Source of the DNA: Pseudomonadota bacterium
Lineage (GTDB): Bacteria; Bdellovibrionota; Bdellovibrionia; Bdellovibrionales; JACTMU01
Direction: 5' to 3'
Assembly (NCBI GenBank): GCA_014584465.1
Contig: JACTMU010000096.1
Location: 1-47,392 of the forward strand
Length of the DNA: 47,392 nt
The translations under genes were made by a program, and so were the position numbers. Below, piece by piece: positions 1 to 47,392 of this stretch (positions are counted from its first letter, which is position 1; each line of letters begins with the position of its first letter). The notes beneath the pieces were generated by a model that saw nothing but the letters and a program-made list of their open reading frames with translations, was not told the DNA's origin and made no database searches.

Positions 1-352
1 ACACTCAAATTCGACCCCAATTAAAACAATTTGGGTCTATCCTTTAGTTAAAGACATTAAAAAAGTGATCAGGAACCTGCCAGTTCACTGAATACTTACC
101 GTGAGCCAATCGTGGCCTCAATCTTTGAGGCTGTCCATCAAGTTGACAGCCTCAAAGAGAGTAGACTCGAATCTCCCCAAGGACCTCTCACAACCGTGCA
201 TTGCTATGGCCTGGTTCTTGCTCTGCTCTACAGTAGAGATCGATGAAGATGTCTCTATTTAGGGGCTGTCCGGTAATTCCATTCGGTCGATTGCCAACGT
301 TTTGCGTCCATGTTTTTTCGAATTTTCAATCCAAACAAGGGGAGAACTCAAA
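1..352. other. Intergenic region upstream of the IPT lipoprotein
   Basis: No convincing gene is visible. The first 24 bases could be the 3' end of a gene leaving the window on the left, with a TAA at 22-24, but nothing supports this beyond an open frame. An imperfect hairpin (arms 13-22 and 28-37, nine of ten positions paired) overlaps that stop. A stronger hairpin lies at 122-158. The last 50 bases before the lipoprotein start hold its Shine-Dalgarno sequence. I could not identify a clear promoter. Confidence 0.5.
122..158. repeat. 14-bp perfect hairpin
   Basis: Positions 122-135 and 145-158 are exact reverse complements, enclosing a 9-nt loop. There is no T-run on either side, so it is not a classical intrinsic terminator. 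It lies about 200 bases upstream of the lipoprotein gene and could be an RNA structure or a repeat remnant. Confidence 0.6.
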
Positions 353-2092
353 ATGAGTGCTGGTGTAACTCATTCAAAAAAAGGTGTTTCTAGAACATGG
401 ACCTTCTTGGTCTGCGCCATTGCCATCTGTTCAGGCGTTGCACTCCTGTCGGGTTGCAGCGGCGAGGGGTATAGGGCCGAATCCGCCCCAGCAGAAAACA
501 AGAGTGATGGGCAGGGACCAAAGATCACCTCGATCAGCCCCAATCATGGAGGTCTCATCGGTGGTGATGAAGTGGTCATTACAGGAAGCAACTTTGTGAA
601 AGATGGGACGACCGTCTATTTCGGCGAGGAAGATGTTGATCACAAGTCCGAAGAGGTGGAGTTTGTCAGTACCACAGAGATTAAGGTGACGACCCCCGCA
701 GGTGATTCCAGCGGGAGTGTCGATGTGGTTGTGGTCACCGACTTAGGAACGTACAGACTCAAAAAAGGATTTTCCTATGACTGTGACGAAGATGATGAGA
801 ACTGTGATGTTGGAGATGACGACGACAATGACGACGATGACGACGATGATGATGATGAGTGCCTGGACAGTGAGACCTGTCCCACCATTGACACCATTTC
901 GCCATCAGAAGGAAAGTACAATGAGAAAACCGAGTTCACCATTACCGGTCAGAATCTAAAAGGTGATAAGACGCTGGTCTACATTGGAAAGAAGAAGGCA
1001 CAAAAATGTGAGGTTGAAGAGGATGGGACCGCAATCTCATGCAAAACCCCAAAATCGCGAACAGCTAAGGAGTTTGACGTAAAGGTGGTTGTAAGGACAG
1101 GAAAAGTAAAGCAAAGAGTGATTCAAGAAGGTGGATTTACCTACACGGATGACCAAGAGGCTAAGGCCCCTACAATTGCGAGTCTATCGCCCACTGAAGG
1201 CAAATTCAATGAGGAGACAGAGTTTACGATCACAGGTACCAACTTCAAGATGAAAGATGGAAAAACCCTTGTCTATCTTGGTTCCAAACGGGCAAAAGAG
1301 TGTGCAGTGACCGAAGATGAAACGGCGATCGCCTGTAAGACCCCCAAATCCAAATGGTCAGGTGAGGTTCAGGTCAAAGTGGTCGTAAAGGGAAAGGGAA
1401 TCGATCGTGAAGCCATAAGCGAGGAGGCCTTTATCTATACATACAGTGGGAAACATGAGGCACCCTCCATTTTGTCCGTCACTCCCAGTTCGGGGTACTA
1501 CGATGAGAAGACAGAGATTGTGATCGAAGGATCACACTTTCGAAAGAAGAAAGGCACGACCAATTATACCAAAGTCTACATTGGCAGTGAAAAGGCCAAG
1601 GGCTGCAAGGTCAATGACGATGAGACTCAGGTCACTTGCAAGACTCCAAAGTCCAAAGTCTTAGGACTTCATGATGTCAAGGTCGTGATCAAATACGATG
1701 ACATCTCGTTTAAAGAGATCTACAGTGATGGATTTCGTTATGTCGATCATGGCGTGGAGGCTGAGGAGAGTGAGGAGGAGGTGGACCAACCTTCTCTTTC
1801 ATCCATTGAGCCCAACTCAGGGACCAAGAAGGGGGGCACAGAGATTGTGATTTGGGGAGAGAACCTCAGCGAGTACAAAAAGATCAAAGTGGGAAAGAAA
1901 AAGGCTCTCGACTGCGAATATGCTCCAGGAGCAAGCGGAGGGATGGATTCCATAACCTGTCTGACGCCGAAAGCGAACAAGAAGGGTTTAGTGGACGTCT
2001 CGGTCTTTGTTCCCAAAACAGTCAAGAATGGGAAAATCGTTTACAAACGTCTCAGACTTAAGGGAGATCAGGGTTTCACCTACACGAAGTAG
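353..2092 (+). CDS. IPT/TIG-repeat surface lipoprotein
   Basis: Predicted exported lipoprotein of 579 residues. The N terminus has a basic stretch, a hydrophobic segment and a lipobox (LLSGC, acylated Cys near residue 35). The mature part contains five IPT/TIG-type immunoglobulin-like domains, at about 56-143, 177-266, 272-365, 370-469 and 479-578. Each opens with a motif like 'ITSISPNHG' and 'VVITGSNF'. Copies two to five each carry a Cys pair spaced about 11-16 residues, possibly disulfides. Between domains one and two (144-170) lies an extremely acidic Asp-rich linker that could bind Ca2+. Such domains usually act in adhesion or extracellular binding; the ligand is unknown. The ATG at 353 was chosen over an upstream TTG at 302 because AAGGGGAG lies 8 bases before it and the signal peptide then starts correctly. 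Confidence 0.85.
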   Translation: MSAGVTHSKKGVSRTWTFLVCAIAICSGVALLSGCSGEGYRAESAPAENKSDGQGPKITSISPNHGGLIGGDEVVITGSNFVKDGTTVYFGEEDVDHKSEEVEFVSTTEIKVTTPAGDSSGSVDVVVVTDLGTYRLKKGFSYDCDEDDENCDVGDDDDNDDDDDDDDDECLDSETCPTIDTISPSEGKYNEKTEFTITGQNLKGDKTLVYIGKKKAQKCEVEEDGTAISCKTPKSRTAKEFDVKVVVRTGKVKQRVIQEGGFTYTDDQEAKAPTIASLSPTEGKFNEETEFTITGTNFKMKDGKTLVYLGSKRAKECAVTEDETAIACKTPKSKWSGEVQVKVVVKGKGIDREAISEEAFIYTYSGKHEAPSILSVTPSSGYYDEKTEIVIEGSHFRKKKGTTNYTKVYIGSEKAKGCKVNDDETQVTCKTPKSKVLGLHDVKVVIKYDDISFKEIYSDGFRYVDHGVEAEESEEEVDQPSLSSIEPNSGTKKGGTEIVIWGENLSEYKKIKVGKKKALDCEYAPGASGGMDSITCLTPKANKKGLVDVSVFVPKTVKNGKIVYKRLRLKGDQGFTYTK

Positions 2093-2272
2093 ACCGGACG
2101 ATCACCAAGCGGTCCAAGGGCTGGTGGCCCTGATTCAATCCATGTGACCTGAAAATGCATCTCACATCTTAGTTATTTGTAAAGAGGTTCGAATTTTTTT
2201 CCGAAGGAGTATTGGCTTGGTTTGGCACCAATAGCTTGATGAATTCCTATGCTTCAGCAGGAAGGTTTGACC

Positions 2273-4345
2273 ATGGACTACAAGATAGTTTGGATCGACG
2301 ATGAACCAGATGTCATTCAAAATCAAGTGCGCAAATTACGAGAGAAGGGGCACACGGTTGTAGGAATGACCTCTCCTCTCAAAGCCATCGATTTTGTCCA
2401 TCGAAATGCGAGTAAGATCAAGCTCATCATATGTGATCTTCAGATGGACGAGATGCATGGGATGGAAGTTCGTCGAACGCTCTTAGAAAAACATGCAGGA
2501 ATTCCCTTTGTGGTGGTCTCGGCCTTCATCACTCGCGAGCTGGCACTTTCTGGAATCGAACATCGAGTTGCTCGTTTTTTGGAAAAGCCCATCTCGAACA
2601 AAGAGTTGCTGAAAGTGATCGACGAAGTCACTAAGGAGCGCATTCATATTTTAGAAGAGGAGAAGGAGCTCGTTCAAAGTTTCCTGGAGGAGTCTCAACC
2701 ATTGCTGGATGAGCTTGACAGTCTCAACCTTCGAATTGAAGAGGATCCCACAGATCCGTATCTCTATGGCTCCTACATGAGGATGTTGCACACACTTAAG
2801 GGCACAGCGGCCTGTGTGGGCATTCCGCTCCTTCCCAATTTCTTTCATCGATTTGAAGACTATGTGGGAACATTCAAGAGTGGTTCTTCGGAGCTCAATG
2901 AGCGGGCTATGGGAAAGTTCTTCAGCGCAATTGACACAACCAAACGAATATTTAAGGCCATCAAAGAGGATAACTTTTTTGATCTGGAATCTGCAAGTTT
3001 GCTCAATCTCTTTGAAGTTGAGGCTCCTGAACTAAAGAGTGGAGATGAGAATGTCGCAATTCTCGAGTCCAAGCGCAAGCTCAGAGATCAAGGCCCAGAA
3101 CCTTCTGAAGATGAGAAGATCACGATTGCCGTTTCGGTCCTTGATCAGTTCTTAGAGGTGACTGGAAAACTCACCATCATTCGAAGGATGATCAAGAGTA
3201 AAATTGACACGCTCAAGAGGCGCTACATTAAGGACAAGGATGTGATTGCTCTCACCGAGATCATTGAAGAGATGCAAAAGGAGAATCAACTTCTTCAAAG
3301 CCGCTCAGAGTCCTTGAGAAAAGTTCCTCTTTCCATCGTTTTTAAGCCACTTAAGAGAGCGGTGCGAGATCTTTCACGAACACTCGGCAAAAAGGTTGAG
3401 CTCTCCGTTCAGGGTGGCGATCTTCTTGTGGACCGAAAACTGACCAAGGTTCTCAATGGAGCATTGACTCACATTGTTCGTAACTGTGTGGACCATGGTA
3501 TTGAAACACCTGAAGAGAGGCAGTCCAAATCGAAAAAACCGGTAGGACAGATTGCCATTACCGCTCAAATACGAGATGACCAGATTCGTGTTGAAGTCAC
3601 CGATGATGGGCGCGGAATCGACATTGAGAGAATTAAGAAGAAGGCCCAGGAGAAGAATCACTTCTCTCAGGAAGAACTTGAGGCTATGGAAGAGCAGGAG
3701 TTGGCGAACTTGATCTTTGCACAAGGATTCTCGACCGCAAAGGATGTGACCGAGGTTTCGGGGCGTGGAGTTGGATTGGAGATAGTCAAAGAGAGTGTCT
3801 CTTCCTTAGGTGGCAAGGTGGATTTTCACTCTGAATTTGGAAAGGGATGCAGATTTGTTCTCAACATTCCCGTTCCGAAGTCATTCCTTGTTCTTCAGGC
3901 TCTCTATGCGTGCAGCAATGGACACAGTTTTGCGATACCTCGTGAAGAAGTTGAAAGTGTGGTGGACTACGGTTCGATGAAGAAGAGTCAGAAGATACGG
4001 TCCATTGAAGGCGAGGAGGTTTTTGATTATCACGGGGTTCAGATCGCTCTGTTTGATCTTCGACGTGTCTTTGCCAAAGCCCATGATCGTCGAGATGTTT
4101 CACTCAGTGATCGAAGCGTGGTGATCATCACAGATGGGGTTACTCAATGTGGGCTCATTGTCGACCAAGTCTTAAGTCTTGAGGAGATTGTGATTAAAGA
4201 GATGGATGAGTTCATCAAGTTGAACAACCTCTTTGGGAAAGCAACTCTGATTGGTGATGAGGGGTTGTCTCCGGTTCTTGACTTTGACTGTTTTTCTCGT
4301 GTCTTGAGAGATCATGTCAAGACTTCGTTAAGAGCGTCCGCGTAG
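2273..4345 (+). CDS. cheA: Hybrid CheA: REC-HPt-dimerization-HATPase-CheW
   Basis: Chemotaxis-type histidine kinase of 690 residues with a receiver fused at the N terminus. The receiver spans about 1-120 (acidic pocket DDE near residue 10, phospho-Asp 55 in ICDLQ, Lys105 in EKP). The HPt (P1) domain follows, with phospho-acceptor His173 in MLHTLKGTA. There is no P2. A P3 dimerization segment lies at about 280-360. The HATPase shows an N box (NCVDHGIE), a G1 box (DDGRGI) and a G2 box (GRGVGLEIVKE). A CheW-like domain ends the protein. Canonical CheA has no N-terminal receiver, so this one may carry its own phosphate sink or output. Start: ATG 2273 has AGGAAGG 7 bases upstream, whereas the in-frame ATG at 2249 has no such site. 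It stands alone here; its likely partners begin at 15.7 kb. Confidence 0.92.
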   Translation: MDYKIVWIDDEPDVIQNQVRKLREKGHTVVGMTSPLKAIDFVHRNASKIKLIICDLQMDEMHGMEVRRTLLEKHAGIPFVVVSAFITRELALSGIEHRVARFLEKPISNKELLKVIDEVTKERIHILEEEKELVQSFLEESQPLLDELDSLNLRIEEDPTDPYLYGSYMRMLHTLKGTAACVGIPLLPNFFHRFEDYVGTFKSGSSELNERAMGKFFSAIDTTKRIFKAIKEDNFFDLESASLLNLFEVEAPELKSGDENVAILESKRKLRDQGPEPSEDEKITIAVSVLDQFLEVTGKLTIIRRMIKSKIDTLKRRYIKDKDVIALTEIIEEMQKENQLLQSRSESLRKVPLSIVFKPLKRAVRDLSRTLGKKVELSVQGGDLLVDRKLTKVLNGALTHIVRNCVDHGIETPEERQSKSKKPVGQIAITAQIRDDQIRVEVTDDGRGIDIERIKKKAQEKNHFSQEELEAMEEQELANLIFAQGFSTAKDVTEVSGRGVGLEIVKESVSSLGGKVDFHSEFGKGCRFVLNIPVPKSFLVLQALYACSNGHSFAIPREEVESVVDYGSMKKSQKIRSIEGEEVFDYHGVQIALFDLRRVFAKAHDRRDVSLSDRSVVIITDGVTQCGLIVDQVLSLEEIVIKEMDEFIKLNNLFGKATLIGDEGLSPVLDFDCFSRVLRDHVKTSLRASA

Positions 4346-4358
4346 AGAGATCTCGTCA

Positions 4359-5126
4359 CTAATAGATGGTGTCGCGTCGAGCGAGTTCTTCATTGAGGAC
4401 CTGCTGCATCTCCTCTTGAACCATTTCCGCAAGTTCGTGAACCAACTCTCGATCATTGGCGGCCTCAGGCTCATAGGGGAGATGGATGGGATCTAGAAAG
4501 CGAATCTTCCAACGTGCAGGCAAAGGAATGACATTGAGTGGCAGCGGAAGAATGAATCCTCTGAGATACTTTGAGAAGCTCAGTTGACTTAAATTGATGT
4601 GAGTCTCTTCAGCTCCAATCACCACGGTCGGGACGATGGGAGTTTGAGTCTGAAGCGCCATACGGATGAAACCGCGTTTGAACTCTTGAAGTCGATACCG
4701 TTGGGTTGTGGGTTTAAAGTTGCCATATTCCCCTTCTGGAAAGAGAATGATGAGGTTCTTCTTTTTAATTTCGTTAAGTGCGTTTTTCATTGTAGCTTCA
4801 ATGAAGCCAAGTTTGTTTGCAGGAATTGAGGTCACTTTACTTAAAAAGAAAAAGTGGTGAGTTAAGACGCGTGCCAATCGTTTGCGATGGGTGGAGATTT
4901 CGTGCACAAGAAGCATAGCATCGAGACCTGAGTAACCGGAGTGGTTTGGAGTGATGATTGCCGCTCCAGATCGAGGGATGTTCTTTGCACCTTCGACTTC
5001 AAGGCGAAAATAGAGGTGCATGATTTCCATAAAAAAGTGCGGTAAGACGCGATAGATAATGGTTTCCTTATCAAGATTCTTGATGTTTAATAGAACGTCA
5101 TTGGGGATTTCAAATAGTTTTTTCAT
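4359..5126 (-). CDS. Lysophospholipid acyltransferase, PlsC-like
   Basis: Acyltransferase of 255 residues in the PlsC/LPLAT superfamily. It probably transfers a fatty acyl group to a lysophospholipid or related acceptor at the inner membrane. The catalytic His lies in a variant motif, NHSGYSGLD, where the acidic residue is seven positions after His; the classical form is NHxxxxD. The FPEG block is present (ILFPEGEYGNFKP) and the region after it (GFIRMALQTQTPIVPTVVIG) matches the family. The start ATG has AGGA upstream. It is divergent from glpK across 54 bp, so glycerol phosphorylation and phospholipid acylation could be co-regulated, but that is inference. The acceptor cannot be told from sequence. 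Confidence 0.85.
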   Translation of the reverse strand: MKKLFEIPNDVLLNIKNLDKETIIYRVLPHFFMEIMHLYFRLEVEGAKNIPRSGAAIITPNHSGYSGLDAMLLVHEISTHRKRLARVLTHHFFFLSKVTSIPANKLGFIEATMKNALNEIKKKNLIILFPEGEYGNFKPTTQRYRLQEFKRGFIRMALQTQTPIVPTVVIGAEETHINLSQLSFSKYLRGFILPLPLNVIPLPARWKIRFLDPIHLPYEPEAANDRELVHELAEMVQEEMQQVLNEELARRDTIY

Positions 5127-5146
5127 AAAATTCCTAAAAGTCGCTT

Positions 5147-5169
5147 ATGAAGTTCCTAATGAAGTTCCT
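5147..5169. promoter_or_regulatory. Tandem 11-bp direct repeat between plsC-like gene and glpK
   Basis: The sequence ATGAAGTTCCT occurs at 5147-5157 and again at 5159-5169, a 12-bp period, within the 54-bp divergent intergenic region. A related ATTCCT lies at 5130-5135. The second copy ends two bases before the glpK Shine-Dalgarno. It could be a regulator-binding site or slippage; no regulator gene is adjacent. Confidence 0.35.
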
Positions 5170-5180
5170 TGGAGGCTTAG

Positions 5181-6677
5181 ATGTCCGAATTTCTACTTGC
5201 AGTTGATCAAGGTACAACGGGAACCACCTCTACTATTATTAATCGGCAAGGGGATCTCATTGCAAGTGCCAATGTCGAATTTTCACAGATCTATCCTCGA
5301 CCGGGTTGGGTCGAACATGACCCCGAAGAGATCTGGAAGAGTGTCCTTCAATCGATTTCTCAAGTGCTTGAAAAGTCTCATCTCAAGGGGTCGGACGTGG
5401 CAGCGTTAGGCATTACCAATCAAAGAGAGAGCATTGTGGTGTGGGATCGAAAGACCCATCAACCTCTCTACAACGTCATTGTTTGGCAATGTCGTCGTAC
5501 AGAAAGCCATTGCGCACGCCTTAAAAGACAGCGACGAGAGCCCCTCATTCGTCAAAAGACGGGCCTTGTGATTGATCCCTATTTTTCTGCAACCAAATTG
5601 CGTTGGATCCTCCAAGAGGTTGAAGCGTGCAAGAAGAGACGCGATGATTTGGCCTTTGGCACAATGGACACCTTTTTGATCTGGAGGTTGACCGGGGGGA
5701 AGGTCCATCGCACCGACGTGAGCAATGCCTCTCGAACTCTGTTGATGAACATCAAGACGGGCCAATGGGACCCAGAGCTTCTGAAACTTTTTGGAATTTC
5801 CGCAAACATCTTACCGGAGATTGTTCCCTCAAGCGGTCTTTTTGGTCACGTGGAGGGAATTGCGGGCCTTCCCGATGGACTCCCCATCACCGGAGTGGCT
5901 GGAGATCAACAGGCCGCTCTTTTTGGACAGGGCTGTTTTGAAGTGGGAGAGTCCAAGTGCACCTTTGGTACGGGAAGTTTCATTTTGATGAACACCGGAT
6001 CCAAGATGGTGCGTTCCAAATCGGGGCTTTTGACCACGGTTGCATGGCAGCTCGGCAAAGAGAAGATGGTCTATGCTCTGGAAGGTGGGGCCTTTATCTG
6101 TGGCGCTGCCGTTCAGTGGCTTCGTGACGGGCTTCACATGATTGAAAAGAGTTCTGACATTGAGGCTCTTGCAAATGCAGTGAGTGACACCGAAGGTGTG
6201 GATCTTGTTCCTGCCATGACGGGTCTTGGGGCCCCCTATTGGGATGCAAATGCACGTGGTCTCATTTGTGGAATCACTCGAGGGACTCGCCGAGAACACA
6301 TTGCTCGTGCCACTTTGGAGTCGATGGCTCTTCAAAATGGGGACATTCTTAGAGCGATGCAAAAGGATTTGGGACGAACAATACGAACTCTTCGTGTCGA
6401 CGGTGGGGCCAGCGCCAACAACCTGCTTTTGCAAATGCAGTCCGACTACCTAGGGGCGGTCGTCGAGCGACCAGAGGTCATTGAGTCAACCTCCCGAGGA
6501 GCTGCTTTTCTTGCAGGCCTTGGAGTGGGATTTTGGTCCCATCTTCAGGAGATCAAGAAAGTCAATAAAATGGATGCCACTTTTAAATCGAAGATCACGG
6601 CAGCAGATCGAAAGAGACGGATCCAGCGGTGGCATGATGCCATCTGCAGGGCTCAAGGGCTCAAGGTTTCTCCTTAA
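5181..6677 (+). CDS. glpK: Glycerol kinase
   Basis: ATP-dependent phosphorylation of glycerol to sn-glycerol 3-phosphate in the cytoplasm. At 498 residues it is the normal length for the family. Visible signatures are the N-terminal phosphate loop DQGTTGTTS, the catalytic-region AGDQQAALFGQ, the FGTGSF adenine-side loop, the GLGAPYWD motif and the FGGY-type signature around ALEGGAFICGAAVQWLRDG. The C-terminal VDGGASANN loop is also intact. GGAGG lies 5 bases upstream of the ATG. No glpF or glpD is adjacent. The divergent neighbour is a phospholipid acyltransferase, and a ferredoxin gene starts one base after the stop. Confidence 0.96.
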   Translation: MSEFLLAVDQGTTGTTSTIINRQGDLIASANVEFSQIYPRPGWVEHDPEEIWKSVLQSISQVLEKSHLKGSDVAALGITNQRESIVVWDRKTHQPLYNVIVWQCRRTESHCARLKRQRREPLIRQKTGLVIDPYFSATKLRWILQEVEACKKRRDDLAFGTMDTFLIWRLTGGKVHRTDVSNASRTLLMNIKTGQWDPELLKLFGISANILPEIVPSSGLFGHVEGIAGLPDGLPITGVAGDQQAALFGQGCFEVGESKCTFGTGSFILMNTGSKMVRSKSGLLTTVAWQLGKEKMVYALEGGAFICGAAVQWLRDGLHMIEKSSDIEALANAVSDTEGVDLVPAMTGLGAPYWDANARGLICGITRGTRREHIARATLESMALQNGDILRAMQKDLGRTIRTLRVDGGASANNLLLQMQSDYLGAVVERPEVIESTSRGAAFLAGLGVGFWSHLQEIKKVNKMDATFKSKITAADRKRRIQRWHDAICRAQGLKVSP

Positions 6678-6678
6678 G

Positions 6679-7005
6679 GTGTCGGTTTCGGACTTTTCAA
6701 TCAAGGTTGAAGGGTGTAGAAGGGAGTTGAAAGCTTCTCAAGGGAAGACACTTCTTGAAACGCTGTTGGATGAAGATTTTGAGATTGCTCACTCTTGTGG
6801 AGGAATGGGAACTTGCGGTACCTGCCGCGTGGTTGTGACCTCAGAGGTTGATAAGCTCCCTCCACGAAATGAGGTTGAGTCCGAGATGGCAGAAGATCGA
6901 GGATTTCATCCCTCGGAGCGATTGGCCTGTCAACTTGAGATCTCATCATCCCTCACCATTAAGGTGCCAGGCGTATTTTTCGGAGGCAGTGAATCAACTT
7001 CATAA
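6679..7005 (+). CDS. Small 2Fe-2S ferredoxin
   Basis: A plant/adrenodoxin-type [2Fe-2S] ferredoxin of about 108 residues, a soluble electron carrier. Cluster ligands are visible as CGGMGTCGTC (CX5CX2C) plus the distal Cys in RLACQLE. The GTG start directly after the glpK stop is chosen because homology to the fold begins there; the ATG codons at 6634/6637 lie inside glpK and would add unrelated residues. The Shine-Dalgarno is weak, so coupling to glpK translation is likely. The last 14 residues, from KVPGVFF on, and the stop are encoded by the left arm and loop of an 81-bp palindrome. The original C terminus has therefore probably been replaced or extended. Its redox partner is unknown. Confidence 0.82.
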   Translation: MSVSDFSIKVEGCRRELKASQGKTLLETLLDEDFEIAHSCGGMGTCGTCRVVVTSEVDKLPPRNEVESEMAEDRGFHPSERLACQLEISSSLTIKVPGVFFGGSESTS

Positions 7006-7042
7006 GTTGATTCACTGCCTCCGAAAAATACGCCTGGCACCT
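6962..7042. repeat. 81-bp perfect palindromic element, copy 1
   Basis: Arms 6962-7000 and 7004-7042 are 39-bp exact reverse complements around the 3-nt loop CAT. Outer ends are AGGTGCCAGGCG / CGCCTGGCACCT. The arms are identical to those of the copy at 8313-8393. The left arm encodes the C terminus of the ferredoxin, whose stop codon falls at the loop. The right arm ends just before the Shine-Dalgarno of the ClpX-like gene. It could terminate or process the glpK-fdx transcript. The form fits a REP/MITE-like mobile palindrome. Confidence 0.95.
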
Positions 7043-7056
7043 AAGGAGAACTTGCA

Positions 7057-8343
7057 ATGGAGACCAAAGATTTACCTCATCCTTCTGAGATCCAAAGGGA
7101 CTTCGAGGCCTTCATGCAACAGAAATATGGTGGACACGTTCGCTTTGTGGTTCATGAGGCAAAGATGGAGGCGCCCCGGTCAGAGAGGCCCTCTCCTTCA
7201 GCTTCGAAGGACGATCCGAAGAGCTATGATTTTCAATTCCATTTTTTACCGAAAGATCTCAAGGAACATCTCGATCGTTTTGTAGTTCAACAAAATGAGG
7301 CTAAGAAGGCTCTCGCCATTGCCGTTTGCGATCACTACAATCATGTCATGGAGTGCATCCACAGCCCAAGTGAAGCGGAGATGGAGTTTTCAAAACAGAA
7401 TGTCTTGATGCTGGGGCCAACAGGAGTTGGAAAAACCTACTTGGTTCGCCTCATTGCAGAACTCATTGGTGTTCCCTTTGTGAAAGCGGATGCCACACGG
7501 TTTAGCGAAACTGGATATGTTGGAGCCAACGTGGATGACCTGGTCAGGGATTTGGTGACTCAAGCACAGGGTGATCTTCATTTGGCCCAGTATGGGATCA
7601 TCTATTTGGATGAGGTCGACAAGCTGGCAGGCGTTGGAACCACTGGGACCAAGGATGTCAGTGGTCGTGGAGTGCAGTTTGGTCTTTTGAAGTTGATGGA
7701 AGAGACGGAGGTCAATTTAAGAGGAGGTAACGATATCTCTTCACAGATTCAGTCCCTGATGGAGTTTCAAAAGAAGGGGAGCGTGGAGCCTCAGCTCATC
7801 AACACACGGCACATTTTATTTATCGTAAGCGGAGCCTTTCATGGTTTAGAGGAGATCATTGCCCGTCGACTTCATCGGCGTACCATTGGAATATCGGCCT
7901 CACCAACTTCTCAAAGCGAAGTTTCTGAACTCCTTTCCTTAAGTCAAACTGAGGACTTCATCAAGTTTGGATTTGAGCCGGAGTTCGTAGGACGCTTGCC
8001 TGTGCGAATCGTCTGCGAAAAACTTGTTGCCAATGATCTCTATCACATTTTGAAGGATTCTGAGAGTTCTCTCATCCAGCAGTATAAGAGAGCCTTTCGT
8101 TCCTATGGGATTGACCTCGCCTTTTCCGATCGAGCACTCAAATTGATTGCGACAAGAGCTTCACTAGAAAAGACAGGAGCACGGGCCCTCATGACGGTTC
8201 TAGAAAAAGTTTTGCGTGATTTCAAATATGAGCTCCCCTCAAGCTCCATTCGCAAATTGAGGGTCACCGAAGGTCTTGTGAACCATCCTGAGCGTGCCCT
8301 TCGCAAGCTCCTAGGTGCCAGGCGTATTTTTCGGAGGCAGTGA
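7057..8343 (+). CDS. ClpX-like AAA+ unfoldase lacking the zinc-binding domain
   Basis: AAA+ ATPase of 428 residues, closest in motifs to ClpX. Walker A GPTGVGKT (120-127), Walker B IIYLDE (181-186), pore loop GYVG (153-156), the [14 protein letters not shown] block (203-216), arginine-finger region EFVGRLP (309-315) and a sensor-2 GAR are present. ClpX normally begins with a C4 zinc-binding domain; here the first 60 residues contain no such cysteines. The loop that docks on ClpP, usually IGF, reads IGI (277-279). It may therefore use other adaptors, or bind ClpP weakly or not at all. Start: ATG 7057 with AAGGAGA upstream. The last ten residues ([10 protein letters not shown]) and the stop come from palindrome copy 2. 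It is probably a paralogue beside a normal clpX elsewhere. Confidence 0.88.
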
Positions 8344-8393
8344 ATCAACTTGTAAAGTTGATTCACTGCCTCCGAAAAATACGCCTGGCACCT
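8313..8393. repeat. 81-bp perfect palindromic element, copy 2
   Basis: The arms are identical to copy 1, with loop GTA instead of CAT. Here pairing extends one base further (8312 with 8394), giving a 40-bp stem and a TA at both outer edges, which suggests a TA target site. It lies between the convergent ClpX-like gene, whose stop TGA is inside the left arm, and the CDF transporter, whose stop begins 2 bases beyond it. It could act as a bidirectional terminator. Confidence 0.95.
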
Positions 8394-8395
8394 AA

Positions 8396-9430
8396 TTAAT
8401 TCACTTCAAGTGAGATGGAGACAATCTCTGGAAATTTCCTTTGGAGCTCCATCTCCAGATTGTTGATCTCATTTCCTACGATGCGCACGGTTCGTTCGAT
8501 GGTGCTGACCAGAATTGGAAGAGGCTCTTCTCCACTGCGAATGCGTTCGGCATCGCTTTCAACCTGTTTGCGATGCAGAAGAATTCCGCCATGAAGTTCG
8601 ATGTCCGCGGTGAGTTTGATTCGATTGGGACCGAGGATCTGTGTTTTAAGATTCATGACCTTTTCCACTGAAGGATAGGTTTCGAGAAAGTCGCGAATGT
8701 CATCTTCCTTAGCTTCACTTGCAGCCATTCCAATAAGAAGTCGTCCATTGATGAAAGCTAGAGCAATGGCCGAGATTCCTAACAGGACCGCAATGATGAT
8801 GGATGCGATGGAATCAGGAATTTCAGAGCCAAAGGAGCGGGAGAGCAAGATGCCAATGAGGGCAACCCCGACGCCGAGAACGGCAATGGTATCCTCAAGA
8901 AAGACGGCAGCCGTGGTCGGATTGTCTCCATAGAAGAGAAATTCAAAGAGAGAGTCTTTGCCTTGAACTTTTCTCATTCGTCCATAGGCGATCGTAAGAA
9001 CGTAGCCCTCAACCAGAAATGAGACAATAAGTATGGAGACCGGAATCACAAGACTCTCGGAGGGATCGACGTGGTTTGGGTTCATGAGAGAGCGGACTCC
9101 GTGATAGGTTGTAACTCCAAATCCGACAAAAAAGATTCCAACTGCAGAAATGAGATTCCACAGATACCGAGAGGATGCTTGACCCCATGGGAATTTGCGG
9201 CTTGGTCCACCTTGACCATGTTTGATTCCCACATAGAGGAGGCCTTGGTTTGCGGTATCTGCTGCGGAGTGAATGGCTTCGGCGAGCATCGAGGGGCTAG
9301 CGCTGAAGATCCAACCAGCAAATTTCGCAAGAGTGACAAGGAGGTTTCCGCCAATGGCCGCAATGACCACAATGACCGACTCATCCTTTTTTTGGGGTAC
9401 GAAGGTCAGTCCGTTCATCCGTTCATCCAT
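8396..9430 (-). CDS. CDF-family cation transporter, ZnT9 (SLC30A9)-like
   Basis: Cation diffusion facilitator of 344 residues, expected to exchange a divalent metal (typically Zn2+) for protons across the inner membrane. The first transmembrane metal motif is HSAADTANQ and the second lies in FLEDTIAVLG. The context GQASSRYLWNLISAVGIFFVG and TTYHG resembles the SLC30A9/ZnT9 branch rather than the FieF branch. Several hydrophobic helices are followed by a cytoplasmic C-terminal domain (LKTQILGPNRIKLTADIELH). The start ATG overlaps the stop of the phosphatase-PilZ gene as ATGGATGA, an 8-nt overlap. The two are thus translationally coupled. Confidence 0.88.
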   Translation of the reverse strand: MDERMNGLTFVPQKKDESVIVVIAAIGGNLLVTLAKFAGWIFSASPSMLAEAIHSAADTANQGLLYVGIKHGQGGPSRKFPWGQASSRYLWNLISAVGIFFVGFGVTTYHGVRSLMNPNHVDPSESLVIPVSILIVSFLVEGYVLTIAYGRMRKVQGKDSLFEFLFYGDNPTTAAVFLEDTIAVLGVGVALIGILLSRSFGSEIPDSIASIIIAVLLGISAIALAFINGRLLIGMAASEAKEDDIRDFLETYPSVEKVMNLKTQILGPNRIKLTADIELHGGILLHRKQVESDAERIRSGEEPLPILVSTIERTVRIVGNEINNLEMELQRKFPEIVSISLEVN

Positions 9431-10469
9431 TCACCACAGGATGAAACAGTTTGCGGATCAATATGGCATAGCAGTGGTCCGTTCCCCGTTTTTCAATACG
9501 GGTCACCACTCCGGTAAATGAGATAGGTTCAGGTTCTGAAAATGTGATCTCTCCCATCACCTCTTCCTGAGGTTTGAAGAGAGGTACTGTCAACTTTGTC
9601 GTACATTTGATCAAAAATCCCATTTCGCTGTAGTTAAGGGTCTCAAAGGTATGAGAGACGCTCTCTTTAAGAATGGTGATGGAAATGTTACCAACAAAAC
9701 GAGCCTTCGTTCTTGTCATGGGTTTAAGAACACCGGGTTCAGAGGGTTTGTAGATCCTACGAACAGAAAAGGTGCGCATCTGAGGAATCTGAAGAGTCGT
9801 GAGAGCACCGTTGTAAATGCATCCAGTGTCCATGTTGATCCGCTTCTTGTGGATTTCTACCGCGTCTGTGGGAGTGTGGCCGTGCACGATGGTTTTCCCC
9901 CAATCGTAACTGCTGTTTAAAAACGGAGTACGAATCCAAAGGAGCGTCTCTCGATCTCTCTCATCAGAAATTTCAGTCAATGGTCGATTGGGCAGTCCTG
10001 CATGGACAAAGTAAAAATCGTCCGTCTCATGGTGAAGCTCAAGTGAGCGAAAGAAGACAAGGTGAGAGTCCGGGATTGATACGGGCTCACCGTCAAAGTG
10101 GGAGTCATAGCTTCGTAGTGTTGCTGCCCCACCATTAAAAATAAAGCGACCGGCTTCGCCCGCCGTGGGATTGTCCAGAAAGCTCAAAAGCATCTCTTCA
10201 TGATTTCCAAGAAGTCCAATGACACGATATTTCTTTTTGAGCTCGAGGATGAAATCGATGACTCCTTTGGAATCAGGACCTCGATCCACGAGATCTCCGA
10301 GAAAGAGAATCGTTGAACCCCCACCAAGAGGAAGCTTCTTGATCAGCAGTTTGAGCTCATCAAGGCAGCCATGAACGTCACCAATGACAAATAGACTTTG
10401 GTCCGAACCTAGCTTTGAATGTGAATGATTTTCATCTGATTTTTGGTTCACGTATTTCAACAAAATCAA
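9423..10469 (-). CDS. PPP-family metallophosphatase fused to a PilZ domain
   Basis: Two-domain protein of up to 348 residues. Residues 25-235 carry the metallophosphoesterase signatures of the PPP/ApaH family: GDVHG (30-34), GDLVDRG (58-64), GNHE (88-91), His156 in VHAGLP and VHGH (195-198). Substrates in this family are phosphoproteins or diadenosine polyphosphates; sequence cannot decide between them here. The C-terminal 100 residues match a PilZ domain: RTKAR (253-257) fits RxxxR and NYSEMG (279-284) fits [D/N]xSxxG, the two c-di-GMP-binding elements. The protein may therefore be a c-di-GMP-controlled phosphatase. The start is uncertain: only TTG 10469 or GTG 10451 are available and neither has a good Shine-Dalgarno. 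It is coupled to the CDF transporter downstream. Confidence 0.85.
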   Translation of the reverse strand: MILLKYVNQKSDENHSHSKLGSDQSLFVIGDVHGCLDELKLLIKKLPLGGGSTILFLGDLVDRGPDSKGVIDFILELKKKYRVIGLLGNHEEMLLSFLDNPTAGEAGRFIFNGGAATLRSYDSHFDGEPVSIPDSHLVFFRSLELHHETDDFYFVHAGLPNRPLTEISDERDRETLLWIRTPFLNSSYDWGKTIVHGHTPTDAVEIHKKRINMDTGCIYNGALTTLQIPQMRTFSVRRIYKPSEPGVLKPMTRTKARFVGNISITILKESVSHTFETLNYSEMGFLIKCTTKLTVPLFKPQEEVMGEITFSEPEPISFTGVVTRIEKRGTDHCYAILIRKLFHPVVNG

Positions 10470-10519
10470 TTCTAACAGAATTTAGGCGTTGGAACTAGAG
10501 ACCTTTGGATAAAAATCTA

Positions 10520-10563
10520 CAACGCGCAACGTATTTCTTCGAAAGAATTTGGCGTTTTGCGTT
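10520..10563. repeat. Imperfect hairpin between minus-strand genes
   Basis: Around the centre TCGA the sequence is imperfectly palindromic (AACGCGCAACGTATTTCT on the left against AGAATTTGGCGTTTTGCGTT on the right). It lies in the 138-bp gap upstream of the phosphatase-PilZ gene and downstream of the PsbP-like gene, both read leftward. It could end the mutY-side transcript. Confidence 0.35.
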
Positions 10564-10576
10564 AACCAACTACAGC

Positions 10577-10601
10577 CCATGTTTAATTTCAGATCCGGGT
10601 T
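10577..10601. repeat. Solo terminus of the 41.5-kb palindromic element
   Basis: The 17 bases 10584-10600 (TAATTTCAGATCCGGGT) are identical to the right end of the element at 41512-41693. Over 25 bases there are only two mismatches to that element's left end read in reverse. No partner arm is seen nearby, so it looks like a fragment or solo end. Confidence 0.7.
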
Positions 10602-10607
10602 ACAGCA

Positions 10608-11213
10608 TTACTCGGAGTGCCATCGGAAGGATCGGATGATCTCATTGCAAGATTTGAGTGTGGTTTTAAAGTGTGAGATGTTGTCTCGACACGTCAAAAC
10701 GATGGCTTTCGAGTTACGAAAGAAGATGGCCTGACGAAGCTGAAGCCCCTTTTGGGATGCTTGGAGATCGATGACAAATGCCTTTTCACCGTGGTGGTCA
10801 AAAGGTCGTTTGGCGATGATTTGAAAATCAAGACGTCGGTAGGTCTTAATGAACTGTTTGACGTAGGTCGTAAGATCTTTTGAAGTCGCATCCAGTGGAT
10901 CCAATTGCTCTGTTCGTATGGAGAGGTGGGCACTCTCTGCATCTTGGGGGGGGACAAACTGCGTGATGGCTCCTTCATCCTCTTTAGGAGGTTCGATCAG
11001 GATCCAGTCACTTTCACCACGGTGGAGTTGAAACCCCAAAGGTGAAATGAAGAGAGATCTTTGGGAAGAGATCAGCAGAGAGCTCGACGTTGCCGGGTAG
11101 GGGGCGGCTGATCCACCCGAGGTAAGGCCAATCGTCCCCATGAAAATCCAGTGAGATTGAAGGAGGATCCTCTTCCATTTGGCCCATTGTTTGAGCACCC
11201 ATGTCGGCTTCAT
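10608..11213 (-). CDS. Putative exported protein, possibly PsbP/DcrB-like
   Basis: Protein of 201 residues without a confident family. The N terminus (basic residues, then ILLQSHWIFMGTIGLTSG, then SAAPYP) could be a signal peptide. The pattern of the second half (KTYRRLDFQIIAKRPF, GEKAFVIDLQA, LRQAIFFRNSKAIVLTC, IIRSFRW) resembles the PsbP/DcrB fold, in which a small exported protein ends with a strand and a helix carrying 'SF'. This assignment is weak. The start ATG at 11213 overlaps the stop of the upstream TolB-like gene as ATGA, with CGGAGA upstream, so the two are co-translated. The longer open frame from 11231 would overlap further and is not preferred. Confidence 0.65.
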   Translation of the reverse strand: MKPTWVLKQWAKWKRILLQSHWIFMGTIGLTSGGSAAPYPATSSSLLISSQRSLFISPLGFQLHRGESDWILIEPPKEDEGAITQFVPPQDAESAHLSIRTEQLDPLDATSKDLTTYVKQFIKTYRRLDFQIIAKRPFDHHGEKAFVIDLQASQKGLQLRQAIFFRNSKAIVLTCRDNISHFKTTLKSCNEIIRSFRWHSE

Positions 11214-12310
11214 AGGATCTCCGGGACACACTGAAGTGGAGGAGTGTAGTCCATGAGGTAGATCTGGTTCGTGCCGGATTGGTCGCTGGAAAAAAGAATT
11301 CTCTTTCCATCGGAGCTGAATGAGGCATTGGTCTCATTGGATTTGGAAGCAAGCAGCTCTTTCAAACAACGCCTTTTCAGATCAAGAACGTAGAGGTTCA
11401 TGAATTCGCGGTGAGTGAGATTGGCGCTAAAGAGAATTTCATCGCCACTCGGGTGCCAAGAGGGGGATTCATGACGGCGAGGCGCCCACGTGATCTGTTC
11501 CCACTTTTCTTTTTTAGAGATCTGCTGGGGAGGATTCGATTTGAGTTGGGCCATATAGAGTTGGCTGACTGCCATTTGGGAAGCCGCGGATTGAACCCAA
11601 ACAATTTGGGTTCCATCAGGAGAGAAGGCCGATTGTAAAGATCGATCCGAAACACGGAAGAGGGGTTTCATCTTTTGATTTTTCAGATCTAAAAGGAGAA
11701 GCTCCACCCCGTGAGTTCCCTCCGAAGAGAAGGCAATTTGGGCTGTCAAAGGGTGAACCGATGGAAATCCGTCGAATCCATCTCGCGAGGTGAGACGCTC
11801 AATGTGGTTTCCGCGAAGGTCGCTGACATAGAGTTCTGTGGGCGAAAGAGTGCCCATTTCTTCTTCGAGCTTCGCACTCTTCTTTTCAAATCGACGAAGC
11901 ACCTGTCGGATCAACTTTCGATTCTCCTTTCTTTCGTCGGTCGAGCTTGAATAGAGAATCTTTGCATCGTTGAGAATGTATGTGGGGGAGAAATCATCGC
12001 CTGAATGGTGGGTGACTCGCCTTTCAAGGTTTGCACTCAAATCAAGTTCGTAGATCTGTGAATGGTTGTGGTTCGGACGGTTTCGACTGACAAAGAGAAT
12101 CTTCCGACCACTCTTTGAAAAAGCAGGTTGGTCATTTTCTCCAATTGCGGTGATCTGGTGGATGTGAGGGTGCTGTTGAAATGGGTTGACACTCTTTCTT
12201 GACTCCTTCGCTTCCAACTTTTCTTTGAGGGCGGACTGCGGATTTTGTACAGAAGTTTGACACGAAATGGTCAGCCAGAAGACGATTGGGGTTGCGAGAA
12301 TTTTCTCCAT
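11210..12310 (-). CDS. TolB-like beta-propeller lipoprotein
   Basis: Protein of 366 residues built of repeated WD40-like/PD40 blades. Examples are QPAFSKSGRKILFVSRNRP, SPTYILNDAKILYSSS, QSAFSPDGTQIVWVQS, SPSWHPSGDEILFSAN and NASFSSDGKRILFSSDQ. These match the TolB propeller rather than a eukaryotic WD40. ATG 12310 gives a short signal sequence ending in LTISC, a near-lipobox, so it may be periplasmic or lipid-anchored. Classical TolB has an N-terminal amidohydrolase-like domain, absent here, and there are no tol/pal neighbours, so it is not called tolB. An AAGGGGAT sequence lies about 12 bases upstream. A 4-nt overlap links it to the next gene, and mutY ends 57 bp upstream. Confidence 0.82.
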   Translation of the reverse strand: MEKILATPIVFWLTISCQTSVQNPQSALKEKLEAKESRKSVNPFQQHPHIHQITAIGENDQPAFSKSGRKILFVSRNRPNHNHSQIYELDLSANLERRVTHHSGDDFSPTYILNDAKILYSSSTDERKENRKLIRQVLRRFEKKSAKLEEEMGTLSPTELYVSDLRGNHIERLTSRDGFDGFPSVHPLTAQIAFSSEGTHGVELLLLDLKNQKMKPLFRVSDRSLQSAFSPDGTQIVWVQSAASQMAVSQLYMAQLKSNPPQQISKKEKWEQITWAPRRHESPSWHPSGDEILFSANLTHREFMNLYVLDLKRRCLKELLASKSNETNASFSSDGKRILFSSDQSGTNQIYLMDYTPPLQCVPEIL

Positions 12311-12357
12311 GCGAATTTCAGATCCCCTTAAGTGTAGGTCGTAAAGTTCTATTTTAA

Positions 12358-12378
12358 GGCTCGAAACTAGGGTTTTGC
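12358..12378. repeat. Short GGCTCGAAAC / GGTTTTGC inverted repeat
   Basis: The left half GGCTCGAAAC equals the inner part of the left terminus of the 26.0-kb MITE-like element. The right half GGTTTTGC equals part of its right terminus. The two are separated by only three bases. The mutY stop codon and its last two or three codons lie inside. It may be a collapsed or solo copy of that repeat family, but its short length makes chance possible. Confidence 0.4.
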
Positions 12379-13356
12379 AACTTGATGAAGAGCTTTTTGG
12401 AGAAGTGAAGACGGAGATTGCTGTTTGAGCTCTTTCAGAGGCACCCAAATGAGATTCTTCGATCGAGAGGGCGGTTGACTTTGAACCTTTTGACTTTGCA
12501 CATAAATATCATAATTGGTAATTCTATGGCGGTAGGTCCACCACTTTGGAGGAGAATCTGAGGACCTCATCTTTCCAGGAAAGATCCAAGTTCCCTTCAG
12601 AAATGGTGCTGTGACATTTTCAATGAGCGCCACTCGACCTTGATCCAGGTGAATTTGTGGGGTCCAGATCCAAATCTGTGGTTGTCGGCGTGGGCGTTGA
12701 AGAGGGAGTGATTCTGGCTTGCCGCGTTGCCTGCTTTCACACCACTTCGCTATGGGACAAAGGAGGCACTTTGGAGAGCTGGGCGTGCAAATTGTAGCAC
12801 CCAATTCCATCATGGCCTGATTCATCACGCCACTTGGGTGGCCTTCGACCATTTGATCGGATAGGTGCTGCAGCTGGGACCTCCCTGATTGGTTCCACCA
12901 CAATACTGAGAGGTTTTTGAGGCGACAAAGAAGGCGGATCACATTTCCATCGACGACGCCAACGGGTTCATCAAAGGCAAGACTTGCGACCGACCGAGCT
13001 GTGTAGGGACCAAATCCTGGAAGTTGTAGAAGCTCTTGGTGGGCGCGTGGAAACTGAGATTCAGAGACAAGTTTTTGAGAGGCCGCATGCAAAAGCTTTG
13101 CACGACGGTAGTAGCCAAGCCCGCTCCATGCCTCAAGAACTCGATTCAAAGGGGAGCTGGCGAGAGTCTCAAGATCGGGAAAAAGTTTTAAAAATCTCTC
13201 GAAGTGAGGGATCACCGCGGAGGTGGTCGTTTGTTGAAGCATCACCTCGGAGATCCAAATGGTGTAGGGGTTTCGAGATTGACGCCATGGAAGGGGGCGG
13301 TGATACTGTTGAAACCAATTGAAAAGTTTTTGCTTCATCGCTTGCTGTAGGAGCAT
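12367..13356 (-). CDS. mutY: A/G-specific adenine DNA glycosylase MutY
   Basis: Removes adenine mispaired with 8-oxoguanine in base excision repair. In 329 residues it shows the catalytic Glu37 in SEVMLQQT, a helix-hairpin-helix (LPGFGPYTARSVASLAF), catalytic Asp136 in VVDGNV and a complete [4Fe-4S] loop C190-X6-C197-X2-C200-X5-C206. The C-terminal 110 residues correspond to the NUDIX-like 8-oxoG recognition domain. Two starts are possible, ATG 13356 and ATG 13338; neither has a strong Shine-Dalgarno. The extreme C terminus falls in a short inverted repeat. Confidence 0.94.
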   Translation of the reverse strand: MLLQQAMKQKLFNWFQQYHRPLPWRQSRNPYTIWISEVMLQQTTTSAVIPHFERFLKLFPDLETLASSPLNRVLEAWSGLGYYRRAKLLHAASQKLVSESQFPRAHQELLQLPGFGPYTARSVASLAFDEPVGVVDGNVIRLLCRLKNLSVLWWNQSGRSQLQHLSDQMVEGHPSGVMNQAMMELGATICTPSSPKCLLCPIAKWCESRQRGKPESLPLQRPRRQPQIWIWTPQIHLDQGRVALIENVTAPFLKGTWIFPGKMRSSDSPPKWWTYRHRITNYDIYVQSQKVQSQPPSRSKNLIWVPLKELKQQSPSSLLQKALHQVAKP

Positions 13357-13465
13357 GAGATGGTTTTACTGAAAGAAATGGAGAGAATCAAGAGCTGGTT
13401 GCGTGATGGTTTTAGATCATTTTGTGGCAGCCTCGATGTTGGCTCTTGGGATTGGGAGATCGATC

Positions 13466-14428
13466 ATGAAGAGTGAAACTGATTTTGAACCTTTGAGTGG
13501 GAGGGAGTTCCCTCGATTTTCGGGAGTGAAGACCTTTTTTCGACTGCCCATGGCCAATGTCGATCAACATTTTGAGATCGCCCTTTGCGGAGTCCCTTTT
13601 GATGGGGGAACCACCTATCGACCGGGGACAAGATTTGCTCCCTCGCGGGTTCGTGAGCTCTCTTCCTTGGGGCGAGGTTTTCATTGGGGGCGCGATGTTC
13701 ACGTCTTTAAGAGGATCCAAGTTGCAGATGTGGGGGACTGTCCCACGGTTCCCATCGATCTGGTTCAAACCTACAGAAAGATTGAGACCTATTTTGAACA
13801 TCTACTTAAAGCGAAGAAGCGTTTTGTGGCTGTGGGCGGTGACCACTCCATCACCCTTCCCATTCTTCGTGCTTTACGAAAACATTTGGAAGAACCACTG
13901 CAGTTGATTCACTTTGATGCCCACTTGGACACCTATCCTGCAGCCTGGGGGTGCGAATTTCATCATGGTTCTTTTTTGCGTCATGCGGTTCAAGAAGGCC
14001 TTGTGGATCCGAAGCAGACGGTTCAGATCGGTGTTCGTGGGCCTCTGGCATATGGGGACGATCTTGAATTTTCCAAACAGCATGGGATTCGACTTCTGAG
14101 TGTTAAGGATCTTAGAGGCGGAGATCTTGGAAAGCTCATAAAAAAAACATCTCTCTCTTCCACAATGCCGACCTATATTTCTTATGATGTCGACTGTTTG
14201 GATCCAGCCTATGCTCCAGGAACGGGAACTCCTGTGCCAGGAGGTTTGACGACCTATGAAGTTCAGCAGGTGTTTCAAAACCTGGCACTCCAGAATGTGG
14301 TTGGTGGCGACATTGTTGAGGTTTCTCCCCCGTTTGACTCCTCAGACCTCACAACGCTTGCCGCAGTCGACGCTCTCTTTGAGATGCTTGCTCTGATGGC
14401 CGAGCTCCAAAGTTCGTTTAGAAATTGA
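13466..14428 (+). CDS. speB: Agmatinase/arginase-family ureohydrolase
   Basis: Mn2+-dependent ureohydrolase of 320 residues; the family splits agmatine, arginine or related guanidino compounds into urea and an amine. All metal-binding blocks are present: GGDHS, DAHLDTY and SYDVDCLDPAYAPGTGTP. The segment GTPVPGGLTTYE is typical of agmatinases, so putrescine formation from agmatine is the most likely reaction, though guanidinobutyrase or a related enzyme cannot be excluded. ATG 13466 has GGGAGA 7 bases upstream; the open frame extends further to 13403 but without support. Its 3' end overlaps that of the convergent carbonic anhydrase by 11 bp. Confidence 0.85.
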   Translation: MKSETDFEPLSGREFPRFSGVKTFFRLPMANVDQHFEIALCGVPFDGGTTYRPGTRFAPSRVRELSSLGRGFHWGRDVHVFKRIQVADVGDCPTVPIDLVQTYRKIETYFEHLLKAKKRFVAVGGDHSITLPILRALRKHLEEPLQLIHFDAHLDTYPAAWGCEFHHGSFLRHAVQEGLVDPKQTVQIGVRGPLAYGDDLEFSKQHGIRLLSVKDLRGGDLGKLIKKTSLSSTMPTYISYDVDCLDPAYAPGTGTPVPGGLTTYEVQQVFQNLALQNVVGGDIVEVSPPFDSSDLTTLAAVDALFEMLALMAELQSSFRN

Positions 14429-15344
14429 TGGGGGATCGACCGTTGAGAGCCTGAAGGGGACGGTTGTTTCCTGTGTAGTACTTTTGAAATGTTGCAATCT
14501 GTTCCTTTGAGATTTCAATGGGAGTGTTGAGAACATTCCAGTCAACTCCTTCGGAACAAGGAGGAGTGGTGAGAGAGCCCTTGTAGTTATAGTAGGTCAA
14601 CTTGGACGGAAGGAGATCATTCACGTTGAAAGTTCCCAAAGATCGGCTCTTCTCCTTGGATTTGTCGGGAATGTTCTTCCAGAGGTGAGCAATGGACTTG
14701 TTCTCTGTTGCGCCCTCTTTGTAGAGGATGCCAACGACGGCCAGTTTTCCTTTGGAATCCTTGTGGACCAGATGAAGTTCCAAGGGATAGTGTTTGCCAC
14801 TGAGCGTGTGTTCGCTTTGGGAGTGGAAGTGAAATTGAATGAGATCATATCGTGATTTTCCAATGGTCACATAACTTCCGGGATCCACATCAAATTGAAT
14901 TGTATGACCATTGTCGACGGATTTGCCACTCTTTGAACTGTAATGGAATGAGATCTCTCGCCCCATCTTGGGTTTTTTCCACTTAAGGTCAACCGGGGAT
15001 TGACTCTTCCCATGCGAGCATAGGGCATAATCGGGCTTGATGGATCCCCAGGAAGAGGGGCCTCTTTGCCCCTTGTAGTCCCAGTGATGGCTGTCATGAT
15101 TTGATGCAGGACTGGAGGTGGAAGCAGGGGCGCGTTCCACAGATCTGGTTCCGCTCTCTTTTGCATGGTCGTCGGTCTTTTGCATTTCATCGAGGGCGCC
15201 GCTTTTGATGAGAGAGTCCTCATATTGCTCGATTTCTTCCAGTTCCGTCAGATCAAAGGCCTCTTCACTCTCCTTTTTTGAACACCCAGAGAGGGCAATC
15301 GCAATCATGCAAACGCACAGACTCAAGAATTGAATTAGGTTCAT
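14418..15344 (-). CDS. Alpha-carbonic anhydrase lipoprotein
   Basis: Reversible hydration of CO2, here expected on the periplasmic side. The 308-residue protein starts with a signal peptide and lipobox (ALSGC, Cys21), followed by a low-complexity acidic/Ser-rich linker to about residue 84. The alpha-class catalytic domain follows. Zinc ligands His172 and His174 lie in QFHFH and His191 in ELHLVH. The family's SQSPVDL segment and the TTPPCSEGVDW block are intact. The ATG has GGGAG upstream. The convergent neighbour is the agmatinase-family gene. A separate cytoplasmic beta-class enzyme is encoded at 21.8 kb. Confidence 0.93.
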   Translation of the reverse strand: MNLIQFLSLCVCMIAIALSGCSKKESEEAFDLTELEEIEQYEDSLIKSGALDEMQKTDDHAKESGTRSVERAPASTSSPASNHDSHHWDYKGQRGPSSWGSIKPDYALCSHGKSQSPVDLKWKKPKMGREISFHYSSKSGKSVDNGHTIQFDVDPGSYVTIGKSRYDLIQFHFHSQSEHTLSGKHYPLELHLVHKDSKGKLAVVGILYKEGATENKSIAHLWKNIPDKSKEKSRSLGTFNVNDLLPSKLTYYNYKGSLTTPPCSEGVDWNVLNTPIEISKEQIATFQKYYTGNNRPLQALNGRSPINF

Positions 15345-15701
15345 GGCAAACTCCCATCATGATTCAAGTTGACCAAATGGGGAAGGTCCTGACACCGGGA
15401 ACTTCCTGCTTTGGACGGACGCTGGTGGTTTCATTGCTCCCACCACATTTCACATTATAGATCTTCTCGGTAGATTGTATCTTATAGATTATTTTTTTTT
15501 CGAAACGGACTGCCTGTGAGATGATTTGAGGCTTGAATGCCGCGCACAAATTAAAAAAAATCACACATTTCAATTAAGCCTCAGGATTTTTTTAAGATCA
15601 CCGATAGGTGGGTGTTGCTGGGGCACGTGCGGGCAAGTGTCCTATTTTGCAGTGCTTGCACAGTTAGTTTGGCGACTCTAGGTTCAACAGGGGGTTTTAT
15701 G
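15345..15701. other. Divergent intergenic region, alpha-CA / cheW
   Basis: This gap of about 357 bp holds no gene I can support. It must contain the leftward promoter for the carbonic anhydrase and the rightward promoter for the chemosensory operon. The stretch 15440-15600 is AT-rich with several A and T runs. An 8-bp inverted repeat (TGAGGCTT 15527-15534 and AAGCCTCA 15576-15583) is followed by GGATTTTTTT. That arrangement could be a long-loop terminator or attenuator read toward cheW. I saw no convincing FliA-type promoter. Confidence 0.4.
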
Positions 15702-16202
15702 ATGAGCGCAGAAGAGATTCAGGTCGAGGCTAAGAGGGTGGTGGCCAAGGGGCTTGATCGCTATTTGACCTTTTCGGTAGGGAAGGAGGACTTTGCAATT
15801 CCTCTACTTAAGGTGAAGGAGGTCATTGCGGTCCCTGACACAACTCCACTCCCCTACAGTCCTGAATACTTTACAGGAATCATGAACTTGCGTGGACAGG
15901 TGATCTCAGTGATCGACATTCGACGAAAGTTGGGGATTGAGTCAAGAAAATCTGAAGAAGAAAATGCAGTCATCATTCTCGATTTGGATCCACTCTTTAT
16001 TGGAATCGTTGTGGATTCCGTGAACAATGTTCTCTTATTAAATGAAGATGACTTTGGGGACACTCCGGAAATGGAGCACAAGAAAGCTTCAGAATTTCTG
16101 ATAGGAGTCGCAAAGAAAGATGATCGTTTGATTCTTTTGATCGAGATCGAAAAGGTTCTCGACATAGAAGATTTGGTAATGGCACAGAATCATGCCGCTT
16201 AA
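15702..16202 (+). CDS. cheW: CheW-like chemotaxis coupling protein
   Basis: Couples the chemoreceptor to CheA. In 166 residues it shows the CheW SH3-like double barrel pattern: RYLTFSVGKEDFAIPLLKVKEVI, PLPYSPEYFTGIMNLRGQVISVIDIRRKLG and FIGIVVDSVNNVLLL. ATG 15702 was chosen because AGGGGG lies 7 bases upstream; the adjacent ATG at 15699 is only 4 bases from it. It is followed after 31 bp by the heme-type MCP and then by the CheR/CheB fusion, forming a compact chemosensory operon. Confidence 0.93.
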   Translation: MSAEEIQVEAKRVVAKGLDRYLTFSVGKEDFAIPLLKVKEVIAVPDTTPLPYSPEYFTGIMNLRGQVISVIDIRRKLGIESRKSEEENAVIILDLDPLFIGIVVDSVNNVLLLNEDDFGDTPEMEHKKASEFLIGVAKKDDRLILLIEIEKVLDIEDLVMAQNHAA

Positions 16203-16233
16203 GGCATCAACAATATAGAAAGGGAGAGACAAC

Positions 16234-18129
16234 ATGTTTTCGTGGTATATGCGTATGGGATTGTTCGGAAAGGTTCTACTGCCATTTCTGGTGTTATTAC
16301 CGGTGGGTTTGGGGCTTCCTATCTATTACGTTTTTAACAAAACAAGAAGTAACACAGTTGAATCGGTGGTTCGAAGTGCAAAAATGCAGATCGATCAGTT
16401 CAAGATTCTTCGTGGTTACTACACAAAGAATGTTGTGGGAAAGGTCAAAAGCGCTGGTGCTATGAAGATTGATTACAATCACCATAGCAAAAGTGATACG
16501 ATTCCTCTTCCAGCCACATTCATTCATGACCTCAGTAAGGAGTTCGATGATCAGAATGCGGGAACAAAGCTTCGGCTTTACAGTAACTTTCCATTTCCCA
16601 ATCGAAGGGATCGCAAACTCGATGACTTTCAAAAGAAGGCCATCGAACATCTGATCAAAAACCCTCAAGATCAGTATGTTGAGACCTTCATGGAAAATGG
16701 AAAAGAGCATGTTCGAGTGGGTGTGGCCGACCTCATGGTTGCCGAGGGATGCGTCAGTTGTCACAACAGCCATCCAGAAACTCCCTACAATCAGTGGAAA
16801 CTTGGAGATGTTCGAGGTATTTTGGAAGTCGAAATTCCGATTGCCGATGACATCAAAGCCTCGACGGCCATGATGACCACCGTCGTGGGATTTTCGGGTG
16901 GTGTTGGTGCTGTGATTTTGTGTGTTCTTGTTTTGGTGATGGTCTTTTTTGTTTCGCGACCACTGAAGAGGGCTACACAGAGCCTATTGAGCATGAAGGG
17001 AACGGCGGATGAGACACTCGAAGCAAGTGGTGATCTCAACCAGGCTTCTTCCGAAGTGGCATCCTTAGTGACAGAGCAGGCTTCAGCGATTCAGGAAACT
17101 GTTGCAACCCTTGATGAAATCAATGCAATGGTAAGTCGTGGGGTTGAAGGAGCGGCTCAAACCACCGAGCTTGCTCGTTCGAGCCATCAGGTTGCAAAGC
17201 AAGGGAAAGATGCAGTTCAACAGATGGTCGGTGCGATGGAAGACATCAACAAGAGCAATGCAACGATCATTGGTGAAATCGATCAAAGCAATCAGAGAAT
17301 CTCAGAGATCATTTCTGTGATTACAGAAATTGCAGATAAAACCAAAGTCATCAACGACATCGTGTTTCAAACCAAACTTCTCTCCTTCAACGCGTCTGTA
17401 GAAGCAGCGCGCGCGGGTGAGCATGGTAAGGGTTTTGCGGTTGTGGCCGAAGAGGTCGGAAACTTAGCTCAAATGAGTGGAAATGCGGCCAAAGAGATTG
17501 CCGAGATGTTGGGTTCAAGCATCGACAAGGTCGAGAACATTGTGGATGAGACCAAAGGCAATGTCGCGCGAATGGTGGAGAGCGGAAAATCCAAAGTTGA
17601 CGCGGGTGTTGTTATTGCAAAGAGATGCGGTGACATCTTAGACCAGGTTGTCGACAACGTCACACAAGTCAACGACATGATGGGTGAGATCACGACAGCT
17701 GCAAAAGAGCAAGCCGAGGGGATTAGCAATATTTCAACAGCCATGAACCAACTCGATTCTGCAACTCATCAAAATGCCGCCGTGGCTGAGAAAACTTCCA
17801 GGTACTCTGATCAACTTGCTCGTGAGGCTCGCAAGCTCAAAGACGCGATATTGGCTCTTGAAGCGGATCTTCTTGGTGCAAATCAATCTGTGGGACGAGA
17901 TGATGCCGATGAAGATGATCGCGAAGATGAAGATCAATACCAACCTACATCAAGGGGTGAGAAGGTAGTTGCAATTGGCAAGCCATCTTCCCCATCAGGA
18001 TCGAAGACCGTTCCTAGAAAGACGACCACAGGTTCAAAGCATGTAGGGGCTTCTCCTGCTGCGACTCGAAAAGCCTCTGGAAGTGATTTTGTGCCGGACG
18101 AGGATGATCCCAATTTCGAAGATGTATAA
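16234..18129 (+). CDS. Chemoreceptor (MCP) with a c-type heme Tll0287/DUF3365-like sensor
   Basis: Membrane chemoreceptor of 631 residues. Transmembrane helix 1 spans about 9-33. The periplasmic region (about 40-210) carries a CXXCH heme motif, C173-V-S-C-H177, in the arrangement VGVADLMVAEGCVSCHN...WKLGDVRGILEV that is typical of the Tll0287-like (DUF3365) sensor. Transmembrane helix 2 spans about 213-240. The cytoplasmic signalling domain is complete, with the hairpin-tip region FQTKLLSFNASVEAARAGEHGKGFAVVAEEV. The C terminus is a charged and Ser/Thr-rich tail, possibly flexible. AGGGAGAG precedes the ATG. Covalent heme suggests sensing of redox state, O2, NO or CO; the ligand is not known. 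The hybrid kinase at 26.2 kb has the same sensor. Confidence 0.93.
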   Translation: MFSWYMRMGLFGKVLLPFLVLLPVGLGLPIYYVFNKTRSNTVESVVRSAKMQIDQFKILRGYYTKNVVGKVKSAGAMKIDYNHHSKSDTIPLPATFIHDLSKEFDDQNAGTKLRLYSNFPFPNRRDRKLDDFQKKAIEHLIKNPQDQYVETFMENGKEHVRVGVADLMVAEGCVSCHNSHPETPYNQWKLGDVRGILEVEIPIADDIKASTAMMTTVVGFSGGVGAVILCVLVLVMVFFVSRPLKRATQSLLSMKGTADETLEASGDLNQASSEVASLVTEQASAIQETVATLDEINAMVSRGVEGAAQTTELARSSHQVAKQGKDAVQQMVGAMEDINKSNATIIGEIDQSNQRISEIISVITEIADKTKVINDIVFQTKLLSFNASVEAARAGEHGKGFAVVAEEVGNLAQMSGNAAKEIAEMLGSSIDKVENIVDETKGNVARMVESGKSKVDAGVVIAKRCGDILDQVVDNVTQVNDMMGEITTAAKEQAEGISNISTAMNQLDSATHQNAAVAEKTSRYSDQLAREARKLKDAILALEADLLGANQSVGRDDADEDDREDEDQYQPTSRGEKVVAIGKPSSPSGSKTVPRKTTTGSKHVGASPAATRKASGSDFVPDEDDPNFEDV

Positions 18130-18188
18130 GATGTGAAAGAGGAAGGTCGTCAGAACGTCAACTGATAAAATGCGACATGACAATGGAT

Positions 18189-18250
18189 ATGGTTTCGTGT
18201 AGGACCGGACGTCTTCATAAATGTCAAGATCACTTCCGGCACGAAACCAT
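18189..18250. repeat. Inverted repeat with CGAAACC core in the MCP / CheR-CheB gap
   Basis: ATGGTTTCGTG (18189-18199) and CACGAAACCAT (18240-18250) are exact reverse complements 40 bp apart. The right arm in context reads CCGGCACGAAACC, close to the repeat cores at 26.0 kb (TCTGGCTCGAAACC) and 28.9 kb (GCCGGCTTGAAACC). It lies between the receptor and the CheR/CheB fusion gene and could affect readthrough. Confidence 0.5.
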
Positions 18251-18276
18251 TGGATCTTAGAGCAAAGTAGGGACTT

Positions 18277-21200
18277 ATGGCGATGTGGGCGCAGGAGAAC
18301 CAAATATTAGAAGAAGGTGAGAACGAAGAAATGATCGATCCAAAAGAGGATCGAATCATTTGGAACATCGCTGCGGACATCACGACACTGACAGGAATTC
18401 TATTTGGGAAAAAGCACACGTCTCTGATTCGAAATCGACTGACCAAGCGCATTCGTGAATTGGGCCTTAACTCCGTGACGGATTATGAAATCTATCTGGA
18501 GAAGAATCGCAAAGTTGAAACGAGTGTTTTGATTTCACTGCTTACAACCAACCATACATTTTTCTTTCGTGAGTTTGACCAGTTCACCTACATGAGAGAT
18601 CACTCATTGCCCCATGTGGTGGCAGAACTTCGAAAAGAAAAAAGAAAGACCCTTCGAGTGTGGTCGGCGGCTTGCAGTTTCGGGCAGGAAGTCTATTCAC
18701 TGGCCATGTTTCTGGACTACCACCTCAAGAAGCTTGCGCCAGAGATGGATTTTCGAATTGTGGGAAGTGACATCAGCGAAGAGGCTGTTCAGAAAGCCAA
18801 AGATGGAGTTTATCGATGGTCAGATCTTCGAAAAACTCCGGCACTCTATCTTGCGAACCATTGGACCAAAGTCTCTGGTCAGAAGAATGAGATGGTGCGT
18901 GCGAACGATCATCTTCGGTCACGGTGTGAGTTTGAGTTGATCAATCTACAGACCCTTTCTGATCAGAGTAGCAAGGCAAAGTTTGATTACATTTTATGTC
19001 GAAATGTTTTTATCTACTTTTCAAGAGAGAACATTTGCGAGATCTCTTCGAAATTGTCCAAACGCCTGGAACCTCACGGGCTCTTCTTTGTAGGTCTCTC
19101 AGAGAGCCTTCAGGGGATGAATCTACCTCTTGAGCGAGTTGGAAAGTCGACCTATCGGCTCGTCGGACAGGCAGGTAAGGCCACAAAACCTGTTGCGGAC
19201 GCAACGATGCCGCCTGTCGAGAAAAGGCAAGCGATCATTCGTGTTTTGTGTGTTGATGACTCTGAGACGGTCTTGGGACTCTTGAAAAACATACTCAGCG
19301 AAAAGGCCGGATTCAAGATTGTGGGGACAGCTAAAGATGGTCTTGAGGCCACTGAGTTTCTTAAGAATAATGAGGTGGATGTCGTAACATTGGACATTCA
19401 TATGCCCAATCAGAATGGTGTGGAGTTCTTGGAAAGTCATAAGGGTAAAAAAATACCGTCAGTGGTTATTGTGAGTTCGGTCTCACGAGATGATGCAAAA
19501 CTTGCCATCAAAGCCCTCGAGTTTGGTGCGGATGACTACGTGGAAAAGCCCACACTTAAAAACTTCGCTTTGAAAGGAGATGAGATTCGGGCCAAAGTTA
19601 AATCATCCTTTCTTGCAAAGCAGTCTCATGAGACCATTCGTCACGATTTAGACGAGAAATATAGGGTCAAGGTGCAAATCACCGAGCCGGAGAAGAAACT
19701 TCGAGTGATTGTCGGAAAGCCCGGTGATCGAGTTAAGTATGAGTGGGTTGTAAGTCAACTCGAAGGACCACAGCCTGCCACGGTTGTTCTCATCGAAGGG
19801 TTGGCCAATTTGGATGAGGCCTTTGCGGAATCTCTTGGTGGAAAATCGAAGATGCCGGTTCGTCTTTTGGGTGACGAAGTCAGTCAACTTTCAAGTAGCA
19901 CGGTCTATCTTGGTCAGCTTGACGACAAGTCGTATCAACGTTTAGGGGCTTTGCATCGTTCTAGAGTCTGTCAAATTCTTCTAAGTCCACTTTCAAAAAA
20001 CTCAGAAAAGACGATCCTTTCACTTAAAGGAGCCTACATTTTGGCCGATGAGCAGGCCTCCAGAAACAGCATTGGCAGTGGTATCGATTTTCAAAAGGAT
20101 GTAGGTGATGTGGCTCCTTACACTTCCTTGGCGTATGAATCTGAAAAGTACTTCGAGAATGTGGCTGACAGTGCTGAAAAAGAGAAGGAAGCAAAAGACA
20201 ACATTGACGCATTCGTCAAGAGCATGCCTCAATCTGCAAATGAGAGCCTTGGGAAACCTCGCAAAGCTCCAGTGGATTCCGCAGCATCTCATGATAAGAT
20301 TGGGGTTCAATACTTTGTCATTGGGTCTAAGGACCTGTTGGTCTGCTTTTATGAACCTCTGTCGAAGTTTGCAAAACCATTTCTCTTAAAGGGTAGAGAT
20401 TCAAAGACGATTCTGTCTGAGGTTGAGTCGAGTTGTAAGAGCTTCCGATCCAATCCGAACTTGATCTCCAAACAGGTGGAGATGAAGGTCATAAAGGGAA
20501 GGGATGTAGGTTCAATCGATTTTAGTAGTGCACTTAAGAATCAGATTCTTTTAAAGGGTGACTTTCGAGGAAAGACGGATCGAATTGATGCCTATGTTTA
20601 TACTGATTCAGGACGGATTCGAGTTTCAAATGTGATCCAAGAGCCGGTGAAACCTCCAGCTGTAAGGCCCTTGACGGGTGAGCTCGGACGGTTTTCTACG
20701 GAGAAATCATCGCCAAGGCCGGAACACGTTCACGCTCCTGCACCGGCCAAGGTTACAGTGGAACGAAATGGGGATCAGAAGATACGAGTCTTGGTCGTGG
20801 ACGATTCCGAACCGATTCGGATTCTCCTAAAGAAGATGTTGCGAATGGATCCGCGAATGGATGTGGTGGGTGAGGCGTCCAAACCTTCGGAAGTTGATGG
20901 TCTCATTCAATCTCTCAATCCCGATGTTATGACCTTGGATATTCACATGCCGGAAATGACGGGAACTCAACTGCTTGAGAAAATCTATCCCAAATACAAG
21001 ATTCCTACGATCATCGTGACCTCTCTTTCAGCCGAAGAGGGAAATGATGTGCTTCGAGCTCTCGAGATTGGAGCGTTCGACTACATACAGAAACCATCCT
21101 TCGATAAGATGAAGGAGGTGGCAATCAAACTTTGTGAGCAGGTGCATCTAGCCTCTCTTCAGCCTCGTCAGAAGCGCATGGCTGTCGGAAGTCGAGAAAG

Positions 21201-21816
21201 TCATGTGTTTGATCCTCGTCGTCCGATTGTGATTGGATCCTCAACGGGAGGGGTCGAGGCATTGAGAGATCTCATCGCCCTCTTTCCCAAAGAGATACCT
21301 CCTGTGCTCATAGTGCAGCACATACCTGCATTCTTCTCAAAGGCCTTTGCCGATCGACTCAACGAACTCTATCCATTTGAAATCAAGGAGGCCAAAACGG
21401 GAGATATTCTCGTTCGAAATCGCATCTTGATTGCTCCTGGCGGTCGTCAGATGTATGTGCAAAATCGAAATGGTCTTTCCGAAACCTTGGTAGATGAGGG
21501 TCCGGGAGATCTTCTTCATAAACCGTCGGTGGATCTTTTGTTTCAGTCGGTGGCCAAGGATTTGGGAAAGCGAGCCATTGGGATCATTCTCACTGGAATG
21601 GGGTCCGACGGAGCCCAGGGGCTCAAAACGATGAGAGAGGCTGGTTGCTACACCATAGGGCAAAGTGAGCAGAGTTGTGTGGTCTATGGTATGCCCAAAG
21701 CAGCGAAGCTCATGGGGGCCGTCTGCAAAGAGGTTCCTCTTGAACAGATACCACGAGTTATTTCTGAGGCGTCAAGATCATCCGATAAGAAGAAGGGTTC
21801 CAATGAGGCAGCTTAG
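18277..21816 (+). CDS. Giant CheR-REC-(CheB-like)-(CheD-like)-REC-CheB fusion
   Basis: One 1179-residue polypeptide combining chemoreceptor methyltransferase and methylesterase. Residues 25-295 are a CheR domain (NHTFFFRE, VWSAACSFGQEVYSLAM, GSDISEEA, CRNVFIYF). Residues 318-440 are a receiver (phospho-Asp373 in TLDIHMP). Residues 473-590 look like a degenerate CheB fold without the Ser/His/Asp triad. Residues 672-785 resemble a degenerate CheD (VIGSKDLLVCFYEP where CheD has the catalytic Cys; then GRIRV). Residues 834-955 are a second receiver (Asp888 in TLDIHMP). Residues 980-1160 are an intact CheB methylesterase (Ser989 in GSSTGG, His1015 in VQHI, Asp1111 in GMGSDGA). ATG 18277 has a modest GGGA; ATG 18331 is an alternative. 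The CheR and final CheB assignments are firm; the two middle domains are inference. Confidence 0.92.
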   Translation: MAMWAQENQILEEGENEEMIDPKEDRIIWNIAADITTLTGILFGKKHTSLIRNRLTKRIRELGLNSVTDYEIYLEKNRKVETSVLISLLTTNHTFFFREFDQFTYMRDHSLPHVVAELRKEKRKTLRVWSAACSFGQEVYSLAMFLDYHLKKLAPEMDFRIVGSDISEEAVQKAKDGVYRWSDLRKTPALYLANHWTKVSGQKNEMVRANDHLRSRCEFELINLQTLSDQSSKAKFDYILCRNVFIYFSRENICEISSKLSKRLEPHGLFFVGLSESLQGMNLPLERVGKSTYRLVGQAGKATKPVADATMPPVEKRQAIIRVLCVDDSETVLGLLKNILSEKAGFKIVGTAKDGLEATEFLKNNEVDVVTLDIHMPNQNGVEFLESHKGKKIPSVVIVSSVSRDDAKLAIKALEFGADDYVEKPTLKNFALKGDEIRAKVKSSFLAKQSHETIRHDLDEKYRVKVQITEPEKKLRVIVGKPGDRVKYEWVVSQLEGPQPATVVLIEGLANLDEAFAESLGGKSKMPVRLLGDEVSQLSSSTVYLGQLDDKSYQRLGALHRSRVCQILLSPLSKNSEKTILSLKGAYILADEQASRNSIGSGIDFQKDVGDVAPYTSLAYESEKYFENVADSAEKEKEAKDNIDAFVKSMPQSANESLGKPRKAPVDSAASHDKIGVQYFVIGSKDLLVCFYEPLSKFAKPFLLKGRDSKTILSEVESSCKSFRSNPNLISKQVEMKVIKGRDVGSIDFSSALKNQILLKGDFRGKTDRIDAYVYTDSGRIRVSNVIQEPVKPPAVRPLTGELGRFSTEKSSPRPEHVHAPAPAKVTVERNGDQKIRVLVVDDSEPIRILLKKMLRMDPRMDVVGEASKPSEVDGLIQSLNPDVMTLDIHMPEMTGTQLLEKIYPKYKIPTIIVTSLSAEEGNDVLRALEIGAFDYIQKPSFDKMKEVAIKLCEQVHLASLQPRQKRMAVGSRESHVFDPRRPIVIGSSTGGVEALRDLIALFPKEIPPVLIVQHIPAFFSKAFADRLNELYPFEIKEAKTGDILVRNRILIAPGGRQMYVQNRNGLSETLVDEGPGDLLHKPSVDLLFQSVAKDLGKRAIGIILTGMGSDGAQGLKTMREAGCYTIGQSEQSCVVYGMPKAAKLMGAVCKEVPLEQIPRVISEASRSSDKKKGSNEAA

Positions 21817-22463
21817 GGATTTATCATTAACTCTTCGCTGATCAGGCGGAATTCGTCAAATTGTTCGTGATAGGCGTAGACATCGATGTGAGCAATGTCA
21901 AACCACCATCCGTGAATCTGCAGAGATCCTCGATTCAGAAACTTTTGCACAAGTGGATAGCTCTTAAGGTTTTTGATCTGCTGAAGCACATTGTACTGAG
22001 AGAGAAGGTTGTGAGGTGCAATGTTACTAGGAGGTCTTTGTAGCGCCTTGAGATTTTCAAACGCGGGAACTCCATGTCCGAGCCACGACTGTAGATGAGG
22101 AAGAGAGATCTTTTCACGGCCATCGTACAGGGCCTTCATTGCACCACATTCGGAATGGCCACAGACGATGATGTCACGAACCCCAAGCATTTCCACGGCA
22201 AACTCAAGAGCGGCAACCTCAGATTCATCACTCATTGAGATCCCCTGATTTCCGCAGGGTGGGAAGAGGTTTCCAGGATTGCGAATGACAAAGAGGTCAC
22301 CAGGATCTGTTGAGGCAAAGAGATTGGGGGCCACACGACTGTCCGAGCAGGTGATAAAGAGGGTGTCGGGTGATTGGCCCAGTGCCAAATGGGCAAACTT
22401 CTCTTGATATTCAGGCGAAAGCTTCTTTTTGAACTCAATGATACCTTGGATCAGTTTCTTCAA
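21813..22463 (-). CDS. Beta-class carbonic anhydrase
   Basis: Cytoplasmic zinc enzyme interconverting CO2 and bicarbonate, 216 residues. Zinc ligands are Cys39 in TCSDSRV, with its catalytic Asp/Arg pair, and His103 and Cys106 in CGHSECGA. No signal peptide is present. The start is a TTG overlapping the stop of the upstream GNAT gene as TTGA, with GAGGAG 8 bases before it, so the two are translationally coupled. Its 3' end overlaps the convergent CheR/CheB fusion gene by 4 bp. Confidence 0.92.
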   Translation of the reverse strand: MKKLIQGIIEFKKKLSPEYQEKFAHLALGQSPDTLFITCSDSRVAPNLFASTDPGDLFVIRNPGNLFPPCGNQGISMSDESEVAALEFAVEMLGVRDIIVCGHSECGAMKALYDGREKISLPHLQSWLGHGVPAFENLKALQRPPSNIAPHNLLSQYNVLQQIKNLKSYPLVQKFLNRGSLQIHGWWFDIAHIDVYAYHEQFDEFRLISEELMINP

Positions 22464-23077
22464 TTATCAAACTCCTCAGATTTGTTGGTCGTGTGGAGAC
22501 CCAGCAGTTGTGCAATTTGAGGGTCGGGCTTGATGTGTCCAACACGATAGTCAACCATCTTTCTTCGAGTAGGATGGGGAAAGTAAGAGAGTTGCACCAG
22601 AGTTCCCGAGAGATCCAAAACCTCAATGCCTGTGATCACAAATCCAAACTTCAATTTCGGTATGATCACCGCATTGTTGGTGCATCGGTGGCGACTCGTA
22701 ATGGCTTGAAAGCCCTCTTGGGTGGCAAGGGCGACGACTCGTTTGAGCAGTTCCCCATAGAGTCCCTTTCTCTGATGTGCTGGAAGAATGGCAGAGTTCA
22801 CCATGTAAAAGGAGGTGGCGGTCTCCTGACGGCCCATGTGCCACCCCACAAATTCATCGTCTTTAAAGACACCAATCCTGAGGATGTAAGGGGTTCCCAA
22901 TTTTTCATTCAACAGCTCGGTCTTCTTTATCTCTATAGGACTTAAAGCTTCGATCAAGTGAAACACCTGAGTCTCATCACTAAAGACTCTTCTTCCATGC
23001 GTTTGAAAGAGGGGGTGAAAATCATCTTTGGACATGACTCGCAACTCATATCCACTCGACAACTTTTCGACGTTCAC
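22460..23077 (-). CDS. GNAT-family N-acetyltransferase
   Basis: Protein of 205 residues with a GNAT core. The acetyl-CoA loop is in ILPAHQRKGLYGELLKRVVALA (R/QxxGxY type), followed by the strand-helix-strand segment GFQAITSRHRCTNNAVIIPKLKFGFVI. The substrate is not evident. The GTG at 23077 is chosen because a very strong GGAGGGAG lies 3 bases upstream of the spacer before it; the open frame continues to a GTG at 23146 without a site. Coupled to the beta-carbonic anhydrase by a 4-nt overlap. Confidence 0.8.
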   Translation of the reverse strand: MNVEKLSSGYELRVMSKDDFHPLFQTHGRRVFSDETQVFHLIEALSPIEIKKTELLNEKLGTPYILRIGVFKDDEFVGWHMGRQETATSFYMVNSAILPAHQRKGLYGELLKRVVALATQEGFQAITSRHRCTNNAVIIPKLKFGFVITGIEVLDLSGTLVQLSYFPHPTRRKMVDYRVGHIKPDPQIAQLLGLHTTNKSEEFDN

Positions 23078-23253
23078 GATCTCCCTCCGTGCTGGGCCAT
23101 GGTGAATCAATGATCTTACAAACCAAAACTTATAGCGGTGGGGCACAGAAACGTCAACGCATTCTACCGTCTTTCCAGCGTCATTTGACGCTTCCCTTTT
23201 GCCAAAAAGTGTTACAAATTGGAACCAAATCGAATTTAGGCGAAGGAAGATCT

Positions 23254-24051
23254 ATGACCATCTCAGCTGTTGTCATCACTAAAAATGAAGAGAAGAACAT
23301 AGGCAGATGCTTGGAATCTCTTCAGGGTCTTGTGGATGAGATCATCGTTGTGGACTCTATGAGTACGGATCGAACCGAGGAGATTTGCAGGCGTTTTTCG
23401 GTTCGATTTATTCAAAAGGAGTGGATGGGTTGGTCTAAGACAAAGAATTTTGCCAATGACTTATCCACATCGGCCTACATTCTCTCATTGGATGCCGATG
23501 AGAGCCTCAGTCCCAAACTTAAGGAGAATCTGCTGAGATTGAAGTCTCATCTTCATGGTTTTTACGGATTCAATCGTAAGACGAACTATTGTGGAAAGTG
23601 GATCTCCCACAGTGGGTGGTATCCAGATCGAAAACTTCGTCTATTTCCAAAGGGGCTTGCTTTATGGAGTGATCAACAGGTTCATGAAGATCTTATTCGA
23701 AAGGATCTCTCTTTGCCTGTGACCTACATCGAGGGTGACCTGCTCCATTACTCCTACTATACGATCTTTGAACATTTGGAGAGGGCCAATCGTTATTCTG
23801 AGTTAGGAGCCGAGATCATCGCATCCAGTCCGCGATCGTTTTTGCGTTTTAGAGCTCTCTTTAATGCACTTTTTCGATTTTTTAAGAGCTATCTTCTCCA
23901 GCGAGGTTTTTTGGATGGGTTTTATGGATTTGTGATCGCTCTTATAGGGAGTCTCGAAGTCTTCCTAAAGTACGCTAAAGCAGATCAAATGCGTTCCAAA
24001 AACTCCTACGACGAATCTCGTCGCCATCCCACGCCCGAAACCATACGATAG
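23254..24051 (+). CDS. Family 2 glycosyltransferase, WaaE-like
   Basis: Sugar transferase of 265 residues in the GT2 family. The N-terminal nucleotide-sugar fold shows SAVVITKNEEKNIGRCLESL, a DSMSTDRT loop and the metal-binding region LSLDADES. Later blocks FYGFNRKTNYCGKWI, HSGWYPDRKLRLFPK and HEDL are typical of the WaaE/KdtX-like LPS inner-core glycosyltransferases. A hydrophobic amphipathic C terminus (RSFLRFRALFNALFRFFKSYLL, GFVIALIGSLEVFLKY) suggests peripheral membrane binding. ATG 23254 has GAAGGAAG upstream; the open frame extends back to 23089 without homology. Likely role: LPS core or another surface glycan. Confidence 0.85.
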   Translation: MTISAVVITKNEEKNIGRCLESLQGLVDEIIVVDSMSTDRTEEICRRFSVRFIQKEWMGWSKTKNFANDLSTSAYILSLDADESLSPKLKENLLRLKSHLHGFYGFNRKTNYCGKWISHSGWYPDRKLRLFPKGLALWSDQQVHEDLIRKDLSLPVTYIEGDLLHYSYYTIFEHLERANRYSELGAEIIASSPRSFLRFRALFNALFRFFKSYLLQRGFLDGFYGFVIALIGSLEVFLKYAKADQMRSKNSYDESRRHPTPETIR

Positions 24052-24111
24052 CGGGGACTATCTTTATGGACTCTATCTTCACTGCCAATTGAAAAATGGT
24101 TCTCAAGGGTT

Positions 24112-25095
24112 CTAGAAGGGTGGATCCGGGTTGAAGCCGATCTGAACGTCGGGAACCTCTTTACGAATCCATGAGAGGTATTGAGACAGATTCGTAAAGA
24201 AAGAGGTTCCGCCCACCTCAAGGCCGCAATCCTTTCGACTGGTGTGAGAAGTGATGCCGATCAAAAAAATCCCATGATCCGTGAACGTGACCAGTGGACC
24301 TCCGCTATCTCCAAAACAAGCCGAGGAGAGGCTGATCTCATCGATCAATGCCAAATACCGACCCGTTTGATAAGTAGCCCAGATGTCGTAGGAATTTCCG
24401 TAGTCACCTGAGACAATGTAACGTTCAATGTTGCCATTTTGTCCCCAAAAGGGATCCAACGGTTCAGGTAAAAGCTTTAGCGGAGCGGTGATTTGAAGTT
24501 CTTCTGGAGTTTCAGGGTCAAGATGGCTCTTGCCAAAACCCGTCGCTCGAATCTCACCAAGTTTATGAAGTTCACCTGGAGAGGTATCGAGGAGAGGTAC
24601 AGGTGAGATCGAGGGGCCCTTTTGGATGGGAGTTTTCAAGGTAAGAAGTGCCAGATCATTTTGTTTGATGCCGTGAACCCAATGTTGGTAATCCGGATGA
24701 ACCAGAGAGGAGTTCACTTTTCCGAGATCTCGTTGCCCACTCATTGTTCCAGGCCCACCTCCATAAACTCGGATGGAATCAAAGCCTTTCACGCAGTGGG
24801 CAGCGGTGAGGACCTGGCGCGCCGAAATGAGGACGCCACCACAATAGGCTTGGTATATGAAGACAGAGTCCATTCGTCGCTCAAGCTTTCGTAAGGTGAC
24901 CTGCCAGGGATGCATGCCAGGGCGAGCCGTCTCCCCATGGACGATCGTTGTTTCGTAGTCGTAAGATGGACTTCTCCGATGGGAGCTTGGTAGGTCAGAG
25001 GTTGAGGCTTTGGAGAGGTGAGGTGCGAGAACGAAGAAAAAGAAAAAGATGCAGAAAGATCTTGGTTCCAAATTCAAATGACTTCGTTGTTTCAC
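24112..25095 (-). CDS. Secreted S1-family (chymotrypsin-fold) serine protease
   Basis: Exported protease of about 327 residues. A signal peptide (basic start, then FCIFFFFFVLAPHLSKAS) precedes a short pro-region. The mature chain probably begins at IVHGE, corresponding to IVGG of trypsin. The catalytic triad is visible as His in LTAAHC, Asp in KQNDLALL and Ser in CFGDSGGPL. The residue at position 189 by chymotrypsin numbering is Ser, not Asp, so trypsin-like cleavage after Lys/Arg is not predicted. The residue before IVHG is Thr rather than Arg/Lys, so activation is not by trypsin-like cleavage. The GTG at 25095 is preferred because of the GAGGTGAGG stretch before it; the ATG at 25134 lacks a site. 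Confidence 0.88.
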   Translation of the reverse strand: MKQRSHLNLEPRSFCIFFFFFVLAPHLSKASTSDLPSSHRRSPSYDYETTIVHGETARPGMHPWQVTLRKLERRMDSVFIYQAYCGGVLISARQVLTAAHCVKGFDSIRVYGGGPGTMSGQRDLGKVNSSLVHPDYQHWVHGIKQNDLALLTLKTPIQKGPSISPVPLLDTSPGELHKLGEIRATGFGKSHLDPETPEELQITAPLKLLPEPLDPFWGQNGNIERYIVSGDYGNSYDIWATYQTGRYLALIDEISLSSACFGDSGGPLVTFTDHGIFLIGITSHTSRKDCGLEVGGTSFFTNLSQYLSWIRKEVPDVQIGFNPDPPF

Positions 25096-25238
25096 CTCAA
25101 CCTCACCTCTACACACTCTTCTGCCCGCGTCCATTCGGTTGGAGCACCGGCAATTCGATCGCTTTGGCTCTATACTCTATAGAAGGTGATTTGTAAATAG
25201 AGTCCTTGCTTCGCCCATTTTTCAGTTGCATCTAGGGT

Positions 25239-25830
25239 GTGGCGCTTCAATTCCTCATAGGCGTTCTCATTCTTTGGTCTCCTCCGGGGAAGGCCTTTTT
25301 TGAGGGAGCCAGGATTTTTGTCACGAAACTGATCTCCGTTTCTGATTTGGGTGCCGAGTGAAGGGCTTCAACTCGCGCTCAATGTGGCTGCAATGTTGAT
25401 TGGATTTGTGGCTCTCATGGGTCTCTTAAACTACTTTTTGACTTTTCTTCCCGCGATGGACGGCGAACCTCTGACTTTTGAGAGGATTTTAGGATGGTTC
25501 TTTTCTCCCGTGGCCATGGTTTTAGGTGTAACACCCTCTGACGCAAATCAGGTGGGAGTGCTCTTTGGCAAAAAGATGTTTCTCAATGAGTTTGTTGCAT
25601 ACGTTGAGTTAAAGGATCTCAAAGGTGTGATTTCAGAGCGAAGCTTTGTGATCGCCACTTACGCTCTTTGCAGATTTGCCAACTTCTCTTCGATTGCGAT
25701 TCAAATTGGTGGTATTGGGGCAATTGTACCCAATCGTCGAAAGGATCTTGCTCGCCTGGGCTTTAGGGCCATGTTGGGTGGTACCATTGCAGCATTTATG
25801 ACCGCTGCCGTTGCAGGTATTTTGATTTGA
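25239..25830 (+). pseudogene. Decayed NupC-type (CNT) nucleoside transporter
   Basis: Two remnants of one concentrative nucleoside transporter. Frame 25239-25361 encodes 40 residues (LQFLIGVLILWSPPGKAFFEGARIFVTK and on), like the N-terminal part of the family, and ends in TGA. From about 25351 another frame encodes the C-terminal part up to 25830, including EGLQLALNVAAMLIGF, LNEFVAY, TYALCRFANFSSIAIQIGGIGA and a final hydrophobic helix. CNT proteins have about 400 residues; roughly 200 central residues are missing, the frame changes at the junction, and the very N terminus is also closed by TAG. The C-terminal frame could start at GTG 25351 but has no Shine-Dalgarno. Confidence 0.85.
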
Positions 25831-25962
25831 GGAAGGTCATTCCGTCTAGACCTCGACGAGAGGCGACCTCGACGCTCAAACTTTGATCCCATCAACACAA
25901 CTAAATTTATGAGACTCTTAATACTTGGTTTAGCCATAAGAATGCCCTACCGATAGGATATT

Positions 25963-25980
25963 GCATGTCTATAGACATGC
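25963..25980. promoter_or_regulatory. 18-bp perfect palindrome
   Basis: GCATGTCTATAGACATGC is fully self-complementary with no loop, the form of a dimeric regulator site. It lies 24 bp before the MITE-like element, in the 350-bp gap upstream of the heme-sensor kinase. It could be an operator for that kinase gene that was separated from it by the insertion. Confidence 0.4.
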
Positions 25981-26003
25981 CAGTGTAGGAACGAATGCGT
26001 AAC

Positions 26004-26172
26004 TAGTGTCTGGCTCGAAACCTGCTTTCGAGCGAATCGCCATAAGTTTTCCTTATACCGAGGCGGGGGGCGACGAAGGGCTAGCCCGAGGCGCTAACTC
26101 GAGGAGGCTCAGCGAAGGTATAAGGAAAACTTATGGTGAATTCGCCGAAATGAGGTTTTGCGCCAGACACTA
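26004..26172. mobile_element. MITE-like 169-bp imperfect palindrome
   Basis: Arms 26004-26059 and 26117-26172 are 56-bp inverted repeats with roughly ten differences, around a 57-bp unpaired centre. The outer 11 bases (TAGTGTCTGGC) and the inner 18 (CCATAAGTTTTCCTTATA) match exactly. The TA at each edge suggests TA target duplication, as in Tc1/mariner or IS630-type MITEs. No transposase is inside. The right end lies 12 bp before the kinase start codon, so the element forms most of that gene's leader. Confidence 0.85.
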
Positions 26173-26184
26173 ACTAAAGGGATC

Positions 26185-28926
26185 ATGAGCTGGTTTTTAG
26201 GCTTGCTTGAAAGGCATTTGAACATTGTCATTGTGATTCTCATCGCAATGAGCTTTCTGTTCATTATTGGACCCTTGGAGTTGCTCTCGACTCGATTGGT
26301 TGAGAATATTGCGGTTTCAGATGCCAAACTCTATGCTGAAGCAGTTGCACAGTTTCGAACCATCTACTCCAGTGAAATTGTAAAAAAGGCCCAAGATTTT
26401 GGCATGAAGATCTCCCATGATGTTCACGAAGATCCTCAAGCAATTCCACTACCTGCAACATTGAGCATACTTCTTGGGAAGCGAATCGGGGAGAGTGCCC
26501 ATGGTGGAGTGACCAAGTTGGTGAGCCCCTATCCCTTTCCTTTTCGCGAAGGGACAGGAGGACTCAGGGATTCCTTTGAAGTGGAGGCATGGAACTATCT
26601 TCAGAAGACACCCATGGGATCGTATCATCGATTTGAGATGATTGATGAGAAGATGGTCTTGCGTTATGCGACCGCCGATGTCATGGCGAGCTCCTGTGTT
26701 GAATGTCACAATCAACATCCATTGTCTCCAAAGCGGGATTGGAAGGTAGGGGATGTTCGGGGAATCTTAGAGGTCATCCGCCCAGTGGATGTCGTACTGG
26801 CACAGGCTAAATCAGAAATATTTGGAACTCAACTTTTCATTACAGTGCTTACACTTTTGTTTGTCGTCTTGTTGGTCATTGCCGTTCGTCACCTTAAGGA
26901 GTTGAAGAATGAATTGGTAAAAACTGCCAAGACGGCTCTTGCTGGGAGTGCGGCCAAGACCGAGTTTTTGGCAAATATGAGTCATGAGATTCGGACACCT
27001 ATGAACTCCATTGTGGGAATGGCGGAACTTCTCTCTGAAACGAGATTGGATGAGACTCAAGAAGGGTACCTTAAGGGACTGCAAACGGCCAGTGACTCTC
27101 TTCTGGATCTGGTCAATGACGTCTTGGATGTATCTAAAATTGAAGCAGGATGTCTCGAACTTGAAAACGTCAACTTCAATTTGAGTGAAGTTCTAGATTC
27201 GATCATTGAGATCATGGGGCCTAAGGCGTTTCAAAAAAAGATTGAGTTCATCGTGGCATGTGATCCCAAAGTCAATCCAAACTTGGTAGGAGATCCGACT
27301 CGATTGCGACAGATTCTGATCAATCTTGTGGGCAATGCGATCAAATTTACAATGCATGGTGAAGTTGTTCTTAAGGTCGAACTTACAGGTGGAAACAGTT
27401 CAAAAGTTCATCTTTGCTTTTCTGTTTTGGATACGGGCGTAGGCATCAGCTTTGATGCAATTCAAAAGATCTTTCAAAAGTTCACACAGGCAGAGAGTTC
27501 AACGACTCGTAAATTTGGTGGCACAGGGTTAGGACTTAACATTTCTCAGATGCTGGTCAAGATGATGGGGGGCCAAATCAAAGTGACCAGCGAGGAGGGA
27601 AAGGGAAGTCGATTCTACTTTGAGCTTGTTCTACCCACTCAGAATGTCCGCGCTTCTACGTCTGTCCATCAGAAGCAATTTAGAAAAAAGTGCATCTTGA
27701 TTATTGAGGACAATGAGAGTGCAAGAAAGATGGTTCATGCTGAGCTCACTGCCAGAGGAGCCGATGTGGTGGAGGCTGAAGATGGCTTGAGTGGGATCAA
27801 GCTTGCGCAGAGGGCCGCCCTCAACAATAAGTCATTCGACCTTGTCTTGACGGATCATCAACTGCCTGATTTGGATTCTGCAGAAATTGTGGAACGAATT
27901 CACGATGTCTCTGGCGAGAAAAAGCCAACAATTGTCATTATGGGCAGCATCAATGTGAAGATTGAATTCTTGGCTCAGTGTTCTAAAGCGAAGTCCGATG
28001 GTTTTTTGCCAAAACCCATCAAGGCAGCCCAGCTTCTGGAGGTTGTGACTCAGTTACTAATGCCAGACCAAGTGGAGTTTGCGGCCTCATTAGAAAGTGC
28101 AGAGAATGCTCTCTTAGTTTTTGATCCTGGGACTCAAGTTGATTTCAACTTAAAGGAGATTGTAGATCTATGTGCAGAGAGGTCCGTCTTGGTTCAAAGT
28201 TTCGATGAACTTATGGATCCAAAGCTGCCAATCTCGACGTGCGCCATGGTGGTCAATGTGGCGAATATGGATTGCGAGTTCTGTAAGTGGTTTCTCAGGA
28301 TCAGAGAAAACGGGTGGTCGGTTCCAATCTTGTTTGTATTTCCAGATGGGCAAGAAATTCAAAGATTGGCGATTGGTTGGGAAAGTGAGATTCAGTTTGT
28401 CAATGAAGAGATCACTTATGAGATCTTCTATAGGCATCTCAGGAAGGTTGTCTTGAAAGGGCTCTCTTGTCTGAATGATCGGAAAGTCGTGTCTCAATCA
28501 AGTCCTTCTCGACTGTTGATCGTAGATGACTGCGAGGACAATCGAAACATGCTTCAAATCTTCTTGAAGAATCTTGATTGCAAGATTGAGTTCGCATGTG
28601 ATGGAATTGAAGCCTTGCAGAAGTATCATGAGAGTAGGTTTGATTTGATCCTCATGGATCTTCAACTTCCGAAAAAGAGTGGTTATGAGGTCGTAACGAC
28701 CATCCGTGCATTTGAAAAGGAGGGTGGACTGGCGAGAACTCCGATCGTAGCACTCTCTGGATTTGCAATGAAGGAAGAGGTTCAAAGAGCCCTTGATGTG
28801 GGCTGTGATGTTCATCTTTCAAAACCCATTAAGAAGCAACAGCTTCTGGAAGTGATAACTCAGTACACATCTCAACCCATTGAGGTCTCTAAAGATGCTG
28901 ATGCTTCAGGAAAGATGGCCAGTTAG
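26185..28926 (+). CDS. Hybrid histidine kinase with c-type heme Tll0287/DUF3365-like sensor
   Basis: Membrane sensor kinase of 913 residues. Transmembrane helix 1 is at about 12-33. The periplasmic sensor (40-205) carries C171-V-E-C-H175 in the same context as the MCP at 16.2 kb. Transmembrane helix 2 is at about 214-234. A HisKA domain follows (His267 in MSHEIRTPMN), then the HATPase (NAIKFT, DTGVGI, GGTGLGL). Three receiver-like modules come next: the first has Asp in LTDHQLPD, the second is degenerate (VVNVANMDCEF where the Asp strand should be), and the third is complete (DD pocket, LMDLQLPKKSGYE, SKP). The open frame extends to a TTG at 26158 inside the MITE-like element; ATG 26185 with AAAGGGA is the better start. 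Likely senses redox state or a gaseous ligand. The output partner is unknown. Confidence 0.93.
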   Translation: MSWFLGLLERHLNIVIVILIAMSFLFIIGPLELLSTRLVENIAVSDAKLYAEAVAQFRTIYSSEIVKKAQDFGMKISHDVHEDPQAIPLPATLSILLGKRIGESAHGGVTKLVSPYPFPFREGTGGLRDSFEVEAWNYLQKTPMGSYHRFEMIDEKMVLRYATADVMASSCVECHNQHPLSPKRDWKVGDVRGILEVIRPVDVVLAQAKSEIFGTQLFITVLTLLFVVLLVIAVRHLKELKNELVKTAKTALAGSAAKTEFLANMSHEIRTPMNSIVGMAELLSETRLDETQEGYLKGLQTASDSLLDLVNDVLDVSKIEAGCLELENVNFNLSEVLDSIIEIMGPKAFQKKIEFIVACDPKVNPNLVGDPTRLRQILINLVGNAIKFTMHGEVVLKVELTGGNSSKVHLCFSVLDTGVGISFDAIQKIFQKFTQAESSTTRKFGGTGLGLNISQMLVKMMGGQIKVTSEEGKGSRFYFELVLPTQNVRASTSVHQKQFRKKCILIIEDNESARKMVHAELTARGADVVEAEDGLSGIKLAQRAALNNKSFDLVLTDHQLPDLDSAEIVERIHDVSGEKKPTIVIMGSINVKIEFLAQCSKAKSDGFLPKPIKAAQLLEVVTQLLMPDQVEFAASLESAENALLVFDPGTQVDFNLKEIVDLCAERSVLVQSFDELMDPKLPISTCAMVVNVANMDCEFCKWFLRIRENGWSVPILFVFPDGQEIQRLAIGWESEIQFVNEEITYEIFYRHLRKVVLKGLSCLNDRKVVSQSSPSRLLIVDDCEDNRNMLQIFLKNLDCKIEFACDGIEALQKYHESRFDLILMDLQLPKKSGYEVVTTIRAFEKEGGLARTPIVALSGFAMKEEVQRALDVGCDVHLSKPIKKQQLLEVITQYTSQPIEVSKDADASGKMAS

Positions 28927-28929
28927 TTC

Positions 28930-28965
28930 GTGGCCGGCTTGAAACCTCGGTTTCGCGCCAGCCAC
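28930..28965. repeat. Short hairpin of the GGCnnGAAACC family
   Basis: 17-bp arms (28930-28946 and 28949-28965) with three imperfect positions around a 2-nt loop, starting 3 bases after the kinase stop. The left arm matches the terminus of the 26.0-kb element at 14 of 17 bases (GTGGCCGGCTTGAAACC against GTGTCTGGCTCGAAACC). It may be a solo terminus pair and may also end the kinase transcript. Confidence 0.65.
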
Positions 28966-29126
28966 TCCTCAGGGGCTCCTGCCTTTAGGATTGAATATTT
29001 TACTTAGTTCTATTTTCAAAAATAGGGTTCTTCTCCTCCGGGGATGCATTTCTGATGACACACTCTCTGTGTTGCGCTATAGCATCCCACAGAGAAAGTT
29101 CTTTTCTCGAGTGTGGAGGGGATGCG

Positions 29127-30464
29127 TTGCAACGGGGGCCATTTCAATTATCCATTGTCATTTTGGTTGTAGGGACCGCCTTTTTAGGATCTCTTGAAAC
29201 CGCAATTCCAAAGGGTGGTCTTCAGGGCACTCGCTCTCAACTCTTTTTGTCACCTATGAGAATCGATGCAACTCCCCTAGAAGGTGAATCTTGGTTGAAT
29301 GGTACCGAAATGGGGGATCCACAAAGAGACGACTTGGGCGATCTTGACTTGGGAATTGAAGAGCCGGATCCCGAACTTGATGCCATCATTGAAGTTGGAA
29401 GACGCAATTTGGAATGGGTGAGAGTGGTCAATCGTCTTCGCGATCGGCACCAACGACTTGTTTTGTCTTCGAAGCAGAGTCAACCCGCCAATTCCATGGA
29501 ATCGCCGCGAAGGTACAATCGTGCCACGATTCTAGAGGAGTATCAGGTCGCTTTAAGTCAGATGGATCCAATCCAAAAGGAGAATCTTCTCTCCTCCAAC
29601 CTCTTGCCGGGGGCGCTTCCGATCGAAGATGGAACTTTTCTAGAGGGTGTCAAGAAGATCCATCGAGTCTATGAAAGAGCCACGCGATGGAAATTTCTGT
29701 CTGGCGAGATGGACTATTTGGCAGAACGAAGACGGCATGACATTCGTGGTTACTACTATCTTAATTCTGAACCTGATCTCGCAGAGAAGCTGAAGAGTCT
29801 AACTTTGGTTCGTCCTGAAAAAAGGGATGAACTGCTTCAATGGTTGGTGCAGCTGTGCTTCAGCTCGCGTGCCAATGAAACTTTATGTGCAAATGAGCTT
29901 GATGATTTGGTGAGAGGTTCACGAGATTTGAATGAGTACTTTCGTCAGTATGTTGAAGTTTCAAAGAATCTCTACAGATCGTTTTTTACGATAGGATCTC
30001 CTTTGCCAGAGGTCCGTTGGAGCCAAAGTGGATCTTTAGAACTTTTGACCGTCCACTTTCGCCATTCAGGGAGCCCGGAGATTGATGAATTTCTTAAGGT
30101 GAATGTGGAGGATGAGTGGCGAGGTGCGGGCTGGGCCGTGAAGATTGAATATGTGGACTCCGAAGATGAGAAGTTGCCGAGGGTTGAGTTTCAACCTGGA
30201 GTTGTTCCACATGTGGAGGGCAAGTACCGCAATCGGATCATCATGGATGCCAACACCTCATTGGACGAGTACGACACACAGTGGACCATTCGCCATGAAT
30301 TTGGTCACATACTCGGATTTCCTGACTGTTATCTTGAGTATTTTGACTCCGAACAAGGGATGATGGTCTATTATCAAATTGATACCAACAACATCATGTG
30401 CAGCCGAAGGGGCCAACTGCAACCCACCCACTTCGAAGAGCTACAACAGGCATACCCGCGATAA
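29127..30464 (+). CDS. Secreted metzincin-like zinc metalloprotease
   Basis: Exported protein of 445 residues, not assignable to a named family. The C-terminal part carries RHEFGHILGFPD, matching the metzincin zinc motif HExxHxxGxxD. About 34 residues later NNIMCSRRG fits a Met-turn. The first 30 residues (QRGPFQLSIVILVVGTAFLGSL) form a signal peptide. The large middle region (about 60-300) is charged and largely helical, with no recognised domain; it may be a propeptide. The TTG at 29127 is chosen because GGAGGGG lies 5 bases upstream; the ATG at 29055 has no such site and would bury the signal peptide. A role in degrading external protein fits, but the substrate is unknown. Confidence 0.8.
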   Translation: MQRGPFQLSIVILVVGTAFLGSLETAIPKGGLQGTRSQLFLSPMRIDATPLEGESWLNGTEMGDPQRDDLGDLDLGIEEPDPELDAIIEVGRRNLEWVRVVNRLRDRHQRLVLSSKQSQPANSMESPRRYNRATILEEYQVALSQMDPIQKENLLSSNLLPGALPIEDGTFLEGVKKIHRVYERATRWKFLSGEMDYLAERRRHDIRGYYYLNSEPDLAEKLKSLTLVRPEKRDELLQWLVQLCFSSRANETLCANELDDLVRGSRDLNEYFRQYVEVSKNLYRSFFTIGSPLPEVRWSQSGSLELLTVHFRHSGSPEIDEFLKVNVEDEWRGAGWAVKIEYVDSEDEKLPRVEFQPGVVPHVEGKYRNRIIMDANTSLDEYDTQWTIRHEFGHILGFPDCYLEYFDSEQGMMVYYQIDTNNIMCSRRGQLQPTHFEELQQAYPR

Positions 30465-30531
30465 CAGTTTCTATGTCACCTGGCATTGGTCCATTTCATG
30501 GATGGACAAGCCAGATCAAAGAACGAGGGCC

Positions 30532-31300
30532 CTATTGTTTTTCGTTGAGATCGGGGAACGAGGCACACATCGGAGAATAGGCAAGATCGTGCAACTCCTC
30601 AAAACTAGAGCCCTTCAAAAACGCCACGTTGAGCTGCAGAAAGCACTTTAGTTTTCCTAAGAAACTGTGTCCCATGTGGGGATCCAGATAGAGAAAGCTG
30701 TTGGGCATGGCCTGACTCATTCGGATCATGCCCAGAGCAGGCGTGACGTGATCATACCATCCGCCGAGGATCATGGTAGGGACTTCAATTTGAGATAGAA
30801 GAGGCGTGTAGTTAAAATACTCCGTCTGGCCACCAAATTCTCTGCAGAAGCACCCAGCTATCGACCTTAAGAAGATCGAAAATTTGTTCTATTTTGCTTT
30901 CGTTCAGGAGCAACAGTACCTCATCGAGCTTTTGGGGGTTCTTTTCCGTTCTTCCCTTATAGCCGTAGAGGTAGTTGAAGGACCAATTCAATAAAGCCAT
31001 CTTAACATCGCTACGAGTCTGAGTCTTCTCGTTAAATTCACTTCTCTTTTCACTGGTGATGGCAGAAAAAACTTGGTTTTCATATTGAACCCCAGCAAGG
31101 TGAAACTCATCCACTGAGCTGATGGCTCCACCAAGAAAGAGGCGCTCAAGATGATGTGGGAAGAGGAGTGCGTAAGTCTGCAGGTTTCTAGCTCCCAAGG
31201 GCCCTGACTTCGTAGATGTAATGCTTGACGGAGTCAAGCGAGAATGACACGATTGGAACCTCTCGGAGGTGGGCCTCTAATCAAAAAAAGATTTTGAAAA
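30532..31300 (-). pseudogene. Decayed S33-type alpha/beta hydrolase (prolyl/tripeptidyl aminopeptidase-like)
   Basis: Read leftward, pieces of one peptidase lie in different frames. Near 31290-31240 is an N-terminal-like segment (FLIRGPPPRGSNRVILA) ending in TGA. From 31237 another frame has GPLGARNLQTYALLFPHHLERLFLGG, the region after the nucleophile elbow, and runs to TAA at 30812. The homology continues in a further frame (CREFGGQTEYFNYTPLLSQ, then VPTMILGGWYDHVTPALG, with the acid-region Asp and the His in HMGHSFLG) to 30532. At least one internal deletion and a frameshift near 30850 are needed to explain this. No intact GxSxG elbow is present, so it is almost certainly non-functional. 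Confidence 0.82.
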
Positions 31301-31318
31301 TGAAAAAGGGGAGATGGG

Positions 31319-31828
31319 TTGAAGCGACCAGACTGCATCAAGAATTACAGTGAGATTCAGGAGAATCCAAGTGAGAGTCACTATCCTTTGAGCAGAGAGC
31401 TCCATTCGGTCGGGTCTCCTTTTGGAAGGGCCTTCGGGCTTTTGAAATTGGATGTTCATCATGAGCTGTTAAAACCTGGACAGCGCACCTCCTACCCACA
31501 TGCTGAGCAGGATGAGGAGGAGTTTGTCTACGTGATTGAGGGGCGTCCACATCTTTGGCTCCATGGCCATATGCATGAACTGAGTCCTGGTGATGGTGTC
31601 GGTCTTCCTTCCGGAACAGGAATTTGTCACACCTTCATCAACAATACGAGCAGTGATGTTCGACTTCTCGTTGTCGGTGAGAAGTCCAAACCTGAAAGTA
31701 AGATCTACTATCCACTGCATCCGCATCGAAGGACACAGTGTCGGGAGGTGTGGTGGCATGAAGATGTTTGTGATCTTCAAAGGGAGGCACTTTGTCATAT
31801 CGAAGTACAAGGACTCATCATGGAGTGA
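31319..31828 (+). CDS. Cupin-domain protein
   Basis: Single-domain cupin of 169 residues. Motif 1 is PGQRTSYPHAEQDEEEFVYVIEG, with a metal-type His and Glu, and motif 2 is PSGTGICHTFINNTS. Such proteins bind a metal and act as sugar-isomerase-like enzymes, dioxygenases or binding proteins; the specific function is not evident. The TTG start at 31319 is supported by AGGGGAG at proper spacing and by the start of homology. It lies beside the decayed hydrolase, divergent from it. Confidence 0.8.
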   Translation: MKRPDCIKNYSEIQENPSESHYPLSRELHSVGSPFGRAFGLLKLDVHHELLKPGQRTSYPHAEQDEEEFVYVIEGRPHLWLHGHMHELSPGDGVGLPSGTGICHTFINNTSSDVRLLVVGEKSKPESKIYYPLHPHRRTQCREVWWHEDVCDLQREALCHIEVQGLIME

Positions 31829-31972
31829 GATGATTGAGTTTGGTGAGTCCATTGGCGTTGAGCGCCGGTGGACCGAAAACATTCCGGTTTCATTTCAATG
31901 AGTCCGTTTCTTCGTGGCTTAATCTTCTGCTCTCTCGAAAGTACCTTCGAGAGATATGATAGGTGAGAGAAT

Positions 31973-33319
31973 TTGGAGTCGGAATTGAGTCAATTGAGTT
32001 TAAACTTTTCGGTGCGGTCCGCGCTGATTTTCTTCATTGCTGTTTTGCTTTTTCACCTTCCATGGAAGGTGGGTGCACAGGGGAAGCCTTCAGGACACAG
32101 ACTGAATCTTAAGGAGACCCTTCAGTATGCTGAACGCCACTCTCCGGCGTTTGATTCACCAAATCGCAAAAGTACCCTCTATGATCTGGAGGCGCAGTCG
32201 GCCTATCGAAGATTCTTTCCAAGTTTGGATCTTACGGCAACCCATGGTCTGCGGGATGACTCTCCACGAACCCGCGAGCACCCCTGGGCGAGTGAACTTG
32301 CGCTCGAACTCACTGAGAACCTGTATGATCATGGTGTGACCTTTACCAAGTACAAAATCGCTCAACTTCAAAAAAGGCAGTCGGAGTTGATCTCAAAGGA
32401 TGATTTGAATCAGCTGACTCTTGAACTGACATTGGCATTTGTTCAGTTCTCCCGTCTTGACAAGCTTTTGGAGGTTCGATCGTCCCACCACCGGCTTCTC
32501 GCCAAAGAGTTTGGATTTGTATCAGAGGCCTACCACCGTGGGGTAAAGACGCGGAGGGATTTTTTGCGCTTTAAGGCTCAGTTGATGAAATCGGACATCG
32601 AACTTTCTGGTTCCAAGGACTCTCTTCAGAAAATGGAGAGCGACCTTCGAATTCTCATTGGAGTGAAGGACTCTTCGAGTCTCATTCTCTTTGAGCCGTT
32701 GAGGGCCGAGAGTCCAACCTCGGTTTCAACCAACGATCTGGAGTTGAGTGAAAGTTTGGAGTTTCGATCGCTCAGTCTGCAAAAGGAGATTCATGAGTTG
32801 GAGGCGGACCTGGTTCGCCGAAAGTATTGGCCAGAAATTGGGCTTTCCGCTCAGGCAAAATATGGCGCAGCAGATTATTTGGGTACGGGAAATGCTATAG
32901 ATCAAGTGGACTTTGTCGAGTGGAATTTTCTATTTACGTTGAATTACAATTTATGGGATTGGGGCATTCGAAAACGCGATCGGCAGGTTGCAAATCTTCA
33001 GGCTCAAATTAAAAACAATGAGGTTCAAACAAAGGTTCAGGCACTTGAACAGAAGTTGGACCAAACGCAAAGGGATCTGAGACAGTTGCAGAAAAATGTG
33101 GCCCTTGCAAGCGAACTTCTGATGCTTGAGCAGCAAAATGTCACTCTATTGGAGCGGGAATATCGTAATGGAAAGGTGTCCTATCTTGACATGATTGAGG
33201 CATTTAGGGGCCTCCTTGAAGCGAGAGTCGGCTACTATGAAAACTTGTTTGATCTTCAGAAGGCGAATTACACCTCTCTACACTATCAAGGAACACTTTA
33301 TGAAGTTATTTCGAAGTAG
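31973..33319 (+). CDS. TolC-family outer membrane channel protein
   Basis: Outer-membrane efflux channel of 448 residues, near the family's usual length. A signal peptide (SALIFFIAVLLFHLPWKVGAQG) is followed by two long alpha-helical repeats and the typical C-terminal repeat region (LEQQNVTLLEREYRNGKVSYLDMIEAFRGLLEARVGYYENLFDLQKANY). It is the first gene of an operon with the adaptor, overlapping it by 20 bp, and the MacB-like transporter. The three form a trans-envelope export machine. The TTG start has AGGTGAGAG upstream. Confidence 0.9.
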   Translation: MESELSQLSLNFSVRSALIFFIAVLLFHLPWKVGAQGKPSGHRLNLKETLQYAERHSPAFDSPNRKSTLYDLEAQSAYRRFFPSLDLTATHGLRDDSPRTREHPWASELALELTENLYDHGVTFTKYKIAQLQKRQSELISKDDLNQLTLELTLAFVQFSRLDKLLEVRSSHHRLLAKEFGFVSEAYHRGVKTRRDFLRFKAQLMKSDIELSGSKDSLQKMESDLRILIGVKDSSSLILFEPLRAESPTSVSTNDLELSESLEFRSLSLQKEIHELEADLVRRKYWPEIGLSAQAKYGAADYLGTGNAIDQVDFVEWNFLFTLNYNLWDWGIRKRDRQVANLQAQIKNNEVQTKVQALEQKLDQTQRDLRQLQKNVALASELLMLEQQNVTLLEREYRNGKVSYLDMIEAFRGLLEARVGYYENLFDLQKANYTSLHYQGTLYEVISK

Positions 33320-34178
33320 AAAGTCTCTCCTTTTTCTATTGCTGGCCATTTTGATTCCAGTTGGTTTTTTTGTTCGTCCTTTTTTTTTGAAAAAACATGA
33401 TCAAAACGAACGACTTGGTCAGGTGGTACGCCAGGAATTGGTGCAAAGGGTGACGATTGCGGGAGTTGTGGTCCCGGCACGTAAGAGCATCATCATGCCG
33501 CCGTTCAGCGGTTACATCAAAAAGGTCTACGTTCGAACAGGGAGCAAAGTGAAGCAGGATGATCCGATTGTGACGGTCGCACAAACGTTGCAATCGGCAG
33601 AACAGGTCTTTCCACTTCGAGCCCCCTTTGATGGGACTGTTGTTCACGTTGAGAAGTCTGAGGGAGAGTATGTCAAAGAGGGAGATACGAAGAGTTTCAT
33701 CATGAGGATTGACAATCTTGACAAGCTCTTCATTCTAGCGGCAGCCCCTGAGATCGATCGGCCAAAGATCAAAGTTGGAGATGAAGCCATCATCAAGGCT
33801 TCGGGGATCTTGTCAAGATCCTACAAGGGGAGAATCACCGAGATTTCACTCTCAGCACGAGAGAAGGAGGAGTGGGCGCGCTCCCAGATCATAGAGTTTC
33901 CTCTAAGGCTTGAACTTTTAGATGCAGATGATGTGATCAAACCTGGAATGTCTGTGCTTGTGGATGTTTTCACAAAGAGGATCCCCTCGGCTTTGACTTT
34001 GCGGCACGAGTACCTTCATCGTAAGGATGCTCACTATTTTGTAACTCTCAAGGACGGTGAGCGTCGAGAGATTCAGGTTGGGCTTCAGAACGAGGAGGTC
34101 TTTGAGATCGTGGGTGGGCTTGTAGAGGGGGATTGGGTTCGTCAGGTCGACTTTGCCCAGATCTTCAAAGGTGAGTAG
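33300..34178 (+). CDS. Periplasmic adaptor protein, MacA-like
   Basis: Membrane-fusion (HlyD/RND-type) protein of 292 residues linking the inner-membrane transporter to TolC. One N-terminal transmembrane segment (SLLFLLLAILIPVGFFVRPFF) is followed by lipoyl half-motifs (SGYIKKVYVRTGSKVKQDD and PFDGTVVHVEKSEGEYVKEGD), a beta-barrel and a membrane-proximal domain. The hairpin between the lipoyl halves is very short, so the coiled-coil reach is less than in E. coli MacA. ATG 33300 has AAGGA upstream and lies inside the TolC-like 3' end; the open frame upstream of it has no homology. It ends directly against the MacB-like ATG (TAGATG). Confidence 0.88.
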   Translation: MKLFRSRKSLLFLLLAILIPVGFFVRPFFLKKHDQNERLGQVVRQELVQRVTIAGVVVPARKSIIMPPFSGYIKKVYVRTGSKVKQDDPIVTVAQTLQSAEQVFPLRAPFDGTVVHVEKSEGEYVKEGDTKSFIMRIDNLDKLFILAAAPEIDRPKIKVGDEAIIKASGILSRSYKGRITEISLSAREKEEWARSQIIEFPLRLELLDADDVIKPGMSVLVDVFTKRIPSALTLRHEYLHRKDAHYFVTLKDGERREIQVGLQNEEVFEIVGGLVEGDWVRQVDFAQIFKGE

Positions 34179-36200
34179 ATGAAACCTCTGATTTCGGCAC
34201 GGGATCTCTCATTGGTCTACCAAAAGGATGCTCAATCCACTCGAGTTCTAGATGAGGTTGACATTGAGATCCACCAAGGGGAGATGGTGGCCATTCAGGG
34301 GCCTTCGGGATCGGGGAAGTCGACGCTGCTCTACATTTTGGGGTGTCTACTTCAACCCACGGGTGGAGTCATCGAGATCGCAGGGCAAGATGTTTCGACG
34401 CTTTCGGGTGATGAACTCGCCAAACTGCGAAGTCAAAGTTTGGGCTTTGTCTTTCAACAGTTTCATCTTCTGCCAAAGACCGACATATTGGACAATGTTT
34501 TGATGCCGGCCCAATACTCAGAGCGAAACTTTGAAGAGGCACCTCGGGATCGAGCATTGAAGTTGATTCGGGCTCTCGGACTTGAGGATCGGGTGGGCCA
34601 TTTCCCCAACCAACTCTCAGGGGGGCAGCAGCAACGAGTCGCCATTGCGCGTGCCTTGATCAACGACCCCGACATCATCTTGGCGGACGAGCCCACAGGG
34701 AATTTAGATTCCAAGACCTCCAAACAGATTTTGGATCTTTTGCGCGAGTTGAATTCCAAGTGGCACAAGACGGTAGTGATCATCACCCATGACCATGAAG
34801 TTGCCTCTCTATGTGATCGAGTTCTCTTCATGAAGGATGGTAAGATTCAAAGTTCTGGGTCCGTTGAAAAACAGCAGAGAGATTTGGTGGTTCGACCTAA
34901 ATCAAAAAGTACAAGACCAATACTTTCTCATTTAACTCCTTTTCTAGCGATTCAAAATTTTTTACCTATGGCCATTCGCAGTTTGAATCGCAATCGTGTC
35001 CGGTCTACGTTGACCATGTTGGGGGTCTCCGTGGGAATTGCGGCCGTTTTGGTTCTGGTCACTCTTGGTCAGTTTACCAAGAATCGAATTCTTGCCGGAT
35101 ATGCGGATCTTGGAGTCAATACCATTCTTTTTCATGGAAATCGAAACTGGGAACAAAAGGCTACAGACCTGGTTCCGGTGAGTTTTCAGTCGTTTGAGTG
35201 GAATCGTGATCTTCAGCCACTGAAGCAGTTGTTCCCTCAGATTCGTCGTATTGCCCCGATCCTGATGGGATGGAAATCTGCGGCCACATTTGGTGGGAGG
35301 ATCGTGGATTCCGATGTGCGCATCATTGGGACCAACAGCGAATCCCTTCACATTACCAATCGTAAGATGCTCTACGGTCGAAATTTCTCTCCTGATGAGG
35401 TGGATCGAAAGAGTTCGGTTTGCATCATTGGATTTGAGATTGGTCAAAGACTCTTCTCGAACTTAAATCCCATCGGTCAAGCTCTCAGATTGACTCTTGA
35501 GGACAGCCCTCTTGGTTGTAATGTCATTGGGGTACTTGAATCTACGACAAGTAACCAAGACTGGATGAAGCCCAATCTTCAGATCTTCATTCCCTACACG
35601 ATTTTCCAAGGATTAAGAATCGACTGGGCGAGTGACATTCGAAGAGTATTGATCCAGCTCGAGGCAGATTCGGAGATTGAGACCACCGGTGGGGCCATTC
35701 GCACTCTCTTTGAGCAAAAATATGGACCTTCAGGGCGATTTCGAGTCGATTCCGATAGCCTTTTGCTTGCTCAAATGGAGAGATTTCTCAATCTCTTTAC
35801 GGTTTTGTTGGGGTCCATTGCCTTTGTAACCCTTGGGGTGGGAGGTGTGGGGATCACCAACATGATGTTGGTCTCAGTCTCAGAGCGTTTTCGAGAGATC
35901 GGAATTCGTAAAGCCGTGGGAGCCACCGATCAGGCCATTCGCTTTCAGTTCCTCTCAGAGGCTGTGGTGATTTGCCTATTGGCAGGCCTTTTAGGTCTTG
36001 GTGTGGGATTTTTTCTCTATGAGGGTGCCATTTGGGGAGCCAGCAAGTTTTCAAGCAAGCTCACCTTCGAGTGGATTTTTGATGAGGTCGCCCTCGTGCT
36101 CTCCTTTGTGTCCATTCTGGCCGTGGGCCTATTAAGTGGCCTATTCCCGGCCCTTAAGGCCCAAAATCTTCAAGTCATCGAGGCCTTGCGTTCCGAGTAG
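34179..36200 (+). CDS. MacB-like ABC transporter, ATPase fused to permease
   Basis: Inner-membrane ABC transporter of 673 residues. The N-terminal nucleotide-binding domain has Walker A GPSGSGKST, a Q-loop in GFVFQQ, the signature LSGGQQQRVAIARAL and Walker B IILADEPTGNLD with the H-loop THD. The C-terminal half has the MacB/FtsX topology: one helix after RSTLTMLGVSVGIAAVLVLV, a large periplasmic domain, then three helices including GGVGITNMMLVSVSERFREIGIRKAVGA. With the upstream adaptor and TolC protein it forms a tripartite exporter. Family members export macrolides, lipopeptides, toxins or lipoproteins; the cargo here is unknown. Confidence 0.92.
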   Translation: MKPLISARDLSLVYQKDAQSTRVLDEVDIEIHQGEMVAIQGPSGSGKSTLLYILGCLLQPTGGVIEIAGQDVSTLSGDELAKLRSQSLGFVFQQFHLLPKTDILDNVLMPAQYSERNFEEAPRDRALKLIRALGLEDRVGHFPNQLSGGQQQRVAIARALINDPDIILADEPTGNLDSKTSKQILDLLRELNSKWHKTVVIITHDHEVASLCDRVLFMKDGKIQSSGSVEKQQRDLVVRPKSKSTRPILSHLTPFLAIQNFLPMAIRSLNRNRVRSTLTMLGVSVGIAAVLVLVTLGQFTKNRILAGYADLGVNTILFHGNRNWEQKATDLVPVSFQSFEWNRDLQPLKQLFPQIRRIAPILMGWKSAATFGGRIVDSDVRIIGTNSESLHITNRKMLYGRNFSPDEVDRKSSVCIIGFEIGQRLFSNLNPIGQALRLTLEDSPLGCNVIGVLESTTSNQDWMKPNLQIFIPYTIFQGLRIDWASDIRRVLIQLEADSEIETTGGAIRTLFEQKYGPSGRFRVDSDSLLLAQMERFLNLFTVLLGSIAFVTLGVGGVGITNMMLVSVSERFREIGIRKAVGATDQAIRFQFLSEAVVICLLAGLLGLGVGFFLYEGAIWGASKFSSKLTFEWIFDEVALVLSFVSILAVGLLSGLFPALKAQNLQVIEALRSE

Positions 36201-36218
36201 ACCCATTGGCCATTATTC

Positions 36219-38120
36219 TTAGAAATGGTCGATGATTAAGGGTGACTCTTCCCTCTTTGACTTTTCTTCGTTGGATGTGGAGCCCGTCGGTTGAAGCGCC
36301 GACCTCCTAGGGCCGCCGCCGGGCCGAGTCACAATGACCATGCTCTGAGATAATTCATCCATGGCGATTCTCATTACGGGCCAATCACTAAAGAGTTCGG
36401 GTCGCATTTCTTTTGGCAGTCCGATCTGCTTCGCGGTATCAAGAACTTGTTTGCGATTGAAGAGGCGATAGCACCCGCTATGATGATGGTCGTGTAGGTT
36501 TCCTAGGGGAACAAAGGCCATTTTGCCATTTTCCGTTTTCCAATCTCTCTTTCTAAGTTGAGCGCATCGATCCCAGGTCATTGAATTTCTAAATCGCGTT
36601 TCGCGGTCACCCTCCTTTTTTGCTCTCTCAGATTCGATGTTCCAGATGGAATCCAATGTTTCTTGGCTGTCCAGGCCCAGGCGATAGACAAACTCCATTG
36701 CAAATTCATCAGCTTGTTGTTCTGAAGTAAATTGGCCCAATCTCTGCTCTTCAATGCGGGTCATAAGGGCAATTTTTGCGCTCTCCACTTCAATGAGGCG
36801 ATCGTTGATCTTCTCTAGTGTGTGAAACAGATTGGTCTGCAGAGGAATCTCCTCGCGAAAGTAATTCTCCAAAGATGAAGAATTGATAAGATCTCGAAAA
36901 TCAACAAAGCTAGAGTCATCCAGCTGTCGAGAACAGCTCTTCATATTGAATTCAAAATCAAGATATGCACGCTCAACACTTTCTTCTACAAATCCGCATC
37001 CGAAGCAATCGAGATCCCAAGCCCATCTCTGTTTCGCCGCTTGAGTGGCCTGACGGCATTGACAGTCAGGCCCTGTGCATTGGAGGTTCTCAGGGATCTC
37101 CTTAGCAAGGTTCATCAAAAGTCGATACATGCGATGATCATAGTAGGCCTCCTCGATTCGAGGCTCAGGAATGGGCATTGTAAAATTTTTAATCTGATTG
37201 ATCTCATTCGAGTCAGGCAAAGCCAAGGGTTTGGCAAACTTTTGCGAATCCATGGCACTGTACCAGTAATCGTAGAGGTCCTCTAAGAAGGTGAGAGTTG
37301 TATGGTTGTAGTAGTAGTGTCCTAATTCGTGGGCGACGGTCGTAAGAACGGCATGGTAGGAGTCGGCCATAGCTAAAAAGGCTGAGGTCAAATTGATGAC
37401 GGGTGATGATGCGTAGATCATGATCTTCTCGGCTTGTCGGTACCGCGTAATACCACTCAACTCACAGGGTCGATCTTGGTTACGATCTCCAATAAGGAAT
37501 CGTTCACCATCAGCGGACAAGGAGAGGGTGCATTTTCCTCCTAGAGAATTGAACCACTTTTCAAGTTGGTCGGCATCGCCCGACCACTCGCTCTGAGCGC
37601 ATTCGGGATCGCGTTGCCCCGGGGCGACACCGAGTAGGTTGCTTCGTATCTTGTCTGGCAAGAGGAGCAGCTTCTCATGCTTCTTATCTGGGTCGAGGCC
37701 TTGAGACTTGGTGCCAATGAATGTAGCTGGTTTGTTGACGCAAATTGGGATGCTGCTTGCCCACGCATTGGCATTCTTAGATTGCACCACCCGAATGATG
37801 GGCCGTGGGGCAGGAAGGGAGGCGCCTGTCATTTGCTGGTGGAGTTGTCCGACCTGTTGGTGGATATCATCGGCCCAACTCTGTAGAACCTCACCCAACC
37901 GTCGTTCAACATCAATGGATGGGTTCAAGGTCCGTCCTACTTGAAATGGCGGTTCGATGGCGGAGCGCTCAAAGTCAGACTCTGGATATTCGGTGATCGC
38001 CCAATGAAACGGCGACACCTTGTAGAACTGTCGAACGTAAGAAGGTGTTGATTGGGCTTGAGCCTTCCAAGCATCGAAGAGCACAAACTCCAACACCAGG
38101 AGACTGAATAAAATTTTCAT
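36219..38120 (-). CDS. Large secreted M48-like zinc metalloprotease
   Basis: Exported protein of 633 residues with a signal peptide (FSLLVLEFVLFDAWKAQA). The zinc site is H264-E-L-G-H268 and a likely third ligand lies in E467-QQAD-E of the pattern ExxAD typical of M48 peptidases. The two are about 200 residues apart, much farther than in HtpX/Oma1, with a Cys-rich helical insertion (about 345-400). Many cysteines suggest disulfides outside the cytoplasm. ATG 38120 has AAGGAGT upstream. It is the downstream member of a leftward series of three HExxH proteins. The C terminus is Ser/Lys-rich without clear structure. Confidence 0.75.
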   Translation of the reverse strand: MKILFSLLVLEFVLFDAWKAQAQSTPSYVRQFYKVSPFHWAITEYPESDFERSAIEPPFQVGRTLNPSIDVERRLGEVLQSWADDIHQQVGQLHQQMTGASLPAPRPIIRVVQSKNANAWASSIPICVNKPATFIGTKSQGLDPDKKHEKLLLLPDKIRSNLLGVAPGQRDPECAQSEWSGDADQLEKWFNSLGGKCTLSLSADGERFLIGDRNQDRPCELSGITRYRQAEKIMIYASSPVINLTSAFLAMADSYHAVLTTVAHELGHYYYNHTTLTFLEDLYDYWYSAMDSQKFAKPLALPDSNEINQIKNFTMPIPEPRIEEAYYDHRMYRLLMNLAKEIPENLQCTGPDCQCRQATQAAKQRWAWDLDCFGCGFVEESVERAYLDFEFNMKSCSRQLDDSSFVDFRDLINSSSLENYFREEIPLQTNLFHTLEKINDRLIEVESAKIALMTRIEEQRLGQFTSEQQADEFAMEFVYRLGLDSQETLDSIWNIESERAKKEGDRETRFRNSMTWDRCAQLRKRDWKTENGKMAFVPLGNLHDHHHSGCYRLFNRKQVLDTAKQIGLPKEMRPELFSDWPVMRIAMDELSQSMVIVTRPGGGPRRSALQPTGSTSNEEKSKREESPLIIDHF

Positions 38121-38273
38121 CGTACACTCCTTAACGAAGACTCAAAACAGAAGACAGATCCAAAATCCTCTAGAAGGCCTGCCTGCATTCTATCAGGTGC
38201 ATTCAAGAAACTCAATTTCATTGAAAATTCTATAGGATCTAGAGAGTCATGGCTGCAAGTGTAAGAAATCTCA

Positions 38274-38314
38274 AGAAAAGAGTACTTTTCTGTTGGTCTT
38301 CAAAAGTGAAAGAC
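38274..38314 (-). terminator. Possible hairpin pair between HExxH genes
   Basis: Read leftward, a 6-bp hairpin (GGTCTT/AAGACC, 38294-38314) is followed by a 7-bp one (AGAAAAG/CTTTTCT, 38274-38291) and TGAGATTTCTT. They lie just after the stop of the 38.3-kb lipoprotein gene. The stems are weak and the T-run is broken, so terminator activity is uncertain. Confidence 0.3.
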
Positions 38315-38321
38315 CTCGGAA

Positions 38322-39542
38322 TTAGGGTAGCTCCGTAAGAAGCTTCGACCGCCATTCCGACTCAACGGTTTCTAGAGAAGCCCCATAGTATTTGAGAAAA
38401 AGATCGAGGATTTCGATCTTACTATTTTGATTTTCAGGGTTTATAGAAGCATAGAAGCGCTTGAATTGCTCCATGTCATTTCTTTGTAGGAGAAAACCAA
38501 CAAACGAGCAAGCAACGGGATAGTGGATGTCGCCAATGGTGGACCATTCGCCAGAATAGAATCGATCTGAGGTGATCACTGTTCCCAGAGAGGGAAGGCG
38601 TTTTTCCATGACCAATCTCTTTGCCCACCAACTGCATGAGTGGTTTCGCCATCCATTTTGAACGATCTCCTGACCCAAATGAACTGCGATTCCTTCGCTG
38701 AACAGACCTGAATGACGTCCAATCTGCGAAAAAAGAAGGTGGGTCGTCTCATGCATATCGACAGGAAATTCACACGAATAGACACGATCACGATATTCTT
38801 CGACGTAGTTACCCCTGTTGGCTTGGTATCTCATTAGAGACGATCTATCCTGATAAAAATAGAAATTAAACTTGCGATCCAATTCTAGATTTGCGACTTT
38901 TTGAATCTGGGTCAAAGATTTTTCGAAGTTTTGAAGGATCGAATGAATCGATTGGTCCGTTTTAGTGTCCTCTTCTAAGTAAAAGTAGTTGAAGTGTATT
39001 CGCTCAACCTTTCGATACAATGGGAGTTTTTCAACAACAGCCATTTTCCATGGAGAACCATAGTTGTTGTCCGACATCTTTCCGGGCACATGAAAGGTCA
39101 TGAACCCAATCTCCACGATTTCTCCAGGGTTGATCCAGATGTAACGAAGGCCATCCTTTCCTCGGAGAAGCGTCTTTGAGAGCATAATCCGTTGCACTTG
39201 GTTCGTGCTACTGACATCTGACAACGATACATATTGAAAAGTGATCTGGTCACGATCTGTAAAACGACTTACTGTAGATTCCGTATTGTACACCAAAAGA
39301 ATAGGATCTATGGTCCGTGGAAGCTCCGGGTACCAGACAACAGACGTCTCTTTTCGAAAGGTTGTCTTCGCGGCAATTTGTTCAAAACACTTTAAATTAA
39401 CCTCCTTGCAGGTCAATGAGCCACTCGTTACTGAGATCGGCTGATGAGAGCAAGAAAGCAGAAAAAAGGACATGACACAAAAAAGATTCTTGTGCTTGTC
39501 GATAAAACAAATCCAACCGCGATTGTAAAATCTATTGATCAC
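38322..39542 (-). CDS. Zincin-type lipoprotein (HExxH), family unknown
   Basis: Predicted lipoprotein of 406 residues (lipobox FLLSC). The zinc motif is MHETTHLLF and a downstream Glu in GLFSEGIAVHLGQ is placed like the third ligand of gluzincins, so a peptidase of the MA clan is likely. The GTG at 39542 is chosen because it overlaps the stop of the upstream gene as GTGA; the open frame extends to an ATG at 39575 inside that gene. The preceding gene is also a HExxH lipoprotein with an in-frame stop, so the pair may have formed a functional unit. Base composition is more AT-rich than in the efflux operon. Confidence 0.7.
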   Translation of the reverse strand: MINRFYNRGWICFIDKHKNLFCVMSFFLLSCSHQPISVTSGSLTCKEVNLKCFEQIAAKTTFRKETSVVWYPELPRTIDPILLVYNTESTVSRFTDRDQITFQYVSLSDVSSTNQVQRIMLSKTLLRGKDGLRYIWINPGEIVEIGFMTFHVPGKMSDNNYGSPWKMAVVEKLPLYRKVERIHFNYFYLEEDTKTDQSIHSILQNFEKSLTQIQKVANLELDRKFNFYFYQDRSSLMRYQANRGNYVEEYRDRVYSCEFPVDMHETTHLLFSQIGRHSGLFSEGIAVHLGQEIVQNGWRNHSCSWWAKRLVMEKRLPSLGTVITSDRFYSGEWSTIGDIHYPVACSFVGFLLQRNDMEQFKRFYASINPENQNSKIEILDLFLKYYGASLETVESEWRSKLLTELP

Positions 39543-40639
39543 TTGACGAGAATGAATGCTTGTACGTTTGCACATAAGTCTCCAAGTTCTTCGATGAGTT
39601 TCGAATCCATAGGCCGATTGCTTCCCAAGTACGACTTAACTTTTGGATATATGATGTGCGCAAATGAATTGACCCATCTATCTCTATACCATGAGTTTTG
39701 TTCTAATTCCCGCCTATACTTATCAGGATGAACCTTTTCAAGAAAATACATTTGTCCTATTGCAACCGCCAAAGGTTCTTCCAATATTCTATACTTTTTC
39801 ATTTTTCCTTGAATTGGGCATTTTTTCAAAAAAATATTTGTATATTCCTTCTTGTTTATTAGATTCTGTAAAGTGGAGAGGGAGTGAATCACTTCATGAA
39901 ACGCAATATCGGCATCGAGCGACTGAAGGTGCATCTTCGGATTTTTCCGAAGTATTAAATAATCGCCCGTTGGTGACGCATTGTCGTGGTTGATCGGTGG
40001 CCACCACGTGAAAAGTACTGTGTATTTGATGGGACGGTTCAAATTATAGAATCTAAAGGCTCGATTCATCACATCAATCACAGAAGGTTCCGTGAAGACT
40101 TCATTTATTTTCTCTATGGTGTCCTTAAATGCAGCACTCTCGGCCAAATAGGTGTCAACAAGAGGTGCAAAATGATTATAAAATCGTTCATAAAACTCAA
40201 AATCATCACTTGAAATATCCTTCTTGAGGTTTACAAGAGCTTCATGCAGGAATTCTGAACCATAAAATGAGAGTTCCAAAGGATCAGATTTCAGGAAGCC
40301 GATTGTAGAAAAGAAGCCATTTCGATTCAATAGAGGATCCTTTTCTTCTGCATTCGGATCGCTTTCATATTTCCATCGTAACGTGGAATAGGTATCGAGA
40401 AGTTCTTTCTCCTTTGAAGACAGCGGGGTTTTTCTTTCCCAGTGCTTTCTGTATTCACCCTCATCTTGTCAAAACTCATGCTGATACAGGGCCACACAAT
40501 CCAATATGTCGAAGATGATTGCATTTGTATTGTATTGAGCGCTTAACTCTACATTTGGTCTATTTTTATGAAACTCTTCAGGGCCGAGGGTGTGGCAAGC
40601 CCCAATGAGGAAACTAACGAACAATGCACAATGCCTCAT
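39539..40639 (-). pseudogene. Zincin-type lipoprotein gene interrupted by an in-frame TGA
   Basis: ATG 40639 (AAGGAAGG upstream) opens a lipoprotein (MRHCALFVSFLIGAC) that stops at TGA 40469-40471 after 56 residues. The same frame continues without any further stop to 39539, encoding 310 more residues. These include the zinc motif FHEVIHSL and a Glu in RILEEPLAVA placed like a third ligand. Reading through the stop gives one coherent protein of about 367 residues. A TTG at 40330, with AAGGA 7 bases before it, could restart translation without the signal peptide. A nonsense mutation is the simplest reading; sequencing error is possible. The next gene's GTG overlaps the final stop. Confidence 0.75.
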
Positions 40640-40830
40640 GTTGAACCTTCCTTTGCACAAAAATATCGACCTTCTTATAGAGATCATAACCAATGCGGCT
40701 CGATCGATTTGGTGACTGGCGAGAGGTAGCATAAAGTACTCCAATTTGCCAAGGACATAGGAGATTCGAAAGGGAGCTCAATGGAGTGCCTTTGGTGGGC
40801 CGTCAGCCCATCGGTTCGATGGAAATTTTG

Positions 40831-41007
40831 CGTTTTGCTTTCACCCTGGCCAAGCGATGACTGAGTGGTACAGACAGGAGTGTGACTGAGATTTGCCTTG
40901 ATCTTGGCTACGAGAGCCTAGGTTCCTTCAGCACTCTTTTCAGCCGTAAAGTCGGCATCTCCCCTGAGTCCTACAGACGCAAAGCATCATGGACCATTCA
41001 AATTTAG
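40831..41007 (+). pseudogene. AraC-family HTH fragment
   Basis: The frame from about 40831 encodes RFAFTLAKR, then TGA, then LSGTDRSVTEICLDLGYESLGSFSTLFSRKVGISPESYRR, ending at TAG 41005-41007. This is the second helix-turn-helix and C terminus of an AraC-type regulator. The in-frame TGA at 40858 and the absence of the first HTH upstream show it is broken. In other genomes such small regulators often sit beside VOC and YciI-type genes, as here, so it probably once controlled the next genes. Confidence 0.8.
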
Positions 41008-41126
41008 CAACTTTGGAGAAGCGGATTTCTAGAAAGAGCTGTACCGTCCGGCCAAATTTTGAGGATCGTATGTCACCTGAGTGTGACGCGTTCTCATGGG
41101 TTCATAAAGAAAAATGGAGGATTGTG

Positions 41127-41495
41127 ATGAGTAAACATTTTGAAGTCGGAACGGTCTGCTGGTTTGAGATTCCTGTTGCAGATTTGACAAAAGCCAAGGC
41201 TTTTTACGGTGAGCTCTTTGGATGGAAATTTGTACCAATGAGTGACGATTATCTGATGATTCAGGTGGGAGAGCAGATGATTGGTGGCTTACGAAATAAA
41301 ATGGGATCTCAGGTGAGCGTTGATTCCCCTGTGATCTACCTGGTTGTGGAAAAGATCGATGATTCCATTGAAAGAGCCAGAAAACTTGGTGCGGAGTTGA
41401 TTGGCAAACGAACGGTCATCAGTCCAGACGATGGCATTTATCAGTGGTTTCGAGATTTAGATGGCAATCTCGTATCTCTTTGGGCAAAATCATAG
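41127..41495 (+). CDS. VOC (glyoxalase/bleomycin-resistance fold) protein
   Basis: Protein of 122 residues of the vicinal oxygen chelate superfamily. It has the paired beta-alpha-beta modules: GTVCWFEIPVADLTKAKAFYGELFGWKF, then SPVIYLVVEKIDDSIERARKLGAELI, then the GIYQWFRDLDGNLVSLW ending. The fold supports many reactions and resistance functions; the substrate is unknown. GGAGGA lies 5 bases before ATG 41127. The open frame starts further upstream at 40989, but that part lies on the AraC remnant. Confidence 0.88.
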   Translation: MSKHFEVGTVCWFEIPVADLTKAKAFYGELFGWKFVPMSDDYLMIQVGEQMIGGLRNKMGSQVSVDSPVIYLVVEKIDDSIERARKLGAELIGKRTVISPDDGIYQWFRDLDGNLVSLWAKS

Positions 41496-41511
41496 CGAGC
41501 AACGGGTTACA

Positions 41512-41693
41512 ACCCGGATCTGAAATTAGAAATGGGCTAAAAACCATGAAATCCGCCACCAGAGCAGAAGTGCTCGAAAAAATAGACCTCACCAGTATCA
41601 CTGGGGATACGCCTCGGCCTATTTTCTCTGCGCTTTATGCTCTGGCAGCACCTTTGATGATTTTTATCTCCATTTCTAATTTCAGATCCGGGT
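41512..41693. mobile_element. MITE-like 182-bp imperfect palindrome
   Basis: The ends 41512-41535 and 41670-41693 are 24-bp perfect inverted repeats (outer ACCCGGATCTGAAATTAG). Inside, the two halves are also related: CCAGAGCA and AAAATAG with their reverse complements fall at matching positions. No coding sequence is inside. It starts 16 bp after the VOC stop and its last base is immediately before the ATG of the YciI-like gene. A solo copy of one end is at 10577-10601. Confidence 0.85.
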
Positions 41694-42014
41694 ATGAAAA
41701 AAGGCGAGTTTATATGCATGTTGACACCAGGACGTTCGAATTTTCACAAGACGGTGACCGAGGAGAAGGGTCAACTCCTGGCCCAACATGCGAATTATCT
41801 GATGGAGAGATTTGAGTTGGGCGAGATCATTTTTGCAGGTCCTTCTGTAGAAGAAAACGAGGACCACTTTGGCATTGTCGTATTGGAAGTGGAAGACAAA
41901 GAGAGAGCAAAAGAGATTATGAATGCCGATCCGGCAGTGAAGCATGGAATTTTGAAGTCCCATGTGACTCAATTCTCCGTTTTTCTCATGCGAGATAAGG
42001 TAGGGAATGGTTGA
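41694..42014 (+). CDS. YciI-like (YCII-related) small protein
   Basis: A 106-residue single-domain protein of the YCII/DGPF superfamily, ferredoxin-like fold. Recognisable features are FICMLTPGRSNFHKTVTEEKGQLLAQHANYLMERFELGEIIFAGPS, EDHFGIVVLEVEDKERAKEIMNADPAVKHGIL. The conserved His and Asp of the family are present. Function is unknown beyond a possible small enzyme role. The ATG directly abuts the palindromic element; the only ribosome-binding candidate upstream (CCGGGT) belongs to that element. Confidence 0.85.
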   Translation: MKKGEFICMLTPGRSNFHKTVTEEKGQLLAQHANYLMERFELGEIIFAGPSVEENEDHFGIVVLEVEDKERAKEIMNADPAVKHGILKSHVTQFSVFLMRDKVGNG

Positions 42015-42056
42015 GCATCTGATGGGTTTGATGGGGTGCCCAATGGGAGGTCAAGA

Positions 42057-42656
42057 ATGGGGTTGAGGCTTTTTGAGTACTCAGTGACTCGATCGTTTCG
42101 TTGCAGGTGGTTGTTGCAAGAATTGAATGTGCCATTTGAGGCGGTAACGATCGATCTGTCCAAGGATGAGCAGAGAAGTCTTAAGTTTTTAAAGCTAAAT
42201 CCAAATGGGAGAGTTCCCGTTCTAGATGACGAGGGTTTTATTCTTTTTGAATCAGGAGCGATATGCACCTATTTGGCCGACAAGTACCCAGAGAGGTCAT
42301 TGATTCCCAAGGTGGGATCGCGTGACCGTGCCCTGCATGACCAATGGATGTACTTCTGCGTGACCGAGCTTGAGCAACCTTTGTGGACCATTACGAAACA
42401 TTCAAGAATCCTCCCAGAGGAAAAACGCATTGCGAGCACGATCCCATTGGCTCAAGAGGAGTTTCAAAAGGTGGCCAAGGTTGTTGAGGACCATCTTGGT
42501 GATCGTTCCTATATGATCGGGAAGAGTTTTTCACTCGTTGACATTTTCATTGGGCAGACACTCTTGTGGGCCTCTTGGTACAAGCTTCTGAGAGAGTTCC
42601 CTCGCCTAAGTGAATACGTCAGCCATCTTAAGTCACGCGAAGCTTTTCCGCGTTGA
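42057..42656 (+). CDS. Glutathione S-transferase family protein
   Basis: Protein of 199 residues with an N-terminal thioredoxin-like domain (LRLFEYSVTRSFRCRWLLQELNVPFE, LNPNGRVPVLDDEGFILFESGAICTYLADKYP) and an all-helical C-terminal domain. The ESGAI segment is the glutathione-binding motif. The exact class and substrate cannot be named. ATG 42057 has GGGAGG 6 bases upstream. It follows the VOC and YciI-like genes, so the three may form a small detoxification group. Confidence 0.85.
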   Translation: MGLRLFEYSVTRSFRCRWLLQELNVPFEAVTIDLSKDEQRSLKFLKLNPNGRVPVLDDEGFILFESGAICTYLADKYPERSLIPKVGSRDRALHDQWMYFCVTELEQPLWTITKHSRILPEEKRIASTIPLAQEEFQKVAKVVEDHLGDRSYMIGKSFSLVDIFIGQTLLWASWYKLLREFPRLSEYVSHLKSREAFPR

Positions 42657-43098
42657 ACTGTACACATCGCTCCAGTGATCCACCGCCAGTTACAGAGGAA
42701 ATTACAATTGTTGATCTAGATTTGGAGATTCAATATTAAGAAATAATTGCCATTGGCAACATTTATCCTATCACCACGCAGAGCTCTGTGTTAGAGCTAC
42801 GTCATTTGAGCGTAGGGATATACCTGATGAAGTCCAAGGTGTTAAGAGATCTGTTTCCAATGGCACATGCGAGATAACGTATGGGCTAGTTGAACATCTG
42901 ATGTGGATGAATGCAGTAATATCCGTCAACTCGAGTGGTCATTCTTTAGGTGAATGGTTTCAACTTGATTTTCGTGAGGGCACATTTTAAAAGTTACTTC
43001 TGGCGAGGGGATCTGGGTTCTATTCGGTTCTAGTCAGGAAAGATAGGGATCTTAACTCGCTCACTTTGGTTATGACCTTTTTGAGGTTGAGGTAAGTT
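42657..43098. other. AT-rich stretch with an open frame of unclear status
   Basis: No recognised gene. One plus-strand frame is open from 42715 to TAA 42988-42990 (91 codons) and has a coding-like composition toward its end, but lacks an upstream start with a Shine-Dalgarno and resembles nothing I know. It may be a remnant. The last 40 bases hold GAGGTTGAGGTAAG, the likely ribosome-binding region of the next gene. Composition changes visibly from here to the right end. Confidence 0.35.
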
Positions 43099-43848
43099 GT
43101 GGATTTGGCCCTGAGAAAGATTGATAGCTTTTCAAAGGATGAACCTATTGAGTCCCATCTCTGTGTACTTTTTGAACAGTTCTGTTGCCAGGCTCAGGCA
43201 GAGGGATTGAAGATATTGCCTTATCGCACGAGTCCGCTTGAAAATTTACGACGACGCAGTGAGAATCACAAGGAGCGTGTTCTTGAGAATTTTAGAAGTT
43301 ACTATGAAATATGTGCTGAAACAATTAAGGAAGGGTTTCATCTCCGGGACAGCCTTCAGCTTGCTTGGCGAGCTTTTGGAAAATTAAAGCTTCTACCGCC
43401 CAGCGACATTTTTGACAAGATTGATTTAGATTGTGACGTTATTGAGATTTATTCGCCAGAGGGTATCCAGATTTTTAGAAATCTAAGGTTCTTCGATATT
43501 TGCTCCTATACGCTTGACGAGATATTCGCTTATGACTGGCCCGAGCTATACAGCCGTGAACTGGCGATTACTCAAGGCATATTGAGCCTTGTAGAGAAGA
43601 TGTTTGAGGGAAAAATTCAAGTTACTACACCTGCAAATATTGAGATTCATACTGTGAAGGAGATATTTTCGGAAGAAAGAAACGAATATATTATTGAACA
43701 GAAGCTATTTTCTCCAGTGCTTAGGGTAAATAAGACAATTGGTGGTGTATTGGGTACATTTTCGATCTTGGGACGGACGTTTGGAAATGTTGAGAGTGGA
43801 AGAGAAGGTAGGGATTCCAGTGGTCATACTGGACATGGGTGTCTTTAG
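43099..43848 (+). CDS. Hypothetical cytoplasmic protein
   Basis: Protein of 249 residues without a recognised family. It starts at GTG 43099 with GAGGTAAG upstream. No signal peptide or transmembrane segment is seen. Residues 1-90 look alpha-helical and rich in charged residues. The middle (about 115-150, VIEIYSPEGIQIFRNLRFFDICSYTLDEIFAYDWPEL) has the alternating pattern of a PAS-like sensor, but this is only suggestive. The C terminus is Gly/Ser/Arg-rich and may be disordered. It is followed after 27 bp by an XRE-type regulator, so a role as a regulatory partner is possible. Confidence 0.65.
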   Translation: MDLALRKIDSFSKDEPIESHLCVLFEQFCCQAQAEGLKILPYRTSPLENLRRRSENHKERVLENFRSYYEICAETIKEGFHLRDSLQLAWRAFGKLKLLPPSDIFDKIDLDCDVIEIYSPEGIQIFRNLRFFDICSYTLDEIFAYDWPELYSRELAITQGILSLVEKMFEGKIQVTTPANIEIHTVKEIFSEERNEYIIEQKLFSPVLRVNKTIGGVLGTFSILGRTFGNVESGREGRDSSGHTGHGCL

Positions 43849-43875
43849 GTCAAAGGATGTTGTACGCGGAGGCAG

Positions 43876-44223
43876 GTGAAGGTGAAAGGCAAAGTTAAAC
43901 AGCCACAGCTAAATGTAACAGAAGGACGATTTGGTTCTTTTGGGGAGTATCTCCTTGAGAAGAGAGAAAGGATCGGGTTAACTCAAGGTGAGGTTGCTCG
44001 GGCTTTGGGATACAGTTCACCCCAGTTTGTCTCCAACTGGGAGCGAGGCACGTGTTCTCCTCCATTTAAGAAAATCAAAAAAATTGCTGTTATTTACGAG
44101 ATACCTTTGGATGAGCTCTATGACGTCCTAAGTGACTCTTATCAGGCATTTTTGCGGCGCGAACTTTTTGGAAGTCCTGATTCGGTTAAAAGGCGGCGTA
44201 GGGCAAGTGATAATCGTGCGTGA
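43876..44223 (+). CDS. XRE-family HTH transcriptional regulator
   Basis: Small DNA-binding protein of 115 residues (or 113 from the GTG at 43882, which is better spaced from GGAGG). The HTH spans about 24-80: FGEYLLEKRERIGLTQGEVARALGYSSPQFVSNWERGTCSPPFKKIKKIAVIYEIPLDELYDVL, a typical XRE/Cro-C1 helix-turn-helix. The C terminus is strongly basic. No sensor domain is present. It may control the neighbouring divergent genes; the TGTACA repeats at 44995-45017 are a candidate site. Confidence 0.85.
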   Translation: MKVKGKVKQPQLNVTEGRFGSFGEYLLEKRERIGLTQGEVARALGYSSPQFVSNWERGTCSPPFKKIKKIAVIYEIPLDELYDVLSDSYQAFLRRELFGSPDSVKRRRRASDNRA

Positions 44224-44272
44224 GATAAAGTGTATCAGTTTAGGGTGATTCTAGGCGGTAATTTGAATTTAT

Positions 44273-44974
44273 TTAGGCTGCTTTCGACTGTTTTTGTCGG
44301 TCTTCATTTAATAGACTTACCCTGTTTTCCCAGAGCCAATCTATTGCCTCTCGAACTTTTTGTTCTGGATGACTTTTGATATTTCTTGGTTCACAAACAA
44401 CAAGGTCACACTCAACATTGTGGACAATCGCCTTTGGGATAAGGCATTCAAAGCCAAAGAGATAGGCAAGTTCGTTCATTTTAACATCATTACGTGTCGG
44501 AGCAATGCCGGCATCGATATTGTATTCCCGCAATAAGTTGAGACCTAGCCCCAACAGCACATGGGCCCAGGAGAAGCCCAAGCGGTGCTTTCGCCACTCA
44601 GATGATACGGTCAGGTACTCCAAAGACATCAGCCTCTTCAGCCGGCGTTCTTCGAGTTCTTCTGTGAAAGTTTTTGGAAAATTGTTGCAAATGTAGGTGT
44701 GATCAAAGGTTGCCGTCCATCGCAGGTCAAAAAAGGTGTAGAGATGAATGGCGACGATTTCGTTACCATAGAAGATGACGGGCACGATATCCTGCCTAAG
44801 AAACTCATCGCTTCTTATGTGGCTAGTTCCGTCAAGACTTGTGAGTACATTGTCCCAAAAGTTCTTCCAGTAGCCATAGACCTGATTGTAAAGATCGAGG
44901 TGCTGAAAATTGTGAGGACATTTGCCAGGCATTAGAAAGTATTTAAATCTATTCAGTGGTACTTGCTCATTCAT
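44273..44974 (-). CDS. GNAT-fold acyltransferase-like protein
   Basis: Protein of 233 residues with a GNAT-like core. The region SLEYLTVSSEWRKHRLGFSWAHVLLGLGLNLL fits the acyl-CoA loop (RxxxLG) and helix, followed by a strand and a TRNDVKMNELAYLFGFE segment that parallels GNAT motif B. It is longer than typical acetyltransferases, somewhat like N-acyl amino acid synthases, so the acyl donor need not be acetyl-CoA. ATG 44974 has GAGG upstream; the frame also opens at 45001. Divergent from the radical SAM gene, so joint function is possible. Confidence 0.65.
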   Translation of the reverse strand: MNEQVPLNRFKYFLMPGKCPHNFQHLDLYNQVYGYWKNFWDNVLTSLDGTSHIRSDEFLRQDIVPVIFYGNEIVAIHLYTFFDLRWTATFDHTYICNNFPKTFTEELEERRLKRLMSLEYLTVSSEWRKHRLGFSWAHVLLGLGLNLLREYNIDAGIAPTRNDVKMNELAYLFGFECLIPKAIVHNVECDLVVCEPRNIKSHPEQKVREAIDWLWENRVSLLNEDRQKQSKAA

Positions 44975-44994
44975 TGAGTAAATCCTCACTATTT

Positions 44995-45017
44995 TGTACA
45001 ATAAATTTGTTTGTACA
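44995..45017. promoter_or_regulatory. Paired TGTACA sites in the divergent GNAT / radical SAM region
   Basis: Two TGTACA palindromes (44995-45000 and 45012-45017) lie 17 bp apart in the 247-bp divergent intergenic region, followed by an AT-only stretch (about 45039-45066) with palindromic character. A nearby XRE regulator makes an operator plausible but unproven. Confidence 0.25.
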
Positions 45018-45221
45018 GAAAACTGTTGTCAGATGCTCAAATAATAAATATTATTTATTTAATTATTATCTTGATTTCATACTAAGAATGAATTGGAGGC
45101 AAGTCCGGTTTAGTAACCTCGAAGATTCTTGGTCGCGTTTGGAACATCGTGCATCATAATTTAAGATGTTAGAGTTAAATAGGATTAATTACAATTCAGA
45201 TCTGGACCTCAAGGAGGAAAA

Positions 45222-46892
45222 ATGGACGCTGCAATTTGGCTTATCAATCTGTATGGAGTTCCATGCACGCCTAGCGCATTCAACCCTGATAACTCACTGG
45301 CGGTGTTGGCAGGAGCATTGAAAGACGGAGGATTCTTTCCAGAAATTCTTGATTTTCAAAATATTGATTTTTCCTCACAATTTGTTTCTCGACCTATTGG
45401 GAATGAAATCTATTCGTTGGTAGAGGAAACTCGAGGAAGAAAGATGAACAGTCTTGAGATTGAAAGATTTTCTACTCTTAACAAAGATTTAGTTCGGTTC
45501 CAGCTAGGTGTGCTTGAGGAATTGGCGATGTCCCTAACATTCAAGGCCAGGCAAGAACAGCCACTCTTTATCGGGTTTAAACTCTATTCGGGTGAGGGCT
45601 CGTTTTTTTCACGTTTTCTTGCATCGAAAATAAAGAGTGAGCTTGAGATTCCCTTGGTTGGAGGGGGGCCATTGATTCGGGTGGTGGGAAAAAAATTTCT
45701 CGAACTATATGGTGAATTTGACTATCTCCTCTGCGGGGAAGCTGATCGCAGCATTGTTGCCTTGGCCAAGTATCTGCAAGGTAAGCACACCTTAGATTCA
45801 GTCAAAGGATTGGCCTATCGACGTGCTACTTCTGTCTGCCAAAATTCTGAGGACCTGATACTCTCCCTGGATGATCTTCCAGAACCCGTATACGATCGAA
45901 GCTGTTATCCAGTAATTCATGAACCAGGCAAAAAGGCCCTTGTCTTTCAGATCGATGAGTCAAGGGGATGCGCGAACTCCTGTTCCTTTTGTGTGCATCC
46001 AATCGTCAATGGACACAAATATAGAATGGTTTCTCCTAATAAAGTTGTGTCTCGGATTGGTGAGCTCCAGAATCAATTTGGCGCCTACGCCTTTCGGTTT
46101 ACCGGATCCAATACACCGAAGAAATTCTTGAGAGAGTTTGCAAATCAGGTGAAACAACAAAACCTAGACATCAAATATTCCTGTTATTCATCCGTCAATT
46201 CAACCGATGGATCGGATTTGAATATCCTCAAGCAGAGTGGATTGGCCGGAGTGTTTGTTGGAGTGGAAACCATGGATCATGATATTCTCCTCAACGTGTT
46301 TAATAAAAGAGGACAAAGTCGTGAAAAAGTGGAGCATTTGCTTAGGTCCTATCTTCATGCTGGAATCTATACAACGACGAGTTGGATTTATCCGATGCCT
46401 TTCGCGACAAACACAATTAGAAACGAAATGCGTGATTTTATACTTTCTGTTTACAATGGAAGGTCTCTAGATGAGGGAAGTGTGATGCTTGTTCCGTCTG
46501 GCTTGTTGCCGAACACAGAATGGTTTCTAGATCGTGATAAGTTTGGATTTAAGGTTTCAGATATCGATGATTTCTATCGTGGGTACATCGAATTGAACAT
46601 GAGGTTTTGGCTTCCGAGAAATCTCATGGGTCAATGGGCCTTTACGTTGCATGACCGTTCATTTTTGGAGTTAGCCACAGAATGTGATGATTTAGTGAAC
46701 GAACTCTTGGCCCATAGTATTCCGATGGGGATTACGGATGACTGGATGCTTCAGGGAAAGCTCTCTGGATTTAGTATGGCCGATTACAAGCGACTGGTCA
46801 CAAAGGCCTTTCTAACTGGGGACTATTCTGAGATAGGCCCAATTCTATGCAAGATAAATGGATCCTCAGAAAGAGGGGCGTGGGCAAGCTGA
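45222..46892 (+). CDS. Radical SAM protein with an N-terminal B12-binding-like domain
   Basis: Enzyme of 556 residues. The radical SAM core carries C250-ANS-C254-SF-C257 (CX3CX2C), followed by GSNTPKKF and a TIM-barrel-like region with FVGVETMDHDIL. The first 220 residues have the layout of a cobalamin-binding Rossmann domain (SLAVLAGALKDGGFFPEILDF, IPLVGGGPLIR, YLLCGEADRSIVALAKYL). The B12 signature DxHxxG is not visible, so true cobalamin binding is doubtful. Related proteins do methylations, cyclisations and RiPP or lipid modifications. AAGGAGG precedes the ATG at ideal spacing. No precursor peptide was recognised nearby. Confidence 0.88.
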   Translation: MDAAIWLINLYGVPCTPSAFNPDNSLAVLAGALKDGGFFPEILDFQNIDFSSQFVSRPIGNEIYSLVEETRGRKMNSLEIERFSTLNKDLVRFQLGVLEELAMSLTFKARQEQPLFIGFKLYSGEGSFFSRFLASKIKSELEIPLVGGGPLIRVVGKKFLELYGEFDYLLCGEADRSIVALAKYLQGKHTLDSVKGLAYRRATSVCQNSEDLILSLDDLPEPVYDRSCYPVIHEPGKKALVFQIDESRGCANSCSFCVHPIVNGHKYRMVSPNKVVSRIGELQNQFGAYAFRFTGSNTPKKFLREFANQVKQQNLDIKYSCYSSVNSTDGSDLNILKQSGLAGVFVGVETMDHDILLNVFNKRGQSREKVEHLLRSYLHAGIYTTTSWIYPMPFATNTIRNEMRDFILSVYNGRSLDEGSVMLVPSGLLPNTEWFLDRDKFGFKVSDIDDFYRGYIELNMRFWLPRNLMGQWAFTLHDRSFLELATECDDLVNELLAHSIPMGITDDWMLQGKLSGFSMADYKRLVTKAFLTGDYSEIGPILCKINGSSERGAWAS

Positions 46893-47058
46893 CGGCTTTC
46901 GTGATCAATCATTTCCGGTATCCCAGAGTATTTTAGCAACTCAATGATTGTGCATCCTTCTAACGTCATCAATGAGTGAAAATAGATAACCATCAATTCT
47001 AAATTGCAATCGGGCTTTATTGCCAAAGTGGGGAGTCATCCTTCACCTAGGTTTACAA

Positions 47059-47205
47059 TCACACAGGAAAATAGTCCACATTTAAACAGACCAACTCCTC
47101 TTCCGATGAGGGCCCAACGATTTTCATCGTTTCGACAATGGCATCGTTGAAGATCTTCATCACAGCTTTGACATCTCTTTCGCTCAAGGCAATGATTGCG
47201 GAATA
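47059..47205 (-). pseudogene. C-terminal fragment of a TIGR02147/DUF4423-like gene
   Basis: The minus frame ending at TGA 47059-47061 encodes YSAIIALSERDVKAVMK, then FNDAIVETMKIVG, ELVCLNVDYFPV. This fits the C terminus of the TIGR02147 (DUF4423) family, which typically ends '...Y.LN..FFPL'. Only 48 codons remain. The homology stops exactly where the group II intron begins (47206), so the rest of the gene should lie beyond the intron to the right of the window. Family assignment is from memory of the pattern and is moderate. Confidence 0.55.
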
Positions 47206-47392
47206 GTGTGCGCTGGGCGAAGCTCAGCCAAGCTAGCGGGTGAATTCCTGTCAAGGTAGCCCAGAAATGGGGCCTTGTATCGAGTCTTGCAATCTGGAAG
47301 GACCTGATCTGTCAGGGAACGACCAGAGTGAAGCGTAGACAGAAAGTGTGCAGGCCGTAACGTAAGTGAAGCGATTGAGCCTCGTCAGATAT
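47206..47392 (+). mobile_element. 5' end of a bacterial group II intron (runs off the window)
   Basis: The sequence begins GTGTG, the group II 5' consensus, and continues with a stem GCTGGGC-GAA-GCTCAGC. Blocks such as AAGCTAGCGGGTG, GGTAGCCCAGAAATGGGGCC, TGTATCGAGTCTTGCAATC, GACCTGATCTGTCAGG and GACCAGAGTGAAGCGTAGAC follow. These match the domain I sequence of bacterial group II introns as I know it. A reverse transcriptase/maturase should lie outside the window. The intron is in the plus orientation while the gene it cuts is on the minus strand, so it could not be spliced from that gene's mRNA. Confidence 0.75.

Follow-up and report, generated by a model that had tools for sequence, protein, structure and literature searches.

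What is the role of a single chain that bears the motifs of CheR at one end and those of CheB at the other, and what lies between the two? The question is raised by an open reading frame in the window, i.e. the whole stretch of DNA analysed here (47,392 nucleotides; contig JACTMU010000096.1 of assembly GCA_014584465.1, order Bdellovibrionales). Positions 18277-21816 (+) form one uninterrupted frame encoding a protein of 1179 aa with the domain order CheR-REC1-pseudoCheB-pseudoCheD-REC2-CheB. Taking sequence and predicted models together, we read this protein as a chemoreceptor adaptation enzyme in which a two-gene module found across the Bdellovibrionota has been fused; its CheR end should methylate receptors and its CheB end should demethylate or deamidate them. 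Its parts are as follows.

18277..21816, + strand: whole protein, single ORF, 1179 aa
18370..19146, + strand: CheR methyltransferase, aa 32-290, helical N-terminal domain and SAM domain, key residues intact
19243..19554, + strand: REC1, CheB-type receiver, aa 323-426, phospho-acceptor D373 (Pfam, tree)
19612..20172, + strand: pseudo-CheB domain X, aa 446-632, catalytic triad lost
20173..20289, + strand: linker, aa 633-671, where gene A stops and gene B starts in relatives
20290..20640, + strand: pseudo-CheD domain Y, about aa 672-788, catalytic Cys/His not conserved
20782..21126, + strand: REC2, CheB-type receiver, aa 836-950, phospho-acceptor D888
21226..21759, + strand: CheB methylesterase, aa 984-1161, triad S989, H1015, D1111 intact

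Live and dead domains

Pfam recognised the helical N-terminal domain of CheR at aa 32-77 and its SAM domain at aa 92-290 (3e-44), two Response_reg matches (the first at aa 323-426; 3e-45 for the pair) and CheB_methylest at aa 984-1161 (6e-60), and gave no match above the curated cut-off at aa ~427-835. The last third (aa 836-1161) scored as a full CheB against NCBIfam PRK00742 (452.7 bits, cut-off 293). The CheR motifs NHTFFFRE and CRNVFIYF and the CheB motifs GSSTGG, VQHIP and GMGSDGA (near aa 987, 1013 and 1107 respectively) are present, and the block TLDIHMP occurs twice, at aa 371 and aa 886, in agreement with the two identical receiver blocks noticed by the initial annotation. That annotation had also called the terminal CheR and CheB motifs intact, which is borne out by Pfam, NCBIfam and the residues conserved in relatives.

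Residue conservation was scored in 48 gene A proteins (CheR-REC-pseudoCheB) and 41 gene B proteins (pseudoCheD-REC-CheB). The CheR residues R98, D165, R242, N243 and Y247 are invariant or nearly so in the 48 relatives, and R98, the SAM motif, D165 and CRNV-IYF, taken from Pfam and these relatives, identify the domain as a CheR. Both REC1 and REC2 have the Asp pair, phospho-Asp, Thr/Ser and Lys of classical receivers; D327, D328, D373 and K424 of REC1 are each found in 48/48 relatives, and in REC2 the Asp residues are kept in 40-41 of 41 gene B proteins and the Lys in 38/38. The triad of CheB is Ser164-His190-Asp286 in E. coli numbering, and amongst gene B proteins with residues at these positions it is retained almost without exception (Ser 37/37, His 37/38, Asp 37/37).

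The region after REC1 (domain X) was aligned from 27-28 divergent sequences and modelled with AlphaFold2 (pLDDT 88.9, pTM 0.84), giving a predicted model with the fold of the CheB catalytic domain. When this was compared with all PDB chains the eight best matches were all CheB (3sft at 7.3e-7, 1chd at 9.9e-7, 6ymz, and 1a2o at 1.1e-4 amongst them), with unrelated folds following from 7e-3. With a second aligner (VIA), four CheB entries had Z scores of 15.2-16.2, the alignments covering 148-165 of the 187 residues, and a fifth scored 10.8; unrelated folds stood at 10.1 or below. Profile-profile comparison of X with CheB (hhalign) reached probability 90 and P 1.6e-6, and a search with the X profile matched CheB domains outside the X family with E values down to 4e-5 and, at weaker scores, the active CheB encoded by partner genes. 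Hmmscan of isolated X matched CheB at no better than E 0.16.

Domain Y, the region before REC2, was aligned from 23 relatives and modelled with a pLDDT of 80.1, its core lying mostly at 85-96, and AlphaFold2 together with structure search placed a CheD fold within aa 645-800, the predicted model agreeing with CheD in the core only. The T. maritima CheD (2f9z_C, 3.7e-4) was the sole match of Y below 1e-3 amongst all PDB chains, the amidase NTAN1 coming next; VIA gave Z 9.9 over 115 residues for CheD and no more than 6.0 for the rows after NTAN1. Profile-profile comparison of Y with CheD reached probability 77 and P 2.1e-5, and hmmscan of isolated Y returned no match. Neither the X-CheB nor the Y-CheD score was reached by any of 150 column-shuffled profiles (0/150). 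Searching PDB chains with sequence HMMs of X and Y yielded noise only; both relationships are visible only by profile-profile comparison and fold. Alternative assignments of X as CheR-, CheD- or receiver-like, and of Y as CheB-, CheR- or receiver-like, were rejected, all six cross-pairings having a probability below 1.4%.

From inspection by eye the initial annotation had taken aa 473-590 as CheB-like and aa 672-785 as CheD-like with the catalytic Cys changed, a reading against which unrelated folds across aa 473-785 would have told. Structure and profiles bore out both calls with CheB and CheD folds, the former at aa 446-632 (AlphaFold2, structure search, profile-profile) and the latter at aa ~672-788, without GSC (structure, profiles, residues).

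Both domains have lost their catalytic residues. The triad positions of X hold Ser in 0/48, His in 0/48 and Asp in 3/48 gene A proteins, and X is not classed as a methylesterase because it is without the Ser-His-Asp triad. In CheD the nucleophile is the Cys of GSC; this motif is absent from Y in all 41 gene B proteins, which have no conserved catalytic Cys/His there, several Y domains being without any Cys. The pattern, by sequence and predicted models, is that either side of the module has a live enzyme and a dead one. At its C-terminal end X has kept P-x-T-S-F (P in 47/48, S in 48/48), and D-x-x-F has persisted in the linker (D 40/48, F 41/48); the conservation of P-x-T-S-F in the pseudo-CheB points to constraint on the dead domains.

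Split, fused and reduced forms and their origin

The relatives are nearly all encoded by two overlapping genes, A of about 580-690 aa and B of about 440-540 aa, with an overlap of mostly 4 bases (ATGA, GTGA or similar); two overlapping genes are the rule and the single-chain form the exception. The X family (rows with E <1e-10) is present in 99/369 genomes of the phylum and 28/141 of the order. The initial annotation had proposed surveying the fusion across genomes; a full fusion of the same architecture (1107 aa) does recur in another family of the same class (L219), but nearly all other relatives are split, and since the surrounding families are split we infer that the L219 fusion is probably independent of that in the window. 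A reduced form, an 808-aa CheR-REC-REC-CheB without X and Y, occurs in G059, and its receivers fall with REC1 and REC2 respectively in the receiver tree. Gene A with the pseudo-CheB retained is also found without a neighbouring gene B (L155, L157, L118, L221). A DNA-pattern search of genome contigs added a relative in Bdellovibrionales bacterium GWA1_52_35 (L152) and a receiver match only in L153.

Several side observations concern these forms. At six loci (L053, L057, L058, L059, L113, L114) A and B lie in one frame, a stop and 0-4 codons apart, where stop read-through could yield a fused protein. Elsewhere, CheD-REC-CheB proteins with intact CheD and degenerate CheB (e.g. L120 1922-3481 and L121 3184-4737) form frames of 522-551 aa in about 20 genomes and are common in one genus of the order.

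It is improbable that the single chain in the window is a sequencing or assembly artefact joining two genes. Such an error would sit easily with the split state of nearly all relatives and with the loci in which one wrong base could join the genes (L053, L057, L058, L059 and L114, same frame, stop and 0-2 codons), and the genomes compared include no near relative of the source genome. The same full architecture in another family, however, argues against an artefact, including the assembly join of cheR and cheB that the initial annotation had itself considered, as does the junction, a long hydrophilic linker within one open frame; the module stands even if the join is an error.

In a receiver tree of 82 sequences, resting on 130 columns only and with its fine structure unresolved, all REC1 domains grouped together (SH-aLRT 86) and adjoined a clade of REC2 and the receivers of CheD-REC-CheB proteins (SH-aLRT 97), both clades lying inside the CheB-type receivers and separate from those resembling CheY. 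This grouping led us to reject the reading of REC1 as a fused CheY. Because REC1 groups with CheB-type receivers, the tree supports an ancient duplication of REC-CheB, one copy of which would have joined CheR and is now apparently dead. Duplication and decay had been suggested by the initial annotation, and the CheB-type REC1 and the dead CheB in X agree with it; the suggestion does not extend to the pseudo-CheD, which does not come from this duplication and resembles what decay would leave of the CheD that begins a CheD-REC-CheB protein, standing in front of the live copy. The source genome has a cheR next to an intact CheD-REC-CheB (C103, L070), an arrangement from which the second half of the protein could plausibly have descended. 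To judge by the CheD-REC-CheB proteins with degenerate CheB, dead CheB domains have arisen or spread more than once.

Operon neighbours and the receptor tail

Upstream of the fused gene lie the following features.

15612..16202, + strand: CheW (Pfam CheW, 6.5e-35), a conserved neighbour
16234..18129, + strand: MCP with a Tll0287-like sensor domain (Pfam MCPsignal 2.9e-43, Tll0287-like 3e-17)
18106..18129, + strand: MCP C-terminal peptide DPNFEDV-COOH and stop, a putative tether for adaptation enzymes

The usual operon order in relatives is cheA-cheW-mcp-A-B. In the source genome cheA is not beside the gene, which counts against the explanation preferred below; a CheA on another contig (C100, L154), with its own cheW, is the best match to the CheA of the L152 operon.

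MCPs adjoining gene A end in ...P-S-x-x-D-P-R-F-E-D-V/I/F, and a conserved tail with the consensus DP(R/N/K)F(E/K)(D/E)(V/I/F)-COOH stands beside the module phylum-wide (L166-L185, L205-L224). Searched as a DNA pattern, the tail was found at 20 places in 19/141 genomes, with 2 places for the reversed control; 18/20 matches were MCP ends, 15 of which lay directly before cheR or gene A. It occurred in 17/28 genomes with X vs 2/113 without X (Fisher 9e-13, a P value that overstates independence since the genomes are related). A loose C-terminal F-E-x-Phi pattern was unspecific in the source genome. The receptor of G059, whose partner enzyme is without X and Y, ends in a degenerate tail, NDPGFGE, a single case in line with the positioning and docking roles proposed below for REC1-X and Y.

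The receptor pentapeptide is described as xZxxZ, where Z is F, W or Y, so that the second and fifth of the five C-terminal residues are aromatic (PMC7390727). The window tail NFEDV, with F at position 2 and V at position 5, does not fit this, another point against the preferred explanation. Like NWETF-type pentapeptides, the tail has an aromatic residue at position 2, acidic residues and a place at the C-terminus after a variable linker; unlike them, it mostly has V/I rather than an aromatic residue at position 5, and a conserved DP before it.

Other features of the neighbourhood and of related loci may be recorded here. The MCP of L070 ends in a different tail, DGWERL, in a locus (13689-16162) with an intact 539-aa CheD-REC-CheB and a classical cheR, and a second MCP of the source genome (L046, C93) ends in DRFEKL, of similar aromatic-Glu type, and the fused enzyme may act on this receptor too. 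A stand-alone receiver lies directly 3' of the fused gene in L219 (5028-5456), and similar small receivers near the module in several relatives may be the output CheY. In the window, the MCP at 16234-18129 shares its Tll0287-like sensor domain with a hybrid histidine kinase 8 kb away (26158-28926); both domains carry C-x-x-C-H, a possible site for heme c, and one signal may thus feed two different outputs. The chemosensory genes are flanked by putative alpha-type and beta-type carbonic anhydrases, identified by eye (14418-15344 and 21813-22463 respectively, both on the - strand).

Possible mechanism and known systems

Most likely, though at no better than roughly even chances, methylation and demethylation would both be under the control of CheA phosphorylation, with docking or regulatory roles for the dead domains; that CheA would drive the receivers is suggested by the operon and the CheB-type kinship of REC1 and REC2. 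The initial annotation had likewise proposed that one CheA could drive both receivers and gate the opposing activities, and that the decayed copy could be a scaffold. The module would dock on the receptor via the C-terminal tail and CheA would phosphorylate both receivers. REC1 and the pseudo-CheB would keep the closed/open switch of CheB, such that phosphorylation of REC1 would change how CheR is held at the receptor, and REC2 would open the active CheB. For E. coli CheB, modelling gives a pentapeptide site only when the protein is phosphorylated and open (PMC8609364), and from this model and the tail data we infer that REC1-X may position CheR without catalysis of its own, gated by phosphorylation, and that the pseudo-CheD may be a non-catalytic docking surface. 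The fusion would fix the opposing activities at a 1:1 ratio on the same receptor. In its full form, with REC1 and the dead CheB as a phosphorylation-gated clamp positioning CheR on the tail, opposite REC2-CheB, and one phosphate source setting both directions phylum-wide, this explanation is put forward tentatively, at somewhat below even chances. Two of the forms described above count against the preferred explanation: the genomes in which gene A stands with no gene B beside it indicate that the coupling is not universal, and the G059 fusion, having neither dead domain, that these are not always needed.

The G059 fusion bears on other readings as well. The pseudo-CheB and pseudo-CheD, which stand at the facing ends of the two overlapping genes, might bind each other and so hold both enzymes together, the fusion replacing this contact; a covalently linked enzyme that has dispensed with both domains is what would be expected. 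Both full fusions (window and L219) nevertheless retain X and Y, and gene A carries its pseudo-CheB at the loci where no gene B adjoins it, and we regard such a docking pair as rather unlikely. The loss of X and Y in G059 would equally suit dead domains that are passive leftovers of duplication and persist just as spacers, as would the large divergence of the other X domains (13-25% identity to that in the window). The high-confidence fold prediction obtained despite the divergence of the 28 sequences used, the remaining P-x-T-S-F and D-x-x-F motifs and the presence of the X family in 99 of the 369 genomes speak against mere spacers, a reading that we find doubtful. The conserved C-terminal motif of X might also hint that one of the dead domains has gained a new catalytic activity, but neither X nor Y has a conserved set of acid, base and nucleophile beyond P and S, making this very improbable.

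If the preferred explanation holds, the module may give the cell control over sensor tuning in both directions and not just one. In E. coli adaptation, CheR is without a receiver and CheB is controlled by phosphorylation. Roughly one in four of the phylum's sampled genomes has a CheR joined to a complete receiver of CheB type and to a dead CheB domain, which makes feedback control of methylation, an old question, directly testable. The module is also a clean example of a signalling circuit in which two pseudoenzymes have been conserved alongside the active enzymes they resemble; it can be compared in naturally split, fused and reduced versions, and comes with a candidate dedicated receptor tail. 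Open-access text yielded no description of CheR/CheB/CheD fusions, dead CheB or Bdellovibrio chemotaxis proteins of this kind, a result that does not prove absence.

Compared with known systems, the C-terminal part of the protein fits the E. coli/Salmonella CheB (PDB 1A2O) fully, as REC plus methylesterase domain. REC1-X has the same order and the same predicted fold as that CheB, but is without the triad Ser, His and Asp and is joined to CheR. Y has the fold of the T. maritima CheD (PDB 2F9Z chain C) and is placed before REC-CheB as in L070, but differs in having no GSC and no conserved Cys/His, in its 14-15% identity in structural alignments and in being joined to REC-CheB. The CheD-REC-CheB proteins (L070, L074, L077) share the order of the second half of the protein, and REC2 groups with their receivers; their CheD, however, is intact and CheR has a classical gene of its own there. 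Hybrids of the CheB-CheR-PAS-kinase type, such as one of 1281 aa in the source genome (L071), likewise have CheB and CheR in one chain, but with CheB first, then CheR and a C-terminal receiver, the reverse of the order seen here; such hybrids have no receiver before CheB, extra signalling parts and no pseudo-domains. The protein is not one of them, as CheR comes first, CheB last, and Pfam finds no kinase. A 651-aa protein (L078) is, like ours, a CheR-receiver-CheB in one chain, but it has one receiver, which forms a long branch outside the REC1 clade of the receiver tree, a CheB that matches the active one (3e-29) and no CheD-like domain.
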